Shown here piece after piece: positions 1 to 52,357 of a stretch of 52,357 bases of DNA. The notes below the pieces were generated by a model. The model was not told the DNA's origin. It searched no databases and saw only the letters and a program-made list of their open reading frames with translations. Origin of the DNA: an uncultured Bacteroidota bacterium (lineage in GTDB: Bacteria > Bacteroidota > Bacteroidia > Bacteroidales > P3); NCBI GenBank assembly GCA_902771735.1, contig CACXXO010000016.1, positions 1 to 52,357 on the forward strand, given 5' to 3'. The position numbers and the translations under genes were made by a program. Position 1 is the first letter of the stretch; each line of letters starts with the position of its first letter.

Positions 1-16
1 GAAAAAGTAGTAAATA

Positions 17-826
17 TTGAGCCAACACGTTCATCAAAACACCCCGCAAAACCGCACGCAAATCATGCAGTTTCACCCCTGTGTTTCCACCGGGAAAGAA
101 CGCGACAAGGAAACGGGCTATGGTTACTTTGGCGCAAGGTACATGGACCACGAGTTGATGACCATGTGGCTCAGCGTCGACCCGATGGCGGATAAGTATT
201 CGCGCATCAGCCCGTATGCGTATTGCACGTGGAATCCGGTGAAGTTGGTTGACCCAGATGGAAATGAAGCCATAGAGAATTATGATTGGTACAAAGACGA
301 GGAAGGTTGGCTTAAATGGGATCCCTCTGTCACAAAAGAGACAAAATTGAAAGAGGGCGAGGTATATTTAGGAAACACCGTGTTATTAACCAACAATAAG
401 GGACAAACCGTTTATGGTGATGAACATGGGGAATTACACACTTCTGTCTATTTAGCAGAAGTTACTATAACCGCAGATGCTGCCACAATAGAAAAGGATG
501 CAAATACACCAGTTCCTATTGCGGTTCCAATTGGCGTTTTTTTATGGAATCAACTATCCATTACTATAGAAGCGGCCATCGAGGCTGTTGCTCCTATTGC
601 ATGGATAATACCAGCCTGTTTGTTGTTCTCTGGCGACTCAAGTCCGAATCAGGATATCCGTGGAGGACATGATAACAATGTTAGAAAATCCACGAAAGGG
701 AAACATGAAGGTGGCGACAGTAGAAGACTTCAGGACCAACAAGGGTCAAAAGGAGAAAAAATAATGAAAGGGGAAAGGCCTCAGGGGTACAAGGGACCGT
801 GGCCGCCCAAAAAGAAAAAAAAATAA
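17..826 (+). CDS. Orphan RHS C-terminal cassette 1 (RHS core tail plus variable tip)
   Basis: This is the 3' end of an RHS polymorphic-toxin gene without its long YD-repeat body. Residues about 24-83 match the RHS-associated core (GKERDKETGYGYFGARYMD, then LSVDPMADKY and NPVKLVDPDGN). The rest is variable and ends in a short, very basic tail with KGKHEGGDSRRLQDQQG and polylysine. In full-length RHS proteins the core closes a shell and the variable tip is the toxin; the basic tail suggests a nucleic-acid-targeting tip, but I cannot name the family. The only start is TTG at 17, just after an in-frame TAA at 11, so this may be an untranslated donor cassette. A Sel1-like gene follows six bases after the stop. 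The DNA is AT-richer than the rest of the window. Confidence 0.7.
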   Translation: MSQHVHQNTPQNRTQIMQFHPCVSTGKERDKETGYGYFGARYMDHELMTMWLSVDPMADKYSRISPYAYCTWNPVKLVDPDGNEAIENYDWYKDEEGWLKWDPSVTKETKLKEGEVYLGNTVLLTNNKGQTVYGDEHGELHTSVYLAEVTITADAATIEKDANTPVPIAVPIGVFLWNQLSITIEAAIEAVAPIAWIIPACLLFSGDSSPNQDIRGGHDNNVRKSTKGKHEGGDSRRLQDQQGSKGEKIMKGERPQGYKGPWPPKKKKK

Positions 827-831
827 TTTAC

Positions 832-1278
832 ATGGCAAAAGGAGACAAACTTTATTATAAAGCATTACATCTTGCTGAGCAAGAGGATTACGATTATCAT
901 GAGGTTCTTCATTTGTTAAACGAATCCATAAAATCAGGCAACAAGAAAGCATCATATGCATTAGCCACATGGTATCTAAATGGCTTTCATATAAGAAAAA
1001 ATTATAAAAAGGCATTCCAGCTTCTTCAAATCGCAGTCGAGGGGGGGGCTGAGGATGGATTTATTTTGTATAAAGATGCATTAACGGACATTGCTGTTTG
1101 CTATGAGTTGGGCAATGGCGTAAAAAAAGACAAACACAAAGCATATTATTATTATTTTTTGGCAGCATTAAATGGAGACATTCAAGCAAAGCAAGAACTA
1201 TCCCGGTGTCTTTATTATGGAATTGGAATCACGAAGGATGAGGAATTGTCATCATTAATAGATGAGTTTGCATTATAA
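832..1278 (+). CDS. Sel1-like repeat protein, candidate immunity protein of RHS cassette 1
   Basis: The protein has 148 residues. Helix-pair repeats of the Sel1/TPR type are visible: the stretch with AsyalAtwYLNG, the stretch with DIAVCYELGNGVKKDKHKA, and the stretch with ELSRCLYYGIGITKD. No signal peptide is seen, so it is probably cytoplasmic. I start it at ATG 832, directly after the RHS stop at 826, rather than at GTG 799, which would overlap the RHS tail. Helical-repeat immunity proteins are known in polymorphic toxin systems, and the position just behind the toxin tip supports that role here. The pairing is inferred from context only. Confidence 0.6.
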   Translation: MAKGDKLYYKALHLAEQEDYDYHEVLHLLNESIKSGNKKASYALATWYLNGFHIRKNYKKAFQLLQIAVEGGAEDGFILYKDALTDIAVCYELGNGVKKDKHKAYYYYFLAALNGDIQAKQELSRCLYYGIGITKDEELSSLIDEFAL

Positions 1279-1298
1279 CAAGACGAAGCGAGGAGCAG

Positions 1299-2195
1299 TT
1301 GACCACATCGGCACATAAGACAGACGGTGTAACCCGCACGAAACCCATGCAATTTTACCCCTTCGTTTTCACCGGGAAAGAACGCGACAAGGAAACGGGC
1401 TACGGCTACTTCGGCGCCCGCTACATGGACCACGTACTGATGACCTTGTGGCTCAGCGTCGACCCGATGGCGGATAAGTACCCCAGCATCAGCCCGTATG
1501 CCTACTGTGCGTGGAATCCTGTTAAACTGGTTGATCCGGATGGAAAAGACGTGTGGGAGGTTGATAAAAATGGGCATATAAAAAAAGTCAGCGACGAAGG
1601 AGGAGACAAAACTCAGACAATAAAATATGCGAATGGATATACTGCAACATTCTCGGGTAATTATTACAAATCAATATTAAGTGATTTAACCATAGAGTCG
1701 GAGAAAGAAGTCAAACTTTCAGATAGTACAATGGCCACTATGTCCCAAAGCGAAGGGCCCTCCGAAAGAAAAACTGCAATGGGGAATTTGTTCCTTTCCC
1801 TGGCAGACAATACAGATGTTGAATGGTCAATACAGAAGTATAAGGGTGGTAAATACATAATCTCGACACTTCATTTGAATCAAACATCTGCGTCCCCTCA
1901 AACTGTAGGTAAGAAGATGTCAGACCTAATCACAATGATACACTCCCACCCATACGCCCAATCCAATGCTAAAGATGAGTTGAGCTCAATGGGGCTATTT
2001 ACAAAAGATGGAACTTACTCGACATTATGGGAAATACGTGGTTATAGCGACTATGGAATAAGGAAAAGGAATTATCCAAGGAATGTAAAATATTATATTT
2101 ATATGAAACATTCACACAACATCTATTCTTTAGAGAAAGGGCAGTGGCCAATAAACAAAGGTAAAGTTACAAAATCTATGAGTTTGCCATGGTAA
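1299..2195 (+). CDS. Orphan RHS C-terminal cassette 2 with JAB-like toxin domain
   Basis: This 298-residue ORF begins with a second copy of the RHS core (GKERDKETGYGYFGARYMDH, LSVDPMADKYPSISPYAY, NPVKLVDPDGKD; residues about 24-83), close to cassette 1 in DNA sequence, then changes to an unrelated C-terminus. From about residue 160 it shows LADNTDVEWS and later MIHSHPYAQSNAKDE, with YYIYMK near the end. This is the layout of RHS-linked JAB/JAMM metallopeptidase toxins, in which H-x-H and a following Asp bind zinc. The Asp spacing here is slightly off the canonical motif, so activity is uncertain. The start is TTG 1299 behind AGGAG. The stop overlaps the next gene by seven bases, as expected for a toxin-immunity pair. 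Confidence 0.65.
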   Translation: MTTSAHKTDGVTRTKPMQFYPFVFTGKERDKETGYGYFGARYMDHVLMTLWLSVDPMADKYPSISPYAYCAWNPVKLVDPDGKDVWEVDKNGHIKKVSDEGGDKTQTIKYANGYTATFSGNYYKSILSDLTIESEKEVKLSDSTMATMSQSEGPSERKTAMGNLFLSLADNTDVEWSIQKYKGGKYIISTLHLNQTSASPQTVGKKMSDLITMIHSHPYAQSNAKDELSSMGLFTKDGTYSTLWEIRGYSDYGIRKRNYPRNVKYYIYMKHSHNIYSLEKGQWPINKGKVTKSMSLPW

Positions 2196-2695
2196 AACGT
2201 AATTTATTGCTTGGGGTATTATTTGTATTGTTTTCTTTTTCCTGCCATAGGGATATGAAACATATTGCAAGTAACGATATAGAGATTCTTAATAAATCTA
2301 TTTTAGATATATCCGACACAATCATAATGGAATTGCCAGAGTTTGACACGGGGTGTTTTTCTCAATATATGCAAGATTTCAATCCCAAAAGATGTAATAT
2401 TTTAGTTAAAATCTCGTTAAGTAATAGTGATACACTAGTAGATTTCTTCACCTATGATACGACACATATTAAAGCAGTAGAAAACGTAGTTGTAAATGGG
2501 TTACTTAAAAAAGATACGAATATCTCCATACTCATATCTGATGAGGGAGAATATGCAAAAGGAATTCTATACGAGACGCAACAAAATAGACGAATTATTC
2601 AATTAGACCTAAATAGTGCTTTGCACAAACCGATGGTTCTTCGTAATGGGAAGTTGAAAATAAATTCGCCACCTTTGATAAAAGAAGAAGACTGA
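2189..2695 (+). CDS. Small lipoprotein, candidate immunity protein for the JAB-like RHS cassette
   Basis: The predicted product is 168 residues with a lipoprotein signal peptide (hydrophobic run, then FSFSC with the lipidated Cys near residue 19). The remainder is a soluble domain that I cannot assign to a family; it is rich in Asp, Ile and Ser. The ATG at 2189 lies inside the last codons of the RHS cassette (ATGGTAA overlap), so the two are translationally coupled. Lipoprotein immunity factors act in the periplasm or at the outer-membrane inner face. The immunity role is inferred from coupling and position only. Confidence 0.55.
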   Translation: MVKRNLLLGVLFVLFSFSCHRDMKHIASNDIEILNKSILDISDTIIMELPEFDTGCFSQYMQDFNPKRCNILVKISLSNSDTLVDFFTYDTTHIKAVENVVVNGLLKKDTNISILISDEGEYAKGILYETQQNRRIIQLDLNSALHKPMVLRNGKLKINSPPLIKEED

Positions 2696-2713
2696 TAATA
2701 TAATGGGACATAT

Positions 2714-2781
2714 GGGACAGGTGCCGAAATGAACCCCGAAAGCTGGATACAGTTTTAATGTTTACAAGAAGCACCTGTCCC
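2714..2781. repeat. 68-base element with 11-base perfect inverted ends between RHS cassettes
   Basis: The ends GGGACAGGTGC (2714-2724) and GCACCTGTCCC (2771-2781) are perfect inverted repeats 46 bases apart. Between them, 2730-2756 contains GAACCCCGAAAGCTGG, which resembles the ends of IS3-family elements. No ORF is present. It could be a MITE-like remnant or a hairpin that ends the upstream lipoprotein transcript; no T-run follows, which argues against a classical terminator. Confidence 0.4.
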
Positions 2782-2812
2782 AATAAGAAAGAACAAATAA
2801 AACAACACCTAA

Positions 2813-3163
2813 ATGACCACATCAGCACATACTCACGCCCCGCCAAACCGCGTGAAAACCGTGTGGTTTTACCCTTTCGCTTTCACCAGGAATGCACCCC
2901 GTAAGGGGAACCGAGCACCGCTGAATCAGATTAAATATAACGCCCCCCCCCGAAAGGGGTGGCGTGGTGTGCCTGACGAGCTTGTTGAGGCAATACCGCT
3001 GAATAAAATCAATTGCAATGAGCAAAGAGATGGGGAGACCGGGTACGGCTACTTGCCTCATCAAGCTCGGCAGGCACACCACGATGCCAGGTACATGGAC
3101 AACGGACTGATGACGATGTGGTTAATACCAGGAACTAATTATGGCCCCAGCACTTGGCTTTAA
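2813..3163 (+). pseudogene. Degenerate RHS core cassette 3, interrupted by palindromic inserts
   Basis: The start (ATGACCACATC) is nearly the same as cassette 2, and RHS-core fragments remain as DGETGYGY and ARYMDNGLMTMWL, but two extra stretches split the core. One lies between about 2890 and 3020 and the other at 3054-3083. The reading frame is still open for 116 codons. It stops soon after MTMWL, so the NPVKLVDPDG block and any toxin tip are gone. It is probably non-functional. The membrane protein just downstream would be its surviving immunity gene. Confidence 0.6.
2963..3083. repeat. Split inverted repeat, 30-base arms with 28 matches, inside RHS cassette 3
   Basis: The arm at 2963-2992 (CGTGGTGTGCCTGACGAGCT...) and the arm at 3054-3083 are reverse complements with two mismatches, enclosing 61 bases that include the surviving RHS GYGY codons. 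Cassettes 1 and 2 lack both arms. A further direct repeat, ACCGCTGAAT, occurs at 2917 and 2995, and small C/G hairpins (CCCCGTAAGGGG) lie just upstream. Together this looks like a palindromic mobile element that entered in two pieces without breaking the frame. Confidence 0.7.
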
Positions 3164-3165
3164 TA

Positions 3166-3486
3166 ATGACGGTTATGATGTTGTATAAATATCTTTTCTA
3201 CTTCTGCGCCTATTTTGAAAAGAAATACGACAGGTTTGGCGGTGACCCTTACATTTCGTCATATATTATTGTGGGCCTTACAATAGCTGCCAACATATTT
3301 GTGATATTAGATGTTGTCTGTATATTGTTTGCCCAAAACGATGTTGTAGGTGAGTTGATAATCAATTCAATGCTAATCTTCTGCATTGGGACGATAATTC
3401 TTTCCTATTTGTACTTTAACGTAAAAATAGACGCAATGAAATATATGAAGAAATCCATCAATCTCCAAAACGTAAAAAAAATCTAA
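3166..3486 (+). CDS. Small three-helix membrane protein, candidate orphan immunity protein
   Basis: The product has 106 residues when started at ATG 3166; a TTG at 3154 would overlap the RHS remnant. Hydrophobic segments cover approximately residues 4-14, 33-57 and 65-85, giving an inner-membrane protein with a basic C-terminus (KYMKKSINLQNVKKI). I do not recognise a family. It sits where the other two cassettes carry their immunity genes, so it is plausibly the immunity gene left after the toxin tip of cassette 3 was lost. Confidence 0.5.
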   Translation: MTVMMLYKYLFYFCAYFEKKYDRFGGDPYISSYIIVGLTIAANIFVILDVVCILFAQNDVVGELIINSMLIFCIGTIILSYLYFNVKIDAMKYMKKSINLQNVKKI

Positions 3487-3803
3487 GTATGGAAAATATT
3501 GTTTTCTTTATCTCATGATTTCGTATGGTATGTGGTTTATATGCAATGATATAATATGTGTATTGAGAAAAGGGCACGGTTTGACATATGCAGAAAATAT
3601 TGTATCTGCATTAAATCTAACGTATTGACAATATTTGTAGCAAGCCGATTCGACAGGCATCAACAGGGCACTAATACCTACTTTGTCCTTGTCAACCGTT
3701 TTTTGACATTGCGACAAGTTATTGTATATCTATCTTAAAGCACAATCAAAAATACTTTGTCGGTTTGGATTGAGGAAATAAATGTTTTTTTTCATGCGTC
3801 TGT
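3487..3803. other. AT-rich gap with no convincing gene
   Basis: About 320 bases hold only short ORFs on both strands without family resemblance or ribosome binding sites. A 7-base stem (ATGCAGA/TCTGCAT, near 3586-3610) is present but has no T-run. The sequence marks the border between the AT-rich RHS block and the GC-rich core genome. Confidence 0.5.
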
Positions 3804-3834
3804 GTTGGAATCTCGAATTTATTTTGTAAATTTG
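3804..3834 (+). promoter_or_regulatory. Bacteroidota-type promoter for the 6S-like RNA
   Basis: A -33 element (GTTG, 3804-3807) lies 19 bases before a -7 box TAAATTTG (3827-3834, consensus TAnnTTTG). Transcription would begin close to 3840, at the base of the long stem of the following RNA. Confidence 0.65.
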
Positions 3835-3840
3835 CAGCTG

Positions 3841-4030
3841 GAACTGAGAGCGTGGGGGCTGATGTCCCAGGTCGCCGGGAGAACGTATGGATTCCAGTGC
3901 TGAACCGAAACTCAACCGAAACCAAGACGGAGTTACCTGCTCGCTGTCACGGAGTTGGCTGCTGCCCGCATGTTGGCGATGGGATTGTGGCATCAGACGG
4001 GGACTTCGGGCACCATGCTCTCGCACGAAA
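3841..4030 (+). ncRNA. ssrS: Structured RNA of about 185 nt, candidate 6S RNA
   Basis: The two ends of this non-coding stretch pair: 3846-3855 with 4013-4022 (GAGAGC with GCTCTC, plus GTGG with CCAT allowing one G-U), then 3859-3868 with 4000-4009 (GATGTCCC side with GGGACTTC side, one T-T mismatch). Promoter, size and long closing stem with a large, weakly paired middle fit 6S RNA, which mimics an open promoter and binds housekeeping RNA polymerase. The middle has an ACCGAAAC direct repeat (near 3904 and 3915). No canonical terminator follows, and the next ORF begins at 4074, so it could instead be a long structured 5' leader. The identity is from overall architecture, not from an alignment. 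Confidence 0.5.
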
Positions 4031-4073
4031 AATAATATTAGTACAACGCAACAACACAATAAATCAATCGGAT

Positions 4074-4835
4074 ATGGCACGAGCAACAGGTTTGCTGGAG
4101 AATGTGGAAGGACATTTGGGAGACCTAACAGTCTACAAGCGGGGCGAGAAGACTTTCGTACGTCCGACGCACATACACCAGCCGCGTCGGCTGTCGCGCA
4201 AGCAGTTGCTACTGCGCGAACGACAGAGTCACAACAACGTCCTCTGGCGCGCGCTGAAGGCTACGGGACGAGTGTACTTCGACGGCGACAAGGCTCCCTA
4301 CTATCGGTTCATGTCTGTCAATACCTATTCACCGGTGCCGTACCTGAAAAAAGACCAACTCTATTCTGGCAACGCCCTGCTGCTACCCGATATGGTGGTC
4401 AGCGACGGCCCGCTGGCACCGATAAGTTACCAGCTGGGGGAAGCGGACGGACAGCCGGCACTGCTCACCGACCTCTCCAAGGCAAAAGCCAGCAGGATGA
4501 CGCTGCTGCTCTATGTGTTGCAACAGAAGGTATATACGTTTCAGAACGGAACCGACATGTTCAAACTGAGTATCAAGGTGGAGCCACTGGCGGCCGACGA
4601 TTTCGTCAGGGTGCCCTCGACGCTCACCTCACCCTACAAGGACGTGCATGGCACACTGGCCCTTGTGGGCGACCGCTATGCCAATCCCAACCTGGGGTTT
4701 GGCCTGGTACACATCAAAGATGGGCTGGCGTCACGTCAACAGGTTGTCACCTGCTGCACCTACTACATGCACTACACCACGGAAGAGGCGCTGCAAGCTG
4801 CCGCCATGAGCTATGGCGGACTCACCGGAACATAA
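4074..4835 (+). CDS. DUF6266-like conserved Bacteroidota protein of unknown function
   Basis: This protein has 253 residues with no signal peptide or membrane segment. The N-terminus (GLLENVEGHLGDLTVYKRG, FVRP, then LSRKQLLLRERQSHNNVLWRAL) has the layout of DUF6266-type proteins: a short G-rich beta hairpin followed by an SxKQ..R helix. The rest is predicted mainly beta. I chose ATG 4074 because the longer frame back to 3852 runs through the structured RNA. An overlapping ORF in another frame is discounted. Function is unknown. The gene may be transcribed by read-through from the upstream promoter, since no other is obvious. Confidence 0.6.
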   Translation: MARATGLLENVEGHLGDLTVYKRGEKTFVRPTHIHQPRRLSRKQLLLRERQSHNNVLWRALKATGRVYFDGDKAPYYRFMSVNTYSPVPYLKKDQLYSGNALLLPDMVVSDGPLAPISYQLGEADGQPALLTDLSKAKASRMTLLLYVLQQKVYTFQNGTDMFKLSIKVEPLAADDFVRVPSTLTSPYKDVHGTLALVGDRYANPNLGFGLVHIKDGLASRQQVVTCCTYYMHYTTEEALQAAAMSYGGLTGT

Positions 4836-4871
4836 ATGTTAAAAAATGCACGGACGGACATTTTTCGTTCC

Positions 4872-4898
4872 TTGTTTCAAAAAATGTTTGTATCTTTG
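4872..4898 (+). promoter_or_regulatory. Promoter of the etfB-etfA-acd operon
   Basis: The -7 box TATCTTTG (4891-4898) matches TAnnTTTG, with TTG at 4872-4874 as a possible -33 element at a somewhat short spacing of 16 bases. The etfB start codon is 23 bases beyond the box. Confidence 0.6.
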
Positions 4899-4920
4899 CA
4901 TTTTAAAATTTGTTAAAAAT

Positions 4921-5790
4921 ATGAGTTTGAAAATTGTTGTACTTGCAAAACAAGTTCCTGACACAAGGAACGTTGGCAAGGATGCCATGACGGCAGAGGG
5001 CACGGTGAACCGCGCCGCGTTGCCCGCCATTTTTAATCCCGAAGATTTGAATGCTCTGGAGCAGGCGCTGCGCATCAAGGAGCAGAACCCCGGCACCACC
5101 GTGGGTCTATTGACCATGGGTCCCCCTCGTGCCGGCGAGATTATCCGCGAAGGCCTCTACCGCGGCGCCGACACCGGCTGGCTGCTCACCGACCGTCTCT
5201 TTGCCGGTGCCGACACGCTGGCCACGAGCTATGCCCTCGCCACCGCCATCAAGAAGATTGGCGACGTGGATCTCGTTATCGGCGGCCGTCAGGCCATCGA
5301 CGGCGACACCGCACAGGTGGGTCCCCAAGTAGCCCAGAAGTTGGGACTCAACCAGGTGACCTACGCCGAGGAAATCATTAAGATTGAAAACGGAAAAGCC
5401 ACCATCCGCCGCATGATTGACGGCGGTGTGGAGGTAGTGGAAGCCCCGCTGCCCTTGGTGGTAACCGTCAACGGCAGCGCCGCCGAGTGCCGTCCCGCCA
5501 ATGCCAAGTTGGTGATGAAGTACAAATACGCCGCCTGCCCCCTGGAGGTGGCCGAGGACGACAGCCGCAAAGGCCTCCGCGCCGAGCGCTCCTACCTCAA
5601 CCTCATCCAGTGGAGCGTGGCCGATGTCAACGGAGACCCCAGCCAGTGCGGCATGAGCGGCTCGCCCACCAAGGTCAAAGAGGTGCAAAGCATCGCCTTC
5701 CAAGCCAAGGAGAGCAAGACCCTCACGGCAAAAGACGAGGACATCAATGCCCTCATCCAAGAGCTGCTGAACGATAAGATTATAGGATAA
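4921..5790 (+). CDS. etfB: Electron transfer flavoprotein subunit beta
   Basis: This is the 289-residue beta subunit of ETF, which with EtfA carries electrons from acyl-CoA dehydrogenases via FAD (and AMP or a second FAD). The N-terminus KIVVLAKQVPDTRNVGKDAM and the nucleotide-binding stretch VIGGRQAIDGDTAQVGPQVA (around residues 118-140) are diagnostic of the ETF-beta/FixA family, and the length is slightly over the usual 250-270. The start is ATG 4921; upstream in-frame codons run into the promoter. It heads the order etfB-etfA-acd, so the encoded pair most likely serves the downstream dehydrogenase. Whether this ETF is of the bifurcating type cannot be decided by eye. Confidence 0.93.
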   Translation: MSLKIVVLAKQVPDTRNVGKDAMTAEGTVNRAALPAIFNPEDLNALEQALRIKEQNPGTTVGLLTMGPPRAGEIIREGLYRGADTGWLLTDRLFAGADTLATSYALATAIKKIGDVDLVIGGRQAIDGDTAQVGPQVAQKLGLNQVTYAEEIIKIENGKATIRRMIDGGVEVVEAPLPLVVTVNGSAAECRPANAKLVMKYKYAACPLEVAEDDSRKGLRAERSYLNLIQWSVADVNGDPSQCGMSGSPTKVKEVQSIAFQAKESKTLTAKDEDINALIQELLNDKIIG

Positions 5791-5794
5791 AATG

Positions 5795-6100
5795 GGAGAT
5801 AACGGAAGATAACGGAAGATAAAAGAAGATAATGGAAGATAAAAGAAGATAACGGAAGATAACGGGAGATAGAAGGAGATAACGGGAAATAACGGAAATT
5901 ATGGGAGATAACGGAAGATAACGGAAGATAAGAGGAGATAACGGACAATACCAAAGCATTTGTCACCTATCTCCCGCGAGCGAAGCGAGCTATCTCCTCC
6001 TATCTCCAAAGATTTCCTCCTCTCTCCAAAGACCTCCTCCCTACCTCCAACGAACTCCAACAAACTCCAACGATTCCTCCCCCCTATCTCTCCCCCAAAA
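5795..6100. repeat. Repeat-built spacer between etfB and etfA, foldable into a long hairpin
   Basis: 5795-5949 consists of about 15 degenerate copies of a 10-base unit (GGAAGATAAC). 5968-6100 is pyrimidine-rich with repeated CTATCTCC and CTCCAA units. GGAGATA on the left is complementary to TATCTCC on the right, and the junction GGACAATACC...GCATTTGTC supplies short inverted ends at the tip. A small perfect hairpin, GCGAGCGAAGCGAGC, lies near 5979. No ORF is credible here. An equivalent spacer follows etfA. Confidence 0.8.
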
Positions 6101-6112
6101 TAATAAAGAATT

Positions 6113-7168
6113 ATGAACAACGTTTTTGTATATATAGAGATTGAAGGTACGGAAGTGCGCGAGGTGTCGCAGGAACTTCTGACCAAAGGCCGTAAGCTGG
6201 CGAATGAACTCAGCGTGGAGCTTCACGCCGTAGCCATTGGCACCGGCATCAAGGGCAAAGTCGAGGAGCAAATCCTGCCCTACGGCGTCGACAAACTCTT
6301 CGTCTTCGACGCCCCCGAGCTGTTCCCCTACACCTCGGCTCCCCACACCGACATCGTGGTGAACCTCTTCAAGGAGGAGCAGCCACAGATTTGCCTCATG
6401 GGCGCCACCGTCATCGGCCGCGACCTCGGCCCGCGTGTCTCGTCGAGCCTCACCAGCGGCCTCACGGCCGACTGCACGCAGCTCGAGATTGGCCCCTACG
6501 AGGACAAGAAAAGCGGCAAGGTGTACCAAAACCTGCTCTACCAGATCCGTCCCGCCTTCGGCGGCAACATCGTGGCCACCATCGTCAACCCCGACCATCG
6601 TCCCCAGATGGCCACCGTGCGCAGCGGCGTCATGCAGAAGGCCCTCTATGAGGGTCTCGGCGACTCTAATGGAGCCAAGGCCCTCATAGAATGCCGTAAG
6701 GAAGTGGTATATCCCGAGGTGAAGAAATATGTGAGCCCCGAAGCCTTTGTAGTAAAAGTGCTCGACCACCATGTGGAGGCCGCCAAGCACAACCTCAAGG
6801 GTGCCCCCATCGTCGTCTCCGGCGGCTATGGCGTGGGCAGCAAAGAGGGCTTCGAGATGCTCTTCGAGCTTGCCAAGGTGCTCCACGGCGAAGTGGGTGG
6901 CAGCCGCGCCGCTGTCGACGCAGGCTGGATTGACAACGACCGCCAGATTGGCCAGACGGGCGTCACCGTGCACCCCAAGGTGTACATCGCCTGCGGCATC
7001 AGCGGCCAGATCCAGCACATCGCCGGCATGCAGGACTCGGGCATCATCATCTCCATCAACAGCGACCCCGACGCACCCATCAACAAAATTGCCGACTATG
7101 TCATCACCGGTACCGTCGAGGAAGTCGTCCCCAAGATGATTAAGTATTATAAGCAGAATAGTAAGTAA
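6113..7168 (+). CDS. etfA: Electron transfer flavoprotein subunit alpha
   Basis: This is the 351-residue alpha subunit of ETF, which holds the FAD. The C-terminal FAD domain is clear: VSGGYGVGSKEGFE, GGSRAAVDAGW, then QIGQTGVTVHPKVYIACGIS and GQIQHIAGMQDS followed by INSDPDAPI. The N-terminal domain starts NNVFVYIEIEGTEVREVSQE. The length is at the upper end of the family. The start is ATG 6113, behind the repeat-rich spacer. With etfB and the dehydrogenase at 7597 it forms a three-gene operon for oxidation or reduction of acyl-CoA thioesters. Confidence 0.94.
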   Translation: MNNVFVYIEIEGTEVREVSQELLTKGRKLANELSVELHAVAIGTGIKGKVEEQILPYGVDKLFVFDAPELFPYTSAPHTDIVVNLFKEEQPQICLMGATVIGRDLGPRVSSSLTSGLTADCTQLEIGPYEDKKSGKVYQNLLYQIRPAFGGNIVATIVNPDHRPQMATVRSGVMQKALYEGLGDSNGAKALIECRKEVVYPEVKKYVSPEAFVVKVLDHHVEAAKHNLKGAPIVVSGGYGVGSKEGFEMLFELAKVLHGEVGGSRAAVDAGWIDNDRQIGQTGVTVHPKVYIACGISGQIQHIAGMQDSGIIISINSDPDAPINKIADYVITGTVEEVVPKMIKYYKQNSK

Positions 7169-7173
7169 ATAAA

Positions 7174-7590
7174 AGGGAGATAACGGAAGATAACGGAAGA
7201 TAACGGAAGATAACAGAAGTTAACGGAAGATAATAACGGAAGATAACAGAAGATAACGGACAATAGCAAAAACCTACGGATACAATGCAGACGTCGCGAA
7301 CACATGAAGAATTGTTAGCATGGCAAAAAGCCCATAAATTTGTCGTGCTGGCATATAGTACGATTGCGACATATCCATCATATGAACAATATGGATTATG
7401 CTCACAATTCAGACGTGCAGCTGTATCTATACCCGCCAATATTGCCGAAGGATATAAAAAGATGCCAGCTATTTTCTGAACGCTTACAGCAAGGGTATTG
7501 TGAACAATAACGGCATCAAAGATTAAGCATTTGTCCCCTATCTCCCTTTATCTACTCCTATCTCCTCCTATCTCCCCCCAAAAAACAAAC
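7174..7590. repeat. Repeat-built spacer between etfA and acyl-CoA dehydrogenase, with an insert
   Basis: 7174-7265 holds about nine copies of the same 10-base unit (GGAAGATAAC) seen in the previous spacer, again ending GATAACGGACAATA. 7527-7577 resumes with AGCATTTGTCCCCTATCTCC and further TATCTCC units, the same right-hand side as in the first spacer. Between these half-sites lies a relic S23/IVP gene. So the two spacers are the same element, one without and one with an internal gene. Confidence 0.8.
7285..7526 (+). pseudogene. Deleted S23/IVP four-helix-bundle gene
   Basis: From ATG 7285, about 60 codons read as the N-terminal half of a four-helix-bundle protein of the S23 ribosomal/IVP family (ELLAWQKAHKFVVLAYS, then QFRRAAVSIPANIAEGYKK). 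At about 7464 the frame shifts: reading from 7464 gives ASYFLNAYSKGIVNNNGIKD and a stop at 7526, which looks like the usual C-terminus of the family. The normal protein has about 120 residues, so roughly 40 central residues are missing. IVP proteins are encoded in intervening sequences of 23S rRNA genes and elsewhere; their function is poorly known, although bAvd relatives serve in diversity-generating retroelements. Confidence 0.75.
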
Positions 7591-7596
7591 AAGATT

Positions 7597-9300
7597 ATGG
7601 TAAACTATTATAGCGATCATCCTGAAATAGCATTCCACCTCTCTCATCCCGAGATGAAAAAGGTGGTTGATTTGAGAGAAAAGAATTACGAGGATGCCCA
7701 GAAGGGCATCGACTATGCCCCCGTGGACTTCGAGGACGCGATGGAGAACTACCGCCGCGTGCTGGAAATCACGGGTGACGTGGCCGCCAACACCCTGGCC
7801 GTGAACTCCGAGAGCGTCGACCTCGAGGGTCCGCACCTGGAGAACAACCGCATGGTGTATGCCTCCAAGACCGTCGAGAACCTGCAGCAAACCCGCCTCG
7901 CAGGCCTCTATGGAGTATCGATGCCACGTCGCTACGGCGGACTCAACCTGCCCAACGTCATCTTCTCGATGGCCAGCGAGCTGGTGGCTGCCGCCGATGC
8001 CGGCTTCCAGAACATCTGGAGCCTGCAGAGCTGCATCGACACCCTCTATGAGTTTGGCAGCGAGGAGCAGCGCCAGAAATACATCCCGCGCATCTGCGCC
8101 GGTGAGACCATGAGTATGGACCTCACCGAGCCCGACGCAGGCTCCGACCTGCAGCGCGTGATGCTCAAGGCCACCTTCGACGAGAAGGAGAACTGCTGGC
8201 GTCTGAACGGCGTGAAGCGCTTCATCACCAACGGCGATTCCGACATCCACCTCGTCCTCGCCCGCAGCGAAGAGGGCACCAAGGACGGACGCGGTCTGTC
8301 GATGTTCATCTACGACAAACGCAACGGCGGTGTCGACGTGCGCCACATCGAGCACAAGCTCGGCATCCACGGCAGCCCCACCTGCGAGCTCACCTACAAG
8401 AACGCCAAAGCCGAGCTCTGCGGCGACCGCAAGATGGGCCTCATCAAATATGTGATGGCCCTGATGAACGGCGCCCGTCTGGGTATCGCCGCCCAGAGCG
8501 TGGGTCTGAGCCAGGAAGCCTACAACGAGGGGTTGGCCTATGCCCGCGAGCGCGCCCAGTTCGGCGAGAAGATCATCAAGTTCCCCGCCGTCTACGACAT
8601 GCTCTCGCGCATGAAGGCCAAACTCGACGCCGGCCGCAGCCTGCTCTACCAGACCGCCCGCTATGTGGACCTCTACAAGTGCCTCGAGGACATCCAGCGC
8701 GACCGCAAGCTCACCCCCGAGGAGCGCACCGAGATGAAGATGTACAACCGCTTGGCCGACGCCTTCACCCCCATCGCCAAGGGCATGAACTCCGAGTATG
8801 CCAACCAGAACGCCTACGACGCCATCAGCATCCACGGCGGCAGCGGCTTCATCATGGAATACAAGTGCCAGCGCCTCTACCGCGACGCGCGCATCTTCAG
8901 CATCTACGAAGGCACCACCCAGCTCCAGGTCGTCGCCGCCGTGCGCTACATCACCAACGGCACCTACCTCCAGGTGATGCGCGACATGATGGCCAAGACT
9001 CCCGACTGCGAGCTGAAGAACCGCGTGGCTCCGCTCATAGACCTCTACGAGCAGGCCGTCAAATATGTCAACGACGCCAACAACCAGGAGGTGCACGACT
9101 TCCTGGCCCGCCGCCTGTACGACATGACCTGCGAGATCATCATGAGCCTCCTCATCATCGACGACGCCAGCCGCGCCCCCGAGCTCTTCGAGAAGAGCGC
9201 CAACGTCTACGTCCGCATGACCGAGGAAGATGTCTGTGCCAAGAGCTACTACGTGATGCACTTCACTGAGGCCGACCTGCCCAGCTTCCGCGCCGAGTAA
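7597..9300 (+). CDS. Acyl-CoA dehydrogenase with C-terminal extension
   Basis: This 567-residue FAD enzyme oxidises (or reduces) the alpha-beta bond of acyl-CoA and exchanges electrons with the ETF encoded upstream. Visible motifs are DLTEPDAGSDL (family signature, near residue 175), RERAQFGEKI, GGSGFIMEY, and IYEGTTQLQ near residue 438, whose Glu is the usual catalytic base. A helical C-terminal extension of about 120 residues makes it longer than the 380-residue short-chain enzymes, as in the larger Bacteroidota type. I start it at ATG 7597, since the upstream codons run into the repeat spacer. Chain-length specificity cannot be told. Confidence 0.92.
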   Translation: MVNYYSDHPEIAFHLSHPEMKKVVDLREKNYEDAQKGIDYAPVDFEDAMENYRRVLEITGDVAANTLAVNSESVDLEGPHLENNRMVYASKTVENLQQTRLAGLYGVSMPRRYGGLNLPNVIFSMASELVAAADAGFQNIWSLQSCIDTLYEFGSEEQRQKYIPRICAGETMSMDLTEPDAGSDLQRVMLKATFDEKENCWRLNGVKRFITNGDSDIHLVLARSEEGTKDGRGLSMFIYDKRNGGVDVRHIEHKLGIHGSPTCELTYKNAKAELCGDRKMGLIKYVMALMNGARLGIAAQSVGLSQEAYNEGLAYARERAQFGEKIIKFPAVYDMLSRMKAKLDAGRSLLYQTARYVDLYKCLEDIQRDRKLTPEERTEMKMYNRLADAFTPIAKGMNSEYANQNAYDAISIHGGSGFIMEYKCQRLYRDARIFSIYEGTTQLQVVAAVRYITNGTYLQVMRDMMAKTPDCELKNRVAPLIDLYEQAVKYVNDANNQEVHDFLARRLYDMTCEIIMSLLIIDDASRAPELFEKSANVYVRMTEEDVCAKSYYVMHFTEADLPSFRAE

Positions 9301-9324
9301 GTCACGTCCCGACCCATAAACGAA

Positions 9325-9360
9325 ACAGGGGAGAATTCCGATTCTCCCCTGTTTTTTTTT
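9325..9360 (+). terminator. Rho-independent terminator after the etf operon
   Basis: A perfect 11-base stem (CAGGGGAGAAT/ATTCTCCCCTG, 9326-9351) with loop TCCG is followed by a run of at least nine T. On the other strand the hairpin is followed by TTTCGTTT, so it may also end the convergent minus-strand gene. Confidence 0.95.
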
Positions 9361-10276
9361 ATCTGACGATGATGGTCGTGCGGTCTGACTCTTGCTTGTA
9401 TTCCACATTGCCGCGATTGGCGTTGAGGGTCCTGGGCTCCACCGCACCTGCGGTCCCTACATCGATGACGGGGTAAGCACCCTCCAAGAGGGGAATACAA
9501 TACTTTTCCTTGTCAAAGTATACCGGCATGATATGTGTCACCCGTACCACCTCCCATTGCTTCGTCTCAGGGTTCATGCGCTTTCCAGGAGTCCATTTGG
9601 GCATCAGGCTCACGATGCGCAGGGCCTCCTGTCCGCAACCGGCGCCGATGTCGCGCAGAATGCGCGGATTCTGCACCGTGCCGTCGGTGTCCACCTCGAA
9701 CTGTACAAACACCTTCCCGCCGATGGCGTTCTCGGCGGCCATCTGCGGGTACCTCATGTTGTCCTCGATGAACTTGTACAGAGCCTCCATGCCGCCGGGA
9801 AACTCCGGCTCATGTTCTACCAAAACGCCCATGAAGGGTTCGTCGGAGATTGTGTCTTCAGGCTCAGGCTCCTCCAGCAAGAAGTCCCCACCGGCGACAA
9901 CATCAATAGAATTTGATGGTTCGCGCCAGATGGGCTCTTTCTTCTCCGCCGTCTGCCGCGTGGTGTCCACCTCCTCAAGGGTGTCGGGACAGGGGACCTC
10001 GCCCTCGAGGGCCCTGAACGGACTTCCGTTGTCGCCGCCGTTGCCGCAGGCCGAGAGGCCCAGCGTTAGGCCCGCAATGGTGGCCACTTTGCCCAGCCTG
10101 ATGCGGTTGGCGAGAGCATTCTCGAGGTAGCGCACCTCGGCCTCGCAGCGCGGACAGGTCCCGCGGCACTCGCCCTTGTAGGTGCACTCCTTGATTTCAA
10201 GTGGTATATCATTTTCCTCGGCGATGCGCTTGCGAATCTCCTTCAGATGCTTGCAGATGTTTTTTCCTCGATTCAT
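9359..10276 (-). CDS. TonB-like protein with N-terminal cysteine cluster
   Basis: The product has 305 residues. The N-terminus carries a Cys cluster (ECTYKGECRGTCPRCEAEVR: C-x5-C-x3-C-x2-C), followed by a short hydrophobic stretch ending LSAC near residue 77 and an acidic linker. Residues about 155-245 form a TonB C-terminal domain (EFPGGMEALYKFIEDNMRYP, VQFEVDTDGTV, MPKWTPGKR). TonB C-terminal domains contact outer-membrane transporters, but this N-terminus is not the usual membrane anchor. The Cys cluster suggests a metal or Fe-S site; this is inference. It may share a transcript with the trk operon upstream, but a palindromic repeat lies between them. Confidence 0.75.
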   Translation of the reverse strand: MNRGKNICKHLKEIRKRIAEENDIPLEIKECTYKGECRGTCPRCEAEVRYLENALANRIRLGKVATIAGLTLGLSACGNGGDNGSPFRALEGEVPCPDTLEEVDTTRQTAEKKEPIWREPSNSIDVVAGGDFLLEEPEPEDTISDEPFMGVLVEHEPEFPGGMEALYKFIEDNMRYPQMAAENAIGGKVFVQFEVDTDGTVQNPRILRDIGAGCGQEALRIVSLMPKWTPGKRMNPETKQWEVVRVTHIMPVYFDKEKYCIPLLEGAYPVIDVGTAGAVEPRTLNANRGNVEYKQESDRTTIIVR

Positions 10277-10365
10277 ATTTCAATAACGCCACAATAACAA
10301 TATTATTGTACACCTCCTGGCGACAGATAGCAGCCAAGTAGGCATCTTACCCCTACCAACTCCCT

Positions 10366-10437
10366 ACCAACTCCCTACCAACTCCTACCGTGGTAGGAGT
10401 TGGTAGGGAGTTGGTTACTGGTTGATAGGTAGTTAGC
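10366..10437 (+). repeat. Oriented palindromic element, copy A
   Basis: Perfect 24-base arms (10366-10389 and 10392-10415) have the core CCTACCAACTCCTACC and a two-base centre GT, followed by the one-sided tail TTACTGGTTGATAGGTAG. The left side has an extra TACCAACTCC unit. It fills most of the gap between trkH and the TonB-like gene. No T-run follows. Confidence 0.9.
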
Positions 10438-10489
10438 CCGAAGGGGGTATCAGGCGGTTTTTTGTTAAAATCCAGGTGCTTTTTGATGT

Positions 10490-11947
10490 TCAGCGACGCC
10501 AAAAACGGGGGAGGAAGAGAACAATGACAGTCATGCACTCCAGACGTCCGAGGAGCATCAGGAGGGAACAGAACCACATGGCCGCGGACGAGAAATGGGC
10601 ATAGGAACCGAAGCCACCCGAGGCGCCGAGACCCGGGCCATAGCCCGTGAGGCAGCCCACAGCGGCACCAATGGCCTCGGTGGCATTCACCCCGCAGAGC
10701 ATCAGCACCATAACGCCCACCATCAAAATCATGGCAAAGACCATAAAGATGACCATCACGTTATTGGTAATGTGCGACGATACCGGTCCACCATTAAGGC
10801 GCACAGGATTCACCACCCTGGGATGCAGACGGTTGCGCATGATGCTGCGCGAATTGCGCAGGAGGATAAGCACACGCATCACCTTCATGCCACCTGTGGT
10901 GGAACCGGCCATGCCGCCGCAAATGGCGAGCATCAGCAGGAGGAAGGTGGCGGGCGTCCACCAAAGGGTACTGTCGGCAACAACGCTTCCAGTGGTAGTC
11001 AAAGCACTGACTGTCTGCACCGTACCCAAACGAACGGCATCGCTCCAGCCATAACCCGAATGCCAATGGAGAGTGCCGACAACGAACGCCACCGCGAGGA
11101 TGCACAACAGGAGGAAGAAGTTCAACTGATCCATTTTGTGGCGTATCTGCTTCCATTTCAGGGTAAAGAAAAGATAGAGGAGGGTGAAGTTGACACCGCT
11201 GAGGAGCATGGCGCCGGCCAGAATATACTGCTGCAACGGGGTGATGGTGGCAATGCTGTCGCTGTTGACAGAGAAGCCACCGGAGGAGATGTTGGTGAAG
11301 GTGAGGTTGACGGCGTCCCACAGCTGCATGCCACTGATCCACAGGACAATGATGAATGCCACAGTGAGCGCCAGATAGACGCTGAGGGTGCGGCGGACGG
11401 TGACGACGGTGCGCACCGCCGTCTTGCCCGTGTTGTCGGCTCCCGAAGCCTCGGCGGTATAGAGTGAATACTTGTTGATACCCAGTCGCGGAGAGAGTGC
11501 AAGTACCAGCAACACAATGCCGAAGCCTCCGAACCACTGGGTCATCGAACGCCAGAGAAGCACCGACGACGGCAGCAGCCGCACATGGGGGAAGATGGTG
11601 GCACCGGTGGAGGTAACCCCCGACATGGCCTCAAACCATGCCGTGGTGAAACTCAGCGTCGAACCGGTGGCCAAAAAGGGCAATGTGGCGAAGAGCGAAA
11701 GCACTAACCACAACAAAACCACCAACAAATAGGACATGCGACGGTCTTCGATGAGGGTGTCGCGGCGGTAGCGATACCAGAGAAAGAAACCCATGACAAT
11801 GGTAAGGGCGGCACAGGCGGCAATCTGTAGAGCCGTTCCGTCGGCGAAATGCAGCGCCGGCACCAAGCACAACCCCATCAGTCCACCCTCGGCCATCAAA
11901 ACGATGCCCATAAACCTCAAAACCGCTTTTAAATCAGACCTTTTCAT
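10490..11947 (-). CDS. trkH: TrkH-family potassium transporter subunit, second copy
   Basis: This 485-residue integral membrane protein forms a K+ pore controlled by the cytoplasmic TrkA ring. Four pore-loop motifs are visible, each with a filter Gly: SGVTSTGATI, NISSGGFSVN, SALTTTGSVV and GCLTGYGPGLG, separated by paired hydrophobic helices. It begins one base after the stop of the first trkH and is the last gene of the trk operon. The two TrkH proteins are clearly diverged, so this is an old duplication rather than a recent copy. Ion preference (K+ or Na+) cannot be predicted. Confidence 0.9.
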   Translation of the reverse strand: MKRSDLKAVLRFMGIVLMAEGGLMGLCLVPALHFADGTALQIAACAALTIVMGFFLWYRYRRDTLIEDRRMSYLLVVLLWLVLSLFATLPFLATGSTLSFTTAWFEAMSGVTSTGATIFPHVRLLPSSVLLWRSMTQWFGGFGIVLLVLALSPRLGINKYSLYTAEASGADNTGKTAVRTVVTVRRTLSVYLALTVAFIIVLWISGMQLWDAVNLTFTNISSGGFSVNSDSIATITPLQQYILAGAMLLSGVNFTLLYLFFTLKWKQIRHKMDQLNFFLLLCILAVAFVVGTLHWHSGYGWSDAVRLGTVQTVSALTTTGSVVADSTLWWTPATFLLLMLAICGGMAGSTTGGMKVMRVLILLRNSRSIMRNRLHPRVVNPVRLNGGPVSSHITNNVMVIFMVFAMILMVGVMVLMLCGVNATEAIGAAVGCLTGYGPGLGASGGFGSYAHFSSAAMWFCSLLMLLGRLECMTVIVLFLPRFWRR

Positions 11948-11948
11948 G

Positions 11949-13412
11949 CTATCTGCGTTTCCAATATGAGGGTGATACCACGGCTAAAAGAGCAAATATC
12001 TCGAGGCGTCCGGCAAGCATGAGAATCATGAGCGTCCACTTGGCGAGGCCGGGCAAGGCGGCATAGTCGAGGCTGGCTCCGAGCGAGTTGATGAGCGGCG
12101 AGGGACCGAGATTCGAGATGTTGGCGGCGGCCAAGCAGAAGGCATCGGCGATGGAGGAGCCGGTGAATGTCAGCACGAAAGCACCGCCGATGATGAAACA
12201 TATGTATAGGAATACGAAGCCGAATATCTTGTTTACATATTCGCCCGGCACCACTTTGTGGTCGATTTTGACAGCGAAAACCACGTTGGGATGCACCATG
12301 CGGGTAAGATAGTTGCGGAGATAGATGGAGAGCGTCATCAAACGCCTGAGTTTCAGCCCTCCGCCCGTGGAACCCGCCGAAGCGCCGGTAAGAATGAGAA
12401 GGAACGTGACCACTGATGCCCAGAAAGGCCATACCGTGGGAGAAGCCGTATAAAAACCACAAGTACTGATGGTTGAAGCAATATGAAAGAGTGAAAATTC
12501 AAGATTGGCAATGGAGAAATCACCGTTGGCGACACTGAAGGCTACAAAACAAGAGAGAGCGGCGAAAAGGAAGATGCCTGCATAGAGGACAAATTCGTGG
12601 TTCAACCGCAACTGATGCCAACGGAAAGTGAAGAGATTATAGAGCAACGCCACATTGACACCACTAAGAAACATGAAGACTGTGAGAATATTGAGTGTTT
12701 GTTCGCTATAGCCGCTCATGCCGAATTGCGTGGGCATGAAACCGCCTGTCGAAACGGTGCTCATGCCAAGGCAGAAGGAGTCGAGCACGCTATTGCCAGC
12801 CAGCACCAAGAGCAGAACGAGGATAAGGGTGATGAGACTGTAGATGCGCCACATGCGACTCACGCTCTTGGCGATGTGGGGATGGAGCTTTCGTTGCTGG
12901 GTGCCGGAAAACTCGGCGGAATAGAGCTGCAGCGACCCTTGGCTGAGGCGCTTGAGAAAAGCCACAATGAACAGAATAAGACCCAAGCCTCCAATCCACT
13001 GAGTGATGGAACGCCACACAAGCATTCCCTGCGGGATGGCAGCAGGATTGGCGATGACAGAGGAGCCCGTGGTGGTGAAACCCGAGACCGACTCGAACGC
13101 AGCGTCGGTGAAGGTGCCGAGGGCGCCGGTGAAGAGGTAGGGCAAGGCGCCGGCCAACGGCACAACAAGCCACGCAATAGCGGTAATCCAGAAGCTCTCG
13201 CGCTCACGCAATTCGTAAGAGGCGTTTCTGCCAATGAAGTTTCTCAGCAGCAATCCCAAAGCAACAAACACGAGCCCGGAGAAGGCAAGTGCATACTGTG
13301 CGCCGTCGGCATAGTGGAGCGACACCACAATGGGCAGCACCATTGCCAACGCCATCACCAGCAACAACATGCCCGAGAGCCGGGCCACAAGTCTATGGTT
13401 GAAGTGTTTCAA
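11949..13412 (-). CDS. trkH: TrkH-family potassium transporter subunit, first copy
   Basis: This 487-residue membrane protein has the four TrkH pore loops: SVSGFTTTGSSVIA, GMSTVSTGGFMP, ASTISTCGFYTA and AANISNLGPSPL. The N-terminal hydrophobic region is followed by a basic loop (LLLRNFIGRN). Pore-loop Gly residues are intact in all four repeats. It lies three bases after trkA and one base before the second trkH, so the three are co-transcribed and probably co-translated. TrkH proteins form homodimers; with two paralogues a heterodimer or two channels of different affinity sharing one TrkA is possible. Confidence 0.9.
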   Translation of the reverse strand: MKHFNHRLVARLSGMLLLVMALAMVLPIVVSLHYADGAQYALAFSGLVFVALGLLLRNFIGRNASYELRERESFWITAIAWLVVPLAGALPYLFTGALGTFTDAAFESVSGFTTTGSSVIANPAAIPQGMLVWRSITQWIGGLGLILFIVAFLKRLSQGSLQLYSAEFSGTQQRKLHPHIAKSVSRMWRIYSLITLILVLLLVLAGNSVLDSFCLGMSTVSTGGFMPTQFGMSGYSEQTLNILTVFMFLSGVNVALLYNLFTFRWHQLRLNHEFVLYAGIFLFAALSCFVAFSVANGDFSIANLEFSLFHIASTISTCGFYTASPTVWPFWASVVTFLLILTGASAGSTGGGLKLRRLMTLSIYLRNYLTRMVHPNVVFAVKIDHKVVPGEYVNKIFGFVFLYICFIIGGAFVLTFTGSSIADAFCLAAANISNLGPSPLINSLGASLDYAALPGLAKWTLMILMLAGRLEIFALLAVVSPSYWKRR

Positions 13413-13415
13413 TTA

Positions 13416-14756
13416 TCAATCAAACAGTTTTGCCATGGCAGCCATGGCCTTGGGAAGGGTAAATACCACCACCTTGTCGTCTTGCTTGAGCTGCAAATCG
13501 CGGCTTGGGAGGAGCGTCTCTCTGCCACGGATGATGCCACCAATGGTGGCGCCCTGCGGGATGTCGAGTTCACCGATAGTCTTACGCGTGGCTGGCGCCC
13601 ATTTGCCCACCATGAGTTCAATGACTTCGGCATTGGTGCCGCTGAGCCATTTGCTGCTCACGGCATCGCCCTTGACAATGAAACGCGCTATGTAGCTGGC
13701 GGTGATGAGTTTCTTGTTGATGATGGTGTCAATGCCGATATCCTGCGAGATATCGATAAAACCGGTATTCTCCACCAATGCAATGGTGCGTTTCACACCC
13801 AGTCGCCTGGCATGCAGGCAGGTAAGAACATTGGTCTCGCTCGAATCGGTAACCCCGATGAAGGCATCGGCATTCAGGAGCCCCTCCTCCTTGAGGAGTT
13901 CGATATCGGTGGCGTCACCATGGATGACGAGGGTGTCGTCGAGCAGGGCACTGAGCTCCTCGGCACGCTGTCGGTTCTCCTCAATGAGCGTGATACGCAT
14001 CCTGTCCTGCAAAGTCATGGCGGCATAGCGGCCAATACGGCCTCCACCGGCAATCATAGTGTTGCGGATGCTCACAGCCTCCTTGCCTACCACACGATTG
14101 ATGTTTTCCAGCTGGTTGGCGCGACCGATGATGTAGGCCAAGTCGCCACCTTGAAAGATAGTGTCGCCATGGGGGATGATGGTGTTGCCATTGCGCAGGA
14201 TGGCCACCACACGCACCTGCAGGTCGGGATGCAACTGAGTGAGTTCCCTGACATTGTGTCCCGCCACAGGCGTTCCGGCATCAAGACGGATGACATACAT
14301 GGTCAATAGCCCACCACTGAAGTCGAAAAACTCTGTGGCGACGGTGTTGTTCAGCAAGTTAGTAATTTCCTTGGCGGCGATACGCTCTGGACAGACCATT
14401 TCGTCGACACCGAGGTCACGGAACATCTCACGATGCTTGGGTGCGAGCAGTTCGGCGTTGGTGATACGCGCCACCGTCTTCTTGGCCTTCAGCTTTTTAG
14501 CCAAAATGCAGGTCATGAGATTGATACTCTCGTCGTGAAGGACGGAAAGGAAAAGGTCGCAGTCGGCCACATTGGCCTCCTTGAGCACTTGGGGCGAAGT
14601 ACTGTCGCCCGTGATGGTAAGGAGGTCTGTCTCACTTTCGAGACGCTTAAGGAGCTCGGAATGAGGGTCAACCACTGTGATATTGTGATCCAATTCGGTG
14701 AGCGACTGCGCCAGGTGGACACCCACTTCGCCGTCGCCGGCAATGATAATGTTCAT
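13416..14756 (-). CDS. trkA: Trk potassium uptake regulator TrkA
   Basis: This 446-residue peripheral membrane protein gates TrkH in response to nucleotides. It has two RCK units, each with a Rossmann NAD-binding loop: IIIAGDGEVGVHLA at the N-terminus and MIAGGGRIGRYAA near residue 230. Each unit is followed by a TrkA-C ligand domain (VRVVAIL..NTIIPHGDTIFQGGD and ATIGGIIRGRETLLPSRDLQLK). Full length and layout match the canonical 450-residue TrkA. It heads the operon, with its own promoter at 14782-14812. Confidence 0.95.
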   Translation of the reverse strand: MNIIIAGDGEVGVHLAQSLTELDHNITVVDPHSELLKRLESETDLLTITGDSTSPQVLKEANVADCDLFLSVLHDESINLMTCILAKKLKAKKTVARITNAELLAPKHREMFRDLGVDEMVCPERIAAKEITNLLNNTVATEFFDFSGGLLTMYVIRLDAGTPVAGHNVRELTQLHPDLQVRVVAILRNGNTIIPHGDTIFQGGDLAYIIGRANQLENINRVVGKEAVSIRNTMIAGGGRIGRYAAMTLQDRMRITLIEENRQRAEELSALLDDTLVIHGDATDIELLKEEGLLNADAFIGVTDSSETNVLTCLHARRLGVKRTIALVENTGFIDISQDIGIDTIINKKLITASYIARFIVKGDAVSSKWLSGTNAEVIELMVGKWAPATRKTIGELDIPQGATIGGIIRGRETLLPSRDLQLKQDDKVVVFTLPKAMAAMAKLFD

Positions 14757-14781
14757 TTCTCAAATGTTCAAAAACGGGCTG

Positions 14782-14812
14782 CAAAAATACGAAACATTTG
14801 GGGACTAACAAA
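14782..14812 (-). promoter_or_regulatory. Promoter of the trk operon
   Basis: On the minus strand, TTTG (14812-14809) is followed after 19 bases by TATTTTTG (14789-14782), an exact match to the -33/-7 pattern at ideal spacing. It lies about 26 bases before the trkA ATG. Confidence 0.8.
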
Positions 14813-14959
14813 ATAAAAGTAAAAAAAGTTTCCTTCCCTTGGCGGCAAGGCTTAAAATGGGTTATGTTTTGTAAGAGAAATCCCTGAACGCTTTTTTTTT
14901 ATATAGACACAATTTTTTCTTTAAGACCGCGTTTTTTATTTACAAAATTCACACAAAGA

Positions 14960-15664
14960 ATGGATAATAGCAACGACACTATTAATAATCAACCGATTGT
15001 ACGCCTGGAGAATTTGACCATTAGCCATGAGAACGGCATGTTGCTGTCGGGAGTCAATTTGGTTCTGAACGAGGGTGAGTTTGTTTACCTTATCGGAAAA
15101 AGCGGTGCCGGAAAGACCTCGCTGCTGCGCAGCCTCTATGCCGACCGTCCCATCGACAATGGTATTGCCGAGGTGTGCGGATTCGATGTTGTGAACATCA
15201 AACGGCGCCACATCCCTCAGTTGCGCCGCCGCATCGGCATTGTCTTCCAAAACTTCCGCCTGCTTGACGACCGCAATGTCTACGCCAACTTGGAGTTCGT
15301 GCTCCGCGCCACAGGATGGAAGAAGAAAAACGAAATACGCAACCAAATCGAGAAAACATTGTCAGCCGTAGGCATTGCCGACAAGGCATACGTCAACCCC
15401 ATGCATCTTTCTGAAGGAGAGCAACAAAGGGTAGGTATCGCCCGCGCACTCATCAACAATCCGTCTCTCATTCTGGCCGACGAGCCTACAGGCAACCTCG
15501 ACCCCGTGACCTCGACCGAAATCATGCAGTTGTTGCTTGACATCAACAGACAGACACGCACCACCATGCTCATCTCAACGCATGATTTCATGATGATTGA
15601 CAAATTTCCGGCACGAGTAGTGGTATGTGAAAACGGCAGCATCACGGATACGGATAAACAATAA
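14960..15664 (+). CDS. ftsE: FtsE-like ABC transporter ATPase
   Basis: This 234-residue ATPase carries Walker A GKSGAGKTS, signature LSEGEQQR, Walker B LILADEPTGNLD and the H-loop STHD, in normal order and spacing. The closest subfamily by eye is FtsE/LolD, and the 234-residue length fits FtsE, which with FtsX regulates peptidoglycan hydrolases at the septum. No ftsX permease is adjacent, so the assignment to FtsE rather than a LolD-type lipoprotein exporter is tentative. It may be co-transcribed with the OmpA gene that begins 50 bases downstream. Confidence 0.8.
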   Translation: MDNSNDTINNQPIVRLENLTISHENGMLLSGVNLVLNEGEFVYLIGKSGAGKTSLLRSLYADRPIDNGIAEVCGFDVVNIKRRHIPQLRRRIGIVFQNFRLLDDRNVYANLEFVLRATGWKKKNEIRNQIEKTLSAVGIADKAYVNPMHLSEGEQQRVGIARALINNPSLILADEPTGNLDPVTSTEIMQLLLDINRQTRTTMLISTHDFMMIDKFPARVVVCENGSITDTDKQ

Positions 15665-15714
15665 AATGCAAGTTTTGGCGTTAAACCAATACAAAAGAAA
15701 AAAGGTAATAGAAC

Positions 15715-16653
15715 ATGAAAAAAATCCTCAGCCTCATTCTCATCGGCCTGATGACGGTCGGCGGCGGCGACGCCATGGCTCAGAACAAGAAGAAGAAAAG
15801 CAGCAAAAAACAAACTTCAATGTATGTTGAAGGACGTCAAAAGATTCGTGAGTCAGACTATGCCACCTTCGACAAATACACTAACTTCAGCACCAAAGAC
15901 AACAACGTGTATTTCTGCTCGTTCAACTATACCGACCTCCCCGGTCTCACCGTTGACCCCAATCCCAACTGGCCCGAGGAAATTCGCCCAATCATGAACT
16001 ATCTGGAGAAGGTATCGCGTGCCACGATGACCTTCTGCCCCATCTACGCCATCAACCCCGAAATCACAGACCATGCCCAGCGTGAGCAGCTTCACAAACA
16101 GGCCCGCGAAGAAGCCAAGGCATCTATCGACGCCTTCAACGACTGGAAAGCCAAGAAGAAGATGCGCAACAAGACCCAGTACAAAGTGGCCGAGGTCGAC
16201 TACCGCTATTTCAAAGGCGCCAATTTCTACAACGAGCAGCGAGGCGATGATATCATCCATGTTGGTGTGCTCATCTACCTCGGCAGCAAAAAAAACAACA
16301 TCTTCAGCACCGACACCACGGCACACACCTTCCCCGACATCAAATTCTTCCCCAATGACGCCACCATTGTCGAATCATGGGCACCCGTGCTTGACGATCT
16401 GGCAGACTATCTGAAGAACAACGACCGCAAAGGAGTGCTTCTCAGCGGCTACACCGATAATCAGGGTACCGAAGCCTACATTACCGGCCTTGCGCGCCAA
16501 CGCGCCATGGAGGTGAAGAAAGCCCTCCTGATGCGTGGCATCGACGCCTCGCGCATCGAGATTATCGCCAAAGGCGACGCCGACCCCATAGGCGACAACA
16601 GCACCTACGAAGGCCGAATCGCCAACAACCGCGTCAACATCAAGATTCAATAA
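15715..16653 (+). CDS. OmpA-family outer-membrane protein
   Basis: The predicted protein is 312 residues. A signal peptide ends at GGDAMAQ (cleavage near residue 22), followed by a lysine-rich linker. The middle region, residues about 40-200, is not recognised and has no beta-barrel pattern that I can see. Residues about 205-312 form an OmpA peptidoglycan-binding domain: IKFFPNDATI, LSGYTDNQGTEAYITGLARQ, RAMEVKKALLMRGIDASRIE and NRVNIKI. It probably binds diaminopimelate in the wall from the periplasm. It lies downstream of ftsE, nine bases before the next gene. Confidence 0.85.
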   Translation: MKKILSLILIGLMTVGGGDAMAQNKKKKSSKKQTSMYVEGRQKIRESDYATFDKYTNFSTKDNNVYFCSFNYTDLPGLTVDPNPNWPEEIRPIMNYLEKVSRATMTFCPIYAINPEITDHAQREQLHKQAREEAKASIDAFNDWKAKKKMRNKTQYKVAEVDYRYFKGANFYNEQRGDDIIHVGVLIYLGSKKNNIFSTDTTAHTFPDIKFFPNDATIVESWAPVLDDLADYLKNNDRKGVLLSGYTDNQGTEAYITGLARQRAMEVKKALLMRGIDASRIEIIAKGDADPIGDNSTYEGRIANNRVNIKIQ

Positions 16654-16662
16654 AGAGTGACA

Positions 16663-17616
16663 ATGTCGCTCACGAACAAAGAACGATACCGCCAACTTTG
16701 CGAGACAGAGGGGTCACGAATTCCTCTGTTTCTGCAATATTGGTGGATGGAGACCGTCTGCCAGGGCAAGCAGTGGGACGTGCTGTTGTGCGAGCACAAC
16801 GGAACAATCGTGGGCGCCCTCCCCTACCTCTACGGCAAAAAACTGGGCATGAAATACATTCTGCAACCCCAACTCACCCCCTGGAACGGCCCTTGGCTCG
16901 CCCACACCCTCGATTTCTCTGGCCGTCAAGCTACCTTGAGTGCCTTGGCAGCAGATTTGAATGACCAGAAGGCTCTACTGTGCATGCAGTGTTTCTCTCC
17001 CGAAATCACTGACTGGCAACCGTTTCATTGGAACGGATTCCGGCAGACGACACGCTACACATACCGATTCCCCTCCCTCGACAATCCCGACGCACTCTAT
17101 TCAGCGGCCCCAAGGATTCGCCGCCGTTACGACAAAGGAGTGGAAGCGGAATGCGTGGTCGACAAACAGTTGACAATCGACGAATTCATTCCTTTCCATA
17201 TCGACTACTACAAACGCCAAGGGCAGCGCGACCTCATACCTGAAGAACTGATGCGACGCGTGATAACCACCGCCTGCGGACGCAACCAAGGCCTCTTATG
17301 GGGTCTACGCCGACGCTCTGACAAAAACCTTGGCGACAGAAACGATTTGATGGCCGCATGGTTTGTAGCCTTTGACGACAATTGCGGCTGGTCGCTGCTG
17401 CTCGCCATCGGCAAAAAAGCCCCCAAAGGGTCCATGAGCTACCTTATGTGGCAAATGCTGAGACACCTCAGCACCCTGACACGAAGCTTCGACTTCGAGG
17501 GTGGCATGGATGCCAATCTGGCCTTTTTCTATAGCTCCTTCGGCACCATCCAGACTCCTTTCCACTGCGTCTACCAATCTCGAATCCCATTCCTTGATAG
17601 ACTGTTACGCCTATGA
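16663..17616 (+). CDS. FemAB/GNAT-like acyltransferase-fold protein
   Basis: This 317-residue cytoplasmic protein has the layout of the BioF2-like/FemAB group of GNAT-fold transferases: PLFLQYWWMETVCQGKQWDV and GALPYLYGKKLG at the N-terminus, then KGVEAECV, HIDYYKRQG, AAWFVAFDDNCGWSLLLA and SFDFEGGMDANLAFFYSSFG, the last being the typical acceptor-site segment. Substrates in this group are aminoacyl-tRNA, acyl-ACP or polysaccharide-linked groups, and none can be chosen here. I start at ATG 16663 rather than GTG 16657. Its stop overlaps the start of rlmH in ATGA, so the two are translationally coupled. Confidence 0.7.
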   Translation: MSLTNKERYRQLCETEGSRIPLFLQYWWMETVCQGKQWDVLLCEHNGTIVGALPYLYGKKLGMKYILQPQLTPWNGPWLAHTLDFSGRQATLSALAADLNDQKALLCMQCFSPEITDWQPFHWNGFRQTTRYTYRFPSLDNPDALYSAAPRIRRRYDKGVEAECVVDKQLTIDEFIPFHIDYYKRQGQRDLIPEELMRRVITTACGRNQGLLWGLRRRSDKNLGDRNDLMAAWFVAFDDNCGWSLLLAIGKKAPKGSMSYLMWQMLRHLSTLTRSFDFEGGMDANLAFFYSSFGTIQTPFHCVYQSRIPFLDRLLRL

Positions 17617-18086
17617 ATATCAAGTTAATAGTTGTATCCAAGACCGATATTCCCTACCTTCAGCAGGGCATCGACGAGTATGTTGGACGACTGAAACACT
17701 ATTGCGACTTCGAGATTGTGGTCATCCCGGCGTTGAAGAACCTTGGCAAAGCAACTCCCGACGAGATTAAGGAACGCGAAGGCCAACTGATACTTAAACA
17801 ATTAGAAAAAGTAGATACCTCTGTGCTACTCGACGAACATGGCCGAGAATACACTTCAGTAGGGTTTTCCGAATACTTGCAGAAACAAATGAATGCCGGC
17901 ACACGGACGCTAGCATTCGTCATCGGCGGCGCTTTTGGATTTTCATCCGCCGTCTATGCCGCAGCCAACCACAAAATCTCCCTGTCACAGATGACTTTCA
18001 ACCATCAGATGGTGCGACTCTTCTTCACAGAACAACTCTACCGCGCCTTCACCATCCTGCGGCATGAGAAATACCACAATGAATAG
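17613..18086 (+). CDS. rlmH: 23S rRNA pseudouridine-1915 N3-methyltransferase
   Basis: This 157-residue SPOUT enzyme methylates pseudouridine 1915 of 23S rRNA on assembled 70S ribosomes. Conserved features are GIDEYVGRLKHYCDFEIV, LLDEHGREYTSVGFSEYL, FVIGGAFGFSSAV (the SAM-binding knot, around residues 105-117) and the C-terminal LRHEKYHNE, where the final basic and acidic residues contact rRNA. The length equals the family norm. It overlaps the upstream gene by four bases and converges with the next gene, leaving only two bases between stops. Confidence 0.96.
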   Translation: MNIKLIVVSKTDIPYLQQGIDEYVGRLKHYCDFEIVVIPALKNLGKATPDEIKEREGQLILKQLEKVDTSVLLDEHGREYTSVGFSEYLQKQMNAGTRTLAFVIGGAFGFSSAVYAAANHKISLSQMTFNHQMVRLFFTEQLYRAFTILRHEKYHNE

Positions 18087-18088
18087 TC

Positions 18089-18502
18089 CTACAAACTTTT
18101 CGGGACAAAATCAACGATGGCAAACTGCTCGTCAAAGCTAATGTCCTTCAAGGTAACATGGTCGAAGAGCGAGCCTGCTTGAGCATTCTTACTGAGGTCG
18201 AGACGAATACGGTTGTCGGGGAGAATATCTATCATGTCACCCCCGGGTTGACTTTTGGCATGGTTGAGGGCTGTTTTCACCATAAAATCGATACCCATGC
18301 CTCCGTTGTAGGAGAGAACAATGCCCCTTTCGTCAACCTGCTCCACATTAAGATCGATACCCACACTGGCACTCTTGACAAACATGTTTACTTCGTAGGC
18401 GATGCGAACAGTATGCGGCCCACCATACATGATAGGCAGGCTACGGCCAGCCTTTTTCTCAATTAAATCACTTATTTCCTGATAGGTAAGTCTGAATTGC
18501 AT
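18089..18502 (-). CDS. Small conserved protein of unknown function downstream of a LytTR regulator
   Basis: This soluble protein has 137 residues without signal peptide or membrane segment. It is predicted to be mixed alpha/beta, with a helix at LTYQEISDLIEKKAGR and strands around IAYEVNMFVKSASVGIDLNV. No family is recognised. Codon use matches the core genome. It begins 27 bases after the LytTR regulator stop on the same strand, so the two form an operon and may act together. Its role is unknown. Confidence 0.6.
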   Translation of the reverse strand: MQFRLTYQEISDLIEKKAGRSLPIMYGGPHTVRIAYEVNMFVKSASVGIDLNVEQVDERGIVLSYNGGMGIDFMVKTALNHAKSQPGGDMIDILPDNRIRLDLSKNAQAGSLFDHVTLKDISFDEQFAIVDFVPKSL

Positions 18503-18529
18503 AAATAGGTTTTGTTTATTAGAAAAAAT

Positions 18530-19420
18530 TTAAAGATTCACCGGTGAAACATTGTCGGAGGAGAAGAAAGCCGTCACATCCGAAGTATAACTCTTCGAGA
18601 CGGGGATGGTCTTGGCCGTGGTGGCCAATTCAAGCACCAATCCCGACCGCTCTTTGCGCATAAGCTTCACATTGGCAACATTGACCATGTAGCCGCGATG
18701 GCAACGCAAAAGACCCATGCCAGAATACTCCTTCTCCAAGTCTTTCAACGAGTTGTGCAGGATAAACATATCCTCCTTGTCTCCGTTGATATAATGTATA
18801 TTGGCATAGTTGTCGGCTGCCTCAATATAAAGTACATTGGCAAAGCGCGTAGAGAACGCCAGGCGTCCACCTTTGTCGTAAAAGTTGATACTCTGTTCGG
18901 TAGGGACAGCCTGACTCTCCAATGTGAAGCGTCGTCGCGTGGCAACAAGTTCACTGCGCAACTCTCGCAGACGGAATGAGAGATAAGCTATCACATAGGG
19001 AATCAAGAACACCGATACAATACCAAGCAAAATGTCACCAGCCAATGGCGCCAACTTGACAGGGCCTCCACCACTGAGGCTCCAAGCCATCAATGTCGCC
19101 ACCGCCACACAAAGAATCAATTCGACAAACATCCACACCGACAAAGCATAGAGAGCCAACTCCTTACGAGAAGACACCCACACCAACAGCGCCCTGCTCA
19201 ATGCTACCACCGCAAAACCGCACACACTCATCAACGAAAGCTGCGCCAATGGCGAAAGACGAGTGGTCTGTGTGGTAAACTCGAGCATACTCATTGGTTG
19301 GACAAAAACAACTATAATAACAGTCATGAGAAACGACAGAGCCAAGAAAAGCAAATTTGCCTCCTTCGAAGTCAAAAACCGGACGATTGCCGGCAAATTT
19401 AAAGTTTGGTCAGTATTCAT
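18530..19420 (-). CDS. Membrane-bound LytTR transcription regulator
   Basis: The predicted protein is 296 residues. The N-terminal half has four hydrophobic helices (about 23-41, 58-82, 88-115 and 127-150). A linker helix follows, and residues 185-290 form a LytTR DNA-binding domain (VLYIEAADNYANIHYINGD, HNSLKDLEKEY, LLRCHRGYMVNVANVKLM, IPVSKSYTSDV). No receiver or kinase domain is present, so it is a one-component membrane sensor. LytTR proteins usually bind direct repeats spaced by about two helical turns, and such repeats lie immediately upstream at 19436-19495. Autoregulation or control of the divergent fab genes is therefore plausible. Confidence 0.85.
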   Translation of the reverse strand: MNTDQTLNLPAIVRFLTSKEANLLFLALSFLMTVIIVVFVQPMSMLEFTTQTTRLSPLAQLSLMSVCGFAVVALSRALLVWVSSRKELALYALSVWMFVELILCVAVATLMAWSLSGGGPVKLAPLAGDILLGIVSVFLIPYVIAYLSFRLRELRSELVATRRRFTLESQAVPTEQSINFYDKGGRLAFSTRFANVLYIEAADNYANIHYINGDKEDMFILHNSLKDLEKEYSGMGLLRCHRGYMVNVANVKLMRKERSGLVLELATTAKTIPVSKSYTSDVTAFFSSDNVSPVNL

Positions 19421-19435
19421 TTATTGTATATTCTA

Positions 19436-19495
19436 CCCAAAATAATCAATTTTCGCCCAAAATAACGCCTTTTCACCCATATTATTGTGCATTTT
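19436..19495. promoter_or_regulatory. Three direct repeats phased at 20 bases, candidate LytTR operator
   Basis: CCCAAAATAA occurs at 19436 and 19456, and a related CCCATATTAT at 19476, each exactly 20 bases apart (about two DNA turns). The block sits in the divergent gap, 15 bases upstream of the LytTR start and 70 bases before fabH. Repeat arrangement and neighbour fit LytTR binding, but the consensus for this protein is unknown. Confidence 0.55.
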
Positions 19496-19564
19496 ACTTA
19501 AATTAACTTTTATATTTAGTTTTTTTAACGTTTCTTTGCAGCCCGAAAATTAATAAAATTTAAC

Positions 19565-20527
19565 ATGAAAATATTAGGAACTGGAAGTGCTCTACCGAAA
19601 AAAGTCGTGACGAACGACATGCTGTCGGAGTTTCTCGACACCAGCGACGAATGGATTACAACAAGGACAGGAATCAAAACACGTCATATCATCGCCGACG
19701 AAAGATTTGAAGACCTCGCCACCGAAGCAGCAGGCCGCGCCATCGACGCCGCAGGCCTCTGCCCCGACGACATCGATTTCATTGTCTGCTCCAATGTATC
19801 CAACCTTTTCATCACCCCTCACCTCTCCAGCATCATCATGGGCAACCTCGGAATGAAAGGCCCCAACTGCCCCACCATGGACGTCAATGCAGCCTGTGTG
19901 GGCTTTGTGCAAAGCCTCGACGTCTGCGACGCGCTCCTCGCCACCGGCCGTGCCAAACATATCCTTTTGGTGGCCGCCGAGGAATGCACCCGATTCTGCG
20001 ACTGGAACGACCGCAACTGCGCAGTCCTCTTTGGCGATGGTGCTGCAGCCGTGGTGCTTGGCAAAGGCGACAGCCTCATTGCCAGCAAGATAACCACCGT
20101 CCCCATGCCCGACGTCATCGTTTATCAGAATCCCATGGAGGCCACCCCCTTCGAGACCCACGAGGGCATAGACACCCACAATGCACTGGTAATGAAAGGC
20201 CGTGAGGTATTCCGAATGGCTGTCACTTCGGCCGCACGCGACATCTCCAGCGTGACCGCCAGCGCAGGCCTCACCCTCGAGGACATCGACCATTTCCTTC
20301 TTCACCAGGCCAACCTCCGCATCAATGAAGCCATCCGCGAGAACCTCCACCAACCCCAGGAGAAATTCCCCACCAACGTGCAACGCCTCGGCAACACCAG
20401 CTCGGCCAGCATCCCCTTGCTGCTCGACGAAGGTGTGCGCGAAGGCAAAATCAAGCGCGGCGACACCATCCTCATGAGCGCTTTCGGCGCCGGATTCGTC
20501 TCAGGCATCGTCATTTTAAAATATTAA
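19565..20527 (+). CDS. fabH: 3-oxoacyl-ACP synthase III
   Basis: This 320-residue condensing enzyme starts fatty acid synthesis by joining acetyl-CoA (or a branched acyl-CoA) to malonyl-ACP. The triad is complete: Cys111 in NAACVGF, His247 in FLLHQANLRINEAI, Asn277 in RLGNTSSASIP. The N-terminus has DEWITTRTGIKTRH. Length and motifs are standard. It is the first of four FAS II genes (fabH, fabF, fabZ, fabG). The gene before it is divergent, so control is from the shared region, which holds a near-consensus box TTTCTTTG close to 19535. Confidence 0.95.
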   Translation: MKILGTGSALPKKVVTNDMLSEFLDTSDEWITTRTGIKTRHIIADERFEDLATEAAGRAIDAAGLCPDDIDFIVCSNVSNLFITPHLSSIIMGNLGMKGPNCPTMDVNAACVGFVQSLDVCDALLATGRAKHILLVAAEECTRFCDWNDRNCAVLFGDGAAAVVLGKGDSLIASKITTVPMPDVIVYQNPMEATPFETHEGIDTHNALVMKGREVFRMAVTSAARDISSVTASAGLTLEDIDHFLLHQANLRINEAIRENLHQPQEKFPTNVQRLGNTSSASIPLLLDEGVREGKIKRGDTILMSAFGAGFVSGIVILKY

Positions 20528-20568
20528 TTCAGTATAATTATAATTTAGTAGAATACAATATTAATAAT

Positions 20569-21813
20569 ATGAATAAAGTATACATCACCGGTGTTGGGTG
20601 CATCACCCCCATCGGAAACGACATCGAGACGCTGTGGAACAACCTCGTCAATGGTTTCTGCGGCATTGACTTCATTACCAAGCTCGACACCACCGACCTG
20701 CCGGTGAAAGTTGCCGCCGAGGTGAAAGACTTCCATCCGGAGAACTATGGCATCGACCGCAACATGATCCGCCACAACGACATCTACGCCCTCTACGCCC
20801 TCGCCGCCGCCGCCCAAGCCATGGCCGACAGCGGACTGAAGGTAGGCGAGGACGTCGACCCACGCCGTCTCGGCGTAGCCATCGGCAGCGGCATCGGCGG
20901 CATCCAGACCTTCGAGCGCGAACATGCCAATCGCATGCAGTACGGCCTCCGTCGCATTTCACCGCTCTTCATCCCAGAGATGATTGGCAACATCGCCGGT
21001 GGCAACGTGGCCATCACCTACAACGCCCAAGGCCCCAACCTGCCCGTTGTAACAGCTTGTGCCACAGGCACCCACTCCGTAGGCGAAGCCTATCGCCTCA
21101 TCCGCGAGGGGCGCGCCGACGCCGTCATCACCGGCGGTGCCGAAGCCGCCGTCTGTGGCATGGCCATCGGAGGCTTTGCCAACATGAAAGCCCTCACCAC
21201 CAGCGACGACCCCATGGCTGCCTCGTTGCCTTTCGACAGCCGCCGCCACGGCTTCGTCCTCGGCGAAGGCTCCGGCATCCTCATCCTTGAGAGCGAGGAA
21301 CTTGTGAAGAAACGCGGTGCAAAGACCTATGCCGAAGTCTGCGGTTACGGCAACACCTGCGACGCCCACCACTACACAGCCCCCCACCCCGAGGGACGCG
21401 GCGCCGCCGAGTCGATGCGTCTGGCCCTCGAAGAGGCTGGCTACAAAGCTGGTGAGAAACTGTATATCAATGCCCACGGCACCGGCACTCCTCTCAATGA
21501 CAAGGGAGAGACCTTAGCCATCAAGAAAGCCCTCGGCGAGGAAGAGGCACGCAAAGCCGTCATCAGCAGCACCAAATCGATGCACGGCCACATGCTGGGC
21601 GCCACCGGAGCTGTCGAGCTGATTATCAGCGCTCTTGCACTGAAGAACGGCATCGTACCCCCGACCGTCCACCTCGACTCGCCCGACCCCGAATGCGACC
21701 TCGACTACACGCCCAACAAGGCCCGCCAGTTCCAGGCCGACATCGCCATCAGCAACACCTTCGGCTTCGGCGGCCAGAACGCCACAGTGGCACTGCGTGC
21801 AATCAAAAAATAA
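20569..21813 (+). CDS. fabF: 3-oxoacyl-ACP synthase II
   Basis: This 414-residue elongating ketosynthase has the Cys-His-His site: Cys164 in VTACATGTHS, then NAHGTGTPLNDKGET and KSMHGHMLGATGAVE. The N-terminus VYITGVGCITPIGNDIETLW and the C-terminal SNTFGFGGQNA are typical of KAS II. It lies 41 bases after fabH on the same strand. Unusually, no acyl carrier protein gene is found between fabH and fabF or elsewhere in the cluster. Confidence 0.95.
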   Translation: MNKVYITGVGCITPIGNDIETLWNNLVNGFCGIDFITKLDTTDLPVKVAAEVKDFHPENYGIDRNMIRHNDIYALYALAAAAQAMADSGLKVGEDVDPRRLGVAIGSGIGGIQTFEREHANRMQYGLRRISPLFIPEMIGNIAGGNVAITYNAQGPNLPVVTACATGTHSVGEAYRLIREGRADAVITGGAEAAVCGMAIGGFANMKALTTSDDPMAASLPFDSRRHGFVLGEGSGILILESEELVKKRGAKTYAEVCGYGNTCDAHHYTAPHPEGRGAAESMRLALEEAGYKAGEKLYINAHGTGTPLNDKGETLAIKKALGEEEARKAVISSTKSMHGHMLGATGAVELIISALALKNGIVPPTVHLDSPDPECDLDYTPNKARQFQADIAISNTFGFGGQNATVALRAIKK

Positions 21814-21854
21814 GAATCAAGAATTTAGCGTTAAGAATCAAAGATCTATAAGTC

Positions 21855-22289
21855 ATGGAAATACTTAACAGAGACGAAATCAAGACCTTCCTGCCGCACC
21901 GCGAGCCCATGCTGCTCGTCGACGACGTCACCATGGAAGGCGACACCGCCATTGCCCACTACCACGTGCGTGGCGACGAATTCTTCCTGCAGGGCCACTT
22001 CCCCGGCAACCCCATCGTGCCGGGTGTCATCCTCTGCGAAATCATGGGCCAGTCAATGTGCATCCTCGTGCGCGACGAACTCGCCGCCGGCCGCATCCCG
22101 CTCTACAGCGGCATCAAGGAGGCACGCTTCCGCCAGCCCGTCAAACCCGGCGACACCATCGAGATCCGCGGCCGCATCACCGACCGCCGCAGCCTCATCT
22201 TCCATGCCGAAGCCGAGGCCAAAGTCAACGGCAAGACAGCCGTCAAAGGTGTCCTGTCATTTGCTCTGATCGATAACCCCAACAAATAA
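21855..22289 (+). CDS. fabZ: 3-hydroxyacyl-ACP dehydratase
   Basis: This 144-residue hotdog-fold enzyme removes water from 3-hydroxyacyl-ACP. The catalytic pair is His48 in GHFPGNPIVPGV and Glu62 in LCEIMGQ, with FLPHREPMLLVDDV at the N-terminus. The length is typical for FabZ. It is the third gene of the FAS II cluster, 41 bases after fabF and seven bases before fabG. In many Bacteroidota FabZ is fused to LpxC; here it stands alone, which supports a role in this cluster. Confidence 0.93.
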   Translation: MEILNRDEIKTFLPHREPMLLVDDVTMEGDTAIAHYHVRGDEFFLQGHFPGNPIVPGVILCEIMGQSMCILVRDELAAGRIPLYSGIKEARFRQPVKPGDTIEIRGRITDRRSLIFHAEAEAKVNGKTAVKGVLSFALIDNPNK

Positions 22290-22296
22290 AAGAACC

Positions 22297-23043
22297 ATGG
22301 AACTGTTAAAAGATAAAATCGCCCTCGTGACCGGTGGCTCGAGAGGCATCGGAAAACGTACCGCCACCCTCTTCGCCGAAGAAGGCGCCACCGTCATCTT
22401 CACCGACATTCAAGAGAACGACGCCAGCCGCGAGACCCTCGCCGAGCTGCAGAAACACAGCCCCCGTTCGATGTTCATTGCCTCGAACGCCGCCGACTAC
22501 GACGCCACCGTCCAGGTCGCCGAAACCGTGCAGAAAACCTTCGGACGCCTCGACGTCCTCGTCAACAACGCCGGCATAACGCGCGACAACCTGCTGCTCC
22601 GCATGCAGCCCAAAGACTGGGACCTCGTCCTCGAAGTCAACCTCCGCTCCGTCTTCAACTTCTGCAAAGCCTTCGCCCCCATGATGTTGAAACAGCGCAG
22701 CGGCTCCATCATCAACACCTCGTCGGTGGTGGGAGTCAACGGCAATGCCGGCCAGTGCAACTACTCGGCCTCCAAGAGCGGCATCCTGGGCTTCACCAAG
22801 AGCCTTGCCAAGGAGCTGGGTTCGCGCAACATCCGTTGCAACGCCATCGCCCCCGGATTCATCGAGACCGTCATGACCCAGCAGCTCCCCGAGGACGTCC
22901 GCAAAGGCTGGATGGACGACATCCCCCTGCACCGCGGCGGCACCGAACTCGACGTGGCCAAGACCTCCCTCTACCTCGCCTCCGACCTCTCCCAGTACAT
23001 CACCGGACAGGTCATCTGCGTCGACGGAGGACTTTCGCTCTAA
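22297..23043 (+). CDS. fabG: 3-oxoacyl-ACP reductase
   Basis: This 248-residue short-chain dehydrogenase reduces 3-oxoacyl-ACP with NADPH. Motifs in order are VTGGSRGIGKRTA (cofactor binding), NNAGIT, a catalytic Ser in INTSSVVG, Tyr156 and Lys160 in YSASKSG, and GQVICVDGGLSL at the C-terminus. It completes the reduction and dehydration half of the cycle encoded by this cluster. An enoyl reductase is not present nearby. A strong hairpin follows the stop. Confidence 0.94.
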   Translation: MELLKDKIALVTGGSRGIGKRTATLFAEEGATVIFTDIQENDASRETLAELQKHSPRSMFIASNAADYDATVQVAETVQKTFGRLDVLVNNAGITRDNLLLRMQPKDWDLVLEVNLRSVFNFCKAFAPMMLKQRSGSIINTSSVVGVNGNAGQCNYSASKSGILGFTKSLAKELGSRNIRCNAIAPGFIETVMTQQLPEDVRKGWMDDIPLHRGGTELDVAKTSLYLASDLSQYITGQVICVDGGLSL

Positions 23044-23062
23044 ACAACAGAAAACCAACATC

Positions 23063-23096
23063 AATAGGCGCCCGCGCATTCGCGCGGGCGCCTATT
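23063..23096 (+). terminator. Strong GC hairpin after fabG
   Basis: A perfect 15-base stem (AATAGGCGCCCGCGC with its complement, 23063-23077 and 23082-23096) has the loop ATTC. The sequence that follows (GCTATATAG) has no T-run, so it may be a weak or factor-assisted terminator or an mRNA-stabilising end. Confidence 0.7.
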
Positions 23097-23107
23097 GCTA
23101 TATAGTA

Positions 23108-23182
23108 AGTGCCAAACACCTATCAACCAGTAACCAACGCCCTACCAACTCCTACCACGGTAGGAGTTGGTAGGGCGTTGGT
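23108..23182 (-). repeat. Oriented palindromic element, copy B (reverse orientation)
   Basis: Perfect 24-base arms (23133-23156 and 23159-23182) centre on AC with the CCTACCAACTCCTACC core. The outer arms read ACGCCC/GGGCGT where copy A has ACTCCC/GGGAGT, a paired change. The tail, read on the minus strand, is TTACTGGTTGATAGGTGT, matching copy A. Confidence 0.9.
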
Positions 23183-23238
23183 AGGGTCATCGTAGGTCCT
23201 TCATCCCTACATTATGGATAGGGTCTCTTAACATTTTT

Positions 23239-23269
23239 TTTGCCGAATGGGAGAATTGTCGTATTTTTG
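23239..23269 (+). promoter_or_regulatory. Promoter of the nitroreductase gene
   Basis: TTTG (23239-23242) is followed after exactly 19 bases by TATTTTTG (23262-23269), matching the Bacteroidota -33/-7 pattern. The ATG is 27 bases downstream. Confidence 0.8.
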
Positions 23270-23295
23270 CATTTCAAACCTGAATTCAAAGAACA

Positions 23296-24045
23296 ATGGA
23301 AATGAATGCTATAGACGTGATGCTGCAGCATCGGTCGATAAGGAAATTCGCTTCGGAGAAGGTCGACCCGAAGCTTTTGGAAGAGATTGTGAACTGTGGC
23401 CTGCGTGCCTCGAACACCGGCAACATGCAGCTCTACAGCGTGATAGCCACCGAGAAAGAGCCTCTGCGCACGGAGTTGTGCCAGTTGCATTTCGGGCAGT
23501 GTGCGTCGGCTCCGATGTTCCTGACGGTATGCGTCGACGTGAACCGCTATCATCACTACTGCCGCGTGAACGGCTGCGACGAGCCCTACGGCAACCTGCT
23601 GTGGTTCATCTCGGCTTTGGTCGACGCCTCGCTCTTCGCCCAGAACCTCTGCCTCGCCGCCGAGTCCAAAGGGCTGGGGTTCTGCCATCTGGGCACTGTC
23701 AACTATAACACGAAAAAGATTGCCGAGCTGCTGCAATGCCCCAAGGGCGTGGTACCGGTCATCGCGCTGGCCTTGGGCCATCCTGCCGAGGAAGGCCGCC
23801 TGAGCGAGCGCCTTGGCTGCGACGCCGTGCTGCACAGCGAAGTCTACCACGATCCCTCCGACGAGGAAATTGCCAGCACCCACGCCGTGCGCGACAACGA
23901 CCCCTTCAACCAACAAATGGTCAAGGAGAACGGCACTCGCAACTACTGCGAGATTTTCACCACCAAACGCTATCCCCGCGCCATGAACGAGGCCGTCAGT
24001 GCCGACCTCCTCGCCTTCCTCCGGGAATCAGGTTTTGGGTTATAG
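23296..24045 (+). CDS. Nitroreductase-family NAD(P)H flavoprotein
   Basis: This 249-residue FMN enzyme of the NfsA/FRP branch has the characteristic N-terminus MLQHRSIRKFASEKVDPKLL, then GLRASNTGNMQLYSVI and SAPMFLTVCVDVNRY. LAAESKGLGFCHLGTVNYN marks the usual dimer and flavin region, and PVIALALGHPAE the following strand. Such enzymes reduce nitro compounds, quinones or flavins; the natural substrate is not clear. The start is ATG 23296; ATG 23302 is also possible. It is monocistronic, with its own promoter and with the next gene also preceded by a promoter. Confidence 0.85.
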   Translation: MEMNAIDVMLQHRSIRKFASEKVDPKLLEEIVNCGLRASNTGNMQLYSVIATEKEPLRTELCQLHFGQCASAPMFLTVCVDVNRYHHYCRVNGCDEPYGNLLWFISALVDASLFAQNLCLAAESKGLGFCHLGTVNYNTKKIAELLQCPKGVVPVIALALGHPAEEGRLSERLGCDAVLHSEVYHDPSDEEIASTHAVRDNDPFNQQMVKENGTRNYCEIFTTKRYPRAMNEAVSADLLAFLRESGFGL

Positions 24046-24097
24046 GTTGTTATGTGCCATGGAAAAACTTTTTTTTCGCCATGTCGGGAAAAATGTG

Positions 24098-24105
24098 TAC
24101 TTTTG
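24098..24105 (+). promoter_or_regulatory. -7 box of the first acyl-CoA ligase gene
   Basis: TACTTTTG matches TAnnTTTG, with a TTCG near 24075-24078 in the -33 position, 19 bases upstream. The start codon follows 42 bases downstream. Confidence 0.65.
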
Positions 24106-24147
24106 CATTTTAAAACATTTTAATAATTTTTCATAAAAAATTACAAA

Positions 24148-26013
24148 ATGGTAGAGATTACACGCACTTTCGACCTGCTGGACCACCTGGTGGAGCTGTA
24201 TCCGAAAGACGATATACTGGCGGGGAAGGTGAATGGAGAATGGGTGAAATACTCGTCGCACGACTACTATAAATATGCCCATTATCTGGCCTACGGACTC
24301 TGCGAGATGGGTCTGCAGGAAGGCGACCGCGTGATAACCATGAGCGGCAACTGCCCTGAATGGAACTTCATCGACATGGCGCTGGCCATGAGCGGTATGA
24401 TACACGTGCCCATCTATCCCACACTCAACACCGAAAGCTACGTCCACATACTGAAACACAGCGAGGCTGCAGCCGTCTTTGTGAGCACCAAGGTGCTGCT
24501 GGGACGCCTGCGCCCGGCTCTCGACCAACTGGAGAGCAAGCCCCAAGTCTACACCCTGGCCAACATCGAAGGCGAGCATCGCACATTGGAAATCCTCAAG
24601 CTCGGCATCGCCAACCGCGACAAATGGATGCCCGAAATCGAGCGTCGCAAGCGCGAAATCACCCCCGACCGGTGGATGACCATGATCTACACCAGCGGCA
24701 CCACAGGACTGCCCAAGGGCGTCATGCTGTGCCATCGCAACCTCTGTTCCAACTTCCTGGCCCACGCACAGGTACAAGTGCTCAACTCGAGTCATCGCGT
24801 GCTCTCGTTCCTGCCGCTGAACCACATCTACGAGCGCTCGCTCAACTACCATTGGCAGTATCTCGGCATCAGCATCTACTATGCCGAGAGCCTCGGCACC
24901 ATCCAGCAGAACATGATGGAAATCAAAGGCGACGGCTTCTGCGCCGTGCCGCGTGTGCTGGAGATGGTCTACGACAAACTCTACGCCGCCGGCAAGGACC
25001 TTTCGGGCATCAAAAAGAAAATCTACGACCGCGCCTTCAAGCACGGCAGCCACTACGACTACTCAGGTCTCCGCAAGTTCTCGCCCATGTACATGGTGGG
25101 ACAGAAAATACTGGACAAGCTGGTATACAGCAAGTGGCGTGAGAAATTCGGCGGCAAACGCCTTATCGTCATCACCGGAGGCAGCTCCATCCAACCCAAG
25201 ATGGTGCGCATCTTCGCCGCCGCCGGCATCAACATCTACGAAGGTTACGGCCTCAGCGAGACCTCGCCTGTCATCGCAGTCAACGACCCGGCACACGGCA
25301 TGGTGAAGATTGGCACCGTGGGACCCATCCTGAGCGGCGTGGAAGTCATGTTCGGCGAGGACAACGAAATCCTCACCCGCGGCCCCCACGTCATGCTGGG
25401 CTATTACAAAGACCCCGAATACACCGCCGAAGTCATCGACAAAGACGGATGGTTCCACACAGGAGACATCGGAGAACTGGTGGGTGGAAAATACCTGAAG
25501 ATCACCGACCGAAAGAAGGACATCTTCAAACTCTCGGCAGGCAAATACGTGGCACCGCAGCTCATCGAGAACATGCTGCGCGAAAGCGAATACATCGAGC
25601 AGGTGATGGTCATCGGCGAGAACGAGAAGCAGGTGGCAGCCATCATCAGCCCAAACTTCAACACGCTGCACTACTGGGCCCTGAAGTACAAGCTGCACTA
25701 CCGCGACAATGCCGAGCTCATCAACCTGCCTCAGACCCATGACAAGATGCGCAAAGTGCTCGACAGCTTTAACAAGACCCTGGCACCGCACGAGCAAATC
25801 AAGCAGTTCCGCCTGGTCACCGACGAGTGGACCCCCAACAACGGGCTCCTCTCCCCCACCCTCAAACTGCGCCGTGCCCCTCTGATGGAAAAATACAAAG
25901 ACCTCGTCGCCGACATCTACGGCAAGGAGAAACCTTCCGCCAACGCTTTCTTCTCGGCCTTCAAGTCGGTGGAACTGCCCACCATCAACCTGCCCTGGCA
26001 GAAGAAAAATTGA
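24148..26013 (+). CDS. Long-chain fatty-acid-CoA ligase, copy 1
   Basis: This 621-residue AMP-forming ligase activates fatty acids to acyl-CoA. It carries the P-loop YTSGTTGLPKGVMLCHRN (residue 181 onward), ITGGSSIQPKMVR, YEGYGLSETSPV, GWFHTGDIGELVGGKYLKIT and RKKDIFKLSAGKYVAPQLIE, the fingerprint of the FadD/FACL group. It ends with NNGLLSPTLKLRRAPLMEKY, a usual C-terminal Lys region. Five bases separate it from the Wza-like lipoprotein gene, so the two are one operon. A second paralogue sits at 30814, with a shorter N-terminal half. Confidence 0.93.
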   Translation: MVEITRTFDLLDHLVELYPKDDILAGKVNGEWVKYSSHDYYKYAHYLAYGLCEMGLQEGDRVITMSGNCPEWNFIDMALAMSGMIHVPIYPTLNTESYVHILKHSEAAAVFVSTKVLLGRLRPALDQLESKPQVYTLANIEGEHRTLEILKLGIANRDKWMPEIERRKREITPDRWMTMIYTSGTTGLPKGVMLCHRNLCSNFLAHAQVQVLNSSHRVLSFLPLNHIYERSLNYHWQYLGISIYYAESLGTIQQNMMEIKGDGFCAVPRVLEMVYDKLYAAGKDLSGIKKKIYDRAFKHGSHYDYSGLRKFSPMYMVGQKILDKLVYSKWREKFGGKRLIVITGGSSIQPKMVRIFAAAGINIYEGYGLSETSPVIAVNDPAHGMVKIGTVGPILSGVEVMFGEDNEILTRGPHVMLGYYKDPEYTAEVIDKDGWFHTGDIGELVGGKYLKITDRKKDIFKLSAGKYVAPQLIENMLRESEYIEQVMVIGENEKQVAAIISPNFNTLHYWALKYKLHYRDNAELINLPQTHDKMRKVLDSFNKTLAPHEQIKQFRLVTDEWTPNNGLLSPTLKLRRAPLMEKYKDLVADIYGKEKPSANAFFSAFKSVELPTINLPWQKKN

Positions 26014-26018
26014 ACAAA

Positions 26019-26810
26019 ATGAAAAACGTGATAACAAAACATCCCTGCCTGTTGTCGCTTCCCATCCTCATGCTGCTGCTCACGGGATGCGGCACCAAGC
26101 ATCGATACCTTTATGTGGAGGATGCGCCGCACAACACCCCCATGACTATCACCAACAACTACGACGCCACCGTCTACCCCAACGACCTGCTCTACATCTT
26201 CGTCCACAGCCAGTCGCCTGAATCGGTGAAGCCCTTCAACGAAGAGACCAACCGACTCAGTAGCGGAAACATCAACGGCTACCTCGTATCGCAGAGCGGC
26301 TACATCACATTCCCCATATTGGGGCGCATCGAGGTGGCAGGGAAGACTCGTGCGCAACTGGGACGCGAGCTTGAAGCCATGCTCTTCGAAGGCGGTTACG
26401 TCACCGACCCCGTGGTGACCGTCGACCTGCTCAATTTCCATGTCACCGTCATCGGCGAGGTGAAAACTCCGCGCCTGATTCATGCCACCGGCAGCCGTCT
26501 CACCATCTTCGAGGCCCTGGCCCAGGCTGGCGATGTCACCATCGACGGTCTCCGCACCAACGTGGTAGTCGTCCGCTCGGGGCAGAACAACCAAACCGTC
26601 GACACCCTCGACCTGACCCGCAAGGAAATATTCAACTCGCCCTACTACTACCTGCAGCAGAACGACATCGTCTTTGTAGAACCCACCCCCGAGAAAAAGA
26701 AGAAGGCGTGGCGCAACGAAGACTGGCCACAATACATCAAAATAGGTTCTTCGGCACTGCAAATGGCCTACATAGCCATCTACCGCATTGCCTATTCCAC
26801 ACAGAATTAG
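26019..26810 (+). CDS. Wza-like polysaccharide export lipoprotein
   Basis: This 263-residue lipoprotein has the lipobox LLLTGC (Cys near residue 24). Next comes a polysaccharide export domain (YDATVYPNDLLYIFVHSQSP, GYLVSQSGYITFPILGRIEV), then an SLBB unit (VTVIGEVKTPRLIHATGSRL, ALAQAGDVT). The C-terminal region (YIKIGSSALQMAYIAIYRIA) would cross the outer membrane in Wza. No polysaccharide genes are near; it follows an acyl-CoA ligase by five bases. It is an isolated member that either serves a remote capsule locus or has another export role. I start it at ATG 26019. Confidence 0.85.
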   Translation: MKNVITKHPCLLSLPILMLLLTGCGTKHRYLYVEDAPHNTPMTITNNYDATVYPNDLLYIFVHSQSPESVKPFNEETNRLSSGNINGYLVSQSGYITFPILGRIEVAGKTRAQLGRELEAMLFEGGYVTDPVVTVDLLNFHVTVIGEVKTPRLIHATGSRLTIFEALAQAGDVTIDGLRTNVVVVRSGQNNQTVDTLDLTRKEIFNSPYYYLQQNDIVFVEPTPEKKKKAWRNEDWPQYIKIGSSALQMAYIAIYRIAYSTQN

Positions 26811-26850
26811 CAAGAGTATACATTCATTCTCAGCGAGATGTAAAATAAAT

Positions 26851-26881
26851 TTTGCCACATCGCGAAAAAATCGTAATTTTG
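26851..26881 (+). promoter_or_regulatory. Promoter of tRNA-Gln
   Basis: TTTG (26851-26854) is followed after 19 bases by TAATTTTG (26874-26881), an exact match to the -33/-7 consensus. The tRNA starts 26 bases after the box. Confidence 0.85.
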
Positions 26882-26906
26882 CATTTTCTTTTGAGAGAAC
26901 ACGGAT

Positions 26907-26977
26907 TGTCCTATGGTGTAATGGTAGCACATCAGATTTTGGTTCTGCTTGTCTAGGTTCGAATCCTGGTAGGACAA
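26907..26977 (+). tRNA. trnQ: tRNA-Gln (anticodon TTG)
   Basis: The cloverleaf is complete: acceptor stem TGTCCTA with TAGGACA, D arm GTGT..GCAC, anticodon loop TTTTGGT with anticodon TTG at 26939-26941, and T arm with GGTTCGAATCC. The first anticodon-stem pair (T27-C43) is a mismatch. CCA is not encoded. It decodes CAA, and CAG by wobble. Confidence 0.96.
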
Positions 26978-26980
26978 CAA

Positions 26981-27014
26981 CAGGCACCCTTTCGGGTGCC
27001 TGTCCTTTTTTTCA
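26981..27014 (+). terminator. Terminator of tRNA-Gln
   Basis: A nine-base perfect stem (CAGGCACCC/GGGTGCCTG, 26981-26989 and 26994-27002) with a TTTC loop is followed by TCCTTTTTTTTC. Confidence 0.93.
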
Positions 27015-27046
27015 TATAAAAATATATCAACACTTTATGATCCCCG

Positions 27047-27085
27047 AAGGCACTCAACCGCCTGGCTGGGTGCCTTTTTTGTTTT
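27047..27085 (+). terminator. Second terminator-like hairpin downstream of tRNA-Gln
   Basis: AAGGCACTCA pairs with TGGGTGCCTT (one G-T pair) across a ten-base loop, followed by TTTTTTGTTTT. It resembles the previous terminator (GGCAC stem) and may be a backup or the end of a lost neighbouring RNA gene. Confidence 0.75.
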
Positions 27086-27123
27086 CACATGCAATAAAAC
27101 AGCTTTTACTCCGTTATTTAGGC

Positions 27124-28140
27124 ATGAAAAGAAACAAAGTTCTCATCGTGTATACCGGCGGCACCATCGGCATGGTGCAGGACGAGAACGGCTCGCTCCA
27201 CCCCTTCGCCCTCGACCGCATCTACGACGCTGTCCCCCAGCTGAAAAGCTGCCAATACGGCATCGATTCCATCACCCTGCCCAGCATCATCGACTCCAGT
27301 TGCATGACGCCATCCATGTGGGTGAACATTGCTGAAATCATCGAGCGCGAATACGACCGCTATGACGGCTTTGTTGTTCTCCACGGCACCGACACCATGG
27401 CCTACACCGCCTCAGCCTTGAGCTTCATGTTCAAGAACCTCGACAAGCCCATTGTCTTCACCGGCAGTCAGCTGCCGTTGGGCATGCTGCGCAGCGACGG
27501 ACGCGAGAACATCATCTGCGCCCTCGAGATTGCTTCCACACGCTTGGTTACCATCCCCGAGGTGTGCATCTTCTTCGAGAGCCACCTCTACCGCGGCAAC
27601 CGCAGCACCAAAATCAACGCCGAGAACTTCGACGCCTTCGAGTCATACAATTATCCCTCGCTGGCCAAAGCGGGCATCAACATCTCCTTCAAGGAACATC
27701 TGTTCCTCCCCATGCCCACCGAGCCCCTGCAGGTGCGCAAGAAATTCGACACCCGCGTGGCTATCCTGAAACTCTTCCCCGGCATCGGTCCCGAGATAGT
27801 CAACTCCGTGCTGCACACCCCTGAACTACAGGGTGTGGTCATCGAGACCTACGGCTCGGGCAACGCCCCCACCGACGAGTGGTTCATCTCGGCCCTCGAC
27901 GACGCCATCCGCCGCGGCATCATCGTGCTGAACGTCACCCAATGCAAGGCCGGCTCGGTGAAGATGCGCCAATATGCCGCCAGCTGCGACATGGACCGCA
28001 TCGGTGTCATAGGCGCCGGCGACATCACCATAGAGGCCGCCATCGCCAAAATGATGTGTCTCCTCGGCGAATATCCCGACGACAAGGCCCACGTCAAAAT
28101 GCGCCTCAGCCAGTCGCTTCGCGGCGAGATCACAGAATAA
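27124..28140 (+). CDS. ansA: Type I L-asparaginase
   Basis: This 338-residue enzyme hydrolyses asparagine to aspartate and ammonia. Both catalytic Thr motifs are intact: VLIVYTGGTIGMVQDENG near the N-terminus and VVLHGTDTMAYTASALSFM around residue 90, followed by PIVFTGSQLPLGMLRSDGRE. No signal peptide is present, which fits the cytoplasmic type I rather than the secreted type II enzyme. The start is ATG 27124; an upstream in-frame stretch crosses the tRNA terminators and is excluded. The PorT-like gene begins 19 bases beyond its stop. Confidence 0.93.
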   Translation: MKRNKVLIVYTGGTIGMVQDENGSLHPFALDRIYDAVPQLKSCQYGIDSITLPSIIDSSCMTPSMWVNIAEIIEREYDRYDGFVVLHGTDTMAYTASALSFMFKNLDKPIVFTGSQLPLGMLRSDGRENIICALEIASTRLVTIPEVCIFFESHLYRGNRSTKINAENFDAFESYNYPSLAKAGINISFKEHLFLPMPTEPLQVRKKFDTRVAILKLFPGIGPEIVNSVLHTPELQGVVIETYGSGNAPTDEWFISALDDAIRRGIIVLNVTQCKAGSVKMRQYAASCDMDRIGVIGAGDITIEAAIAKMMCLLGEYPDDKAHVKMRLSQSLRGEITE

Positions 28141-28159
28141 AAGACAAGATTCTTTAATT

Positions 28160-28903
28160 TTGAAGACAAGAAAAACAAGCAAACCATTTTTTTACACAAA
28201 AGGCCTCTTCCTTTTGTCCCTGTTGTCTTTGTTGTCTTCAAACGTGAACGCCCAGGTAGGCAACCTCGGCAAATTCGACTCCCGCCTGCTGCACTACGGC
28301 ATCCAGGTAGGTCTGACGATGTCGAAATTCGATCTTGAGTTCTCATCCGACGAGGCTCTGCGCCAAGAGCTCCAAGGCACCACTTCCTACTACGCCCCGG
28401 GATTCCATATCGCTGTCATCGGCGACCTGCGCCTCAGCAAATGGTTCAACCTACGCCTGTTGCCCGGCGTGACCCTCATCACGCGCGACGTCACCTACTC
28501 TTGGGAGCCAGGCTATCTCGCGTCTCACCGGCTTGCCGAGCTCTCGCGCAACGTCGAGTCGGTCTACGGCGATTTCCCCATCGAATTGAAATTCCGCTCG
28601 ATACGCTATAACAACTTCCGCCCCTACATCACAGCGGGTGTCTCCTACGGTTTCGACTTCGCCTCGCTGCGCAAAAACCGCAACCGCACCGACGAAAGCA
28701 TCATCCGCTTGGAGCCCAGCGATTTTCGCTATTCCATGGGACTTGGATTCGATGTCTTTTTACGCTACGTGAAATTCGCCATCGACCTCAAAGTAACCTT
28801 TGGATTTCCCAATCTCAAGGTGGAAGACCCCGACGTATACATCCGCGCGTTCGACTACCTCAACTCGCGCACCGTGATGTTAAGTTTTACCTTTGAAGGC
28901 TGA
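28160..28903 (+). CDS. porT: PorT-like outer-membrane beta-barrel protein
   Basis: This 247-residue protein has a signal peptide ending NVNAQ (near residue 32), then alternating strands and aromatic residues typical of an eight-strand barrel: LHYGIQVGLTMSKFDLEFS, FHIAVIGDLRLSKWFNLRLL, RPYITAGVSYGFDFASLRKN, RYSMGLGFDVFLRYVKFAID and a last strand ending in Phe. Length and several motifs match PorT, a component of the type IX secretion system of Porphyromonas. The start must be TTG 28160, as no ATG lies ahead of the signal peptide. A type IX cargo protein is encoded at 38287. Its stop nearly meets the convergent flavoprotein stop. Confidence 0.75.
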   Translation: MKTRKTSKPFFYTKGLFLLSLLSLLSSNVNAQVGNLGKFDSRLLHYGIQVGLTMSKFDLEFSSDEALRQELQGTTSYYAPGFHIAVIGDLRLSKWFNLRLLPGVTLITRDVTYSWEPGYLASHRLAELSRNVESVYGDFPIELKFRSIRYNNFRPYITAGVSYGFDFASLRKNRNRTDESIIRLEPSDFRYSMGLGFDVFLRYVKFAIDLKVTFGFPNLKVEDPDVYIRAFDYLNSRTVMLSFTFEG

Positions 28904-30499
28904 TCAGCTATTCTTTTCCACCGCCGACACAGAAATCCTCTCGACACAGCGCATGCCGTCGAGAGCCGAAGAGACGATGCCCCCGGCATAGCCAGCGCCT
29001 TCGCCGCAGGGATAGAGTCCCTGCAGTTGAGGGTGTTGCAGGGTTTCCTTGTCGCGGGGTATGCGCACGGGCGACGAGGTGCGGCTCTCGACAGCCAGAA
29101 GCGAGGCGTCCTCGGTGATAAAGCCATGCATCCTGCGATCGAAATCTTTGAAACCTCCTATCAGGCAGTCGACAACAAAGTCGGGCAATATCTCGTGGAG
29201 CGGTGCCGAGACGCATCGTCCCATATAGTTGCTTCTGTTGAGCCGGGAGCTGGTACGTCTCTGCAAAAAATCCACCAGCCGTTGCGACGGAGCATCGATA
29301 CAGCCTCCGGCAGCTTCGAACATCCTCTGCTCTACCGCTTTCTGAAAATCGAGCAACGCATGCCATCCTTCGCCACCCACATCTTCGGGCGAGACGGTGA
29401 CGGCGATGCCACTGTTGGCAAAACCGCTGTTGCGTGCAGCGTTGCTCATGCCGTTCACCACCTGCTGTCCACCTGCCGTGGCAGCCGGGACGATGACGCC
29501 GCCAGGACACATGCAGAACGAGAAGACCCCATGTCCACCCACTTGGGTGACAAGGCTGTAGGTGGCAGGTGGCAACAACTTTGAGTAGCCTTTGCCATGG
29601 TACTGTATCTCGTTGATGAGTTCCTGCGGATGCTCCACACGCACACCGAGGGCGAAAGGCTTGGCCTCGAGCCGCCAGCCACGGCGTGCAAAAAGTTCAT
29701 AGATGTCGCGGGCCGAATGACCCGTGGCGAGGACAACGGCATCGCCCTCGATGCCGGCGCCGTCGGCTGTGACCACTCCACGTACACGTCCGTCCTTGAC
29801 AATCAGGTCGGTTATACGGGTGTTGAAATGATATTCGCCACCGCCTTTAATAATAGATTCGCGCATACGCGCAATAATGGCCGGCAGACGGTCGGTGCCG
29901 ATATGGGCATGGACGTCGACCATGATGTCGGGGTCGGCGCCATGTTCGACAAAAAGACGCAGCACCTCGCCCACATCGCCACGCTTGGTGGACCGTGTGT
30001 AGAGCTTGCCGTCACTGTATGTTCCCGCACCGCCCTCGCCGAAGCACCAGTTGCTGTCGGGATTCACCTCCTTGGTTCTCACCAAGTTGACAATGTCTTT
30101 CTTGCGTTCCTCGACAGGTTTTCCGCGCTCCACGACAACCGGCTTCATGCCCAGCTGCAAAGCCTTCAAGGCGGCAAAGAGTCCGGCAGGACCAGCACCG
30201 ACAATGACAACTGTACGCGAAGAATGTGGAGCGAAAAAAGAAGAACAGGGCTGCATCACCGCGCTTGCACCAGGGAATTTCACATCACCAGCGCCCAACC
30301 CATCATTTATCTCTATCGTACAATGGTACAACACATTGCGTCGACGGCAATCAATACTGCGACGCGTGATGCGGAAAGGTTCCAAATCCCCCGGACGGGA
30401 GCCCAAAGCACGCGCCACGGCACACCGCACGGCGGCCTCGGAGGCATATTCCTCAGGAGTCAGGTCAATCTGTATCTGCTTCATGCGCTGCTTTTTCAT
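28904..30499 (-). CDS. FAD-dependent oxidoreductase of the uncharacterised NAD(FAD)-utilising family
   Basis: This 531-residue flavoprotein has the dinucleotide loop VVIVGAGPAGLFAALKALQLG around residue 95, preceded by an N-terminal domain with LTPEEYASEAAVR and RRSIDCRRRN. Further motifs are CFGEGGAGTYSDGKLYTRS, VLATGHSARDIYELF, FALGVRVEHPQ and the C-terminal GLYPCGEGAGYAGGIVSSA. The family is widespread in Bacteroidota, with no proven reaction. ATG 30499 or ATG 30484 are both possible starts. It is separate from the divergent acyl-CoA ligase gene, and the shared gap holds a palindromic element. Its stop TGA is adjacent to that of the porT gene in a TGATCA palindrome. Confidence 0.88.
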   Translation of the reverse strand: MKKQRMKQIQIDLTPEEYASEAAVRCAVARALGSRPGDLEPFRITRRSIDCRRRNVLYHCTIEINDGLGAGDVKFPGASAVMQPCSSFFAPHSSRTVVIVGAGPAGLFAALKALQLGMKPVVVERGKPVEERKKDIVNLVRTKEVNPDSNWCFGEGGAGTYSDGKLYTRSTKRGDVGEVLRLFVEHGADPDIMVDVHAHIGTDRLPAIIARMRESIIKGGGEYHFNTRITDLIVKDGRVRGVVTADGAGIEGDAVVLATGHSARDIYELFARRGWRLEAKPFALGVRVEHPQELINEIQYHGKGYSKLLPPATYSLVTQVGGHGVFSFCMCPGGVIVPAATAGGQQVVNGMSNAARNSGFANSGIAVTVSPEDVGGEGWHALLDFQKAVEQRMFEAAGGCIDAPSQRLVDFLQRRTSSRLNRSNYMGRCVSAPLHEILPDFVVDCLIGGFKDFDRRMHGFITEDASLLAVESRTSSPVRIPRDKETLQHPQLQGLYPCGEGAGYAGGIVSSALDGMRCVERISVSAVEKNS

Positions 30500-30554
30500 T
30501 CAACATTTTCACTTTCAAAACATTCCCCGCCATTTCCACCTCTCTTTCCACCTG

Positions 30555-30562
30555 CAAAGGTA
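30555..30562 (-). promoter_or_regulatory. -7 box of the flavoprotein gene
   Basis: On the minus strand TACCTTTG matches TAnnTTTG about 55 bases before the start codon. A -33 TTTG at the usual spacing is not clear. Confidence 0.55.
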
Positions 30563-30627
30563 CACAAAAAACCGAAAATATTAAAAACACTCTTACCCCC
30601 AACCTCGTCCCAATACCCTTCCAAAGC

Positions 30628-30683
30628 CCTACCAACCCCCTACCAACTCCTACCGTGGTAGGAGTTGGTAGGGGGTTGGTAGG
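30628..30683. repeat. Palindromic element, copy C
   Basis: Perfect 27-base arms (30628-30654 and 30657-30683) around GT have the usual CCTACCAACTCCTACC core. The outer arm is CCAACCCCC/GGGGGTTGG, again with matching changes on both sides. The tail seen in copies A, B and E is poorly kept here; only ATAACCACC near 30711 resembles it. Confidence 0.9.
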
Positions 30684-30753
30684 TAGATGGTAGGCATCTA
30701 ATACCTTGTATATAACCACCTTATAGCTGTTGGTTGAAAATTTATTATTTTTC

Positions 30754-30786
30754 TTGCACATGGTATCGAAAAAATTCGTATTTTTG
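30754..30786 (+). promoter_or_regulatory. Promoter of the second acyl-CoA ligase gene
   Basis: TATTTTTG (30779-30786) matches TAnnTTTG, with TTG at 30754-30756 about 22 bases upstream. The ATG is 28 bases beyond the box. Confidence 0.65.
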
Positions 30787-30813
30787 CAAAATTAACATAA
30801 ATTAAAAAATCCT

Positions 30814-32598
30814 ATGCAAGAACCTACCCGACTGTTCGACTTGTTGCCTTGGAGAAAAGAACTTCACCCCGAGCGCCCCGTTTTCAAATTCAAAGAAAAC
30901 GGAGAATGGAAAGAGCATTATATCGACGAATACATCGAGAAAGTTGACCTTATCAGCTACGCCCTCATGCACCTCGGCGTGAAGAAGGGCGAGAACATCG
31001 GCCTCATCTCCGCCGGACGTCCAGAGTGGAACTATGTCGACTTCGGTGTACAGCAGACGGGTGCCGTGTTGCTGCCCATCTACCCAACCATCAGCGAGGA
31101 AGACTACCAATACATTCTCAACGACGCCCAGGTGCGCCTGCTGGTGGTCGAGACTCCGGCGCTGTACAAGAAGATCAGCAGCATACGTGAAAAACTGCCG
31201 CATTTGGAGAATCTCTGCACCATCGTCCCCATGGAGGGCGTGAAGTCGATAGACGACATCTACGAGATTGGACGCCAATATGTAAGAGAGCATCCCGAGG
31301 CTCCTGTCCTACTGCAGGAGATGAAGGACGCGCTGACCATCGACGACGTGTGCACGATGATCTACACCAGCGGTACCACGGGAGTGCCCAAGGGCGCCAT
31401 GCTGACCCATAGAGGACTGATAATGAATGTGCAGGAAATCAAGGAGAGCCCTGGAAAGACGTGGACCAAGGCTCTGTCGTGGCTGCCCATGTGCCACATC
31501 TACGAGCGCATGATGGGCTACCTCTACCAGTGGCTCTGCTTCACCATCGCCTATGCCGAGAGCATCGCCAAGGTGGGCGACAACTGCAAGGAGTTCAGCC
31601 CCAACATGATGGCCTGCGTGCCACGATTCATCGAGAAGGTCTACGACAAGATTTATCGCAAAGGCGAGAAGATGAGCGGCATCAAGAAGAAAATCTTCAA
31701 TTGGGCTATCGACTTGGCCTTCGAATACGAGCTCGACGAAAGCAAGCTTTCGACATGGTACAAACTGCAGAAGAAGTGGGCCGACAAACTGGTCTACAAG
31801 GAGATACGCGAAAGCATGGGTGGCGAGCTCTATATGCTTGTCAGCGGCGGCGCCACCATCCAGCCACGCCTCACACGGTTCTTCTCCTGCGTGGGTCTGG
31901 ACCTCTACGAAGGCTACGGCCTCACCGAGTGCTCGCCACTCATCGCCGTGACCAACTCGAATAAGAAGGGCCGCAAGATTGGCTCCGTAGGCTTCGCCAT
32001 GCGCGAAATAGAAGTGCGCATCGACCCGAAAACCAACGAGATACAATGCCGCGGAGGCAACGTGATGAAAGGCTACTACAACCAGCCCGAGCTCACCGCC
32101 GAAGCCATCGACCAAGAGGGGTGGTTCCATACCGGCGACACCGGCTTCTTCGACCCCGACGGCTACCTCTTCATCACCGGACGCACCAAGAGCATGTTCA
32201 AAACCTCGATGGGTAAATACATTAATCCCGAGGTGATTGAGGAAAAGATGAAACAGGCGCCCTTCATCCTCGACATGATGGTGGTGGGTGCCGACCAAAA
32301 GTTTGCCGCTGCCGTCATCGCTCCCGACTTCGACATGCTGAAGGACTGGTGCAAACGCCATGGTGTCACCGCCGAGACAAAGGAAGAGATGATTGCCGAC
32401 AAGACCGTCATTGCCCGTTATCAAAAAGTTATCGACAAATACAACGCCGAACTCGGTGTCACCGAACAGGTGAAGAACTTCGTCCTCGTAGCCGACACCT
32501 GGAGCGAGAGCAACAAGATGCTCACCCCCACCCAGAAGCTCATCCGCCGCAACGTCAGCGCCGCCTACAAGGACCAGATCGAGGCGCTGTTCAAATAA
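30814..32598 (+). CDS. Long-chain fatty-acid-CoA ligase, copy 2
   Basis: This 594-residue AMP-forming ligase has the motifs MIYTSGTTGVPKGAMLTHRG (residue 182 onward), MCHIYERMMGYLYQWLCF, LVSGGATIQPRLTRFF, YEGYGLTECSPLIAV, GWFHTGDTGFFDPDGYLFIT and RTKSMFKTSMGKYINPEVIE. It is a paralogue of the ligase at 24148, being equally long in the core but differing throughout. FadD-type enzymes activate fatty acids for oxidation or lipid assembly. It appears to be monocistronic, with its own promoter and a strong terminator. Confidence 0.93.
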   Translation: MQEPTRLFDLLPWRKELHPERPVFKFKENGEWKEHYIDEYIEKVDLISYALMHLGVKKGENIGLISAGRPEWNYVDFGVQQTGAVLLPIYPTISEEDYQYILNDAQVRLLVVETPALYKKISSIREKLPHLENLCTIVPMEGVKSIDDIYEIGRQYVREHPEAPVLLQEMKDALTIDDVCTMIYTSGTTGVPKGAMLTHRGLIMNVQEIKESPGKTWTKALSWLPMCHIYERMMGYLYQWLCFTIAYAESIAKVGDNCKEFSPNMMACVPRFIEKVYDKIYRKGEKMSGIKKKIFNWAIDLAFEYELDESKLSTWYKLQKKWADKLVYKEIRESMGGELYMLVSGGATIQPRLTRFFSCVGLDLYEGYGLTECSPLIAVTNSNKKGRKIGSVGFAMREIEVRIDPKTNEIQCRGGNVMKGYYNQPELTAEAIDQEGWFHTGDTGFFDPDGYLFITGRTKSMFKTSMGKYINPEVIEEKMKQAPFILDMMVVGADQKFAAAVIAPDFDMLKDWCKRHGVTAETKEEMIADKTVIARYQKVIDKYNAELGVTEQVKNFVLVADTWSESNKMLTPTQKLIRRNVSAAYKDQIEALFK

Positions 32599-32627
32599 CG
32601 ACGAATTGTACTAATTAAGCAAATAAG

Positions 32628-32668
32628 CTGCCGCAGGTCAATTTCCTCGAATTGGCCTGCGGCATTTT
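32628..32668 (+). terminator. Terminator after the second acyl-CoA ligase gene
   Basis: A 15-base stem (GCCGCAGGTCAATTT/GAATTGGCCTGCGGC, two G-T pairs, 32630-32644 and 32649-32663) with loop CCTC is followed by ATTTTAT. It lies between convergent genes and may serve both. Confidence 0.85.
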
Positions 32669-32724
32669 ATCACGAACACATTAAAAAGCCATCCACTTGG
32701 TGGCGTATACCGTGGAGAATAATT

Positions 32725-35001
32725 CTATTTCCTTCGGCGGGAATGGCTTTTCTTCTTGTCTTTTGCGGAAGATGAGTCTTTCTTGTTGCGCTGGCTTTTG
32801 CCTTTTGCCGACGGGGTCATCTGCGCAGCCTGTTTCCTCCCCGCGAGGGCGCGGTCGTCCTCTTCGACGAGGTCGAAGTCGATTTGCTTCTTGAGGAGGT
32901 CGACATGGCGGACGCGGATGTGGACGGGGTAGCCGAGTTTGTAGCAGCGACCGTGGCGGCGGCCGATGACCTGGTAGTTGTCCTCGTCGAGCATGTAGTA
33001 GTCGTCCTTGAGGCTGCCGATAGGTATCATGCCCTCGCACTTGTTGCCTTCTATCTCGGCATAGATGCCCCACTTGCTGACACCGCTGATGAGGGCTGGG
33101 AAGACCTGCCCGAGCTTGTCGGCCAAGAACTCGGCCTGCTTGTATTTGACGCTGGTGCGTTCGGCATCGGCGGCCTTTTTCTCCATGATGGAGCAATGCT
33201 TGCAGTAGTCCTCATACTCAGCAGCCTTGACGGAGGTGCCGCCCTGCAGGTAGCGCTCCAGCAGTCGGTGGACCATGAGGTCGGGGTAGCGGCGGATGGG
33301 GGAGGTGAAGTGGGTGTAGAAGGGGAAGGCGAGGCCATAGTGGCCGATATTCTCGGTGCTATAGTAGGCTTTGGACATGGTACGGATGGCGATGGTGTCG
33401 ACCATGTGCTCCTCGCCGCGGCCGGCGATATTTTCAAATAGGCGATTGTAGCTCTCGGCGAGGGCTTTGCGCGAGGAGGTCTTCATGCTGAAGCCCAGCT
33501 TGGCGACGAACTCGACGAAGGTGTTGAGTTTCTCGGGGTTGGGCTCGTCGTGGACACGGTAGACAAAGGTGCGGGCGGGCTTGCCGGTTTTACCTGTTTT
33601 TCCAATATACTCGGCGACACTCTTGTTGGCCAGGAGCATGAACTCCTCGATGAGCCAGTTGGCTTCCTTGCTCTCCTTGATATAGACGCCGATGGGCTTG
33701 GCGTTCTCGTCGAGTTGGAACTTCACCTCCTGGGTCTCGAAGTTGATGGCGCCGCTCTTATAGCGCGCGGCACGGAGCTTTTGGGCGATGGCGTGGAGGG
33801 AGAGGATGGCGGTGGCAACGGCGGTGCCGTCGCTTACGCCGGACTCTATGATTTCCTGGGCCTCCTCGTAGGCCATGCGGCGATTGCTCTTTATCACGGT
33901 TTTGCCCATCCAGGTGCTGTAGACCTTGGCTTTGGCGTCCATCTCCATCACCACGCTGAAGCAGAGCTTCTCCTCGTCCTGACGGAGGGAGCATAGGTCG
34001 TTGCAGAGCTTCTCGGGCAGCATGGGGATGGTGCGGTCGACAAGGTAGACCGAGGTGCCACGCTCGTAGGCCTCGCGGTCGATGGCGGAGCCGGGCTTGA
34101 CGTAGTAGGAAACATCGGCGATATGCACGCCCACCTCCATGTGGCCATTCGGCAACTCGCGGAAGCTGAGGGCGTCGTCGAAGTCCTTGGCGTCGGCGGG
34201 GTCGATGGTGAAAGTGGTGACATCGCGGAAGTCGCGGCGGCTGGTCATCTCCTTCTTGGTGGGTTTCTTTATCTTTTTGGCCTCCTCTTCGACCTCCTTG
34301 GGGAATTCGAGCGGGAAGTCGTACTCGGCGAGGATGGACTGCATCTCGACATTGTTGTCGCCAGGACGGCCGAGGCGCTTGACAACCTTGCCCACGGGGT
34401 TGTTCATGCGTTCGGGCCAATCGGTCATCTCCACCAGCACCTTCTCGCCGTTCTCAGCGCCGCCGAGGTCATCGATGTGGATGAAGATGTCGACAGGCAT
34501 AGTGCGGCTGTCGCTGACCATGAAGGCGAAGCGTTCCTGTTTCTGTATCACGCCCACGAAGCGTGTCTTGGCGCGCTTCACAATCTCCACCACCTGTCCC
34601 TCGGGCTTGTGCATCTTCCTTTGCGGGAACATCAGCACCCTGACGGTATCACCATGGAGGGCGTGGTGTGTGTTGTTGGGGGCAATCTGGATATCCTCGC
34701 GGTCTTCCTCGTCGGGGATGACATAGGCCTTGCCGCCCTGCTTCATGTCGATGGTGCCAGTGACATAGTTCTGAGGCATCAACTCGTCGTTGATGCTTTT
34801 GGGGTTGATTTTATATTTGCCTTTGTGGCTGTCTTCGACGAGGTGTTTCTGCTCGGCGAGTTCCTGGATGGTACGTATCACCTCCTGCCGCTCGGCCTTG
34901 CTGCCCGCGCCTATGCGCGAGGAGACCTGCTTGTGGTTGTAGGCGTCGAAGGGATTGTTGGCAAAGATTTTAAGTATCTGTTTGGCTAAATTCTCATTCA
35001 T
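32725..35001 (-). CDS. rnr: Ribonuclease R
   Basis: This 758-residue 3'-5' exoribonuclease degrades structured RNA. It has an N-terminal helix-turn-helix and cold-shock domains (YNHKQVSSRIGAGSKAER, YVTGTIDMKQGGKAYVIP), an RNB catalytic core with metal-binding Asp in TIDPADAKDFDDALSF, ADVSYYVKPGSAID, HFTSPIRRYPDLMVHRLLER, a C-terminal S1 domain (FPALISGVSKWGIYAEIEG), and a basic tail rich in Lys, Ser and Arg. The length is a little short of 800 but complete. Its ATG overlaps the M3 peptidase stop as ATGA, so the two are coupled. It may act with the ribosome and mRNA quality-control machinery. Confidence 0.96.
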   Translation of the reverse strand: MNENLAKQILKIFANNPFDAYNHKQVSSRIGAGSKAERQEVIRTIQELAEQKHLVEDSHKGKYKINPKSINDELMPQNYVTGTIDMKQGGKAYVIPDEEDREDIQIAPNNTHHALHGDTVRVLMFPQRKMHKPEGQVVEIVKRAKTRFVGVIQKQERFAFMVSDSRTMPVDIFIHIDDLGGAENGEKVLVEMTDWPERMNNPVGKVVKRLGRPGDNNVEMQSILAEYDFPLEFPKEVEEEAKKIKKPTKKEMTSRRDFRDVTTFTIDPADAKDFDDALSFRELPNGHMEVGVHIADVSYYVKPGSAIDREAYERGTSVYLVDRTIPMLPEKLCNDLCSLRQDEEKLCFSVVMEMDAKAKVYSTWMGKTVIKSNRRMAYEEAQEIIESGVSDGTAVATAILSLHAIAQKLRAARYKSGAINFETQEVKFQLDENAKPIGVYIKESKEANWLIEEFMLLANKSVAEYIGKTGKTGKPARTFVYRVHDEPNPEKLNTFVEFVAKLGFSMKTSSRKALAESYNRLFENIAGRGEEHMVDTIAIRTMSKAYYSTENIGHYGLAFPFYTHFTSPIRRYPDLMVHRLLERYLQGGTSVKAAEYEDYCKHCSIMEKKAADAERTSVKYKQAEFLADKLGQVFPALISGVSKWGIYAEIEGNKCEGMIPIGSLKDDYYMLDEDNYQVIGRRHGRCYKLGYPVHIRVRHVDLLKKQIDFDLVEEDDRALAGRKQAAQMTPSAKGKSQRNKKDSSSAKDKKKSHSRRRK

Positions 35002-36956
35002 AACAGGTTCATTCTTTTAAGTAATGCTTTATTGTCGGGTTCGCGACCCATGAAATTGCGGAAAAGTACGGCGGGATGTTCGGTGCCGCCACGGGAAAGG
35101 ATTTCGCGCCGGAAAGCCTCGGCGGTATCGCGATTGAAGATGCCGTCGGCCTTGAAACGGGAGAAGATGTCGGCATCGAGCACCTCGGCCCACTTGTAGC
35201 CATAATAACCACTGGCATAGCCTCCACCGAAGATGTGGCTGAAGTTGGTCGATGTACAGCATCCGTCAACACGCGGCAGGAGATTCTCCATGGCCCGGGA
35301 TTCGACATCCTCGGCTTTCCCGGCGACGTCGGACATGGTGTGGAAGGCGATGTCGGTGTATCCGAGGTTCAATTGTCGCAGGCAGAGCCATCCGGCCAGG
35401 TGGTTCTGCGCGGCACGGATTTTGTCTACATACTCTGTCGGCAACGGCTCGCCGGTCTGCCAGTGGCGGGCAAAAGTGGCAAGGAACTCAGGCTCATAGC
35501 ACCAATTTTCCATCACCTGCGACGGCATCTCCACAAAGTCGCGCTTGACATTGGTGCCGTTCAAACTCTCATACTGCACATTGGAGAGCATGCCGTGCAT
35601 GGCATGTCCCATCTCGTGCATGAAGGTCTCCACTTCGCTGAAACGCAGCAGGGAAGGTGTGTTGGCCGTGGGTTTGGAAAAGTTGCAGACCACCTGAATC
35701 TGAGGACGCACGGCACCATACTGGCCTCGGAACTCGGTCATCCAGGCACCACTGCGCTTGGATGGGCGGGGGTGCATATCGAGATAAAGAATGCCGAGGG
35801 CGGCGGTATCGTCACTGACGCGAAAGACCGATACATCTTCATGGTAGACCGGCACGTCCGGCGCGGGTTCGAAATGCAGTCCATAGAGTTTTCCATAGAG
35901 CCCGAAAATGCCCTCGCGGACGGCGTCAAGGGGGAAATAGGGGCGAAGGGACTCGCTGTCAAAGTCGTAGCGCTGCTGCTTGAGGCGCTCGGCAAGGAAA
36001 CTGAAATCCCACGCCGCAGTGGCTCCCACATCGGCCAAGTCCTGCCGTGCTGCAGGAAGGACGGCGGCCTTGAGGTCATCCATAAATCGGCGCAGATTAC
36101 CGAGACTCTGCACCATGCGGTCTTCGAGCACATAGTCGCAGTAGGTCGGGAACCCCAACAAACCGGCCTGTTCGGCGCGCAGGGCCACAATCCGCCGGAT
36201 CACCTCATTGTTATCGTTCCCGTTGCCGCGGCCACCAATGGAGCCATAGGCGCGGTACATCTTTTCGCGCAAATCGCCGCGAGCGCTGTAGGTCATGAAG
36301 GGCAGGTAGGAAGGTGCCGCCAAGGTGAAGAGCCATCCCTCAAGGCCTCGAGCTTCGGCCTCCTCGCGGGCCGCGGAACGGACGGCCTCGGGCAGCCCTT
36401 CGAGGTCGGCCTCGGAGGTGAGGTGCAGCGTCCACTCATTCATGTCAGCCAATGCATTGCGCGAGAAGCGTTGCTTCAACTCACTGAGCTCCTCTTCGTT
36501 GCGCTTGTAACGCTCGCGAGCCTCGCCCTCGAGGGCCACACCATGACGGCGAAAAGCCTTGAGGGTATTCTCGAGAAGGGTTCTCTTTTCGGGATTTTCC
36601 GAATAATCCGAATGCTCAGAGACTTTTTTCACTCGCCGATAAAGCCGTTCGTCGGTCATCACCTTCATCGAGAAACGCGTCATCAGCGGTTCCATCCTCA
36701 TCACAACCTCCTGCAATTCCTCGCTGGTGCAACACTCGTTGAGGTTCAGCATGATGGACGAGACACGGTTGAGCCGCCGGTCGGCACACTCCAACGCCTC
36801 AACAGTATTCTCGAAAGTCGGAGGCTCCGGCGAAGTAGCTATGGCTTCGAGAGTGCGCTCCGCTTCCTCAATGGCGGAGCGTATAGCAGGCTCATAATCC
36901 TCAATCCTGATTTGGTCGAAAGGGGGATACTCCCAATCATGCAATAGTACATTCAT
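34998..36956 (-). CDS. M3-family zinc oligopeptidase (Dcp/PrlC type)
   Basis: The product has 652 residues, with the zinc site FMHEMGHAMHGML (HExxH near residue 446) and the later Glu in LNLGYTDIAFH. The helical N-terminal region (RIEDYEPAIRSAIEEAERTL) and the C-terminal HIFGGGYASGYYGYKWAEVL are typical of M3 peptidases, which cut short peptides inside a closed cavity. No signal peptide is present, so it is cytoplasmic. Dcp and oligopeptidase A are not separable by eye. It is the first gene of a two-gene operon with rnr. Confidence 0.92.
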   Translation of the reverse strand: MNVLLHDWEYPPFDQIRIEDYEPAIRSAIEEAERTLEAIATSPEPPTFENTVEALECADRRLNRVSSIMLNLNECCTSEELQEVVMRMEPLMTRFSMKVMTDERLYRRVKKVSEHSDYSENPEKRTLLENTLKAFRRHGVALEGEARERYKRNEEELSELKQRFSRNALADMNEWTLHLTSEADLEGLPEAVRSAAREEAEARGLEGWLFTLAAPSYLPFMTYSARGDLREKMYRAYGSIGGRGNGNDNNEVIRRIVALRAEQAGLLGFPTYCDYVLEDRMVQSLGNLRRFMDDLKAAVLPAARQDLADVGATAAWDFSFLAERLKQQRYDFDSESLRPYFPLDAVREGIFGLYGKLYGLHFEPAPDVPVYHEDVSVFRVSDDTAALGILYLDMHPRPSKRSGAWMTEFRGQYGAVRPQIQVVCNFSKPTANTPSLLRFSEVETFMHEMGHAMHGMLSNVQYESLNGTNVKRDFVEMPSQVMENWCYEPEFLATFARHWQTGEPLPTEYVDKIRAAQNHLAGWLCLRQLNLGYTDIAFHTMSDVAGKAEDVESRAMENLLPRVDGCCTSTNFSHIFGGGYASGYYGYKWAEVLDADIFSRFKADGIFNRDTAEAFRREILSRGGTEHPAVLFRNFMGREPDNKALLKRMNLL

Positions 36957-37271
36957 AACTGTTCAGTATAACGGCCAACAACAGAAATTATTTTGTCGGC
37001 CGTTCATAAAAATATTTTCACCCTACCAACACCTACCGTGGTAGGAGTTGGTTAGGAGATGGTAGGGAGTTCATAACTGGTTATCACTTAGTTGGCACAA
37101 AAACGCCATTTACTGATTCCCAAGCGGACAAAGGATGTCGCGGGAGAATGTTTTAATATTTTTTAACATAATACAATGCAATAATAGAAAGAAGGAGTCG
37201 TTATTGGGATAACCCTTTTTAGGTGAAAAAGGTTAAAAAAAGAATATAAACAAATAAACAACAATAAAAAA
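36957..37271. other. Divergent 315-base gap: hairpin, palindromic element, AT-rich leader
   Basis: From the left it holds a hairpin in the M3 peptidase leader (ACGGCC..GGCCGT, 36971-37003), palindromic copy D (annotated separately), and an AT-rich stretch that ends AATAAAAAA before the lipoprotein gene. GTTATTGGGATAACC followed by CTTTTT (37200-37220) is a small terminator-like stem. No ORF is credible. Confidence 0.6.
37021..37099 (+). repeat. Palindromic element, copy D (degenerate), with conserved tail
   Basis: CCCTACCAACACCTACC (37021-37037) and GGTAGGAGTTGG (from 37040) still pair around GT but with mismatches. The tail ACTGGTTATCACTTAGTTGG agrees with that of copy E (GTGGTTATCACATAGTTGG). 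It is the most decayed copy. Confidence 0.75.
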
Positions 37272-38144
37272 ATGAAGAAAATCTTTTTGGCCATTGGCCT
37301 GTTGGCCACGACAATGACAATCGTAGCCTGCAATCAAAAGGAACTTGATTCATCACGCAAGACCATCGACTCCCTGCAGGGAATCGTTGATGCCAAAGAC
37401 TCCGAGATTGACGGACTGTTCTCGATGCTGAACGAGATTGAGGACAATCTGTCGATGATCAACTCGAAGTACTCCAACGTGCAGCAGATGCGCCGCAACA
37501 GCACCGAGGGTAACTACGACCACAAGAAGGAGATCAGCGACCAGATGAGCTCCATCGAGTCGATGATGGCCGCCAACAAGCAGAAAATCGCCCAGCTGAA
37601 CAGCCGCGTCAGCAAGTTGGGCCGCGAGAACACCGACCTCCAGGCCTACATCACCCGCCTCGAGGAGCGCAGCGCCGCCCAGGAAGCCCAGATCGCCGAG
37701 CTGCTCACCGAGCTCGAGAACAACAAGGTGGTTATCAAAGGTCTGAACAAGAACGTCACCGAGCTCACCGCCTCGAACCAGGAGAAAGACCAATACATCG
37801 CCCAACAGTTGGCCGACGCCAACCGCGCCTACTTCGTGGTGGGTTCGTACAGTGAACTTAAAGAGGCCGGCATCGTGGCCAAGAGCGGCGGTTTCATCGG
37901 CATTGGCCGCAAACAGGGCACCGTGGCCGACATGAACACCGAGCGCTTCACCGAGATTGACCGCACCAAGGTGACCACCATCACCGTCAACCGCAAGAAA
38001 GCCGTGGTCATCTCGCAGCATCCCGAGAACAGCTACGAACTCGTGGCCGACGAGGAGAACAGCAGCGTCACCGCCTACCTACGCATCCTCAACCCCACCC
38101 AGTTCTGGAAATATACCGACTACCTCGTCATCTCCACCAAGTAA
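37272..38144 (+). CDS. Coiled-coil lipoprotein
   Basis: The predicted protein is 290 residues with a lipoprotein signal (TIVACNQKE, Cys near residue 20). Residues about 25-185 are a long coiled coil, without proline and rich in Glu, Lys, Asn, Ser and Leu heptads (ELDSSRKTIDSLQGIVDAKD, LENNKVVIKGLNKNVTEL). A compact mixed domain of about 100 residues follows (RAYFVVGSYSELKEAGIV, AVVISQHPENSYELVAD). The family recurs in Bacteroidota, but I know of no function. It is likely attached to the outer or inner membrane with the coil projecting into the periplasm. A structured RNA follows it. Confidence 0.75.
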   Translation: MKKIFLAIGLLATTMTIVACNQKELDSSRKTIDSLQGIVDAKDSEIDGLFSMLNEIEDNLSMINSKYSNVQQMRRNSTEGNYDHKKEISDQMSSIESMMAANKQKIAQLNSRVSKLGRENTDLQAYITRLEERSAAQEAQIAELLTELENNKVVIKGLNKNVTELTASNQEKDQYIAQQLADANRAYFVVGSYSELKEAGIVAKSGGFIGIGRKQGTVADMNTERFTEIDRTKVTTITVNRKKAVVISQHPENSYELVADEENSSVTAYLRILNPTQFWKYTDYLVISTK

Positions 38145-38163
38145 AACACAAGGAGAGAACGAC

Positions 38164-38240
38164 ATCGTGGTCCACAACGCCCCGAAGGGTCGGCTGACAA
38201 CGCCGGCTCTTCGGAGCGTGATTATAAAAAAGGCCACGAT
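38164..38240 (+). terminator. Structured RNA between lipoprotein and type IX cargo genes
   Basis: An outer stem ATCGTGG/CCACGAT (38164-38170 and 38234-38240) encloses a 17-base inner stem (38178-38194 with 38202-38218; one mismatch, two G-T pairs, loop TGACAAC). An A-rich leader follows instead of a T-run. It may be a terminator or attenuator of the lipoprotein transcript or a leader element of the cargo gene; the direction of action is unclear. Confidence 0.5.
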
Positions 38241-38286
38241 AAAAAATAATGGAAAATAAAAATAAATAATAATAAAAACAACACAA

Positions 38287-41200
38287 ATGAAAAAGACTAT
38301 GTTCTTCTTGCTGGGGGCACTGATAGCCTCAGTGATGCCCGGCAACGGCTTGAGGGCCCAGAACGTACACCTCAACGTTGAGGTGCGCACCCTCGACCGC
38401 ACGGCACTCACCGGCGCCACCATCTACGCCGCCACCTCGGGTCAGGCTTACTATGTCGATGCCACCCACCTCATGCCGTCGTGGACTGGCAGCGCCCTGG
38501 AACTTCTCCCTGGCAACTACACCACCTCCAGTGCCCTTTCCATCAGCACTGTGGATGGCGTGAATGTCCTCAGCGGCAATGTCGACAGCGCCACCTACGC
38601 ATGGGCTGTCATCGTGGCCACCGACGCCGCCAACCGCTGCTATGTGCTCGGCAACTACAGCCGACAGACCCTCGACACGGGCTACTTCTACCCTGCCCAG
38701 CTGATGGCCTCTGCCGTCGACGGCAACTACACGAACACCTTGCTGCCATCCAACGCAATGGTGGGCTTCAGCCGTGCCGCCGTGACCGACACCGCCAATA
38801 ACTTCTACTCCACCCTCGATACCGCTCTCGTGCTCTGCGCCGACAGCGCCGTCATCACCTTCTCGGACACCGTCTATCTGGCCAACGCCCTGACCATCAA
38901 CCGTCCGGTGACCATCCGCCAGTCGGGCAAGCCCATCATCAGCACCTTCTCGGGTGCCGCCTTGGTGAATGTCAGCAACACCACCTTGTCGTGGTTCGGC
39001 AGCGCTGCTGCCGTCGATGTGGACATGACCGCCGGCAGCGGCGACCTCTTCGCCCTCGACCACTCGATGCTCACCCTGCGCCAGTTCAGCGCAACGGCTC
39101 CTTCGCACCCCGTGGTAGCCAGCAACGGTTCCACCTTGACCATTGCCCGTACCACCCTGGGCAGCACCGCCAACCTGGCTGCCGTGACCCTCAACGACTC
39201 GTCGAGTGCCACCATCTCGACCCTCGCTGTGACCACTCCCCTCTTTGCCGAGATGAGCAACGACGCCACCGGTGTCCTGGCCATCCTTGACAGCACCGCC
39301 GACGCCAACGCCAATGCCATCGGCGCCGATGCCTATTACCGCTCGGGCAACTATCACCGCTACAGCCGCACCCTGGCCCAGAGTACCGCCGTGGCCAACG
39401 ACACGGTCTTCCTGGCTCGCAACACTGCCGCCGGCACTGCCGACACCATCGCCACCCGCAGCATCATCAACCTCTCGGGCGACACCATCCTCGGCAGCCT
39501 CTATATCAACACCACCGCCGACACCGTCTTTGTGTTCAACGGCAATGTCAACTACCTTGCCGGTGCCGATGGTGCCACGGGAACTGTGGTGCTCGACGCC
39601 CTCGATTCGGTAGCCGTCCTCGCCCCCAACACGCTGAACGTGGAAATCCTCAACGGCCGCTACCTCCTCATCAATCCCTTGACCGGTGCCGATGTCACCG
39701 TCAAAGGCGGTAAATACGGACAGGATGTCACCTCCTATCTGGCTCCCCGCCATGCCATCGTACCCAACCCCGATGGCGATGCCACCACGTTCCCCTTCAT
39801 GGTCTCCGAAGGCTACCGCGTGACTTTCGCCAACTATAATGCACGCTATGGCCAAGCCGGCTATCAGGACTCCATCGCCATTGTCAACACCGCCGACAAC
39901 CGCATCGTCCCGGCCCCCTCGCGTCCCACCTACGTGGGCACCGACACCATATTCTCTGCCTACTTCACCGACTCCATCTCCTACGCCACTCCCTGGAACT
40001 TTATGAACGACGTCCTCACCAGCGACACCACACTCTATGCCCGCTGGTATGTCTATAACAGCGCCACCGACGGCCGCTACACCGTCTATCACCACCGCCA
40101 GGACCTCGACGGCACCTACCCCAGCTCGCTCTGCGACTCCACCTTCGGCGTGGCCACCCTCGGCGACAGCCTTATGGTTCCTGCCAACATCTACGTCGGT
40201 TTCATCCCCGACCACATGGTTGACACTAACGCCAACCTCACGGCCGACACCACCATCCACTTCTACTACTCCCGTGGGAACTACCAGGTCACCTTCCACC
40301 TCAACGGCGGCAGCCTGCCCACCGGCATCGACAGTGTGCAGAGCTATCTCTTCGGCGAGTCCATCGTCTACCCCACCGCCACCCGTCCGGGCCACATCCA
40401 CACCGGCTGGACTCCCATGCCCACCACCATGCCCGCCTTCCCCATCGACATCTATGCCACCTACACCCGCAACAGCTATCCTCTGACCTGGTCTCATATC
40501 GACACCACCGTGGGCTACAACGGCAATGTGGTGACTGACGTCTACGCCACCTATGTCGACGACAACAACAACACCGTCAATGCCCTGCTGAGCATCACCG
40601 ACATCGACGGAAACGCTGTCACCGCCGCCCGCACCGTGGGCACCTACACCTTCACCGCTGCTCCCGTCGACACCAACTATCTCCTCACCGGAAACCTCAC
40701 CACCACGGTAACCATCGTTCCCTCTATGGTCACCGTCAGCGGTGCCACGGTTGAGCCCGTCAAACTCTTCGACGGCACCACCACCGCCACCGTCCTTACC
40801 ATGGGCACCCTCACCCAAATCTATGGCAACGACGACGTGAGCGTCTACACCACTGCCAACTACGACAACGCCGACGCCGGTGAAGGCAAGACCATCACGG
40901 CCTACTACACCCTCATGGGTGTTGACGCCTACAACTACATGCTCGCCACCGCCAGCCAGGTACTGACCACCGACGGCGCCATCGTGGCTCCCATCACCCC
41001 GAATCCCGCCCAGGGCGACAACGGCATCGTTGTCAACGCCAGCGGCTACTGCTCGGGCGACGCCTCTGGCATCCAGTATTTCCTTGCCAGCGGTATTGCC
41101 GACCAGTATAAACTTGACTACGACCAGACCGCCCACGACAACGGCTTCACCGATGTCACATGGAGCAACATCACCACTGCCGGCACCATCGACATCACCA

Positions 41201-41781
41201 TCCCCGTCGATGCTGTCGCCCAGACCTACAATGCCACCCTGACCCTCCGCAACAGCGCCCACCCGACCTATGAGAGCGTCCCCATGGCCGTCTCCTTCCT
41301 GGTCAACCTCTCGCGCAACTACACCATGCCTATCTTCAACGATGTCATCTCAATTGTCGACACCTGCCACTGCATCGACCAGTCGTCCATCAAATGGTAC
41401 CACAACGGCATCTATGTCGGCGACGGCCCCTATTATCAGGAAGTCGGTGGACTGACCGGCAGCTACCACGTCACCATGACCATCAACGGCCAGAACAAAC
41501 AGACCTGCGAGCAGACCGACCTCACCACCATCGTCCCCGAACTCGCCACCACACAGACCAACGTGACCGCCTATCCTAACCCCGTGGTCGACCGCGTGAG
41601 CATCAACATCGAGAATGCCACTTCGTTCACCCATACCCTCCGCGTGATGAATGTGCTGGGCATGACCCTCGTCAACACCACCTTCGACGGTAACACCACG
41701 GCAATCGACTTCTCCGGTTTCAGCCATGGCGCCTACACCGTCAGCGTCGACGGCATCGTGGTCCGTGTGATTAAAAAATAA
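38287..41781 (+). CDS. Large surface protein with InlB-like and YDG domains and type IX sorting tail
   Basis: The protein has 1164 residues. It starts with a signal peptide (cleavage near GLRAQ, residue 25), then about 450 residues of Thr/Ala/Asp-rich beta-repeat sequence. An InlB-like module begins near 509 (YRVTFANYNARYGQ) and a Listeria-Bacteroides repeat near 665 (YQVTFHLNGGSLP, GHIHTGWTPMPT). A YDG domain covers about 815-900 (KLFDGTTTATV, GKTITAYYTLMGVDAYNY). Residues 1085-1164 end in a type A sorting domain (AYPNPVVDRVSINIE, HGAYTVSVDGIVVRVIKK), which directs type IX export and anchoring. It is probably an adhesin. A PorT-like protein is encoded at 28160. Confidence 0.88.
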   Translation: MKKTMFFLLGALIASVMPGNGLRAQNVHLNVEVRTLDRTALTGATIYAATSGQAYYVDATHLMPSWTGSALELLPGNYTTSSALSISTVDGVNVLSGNVDSATYAWAVIVATDAANRCYVLGNYSRQTLDTGYFYPAQLMASAVDGNYTNTLLPSNAMVGFSRAAVTDTANNFYSTLDTALVLCADSAVITFSDTVYLANALTINRPVTIRQSGKPIISTFSGAALVNVSNTTLSWFGSAAAVDVDMTAGSGDLFALDHSMLTLRQFSATAPSHPVVASNGSTLTIARTTLGSTANLAAVTLNDSSSATISTLAVTTPLFAEMSNDATGVLAILDSTADANANAIGADAYYRSGNYHRYSRTLAQSTAVANDTVFLARNTAAGTADTIATRSIINLSGDTILGSLYINTTADTVFVFNGNVNYLAGADGATGTVVLDALDSVAVLAPNTLNVEILNGRYLLINPLTGADVTVKGGKYGQDVTSYLAPRHAIVPNPDGDATTFPFMVSEGYRVTFANYNARYGQAGYQDSIAIVNTADNRIVPAPSRPTYVGTDTIFSAYFTDSISYATPWNFMNDVLTSDTTLYARWYVYNSATDGRYTVYHHRQDLDGTYPSSLCDSTFGVATLGDSLMVPANIYVGFIPDHMVDTNANLTADTTIHFYYSRGNYQVTFHLNGGSLPTGIDSVQSYLFGESIVYPTATRPGHIHTGWTPMPTTMPAFPIDIYATYTRNSYPLTWSHIDTTVGYNGNVVTDVYATYVDDNNNTVNALLSITDIDGNAVTAARTVGTYTFTAAPVDTNYLLTGNLTTTVTIVPSMVTVSGATVEPVKLFDGTTTATVLTMGTLTQIYGNDDVSVYTTANYDNADAGEGKTITAYYTLMGVDAYNYMLATASQVLTTDGAIVAPITPNPAQGDNGIVVNASGYCSGDASGIQYFLASGIADQYKLDYDQTAHDNGFTDVTWSNITTAGTIDITIPVDAVAQTYNATLTLRNSAHPTYESVPMAVSFLVNLSRNYTMPIFNDVISIVDTCHCIDQSSIKWYHNGIYVGDGPYYQEVGGLTGSYHVTMTINGQNKQTCEQTDLTTIVPELATTQTNVTAYPNPVVDRVSINIENATSFTHTLRVMNVLGMTLVNTTFDGNTTAIDFSGFSHGAYTVSVDGIVVRVIKK

Positions 41782-41810
41782 TAAAGTACCATTATAAAAA
41801 GAAAGTCATT

Positions 41811-44039
41811 ATGAAACGTATATTCATCTTATTCGGACTCCTCGCCCTCACCATCGGGAGCCAGGCCCAGATGAACCAGCATAGCAATTATATCGCCCTC
41901 AACGGCGGTGGCGGTTTGAACACGCTGATGTACAAACCCACCGACGGCACCTGGAACCCCAAGCTGGGATTCCTTGGCGAACTCAAATACATGCACTTCT
42001 TCGGCAAGAACTTCGGTTTGGGATTCGGTGTGCAGTTTAACTACACCCGCTCCGGCGCCACCTTCAACTTCCGCGAGGTGACCCAGAATCTTGTCCACCC
42101 CGTCAACGGTCTCAACTATGAGTCGCGCACCGTCTACAACGACTGGAAAGAGACCCAGACCGCCATGTTCCTCTCCGTGCCCGTCGAGTTCTACTGGCGC
42201 GCCCCCATGGGCGAGCGCTGGTTCTTCCTCCTCGGCCTCGGTGCACAGCTCGACCTGCCGATGAAGAGCGAGTTCAAAGCCGACAAAGGCACTTACGAGG
42301 TCCGCGGCTACTTCCCCGCCACCAACGTCGAATATCGCGACCTGCCCAACTACGGCTTCACCGTCTACAACGCAAATGAGAAAGGCGATGTCAAAGACCT
42401 CAAACAATATGGCATCAGCCTCATTGCCGACCTCGGATTCAACTATGCCATGTCCAACCACTGGGGCCTCTACTTCGGCATCTACGGTGGCTACGGCATC
42501 ACCGACCTCAACGAGAAGAAATCCGCCGAGCCCATGCTTGACGCCCCCACCGGCACCACAACCGTCAACGCCTACAACGGTGTCATCAACTCCAACCAGG
42601 TCGACGAGGTTCACCTGCTCAACGTCGGTGCCAAGATTGGCATCAACATCGGCTGGCAGTGCCATTCCTCCAAGTCCGACAATGGCGGAGCCGGCGCCCT
42701 GGTGCCCTACGACAGCGACAACAGCAAAGGCAACAACAACGACAACAACGGCAACAACAACTACGACAAGAGCAACAACGGTGACTACAACAATCCTGCC
42801 TATGGCAGCGATGAAGACGATGCCGCCCGCGAAGCCGAAGAGGCTGCTGCCCGCGAGGCCCGTTGCAACGCCCGCCGTATGAACAATCCCGACATGGCCG
42901 CCGCCATCGCCAACATCGACGCCGACATCGCCGAAGCCGAACAGGCCGCCAACGAGACCAACGACGCCGCCGCCAAGGCCGCCGTCGCCAACGCCAAGAA
43001 CGCACGCAAAGAGGCCCAGGCTGCCTACGACAAAGGCAACTACTGCCAGGCCTACGACCTCTTCAACGAAGCCTACGGCTACATCGCCGACAGCTATGCC
43101 AACGACGCCCGCAACCACGCCGACAAGAAGAGCAACAACGAGACAGCACAGCAAGCCGCCGACGATGCCGCTCTCTATGCCGAAGCATCCCACAAGGATG
43201 GCCTCGACTGCGCCATGGCTGCCAGCCGCAACGCCAAGATCAACTCCGAGATTGCCCGCGACGCCGACAAACCCGAGCGCAACTCCGCCGCCTACAACGA
43301 TCCCAACTTCGCCAACAACCTTGCCAACGAAGCCATCGCCATGGCCGAACAGACAGGCAGCAAACCCGCCATGACCGACGGTAAGGATGCCTCCGGCAAG
43401 GCCTACCGCGGCAACCTGCCCGAAAGCTACGCCGCCGCCGCCAAGTCATTTGCCGAAAGTGGCGAAGCCTGCGCCGCCAAGAACAAGAGCGCCGAGGCCC
43501 AGGCCGCCGTCAAGGAAGCCAAAGCCGCTGCCGCCGAGGCTGCCGAAGCTGCCCGCATGGGCAACACCGCCGCCGCCTACCGCGCCGCCATCCACGCCCG
43601 CGACGCTGCCCAGCGCGCCTGCGGCATCGAGTCCAAACCCGCCGAGCAACAGGCCGCCAACAAGCCCGCACCCAACCGCGCCGAGCTCCAGAGCCTCCTC
43701 GACCTCATCAACGCCACTGTCCACTTCGAGTTCGCCAAGACCGACCCGCAGTTCGACAACGCCACCGAGATCGCCATCAACAGCCTCTGCGCTGCAATGA
43801 AAGCCGACAAGAACATCAAGATCCTCGTCACCGGCCACACCGACAACGTCGGTTCGGCCGAGGGCAACATGACCTACGGCAAGAAACGCGCCGAAGCCCT
43901 CAAGGCCCTCATGGTCAAACGTGGCGCTCCCGCCTCCCAGATCAGCACCGCCACCCGCGGTGAAGAGGAGCCCGTTGTCGAGAACGACACCGAGGAGCAC
44001 CGCTACCAGAACCGCCGCGCGGTCATCACTTTGAAATAA
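41811..44039 (+). CDS. OmpA-family protein with alanine-rich helical insert
   Basis: This protein has 742 residues. A signal peptide ends at GSQAQ (near 20). Residues about 22-285 have the strand pattern of an eight-strand outer-membrane barrel (FGLGFGVQFNYTRSGATF, SVPVEFYWRAPMGERWFFLL). An Asn/Asp-rich linker follows (NNNDNNGNNNYD). Residues about 335-615 form an alanine-rich helical region with TPR-like AYDKGNYCQAYDLFNEAYGY and repeated Cys. An OmpA domain ends the protein (HFEFAKTDPQFDNATEIAIN, LVTGHTDNVGSAEGN, NRRAVITLK). Barrel plus OmpA is common in Bacteroidota; the long insert is unusual. It lies 29 bases after the type IX cargo gene, same strand. Confidence 0.88.
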   Translation: MKRIFILFGLLALTIGSQAQMNQHSNYIALNGGGGLNTLMYKPTDGTWNPKLGFLGELKYMHFFGKNFGLGFGVQFNYTRSGATFNFREVTQNLVHPVNGLNYESRTVYNDWKETQTAMFLSVPVEFYWRAPMGERWFFLLGLGAQLDLPMKSEFKADKGTYEVRGYFPATNVEYRDLPNYGFTVYNANEKGDVKDLKQYGISLIADLGFNYAMSNHWGLYFGIYGGYGITDLNEKKSAEPMLDAPTGTTTVNAYNGVINSNQVDEVHLLNVGAKIGINIGWQCHSSKSDNGGAGALVPYDSDNSKGNNNDNNGNNNYDKSNNGDYNNPAYGSDEDDAAREAEEAAAREARCNARRMNNPDMAAAIANIDADIAEAEQAANETNDAAAKAAVANAKNARKEAQAAYDKGNYCQAYDLFNEAYGYIADSYANDARNHADKKSNNETAQQAADDAALYAEASHKDGLDCAMAASRNAKINSEIARDADKPERNSAAYNDPNFANNLANEAIAMAEQTGSKPAMTDGKDASGKAYRGNLPESYAAAAKSFAESGEACAAKNKSAEAQAAVKEAKAAAAEAAEAARMGNTAAAYRAAIHARDAAQRACGIESKPAEQQAANKPAPNRAELQSLLDLINATVHFEFAKTDPQFDNATEIAINSLCAAMKADKNIKILVTGHTDNVGSAEGNMTYGKKRAEALKALMVKRGAPASQISTATRGEEEPVVENDTEEHRYQNRRAVITLK

Positions 44040-44066
44040 AAGAACTTTATTTGAAGTGCAATAACC

Positions 44067-44103
44067 AAGGCCGGATGCTTTTGGCATCCGGCCTTTTTTT
44101 TTG
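44067..44103 (+). terminator. Terminator of the OmpA gene
   Basis: AAGGCCGGATGC and GCATCCGGCCTT pair around TTTTG, followed by nine or more T. It is the first of two terminators between convergent genes, with a palindromic element between them. Confidence 0.95.
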
Positions 44104-44128
44104 TACCCCCTAAGCACCCTCGCCCTGC

Positions 44129-44222
44129 CAACACCCTGCCGACTCCCTACCAACTCCTACCATGGTAGGAGTTGGTAGGGAGTCGGCAGGGTGTTGATAG
44201 GTGGTTATCACATAGTTGGCAC
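44129..44222 (+). repeat. Oriented palindromic element, copy E (longest, perfect)
   Basis: Perfect 33-base arms (44129-44161 and 44164-44196, centre AT) carry the CCTACCAACTCCTACC core plus an outer segment with GCCGACTCCC/GGGAGTCGGC, not found in the other copies. The tail GATAGGTGGTTATCACATAG follows to 44222. It sits between two opposed terminators. Confidence 0.93.
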
Positions 44223-44260
44223 CAAGTGCCGGTTTGGTGGATTCCCGGTCACCAGGGGGC

Positions 44261-44284
44261 AAAAAAAAAGCCCCTTTCGGGGCT
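44261..44284 (-). terminator. Terminator of the sulfatase-uvrB operon
   Basis: On the minus strand AGCCCCGAAAGGGGCT forms a six-base stem with a short loop, followed by nine T. It ends 25 bases beyond the uvrB stop. Confidence 0.9.
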
Positions 44285-44309
44285 ATTGACAGAAAAAAAC
44301 CAACCGGCT

Positions 44310-46391
44310 TTACCGGGCGGTGTCGAGAAGGGACTGCATCTCCTTAATCTCATCGCGATATTTGGCGGCAGCCATGAAGTCGAGCTCTTTTGCAGCGAGC
44401 TGCATCTTGCGCTGGCGCTCACGAATCTCCTTGCGGAGTTGAGCCTTGGTCATTTTCAAGAAAGGCGAGGGCGCCGCTTCGGCAGGTTGTCCATAAACAT
44501 GTTCCGGCTCGGCAGCCACGGCCACATCCTCTTTATAGATGCTAATGGGGTCTTTCTCGACGGCATTACGCTCCTCGGCGGCACGCTCGATGACCGAGGT
44601 GGTGCCAAGGATGGCATCGGTGCTCTTTACAATCTGACGCGGCACGATGCCGTGTTCCATATTGTAGCGAATCTGTTTCTCGCGGTGGCGGTTGGTGAGG
44701 TCGATGGCACGCTGCATCGAACCGGTGATGGTGTCGCCATAGAGGATGGCCTTGCTATGCACGTTGCGCGCAGCGCGGCCAATGGTTTGGATGAGGGCAC
44801 GGTCGGAACGGAGGAAGCCTTCCTTGTCGGCATCGAGGATGGCCACAAGACTGACCTCAGGCAAGTCAAGACCTTCGCGCAACAGGTTGACACCCACCAG
44901 CACATCGAAGACTCCCATACGCAAGTCGCGCATAATTTCCACACGTTCCAGCGTATCCACATCGGAATGAATATATTTGCTTCTGATACCGAGGTTGATA
45001 AGGTAAGAGGTTAGTTCCTCGGCCATGCGCTTGGTGAGAGTAGTGACAAGGACACGCTCGCCCTTGTCGACAGTGTTCTCGATTTCGTCGAGCAGGTCGT
45101 CGACCTGGCTCACGGCGGGCCGCACCTCGACCACGGGATCCAACAAACCCGTAGGCCGGATGACCTGCTCCACAACAACGCCTTCGGCCTCGGCAAGTTC
45201 ATAGTCGGCCGGTGTGGCAGAAATGTAGATAGTCTGGCCTGTGAGGTTATAGAATTCGTCGTAGGTCAACGGGCGGTTGTCCAAAGCTGAAGGCAGACGG
45301 AACCCATACTCGACAAGCGAGGTCTTGCGGCTACGGTCGCCGCCGTACATGGCGCCAATTTGAGGCACGGTGACATGGCTCTCGTCGACCACCAAAAGAA
45401 AATCGTCGGGGAAATAATCAATCAGACAGAAGGGACGGGTGCCGGGCTGGCGACCGTCGAAATAACGGCTATAGTTCTCGATGCCTGAGCAGTAGCCCAG
45501 CTCTTGAATCATCTCGAGGTCATAGTTCACACGTTCTTCCAGACGCTTGGCTTCCAGGTGTTTGTCGATAGATTCGAGGTAGTCGCGGCGGTCGAACATG
45601 TCGCGCTGAATCTGGAGGATGATTTCAGGCAGGTGTTCCTTGGAAGTGAGGAAGTTGGAGGCGGGATAGATGGTCACCTCGTCGAAACGCTCGAGACGTT
45701 GTCCGCTGATGGGGTCGAAACTTTCGAGGCGTTCCACTTCGTCGTCCCAAAAGGAAACCCGGTAACAGAAATCGGCGAAGGAAGGATAGATGTCGACAGT
45801 GTCTCCCTTGACACGGAAGCGGCCGTTGACAAATTCAATCTCGTTGCGTACATATTGTCCATCAAGGAGTTTCATCAGCAAATCGTCGCGTTTTAGGCGA
45901 TCGCCGACACGTATTTCGACGGTACCTTTCTTGAACTCGTCGGGATTGCCAATGCCATAGATGCAGCTCACCGAAGAAACCACGATGACATCCCGGCGAC
46001 CGCTGAGCAGGGCGCTGGAGGCGCGCAGGCGCAGTTTGTCGAGTTCATCGTTGATTTGCAGGTCCTTCTCGATATAGGTATTGGTGGCAGCGATGTAGGC
46101 CTCGGGCTGGTAGTAGTCGTAGTAGCTCACGAAGTATTCCACCGCATTGTCGGGGAAGAACTGGCGGAACTCGCCGTAGAGCTGCGCCGCCAAAGTCTTG
46201 TTATGGCTCAGTACCAGCGTGGGACGCTGCAACTCTTGTATAACGTTGGCCACGGTGAAGGTCTTTCCCGAGCCGGTGACCCCCTGCAGCACCTGGGCAC
46301 GCTGGCCGTTGCGCACACCTTCCACCAGCTGGCGGATGGCGTCGGGCTGATCGCCCATAGGGGCAAAATCCGATTTCAGTTCAAAGTTCAT
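44310..46391 (-). CDS. uvrB: Excinuclease ABC subunit B
   Basis: This 693-residue helicase-like subunit of UvrABC loads on damaged DNA and recruits UvrC. It has Walker A GVTGSGKTFTVANVI near residue 40, the beta-hairpin region YFVSYYDYYQPEAYIAATNT, DEIENTVDKGERVLVTTLTK, LREGLDLPEVSLVAILDADK, QTIGRAARN and the C-terminal UVR motif (LAAKELDFMAAAKYRDEIKE) that pairs with UvrC. Length and order are standard. Its ATG overlaps the stop of the third sulfatase in ATGA, making it the last gene of a four-gene operon. Confidence 0.97.
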   Translation of the reverse strand: MNFELKSDFAPMGDQPDAIRQLVEGVRNGQRAQVLQGVTGSGKTFTVANVIQELQRPTLVLSHNKTLAAQLYGEFRQFFPDNAVEYFVSYYDYYQPEAYIAATNTYIEKDLQINDELDKLRLRASSALLSGRRDVIVVSSVSCIYGIGNPDEFKKGTVEIRVGDRLKRDDLLMKLLDGQYVRNEIEFVNGRFRVKGDTVDIYPSFADFCYRVSFWDDEVERLESFDPISGQRLERFDEVTIYPASNFLTSKEHLPEIILQIQRDMFDRRDYLESIDKHLEAKRLEERVNYDLEMIQELGYCSGIENYSRYFDGRQPGTRPFCLIDYFPDDFLLVVDESHVTVPQIGAMYGGDRSRKTSLVEYGFRLPSALDNRPLTYDEFYNLTGQTIYISATPADYELAEAEGVVVEQVIRPTGLLDPVVEVRPAVSQVDDLLDEIENTVDKGERVLVTTLTKRMAEELTSYLINLGIRSKYIHSDVDTLERVEIMRDLRMGVFDVLVGVNLLREGLDLPEVSLVAILDADKEGFLRSDRALIQTIGRAARNVHSKAILYGDTITGSMQRAIDLTNRHREKQIRYNMEHGIVPRQIVKSTDAILGTTSVIERAAEERNAVEKDPISIYKEDVAVAAEPEHVYGQPAEAAPSPFLKMTKAQLRKEIRERQRKMQLAAKELDFMAAAKYRDEIKEMQSLLDTAR

Positions 46392-48334
46392 AGTTCTTGT
46401 TCTGGTTCTGCGTTTCCGTCCTTGAGCATCTCATAACTCATCTGCACCATACCGAGGGCATAGCGCTCAAATGAGGCCTTTTTGTCGGGCAACTGGGAGG
46501 AGATGTCGTCGGTTTGACGGTCACGGTAATTGTAAAGACTGCTGCTGCCGTCGTTGTGGCGGTAGATATAGAGGAGGTTGCCGTCGGTGGCACCAATCAT
46601 GTCGCCCGAGCCGAAGAAAGCCACATCGCGACAGAAGTTGAGTATGTCAATGCCAATCATGTTGGTGTGGTGTATCCCCAACATTCCCAGCACGGTAGGT
46701 GCCACGTCGATTTGGCAGGCCAGGCGGTCGTCGAAACGAGGCTCTACACGACAGGAGGTCAGGGGAAGGGTGCCCGGATAGTAGAAAATGACAGGTATGC
46801 GGTTGCGTGTCAGTGGAATGTCGTAGATGGGATTTTTGTCGGGACATCCGTGGTCGGCCACAAAGACAAAGAGTGTCTTTTCGAACCAAGGCTGCTTCGC
46901 GGCCTCGGCCAGGAACTGTCCTATCGACCAGTCGGCATATTCAACCACTTGGTTGGTGAGTTCCGTGCTGCGAGGCTTGAAGGTGGTGCCCTGTGGCACG
47001 ACATATGGCGGATGGTCGCTGATGGTCAGTATGGTGGTAAATGTCGGGCCTTTCTGCGTTGCCTCGTTGAGGTAGTCGATGGCATGGCCAAAGAGCACGT
47101 GATCGGGCACGCCATAGCTGTTGACCCACTCCTCCTCGGGATAGCTGTTCTGCTCAAACACCTTGTCGTAGCCATTGCTGTATAGGAAACTTTCCATGCC
47201 GTCGAAATAGCCTTGGTGAGCCATGAAGAAAGCGGTGCTGTATCCAGAACATTGCATGTTCTGCGGCAGTCCCCACATGCGAGGCACCGTCGAGGAGCCA
47301 TGCATAGTGTGGCGTTTGAAAATGGCAGGATGGCCGTAGAGAGTGGAATAGACACCGTTATAGGTCTGTGTGCCGGCCGACCACGCCTGGGTGAAGGTGA
47401 TGCCAAGATGCATCAGGCTGTCGAGGCAAGGGGTAAGGCTGGCCTCGGGATGACTGCCCAGCATGGTTTTTTCAGTGGCCATCGACTCCATAATGACTAC
47501 CACAACATGGGTGTTGTTGGGCAAAAGGATTCCACCGGAAGCTGCTTTGTCCTCTCGGGATTCATACACCTCACGGGCTGTCTCGGGGTCGATGAGTTCT
47601 ATGGGATGGTTGCGGTCGTTCATGATGGCGCCGGCGCTCTTAAGGAAGGTGAACACCGGGTTAAGACCTATCTGGTTGAGGTAGGAGTTGCTGCAGAAGA
47701 CGGCATGCTCGGCACGCAAGGGCGGCTTGTCGGTGAGGTGACCGCGCATGCCTGTAAACCAGCCCAACAACAGCACCGCCGCCATGGGTATAGCCCATTT
47801 ATAGGGCATTTCACTGCCGAGATGCGCCTTCAGCACCCGCCGGTAGATCAGCCTTCCGAGGAACCACCACCCCACGGCAACGACCAAGAAGACAAAGAAG
47901 TAGAGCAAGTAGGTAGGCTCGCTGAATATCATGTCGATGACCACAGGCATCGACTCGTTCATGGTCAACACCTGGGCGTCGAGCCGCTGGAAGAAGTAGC
48001 AAAAATAGGGTATGTCGGCCGCGCAGGCGAAAAAGGCCACCGTGTAGAGCACCATGGCAATGTAGTGCGCGGTGGCATAATACCAACTCTTACGGATACG
48101 CGCCAATTCGCCTATGACAATCAGCAGCAAAGGCAAGGCGAGGATGTAGGTACTCACGGCGGTGTCGAAGCGGAACCCTTTCCACAAGGCCGTCAGATAG
48201 AGACTGCCCGTCACTCCCTGCACCGTGACCAATGAACAATAGACCAGCGTCTCCGCCACACGGAACAAGGTAAACACCACTATCCCGGAAAGGTAGAGCA
48301 GAATGATATAGTTGAAACGGGCAGACTTTTTCAT
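46388..48334 (-). CDS. LTA-synthase-like sulfatase-fold membrane enzyme, copy 1
   Basis: This 648-residue protein has about five N-terminal transmembrane helices (residues 8-24, 43-64, 82-105, 130-152, 164-180) and a periplasmic alkaline-phosphatase-superfamily domain. Metal and catalytic positions are visible: VVVIMESMATEKT (Glu), AWSAGTQTYNGVYSTLYGHP (Thr), FVFVADHGCPDKNP (Asp-His), and MIGIDILNF. Such enzymes in Bacteroidota are annotated LTA synthase, though these bacteria lack LTA, and transfer phospho-alcohol groups to envelope glycans or lipids. It is the third of three tandem paralogues, with its stop overlapping the start of uvrB. Confidence 0.85.
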   Translation of the reverse strand: MKKSARFNYIILLYLSGIVVFTLFRVAETLVYCSLVTVQGVTGSLYLTALWKGFRFDTAVSTYILALPLLLIVIGELARIRKSWYYATAHYIAMVLYTVAFFACAADIPYFCYFFQRLDAQVLTMNESMPVVIDMIFSEPTYLLYFFVFLVVAVGWWFLGRLIYRRVLKAHLGSEMPYKWAIPMAAVLLLGWFTGMRGHLTDKPPLRAEHAVFCSNSYLNQIGLNPVFTFLKSAGAIMNDRNHPIELIDPETAREVYESREDKAASGGILLPNNTHVVVVIMESMATEKTMLGSHPEASLTPCLDSLMHLGITFTQAWSAGTQTYNGVYSTLYGHPAIFKRHTMHGSSTVPRMWGLPQNMQCSGYSTAFFMAHQGYFDGMESFLYSNGYDKVFEQNSYPEEEWVNSYGVPDHVLFGHAIDYLNEATQKGPTFTTILTISDHPPYVVPQGTTFKPRSTELTNQVVEYADWSIGQFLAEAAKQPWFEKTLFVFVADHGCPDKNPIYDIPLTRNRIPVIFYYPGTLPLTSCRVEPRFDDRLACQIDVAPTVLGMLGIHHTNMIGIDILNFCRDVAFFGSGDMIGATDGNLLYIYRHNDGSSSLYNYRDRQTDDISSQLPDKKASFERYALGMVQMSYEMLKDGNAEPEQEL

Positions 48335-48337
48335 AGG

Positions 48338-50275
48338 CTATTGGTTATTGTCGCAGGCTGTCTTCCCTTCGAGGAGCATGCGCTGGCTTTCCTGTGTCAT
48401 GCCGAAGGCATAGCGGCGCATGGCGGCGGCACGCTCGGGATAGCGGTCAATCAAATCCTCGGTGTCACACTCACGATAGCGGTATAGGCTCTCATTGTCC
48501 TGCTTGGCCCTGAAAAGGTAGAACAGTTCGCCATCCACCACGCCTATCTTGTCGTCAGCGCTAAAGAATGCATACTTTCTGTTATGGTTCAGCAAGTTCA
48601 ACCCCATCATACGGTCGCCGGCATCGATGCCCAACAATCCCAGGATGGTGGGCGAAACGTCTATCTGCATAGCCAAACGTTCCACAAAGTGGGGTTCTAT
48701 CTTGCCTGGCGCGAAGAAGAGCAGCGGGATATGGTTGTAGGCCAGCGTCAAGTCGTACAACGGATTCAACGAGCCCCCGTGATCGGCGACAAAGACAAAC
48801 AGCGTGTTCTCGAACCATTCCTTTCCTTCTGCCATTCTGATGAAGCGTCCTATCGCCCAGTCGGCATATTCCACAATGTGTTTCAGTTTGTCGTCGGCAT
48901 GCTTGGGCACCAAGTCGATACCCTCGGGAATGATATAAGGGCCATGGTCGCTACACGTCATAACCGTGGTGAGGAACGGTCCGCCCGCGGCAATGCTGTC
49001 GATGTGTTCTATCACATGGTCGAACATCACATGGTCGGGCACTCCCCAAGTGCCCACCAGCTCGTTCTTCGGATAGGTGTGCTCACCCACCACACGGTCG
49101 AATCCATTGCGGTAGAGGAATGCCTGCATATTGTCGTAAATCTCGTCGTGGGTCATGAAATAGTAGGTGCGGTAGCCTGCGTCGTGCAACCGTTGCGGCA
49201 AGCCGCACATCATGGGGATGGGCGAGTTCTTGATCATGTGGCGCGCCATGATGGCGGGGTGTCCGTAGAGGGTTGAATAGATGCCGTTGTGGGTATGGAT
49301 GCCCGCCGACCATGTGTCGCCGAAAGTCATCGAGCGCCGCATCAGGCTGTCGAGGCAGGGGGTCAGACTCGTCGACGGGTCGTAGAGGGCGGTTTTGTCC
49401 ACCGACATCGACTCCATCAGCACCAGCACCACATTCATCCCTTCGGGCAGCCGCAGCGAAGCCTCGGGTAGCGTGTTGTCCTCGGGCAGGGCGCGCTCTT
49501 CATCGAGCACCGTCTGTGCCGTCGCCAAGTCAATCAGCTCCACCGGCTTGTTGGCACTCTTGCCGGCTTCTTCGAGGCTCTTGATGAAAGTGAACATCGG
49601 GTTGAGACCAATCTGGTTGAGGAACGCATTGCTGCAATAGTAGGCCGTACCCACGCGGATAGGCCCTTTCTTCGACACCCTGCCGCGCATGCCGATAAAT
49701 CCCACCACCAAAAGCACCACCGCCATCGGAATGCTCCAACCGTATGGCAGATGTTCATCGATATGTGCCATCAGCACCCGGCGGAGCAACAGCCGTCCCA
49801 GCAGCCACCATCCCACGCTCACAGCGACAAAGACAAAGAAATAGCCCACATACATAGGCTCGCTCACTATCATGCTCAGCGCCATGCCGAACGAGTTGGT
49901 GAGGTCCAGCGCCGAGGCGTCGAGCCGCATGAAGAAGTAGCAAAAATAGGGTATGTCGGCCGCACATGCAAAGAAACAGACGGTGTAGAGCACCATCAAC
50001 ATATAGTGGACAATGGCGTAGTACCAACGTTTGCGTATGCGAGCCATCTCGCCGATGATGAGGAGCAGCAGCGGCAAGGCGAGGAGGTATGTGCTCACCG
50101 TGGTGTCGAACCGGAACCCCTTCCACAGTGCCATCAGGTACATGCCGCCAAAGTCGTCGGGGCCCTCGGTATGGGCACAATAGGCCACTGTCTCCGCCAG
50201 ACGGAACAGAGTGAAAAACACCAACCCTGACAGGTAGATAAGTAAAATGTAGTTGAATCTCGCGTTCTTTTTCAT
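48338..50275 (-). CDS. LTA-synthase-like sulfatase-fold membrane enzyme, copy 2
   Basis: This 645-residue paralogue of the adjacent genes has N-terminal helices that follow the same plan as copy 1. The periplasmic domain holds NVVLVLMESMSVDKT, TWSAGIHTHNGIYSTLYGHP, FVFVADHGGSLNPLYD and MMGLNLLNHNRKYAFFSADD. Metal residues are intact, so the enzyme is likely active. It shares conserved blocks such as ADIPYFCYFF, GLNPMFTFIKS and SLTPCLDSLM with both neighbours. It starts 22 bases after copy 3 and ends three bases before copy 1. Confidence 0.85.
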   Translation of the reverse strand: MKKNARFNYILLIYLSGLVFFTLFRLAETVAYCAHTEGPDDFGGMYLMALWKGFRFDTTVSTYLLALPLLLLIIGEMARIRKRWYYAIVHYMLMVLYTVCFFACAADIPYFCYFFMRLDASALDLTNSFGMALSMIVSEPMYVGYFFVFVAVSVGWWLLGRLLLRRVLMAHIDEHLPYGWSIPMAVVLLVVGFIGMRGRVSKKGPIRVGTAYYCSNAFLNQIGLNPMFTFIKSLEEAGKSANKPVELIDLATAQTVLDEERALPEDNTLPEASLRLPEGMNVVLVLMESMSVDKTALYDPSTSLTPCLDSLMRRSMTFGDTWSAGIHTHNGIYSTLYGHPAIMARHMIKNSPIPMMCGLPQRLHDAGYRTYYFMTHDEIYDNMQAFLYRNGFDRVVGEHTYPKNELVGTWGVPDHVMFDHVIEHIDSIAAGGPFLTTVMTCSDHGPYIIPEGIDLVPKHADDKLKHIVEYADWAIGRFIRMAEGKEWFENTLFVFVADHGGSLNPLYDLTLAYNHIPLLFFAPGKIEPHFVERLAMQIDVSPTILGLLGIDAGDRMMGLNLLNHNRKYAFFSADDKIGVVDGELFYLFRAKQDNESLYRYRECDTEDLIDRYPERAAAMRRYAFGMTQESQRMLLEGKTACDNNQ

Positions 50276-50297
50276 CTTGACTATTGTCTCTTAACTT

Positions 50298-52193
50298 TTA
50301 ATTCTTAATTCTCACCGCCTCCTCCCCCATCTGTATCATGCCGAGGCCATAGTGGCGCATCTTCGCAGCCCGCTCAGGTTCCTCTCCAATATAGTCGTGG
50401 AGGTCGCGTTCTTTATATCGGTAAAGGCTTTCGCGCCCATCCTGCTTCACGCGGTAGATGTAGAACCACTCATCATCCACCACGCCAATCTTGTCGTCGG
50501 CGCAGAAGTAGGCCATCTGTCTGCTGTAGCGTGTTGCGTCGAGACCCAACATCCGGTCGGCACCGTCGAGGCCCAGCCATCCGAGGATGGTGGGGGCTAT
50601 GTCTATCTGCGCGACAATGCCCTGCGAGAAAGCAGGTGTCATCCCGCCAAAGAAAAGCAGCGGCACATGGTTGTACGACAGCGGCATATCATAGCTTTTG
50701 TCCATCGCGGCGCCGTGGTCGGCCACAAAGACGAAGAGCGTCTTCCCGAACCAAGGCTTCTGCGCCGCCATACGCATGAAGCGTCCGATGGCCCAGTCGG
50801 CATATTCAACCACCTGCTTATCAATCTCTTTATGTTTAAAACGGTGGTCGATACCCTTGGGAATGACATACGGGCCATGGTCCGAGATGGTCATCACACC
50901 GGCAAAGAACGGGCCCTTGGCGGCCATGCTGTCGCAGTGCTCGAGCACGTGGTCGAAAAGCACATGGTCGGGCGGTCCCCAGGTGTTGACATACTCTTCC
51001 TCGGGGTAGTCCTTTTTCTCCACCACACGCTGCATCCCGTTGAGTGTCATGAATCCCAGCAGATTGTCAAAGTCGGCCTCATGAGCCACGAAGAAGGTGG
51101 TGCTGTAGCCCGCCTCCGACAACGCTTGCGGCAGGCCATAGACACGCGGCAGGGGCGTCTGTCTCATAGAGTGGCGCGCCAGCAGGGCGGGCTGTCCATA
51201 GAGGGTCGAATAGATGCCGTTATAGGTATGGATACCTGCCGACCACGCATTTGTGCAGGTCAGCGAACGTTCCATCAGGCTGTCGAGGCAAGGCGTCAGG
51301 CTCGCCGCCGCTCCCGCAGGGCCCAGACAGGTCTTGTCGGCACTCATCGATTCCATCAGCACCACGATGACATTGGTGCCTTTCTCCAAGTGGCCGCCTG
51401 CGGCGGTTTGTTCTCTCCGCTCCTCTTCAAACACCGCACGGGCGGTCTCCATATCGACGAGGTTTATCTCTTGGTTGGCATCTTTCCCACTGGCCTGCAA
51501 GCTTTTAATAAACGTAAAGGTGGGGTTCAACCCAATCTGGTTGATGAAGGGGTTGGCACTGAAATAGGCCGTCGACACCCTCACAGGCCTTCCGCCCGTC
51601 ACCGTGCCACGCTGCCCGAAAAACCACAGCACCAGCAACATCGCCGCCACCGGGATGCTCCACCCATAGGGCAGCCTTTCTCCAAACACAAGCACCCTCC
51701 TGTAAATCAACCTCCCCAACAGCCACCAAGCCACCGTGACCACCACAAAAGCAAGCAGATAGAGCCAATAGCGCGGCTCGCCGAGAATCATGCCTGCCGA
51801 AGTGCCGAAGTCCTCGGCCCACGACAACGCCACGACATCCAAACGATTGAAAAAATAGCAGAAATAGGGTATGTCCGCCGCTCCGGCAAAGAAGCAGACA
51901 GTATAGAGCGTCATCGTAAAATAATGTATCACAGCGTAATATACACGCCGCTCTATACGTGCCATCTCGCCAACAATCAGCAGCAGCAGCGGCAGCGCCA
52001 GCACATAGCAACTCACCACGGTGTCGAACCGCAGCCCCATCAGCAAGGCCTTGCCGTAAAGGCCGCCAAAATCATCAGGACCCTCCGACTGACCACAATA
52101 GGCCCACGTCTCCGCCAAGCGAAAGAGAGTGAGAAACACCATCCCCGCCAAGTAGACACATATCAGATAGTTGAACCGTGCGCTCCTCTTCAT
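50298..52193 (-). CDS. LTA-synthase-like sulfatase-fold membrane enzyme, copy 3
   Basis: This 631-residue paralogue starts MKRSARFNYLICVYLAGMVF. The in-frame region upstream contains the promoter and is excluded, giving ATG 52193. Motifs: NVIVVLMESMSADKTCLGPA, AWSAGIHTYNGIYSTLYGQP, FVFVADHGAAMDKSYDMPLS and MLGLDATRYSRQMAYFCADD. It is the first gene of the operon and its promoter is only nine bases upstream, so the transcript has almost no leader. All three copies have full-length domains, which suggests specialised rather than decayed duplicates. Confidence 0.87.
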   Translation of the reverse strand: MKRSARFNYLICVYLAGMVFLTLFRLAETWAYCGQSEGPDDFGGLYGKALLMGLRFDTVVSCYVLALPLLLLIVGEMARIERRVYYAVIHYFTMTLYTVCFFAGAADIPYFCYFFNRLDVVALSWAEDFGTSAGMILGEPRYWLYLLAFVVVTVAWWLLGRLIYRRVLVFGERLPYGWSIPVAAMLLVLWFFGQRGTVTGGRPVRVSTAYFSANPFINQIGLNPTFTFIKSLQASGKDANQEINLVDMETARAVFEEERREQTAAGGHLEKGTNVIVVLMESMSADKTCLGPAGAAASLTPCLDSLMERSLTCTNAWSAGIHTYNGIYSTLYGQPALLARHSMRQTPLPRVYGLPQALSEAGYSTTFFVAHEADFDNLLGFMTLNGMQRVVEKKDYPEEEYVNTWGPPDHVLFDHVLEHCDSMAAKGPFFAGVMTISDHGPYVIPKGIDHRFKHKEIDKQVVEYADWAIGRFMRMAAQKPWFGKTLFVFVADHGAAMDKSYDMPLSYNHVPLLFFGGMTPAFSQGIVAQIDIAPTILGWLGLDGADRMLGLDATRYSRQMAYFCADDKIGVVDDEWFYIYRVKQDGRESLYRYKERDLHDYIGEEPERAAKMRHYGLGMIQMGEEAVRIKN

Positions 52194-52356
52194 TGCGGAT
52201 GCAAAGATACGAATTATTTTCCAATCTCTCCGCCTCCATTTTTCCGATATATGTCGTTGCGCTCGCATTTCCCTCATTGTCAACGGCGAAACCGTAGAGA
52301 TGCACCTCCTTCCCCTGCCACCTCTCGGGCAGCGCCAGCTGCACGCTCTTCATCCG
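52075..52356 (-). CDS. Partial C-terminus of a DUF6266-like protein (5' end outside window)
   Basis: The frame is open to the window edge. Its visible start reads VQLALPERWQGKEVHLYGFA, then TTYIGKMEAER, a pattern seen at the end of DUF6266-type proteins. No stop occurs where such proteins normally end. Instead the frame runs about 50 codons into the promoter and coding region of copy 3, reading that DNA in another frame. Either the stop was lost by mutation or the last part is untranslated noise. Confidence 0.4.
   Translation of the reverse strand, partial: RMKSVQLALPERWQGKEVHLYGFAVDNEGNASATTYIGKMEAERLENNSYLCIRNEEERTVQLSDMCLLGGDGVSHSLSLGGDVGLLWSVGGS
52203..52210 (-). promoter_or_regulatory. 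-7 box of the sulfatase-uvrB operon
   Basis: On the minus strand TATCTTTG lies nine bases before the ATG of copy 3. The distance predicts a leader of only a few bases or none. A -33 element at the usual spacing is weak. Confidence 0.6.
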
Positions 52357-52357
52357 C

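Follow-up and report, generated by a model that had tools for sequence, protein, structure and literature searches.

We lean towards regarding the two spacers that part the genes of an etf operon in this uncultured Bacteroidota genome as decayed copies of small mobile elements that belong to a widespread family, in which an S23/IVP gene occupies the loop of a hairpin whose arms are complementary arrays. The data are best read as a mobile family, no transposase being visible, that has the anatomy of an intervening sequence (IVS) and lives in mRNA spacers. S23/IVP genes are common (157 of 198 phylum genomes), have no known role and are known mostly from rRNA. With a definable element that comes with natural empty sites, relics and mini-derivatives, one can put the origin of the 23S rRNA IVS and the role of S23 directly to the test; many Bacteroidota operons would, moreover, have processing hairpins absent from annotation.

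Two array elements in an etf operon

The window, i.e. the whole stretch of DNA analyzed, is an entire 52-kb contig (G000:C16) from a genome totaling 2.29 Mb. It contains three co-directional genes on the forward strand: an etfB-like gene with an electron transfer flavoprotein domain (4921–5790; ORF list; PF01012, E 5.6e-41), etfA (6113–7168; PF01012/PF00766, with matches in 58 of 61 genomes) and a gene for an acyl-CoA dehydrogenase, acd (7597–9300; PF02770/PF00441/PF12186). They are parted by spacers of 322 nt and 428 nt, with etfA lying between both elements. Each spacer consists of (i) a period-10 array, (ii) the junction GGACAATA…GCATTTGTC and (iii) a CT-rich array that complements the left one. 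Both spacers have the right junction AAGCATTTGTC[A/C]CCTATCTCCC in common (22 nt, 95%), and the left arm of spacer 1 pairs with the right arm of spacer 2 with 74–89% complementarity over 18–43 nt. TRF and repeat comparison thus agree with the original prediction, made from the sequence of this region, that both spacers hold arrays, a shared junction and complementary arrays. The array unit, searched as an 18-mer with at most two mismatches, has 16 matches in the whole genome, all of them in the two etf spacers, versus one for the reversed control. An Rfam scan of the window returned only a tRNA; the etf element lies between etfA and acd, outside any rRNA gene.

Spacer 2 (7169–7596, 428 nt, forward strand), characterized by profile match, fold and alignment to its counterpart in the congeneric genome G002, is an element with an S23/IVP relic. 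Its left arm (7178–7260) is a tandem array of AGATAACGGA with period 10 and eight copies by TRF, and leads into the left junction GGACAATA (7258–7265), which is common to spacer 1 and G002. The frame-shifted relic of the S23/IVP gene (four helix bundle) spans 7285–7526 (PF05635, E 1.7e-17; TIGR02436, E 4.5e-16); its ORF 7285–7479 matches PF05635 positions 1–52 of 106. Alignment with the intact S23 of G002 indicates that a single 139-bp block at ~7459 is missing, hence the frameshift, both gene ends being kept. These ends are flanked by GGACAATA and by the right junction GCATTTGTC (7527–7535, repeat family D3), beyond which the right arm (7537–7575) is a CCTATCTCCT array of period 10 with ~4 copies (TRF). 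A deleted S23/IVP gene lying between the two half-sites is therefore present, as had been proposed. The listed arm pair of spacer 2 is 88% complementary over 16 nt, and the RNA fold has a z of −3.9, compared to −4.7 for the intact G002 element (in both cases, 0 of 100 dinucleotide shuffles were as good).

Spacer 1 (5791–6112, 322 nt, forward strand) is an S23-less mini-element, with a junction pattern like that of mini-elements dispersed in congeners. Its left arm (5797–5945) comprises 15 copies of AGATAACGGA with period 10 (TRF), a unit confined to spacers 1 and 2. The core GACAATACCAAAGCATTTGTC (5944–5964), with inner inverted ends GACAA/TTGTC, is the sole pattern match in the own genome (reversed control, 0); here the junction halves are 5 nt apart and the gene is absent between them. 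The right arm (5966–6098, ends set by eye) consists of degenerate CTATCTCC/CTCCAACGA arrays that complement the left arm (5994–6058, CT-rich and of period 20 by TRF, and 6045–6073), and is broken up by a GCGAGCGAAGCGAGC block (5976–5990) similar to blocks in the arms of relatives. The listed arm pair is 93% complementary over 15 nt. The fold z is −1.5, with 5 of 100 dinucleotide shuffles as good, so that the hairpin is not clearly beyond what composition gives. The idea that both spacers are hairpin-forming repeats is thus backed by the fold of spacer 2, and not significantly by that of spacer 1.

Orthologous etf spacers include natural empty sites

We read 18 etf loci of the genus, the window's included. 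The etfA|acd spacer was measurable in 14 of them: it is 2–3 nt long in ten, holds an intact S23 element in G002 and the relic in the window, and has a different insert in the remaining two. Between etfB and etfA, the spacer measures 0–4 nt in 7 of the 18 loci and 29 nt in one, the other ten having an insert of 69–508 nt. The empty sites that the original prediction had suggested looking for in orthologous etf operons hence exist. The etf operon of G002 is arranged as in the window: spacer 1 has an S23-less hairpin, and spacer 2 (515 nt, same junction) a full S23 element whose unit is similar; the MAG RUG12118 (L188) displays the same pairing of an S23-less and a full S23 element with a different unit. 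Using an etfA C-terminal motif, we found S23 downstream of etfA in ten loci, from the own genus, Phocaeicola, Bacteroides, Paludibacter and other MAGs, the acd start being located by pattern in nine; their recovery owes something to the first query row having been an etf-site copy. The arms at the etf site score 24.3 on average for own pairs versus 15.5 for cross pairs. In only 4 of 11 rows does the own pair score best, a number kept low in part by units common to several copies.

S23 genes lie within complementary arrays in many phyla

PF05635 is found in 118 of the 120 genus genomes, the own one among them, with up to 18 copies per genome, in 85 of 119 genomes of the order and at the phylum frequency given above. 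For the genus, order and phylum samples, we took the best 30 matches each, one per genome; in the genus sample, L067 was dropped as too short and the G002 etf copy added. The arm score compares the 220 nt left of S23 with the reverse complement of the 220 nt to its right. A score of at least 18, the threshold used, was reached by 30/30 genus, 24/30 order and 14/30 phylum loci, versus 3.0% of 3600 mismatched pairs and 0/83 flanks taken 500 nt further out. In a scan of named genomes, the best 80 loci were taken and 79 scored (L211 was dropped): 52 of these 79 reached the threshold, against 3.9% of 3160 mismatched pairs and 0/69 far flanks. The armed named loci include Segatella buccae, Flavobacterium, Parabacteroides, Lyngbya, Nostoc mirabile, Acidobacteria, Planctomycetota, Chloroflexota, Nitrospirota and Brucella pseudintermedia. 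Roughly one in three named loci, one in two phylum loci and one in five order loci fall below the threshold, and the second S23 of the own genome (L002) has no arms. S23 elements occur at many gene pairs: 61 rows, some of them double, fall into 21 flank clusters, which were obtained by single linkage and merge some unrelated gene pairs, so that we give no exact number of sites. S23 within complementary arrays, between genes, is thus a general pattern in many bacterial phyla.

Exact matches to seven 23S marker oligos were absent from the 79 named S23 loci, and an Rfam scan of 14 S23 loci (11 with weak or no arms) returned no rRNA. A search of phage records for S23 gave no match; 31 plasmid records carry it, mostly from cyanobacteria among the genera shown.

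The arm units vary between elements (GGAGTGAAA, GAAGTTAA, TAGTGGTC, GTTTACTG, GGCACTA and others). Among the 93 of 181 loci with an arm score of at least 20, the best lag is 7–11 nt in 74, the identity at the best lag has a median of 0.68 versus 0.40 after shuffling, and the left arm is 67% purine. Elements at different sites, too, have units that track their S23 family (Mantel 0.31, 0 of 400 permutations). An enrichment of stop codons in the left arm (9.7 per 100 nt, versus 8.0 after shuffling and 5.5 in the right arm) is too weak to be claimed.

Orientation of the elements and selection on S23

The orientation of the neighbors was called in 60 own-genus rows, which represent 48 unique loci (hand count; 12 occur twice), by a codon model with etf, acd and another window gene as its training set. 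The call was ++ in 52 of the 60 rows and -- in none. The left neighbor is sense in all 60, in one weakly; the right neighbor is sense confidently in 53 and weakly in two, weakly antisense in one and missing in four. A rougher composition model applied to 181 loci gave 113 ++, no -- and 14 rows with one antisense neighbor, eight of which belong to the own genus, order or phylum. The codon model replaced a crude longest-ORF caller because the latter picked long antisense ORFs in GC-rich loci: that caller returned -- in 4/31 genus, 3/30 order and 0/30 phylum rows (phylum ++, 25/30), and we take its antisense calls to reflect spurious antisense ORFs in GC-rich DNA. S23 in Bacteroidota is nearly always sense, between co-directional genes. 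An exception on a Nostoc plasmid is an armed S23 lying antisense between two ribonucleotide reductase genes, inside an operon.

The dN/dS of S23 is 0.02–0.13 in 11 of 23 chosen pairs, dS being saturated in the other 12; S23 is thus under purifying selection. Orientation and selection together show a protein in use, which in Bacteroidota seems to stay where a host transcript can express it. Entries for solved relatives of S23, 2gsc and 2rld, contain five chains each, and a Xanthomonas S23 protein is reported as a homopentamer (PMC4990558). The charge of S23 (median pI 7.9, net +1) is not telling. As to a defense role, PADLOC assigned no family to four S23 proteins of relatives.

S23-less elements are dispersed in congeners

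The G002 etf copy of S23 has its closest match (88%) in G127, between unrelated genes and with similar GGGGAGATAAT arms. In the tree, which relies on few columns, the G127 copy groups as the sister of three etf-site rows, the four-row clade having a support of 100; this topology is compatible with a move of the G127 copy in either direction, and with its being an independent insertion or not.

The pattern GACAATA-N3-33-CATTTGTC, too short to hold S23, defines mini-elements and is found in 30 of 59 genus genomes (own included), versus 0 of 59 for the reversed pattern; two places in G002 are listed twice. G006 contains ten such sites, with cores differing by at most one base, G097 eleven mini-elements of the form GACAATACNNATCATTTGTC and G033 nine similar ones. 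Taking one mini locus per genome, 14 of 30 have an arm score of at least 18, and some are plainly without array arms. Mini-elements with a score of at least 14 occur in both orientations (8 ++, 9 --, 2 +- and 12 unclear, of 31). Short S23-less elements are dispersed in congeners; the etf type itself is confined, in the own genome, to the two spacers. In G006, the mini region gave no clean empty site on comparison with six congeners: its ~1.9 kb of dispersed repeats correspond to 119 nt in G036. Inverted ends resembling those of an IS, TTCTATTAATT/AATTTATAGAA, flank the arms of the G006 copies and were seen in this family only; an IS transposase may therefore move these copies. Common ends outside the arms were not seen by eye in eight aligned G097 and three G033 copies.

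The counts of S23 and of mini-elements are weakly correlated (Spearman 0.29, p 0.03), the S23 counts including armless copies. G097 (80% complete) has 15 matches to the mini pattern and a single weak S23 match (E 4.8e-13). The own genome, which contains no intact armed S23, has a further palindromic array hairpin in 50 copies, present in 0–2 copies in each of 20 congeners. Since array hairpins abound without intact armed S23 in the own genome, and mini-elements abound beside a single weak S23 match in G097, S23 may not drive the spread, and S23-less hairpins may spread independently of it. The original prediction named, as the case that would speak against it, repeats at random sites with no link to IVP genes; the arrays are in fact strongly linked to these genes, but many array hairpins without S23 exist as well.

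As candidate mobility partners, we considered reverse transcriptases and Y1/RAYT transposases (REP/RAYT, IS200/605), the family covered by the transposase search. PF00078 is present in 4 of 16 genomes and absent from the own genome and from the S23-rich G002, G064, G006 (72% complete) and G118; PF01797 is present in 7 of 16 genomes and absent from the own genome and from G064, G006, G108 and others. Neither was retained. Nor was a general abundance of array hairpins retained as the explanation: 410 contiguous kb hold nine inverted repeats scoring at least 24, only some of which are array-like. Note that the etf spacers themselves lie below this inverted-repeat threshold of 24.

Alternative explanations

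The original prediction described the spacers as two copies of one element, IVS-like and living in an mRNA spacer. The shared arrays and junction support the first point, and the IVS-like anatomy likewise stands, being intact in G002 and general. The description was too narrow, in that the copies resemble two decayed members of a mobile family that also includes S23-less derivatives, more than one stranded IVS. Processing or uncoupling of the etfB, etfA and acd transcripts, also suggested there, would be a putative effect of the element. The same S23 gene could instead belong, together with its hairpin, to a long-resident host regulatory module, which would act through autoregulated mRNA stability or differential cistron expression and be passed on mainly by vertical descent and recombination without being mobile. 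Several observations fit such a host-useful gene: the low dN/dS of S23 (often with saturated dS) and its recurrence at the same site, its presence in the etfA|acd spacer of ten loci across genera, its sense orientation, and the clustering of the ETF label on the S23 tree (5 changes versus 10.5 after shuffling). We nevertheless consider a resident module rather unlikely, in view of its patchy presence (with 2–3 nt between etfA and acd in most measurable own-genus loci), of the close S23 relative at another locus in G127, of the many gene pairs at which S23 elements lie and of the S23-less copies dispersed in both orientations.

Conversely, the array hairpins could be IS-derived MITEs or host repeats amplified by ordinary transposases or by slippage, S23 merely preferring them. 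The inverted ends TTCTATTAATT/AATTTATAGAA of the G006 copies are what such an origin would leave, and the 50-copy hairpin of the own genome and the G097 mini-elements have multiplied with no intact armed S23 and one weak S23 match, respectively. This origin appears improbable, however, given that the link between arms and S23 holds across phyla and for a wide variety of units, that the unit tracks the S23 family at different sites, that the aligned G097 and G033 copies share no outer ends by eye and that Y1 transposases are absent from S23-rich G064, G006 and G108. We give almost no credence to a 23S rRNA IVS that strayed once into the etf operon: the ORF family and the inverted-repeat anatomy are the same, and the Coxiella IVS has heptamers before the S23p start in the description of PMC4990558, but S23 is present in nearly all genomes of the genus and armed at many spacers, and neither the marker oligos nor Rfam placed S23 loci in rRNA. 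Equally extreme is the improbability of a chance association of GA-rich slippage arrays with an unrelated pseudogene, with which the fold z of spacer 1 would agree; it is refuted by the linkage, no far flank reaching the threshold in either control, and G002 has an orthologous intact element with the same junction and a similar unit.

A possible mode of life for the elements

If the spacers derive from a mobile family, the full element would be one S23/IVP gene, presumably without its own promoter, in the loop of an array-armed hairpin; spacer 2 would be a full element with a recently broken gene and spacer 1 an S23-less mini-element. An element lying between cistrons could have its S23 translated from the host operon transcript. 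Its arms would pair into a long duplex, a substrate for RNase III by analogy with the 23S rRNA IVS, and cutting would part the host cistrons where continuity does not matter. The hairpin would thereby make the element tolerable, as for an IVS within rRNA: anatomy and analogy point to mobile elements rendered tolerable between cistrons by their hairpin as the most likely case. S23 oligomers may bind the repeated unit of the stem, a guess prompted by the co-variation of unit and family, and S23-less copies would spread.

More tentatively, S23/IVP elements might constitute a pan-bacterial class of transposase-free mobile elements, whose product is an oligomeric binder of its own array stem and which reside mainly in mRNA spacers and shed S23-less hairpins. 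The 23S rRNA IVS, and perhaps the trnL intron stems, would then be copies that landed in other cut-tolerant RNAs. We regard this extension as possible but less likely than not.

Comparison with known systems

A search of the open-access literature for S23 array elements in mRNA spacers found no description, in keeping with the original statement that such an element was not known outside rRNA; this kind of element is apparently undescribed so far. The closest parallel is the 23S rRNA IVS, in which, too, an S23/IVP ORF occupies the loop of a stem whose two sides are terminal inverted repeats, and whose size is similar; the element would work like such an IVS without being one. The Coxiella IVS, as described in PMC4990558, is 428 nt long and undergoes RNase III cleavage; heptamer direct repeats stand just before its S23p start codon. 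On our side, S23/IVP is encoded (broken in the window, intact in G002), and a stem is predicted in spacer 2 and G002. Unlike the rRNA IVS, etf-type elements lie in mRNA spacers, have arms made of tandem arrays with an element-specific unit and are accompanied by dispersed S23-less copies; moreover, the Coxiella ORF is described in the same source as under reductive evolution, whereas S23 is under purifying selection here.

The P6b stem-loop of the cyanobacterial trnL intron also has 7-nt repeats on both sides of a stem, with repeat classes replaced as whole regions in Nostoc (PMC4476775), but it lies within a group I intron, at one site, without dispersal, and the passages describing it mention no S23 gene. 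Avd of diversity-generating retroelements is a homologous four-helix bundle (PMC10053308). Four intact S23 relatives, however, score 32.5 to 38.9 bits against the Avd cut-off of 80, the window relic has no Avd match, and the reverse transcriptase of these systems (PF00078) has no counterpart in the own genome or in G002, G064, G006 and G118. TAACTGA heptamers are, like the arms, intergenic repeats; they stand close upstream of start codons and are known from Beggiatoaceae, Cyanobacteria and five Bacteroidetes; they differ in being direct repeats of one fixed unit, and S23 or a four helix bundle goes unmentioned in the text of PMC4679880. The BrickBuilt MITE of Porphyromonas gingivalis likewise consists of short, intergenic, dispersed repeats with a minisatellite (PMC4596501). 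Its repeats are 23 nt long and lie between IS-like terminal repeats, the text there names neither S23 nor a four helix bundle, and the passages describing it show no complementary array pair. The S23-less form of the element resembles MITEs.

An amplified hairpin without S23

The palindromic hairpin CCAACTCCTACC-NN-GGTAGGAGTTGG, whose arms have a period of 11, occurs in exactly 50 copies in the source genome; the reversed control sequence gave 0, and each of 20 congener genomes holds 0–2 copies. Five sites lie in the window, four of them exact matches (10351–10429, 23133–23186, 30610–30694 and 44123–44201) and the fifth a near match (37021–37071). This element is thus an array hairpin devoid of the gene for S23, the S23/IVP four-helix-bundle protein (PF05635), that has been amplified in a species-specific manner.

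Other inserts at the etf junctions

In a congener (G001, locus L031), the etfB–etfA spacer contains a second hairpin family, CCTCACCCCC…CCCCTCTCC, enclosing a small ORF whose product resembles a DUF559-type endonuclease. Further occurrences of this repeat are found in genome G004 (contig C2, 38403–39371 and 104661–105298). The CCTCACCCCC…CCCCTCTCC hairpin is a parallel element, carrying its own gene, in the etf spacer of a congener. Since the etfA–acd spacer of another congener (G035, locus L025) is filled by yet a different array, made of AATCCCGTGGGGAAATTG-type repeats over approximately 200 nt, several kinds of insert gather at the etf junctions. The window's own etfA (6113–7168) comprises 351 codons, versus 340 for most matches from the same genus, and may therefore contain a short insertion.

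Features of S23 genes and arms

The other S23-like gene of the source genome (L002, contig C18, 21512–21823) displays an open reading over 161 codons; no arms were seen at this gene, which is perhaps a domesticated copy. At loci L063 and L075, the S23 element carries within its leader, to the left of the gene, nested inverted repeats AACCTCTAAAAAT…TAGAGGT, which are probably small IS-derived elements. Finally, the arms of many elements are broken at similar places by GC-rich blocks, e.g. GCGAGCGAAGCGAGC or CGAAGCG, as in the right arm of the S23-less hairpin between etfB and etfA (window 5976–5990) and in the arms of loci L027, L023, L188, L196, L293 and L295.
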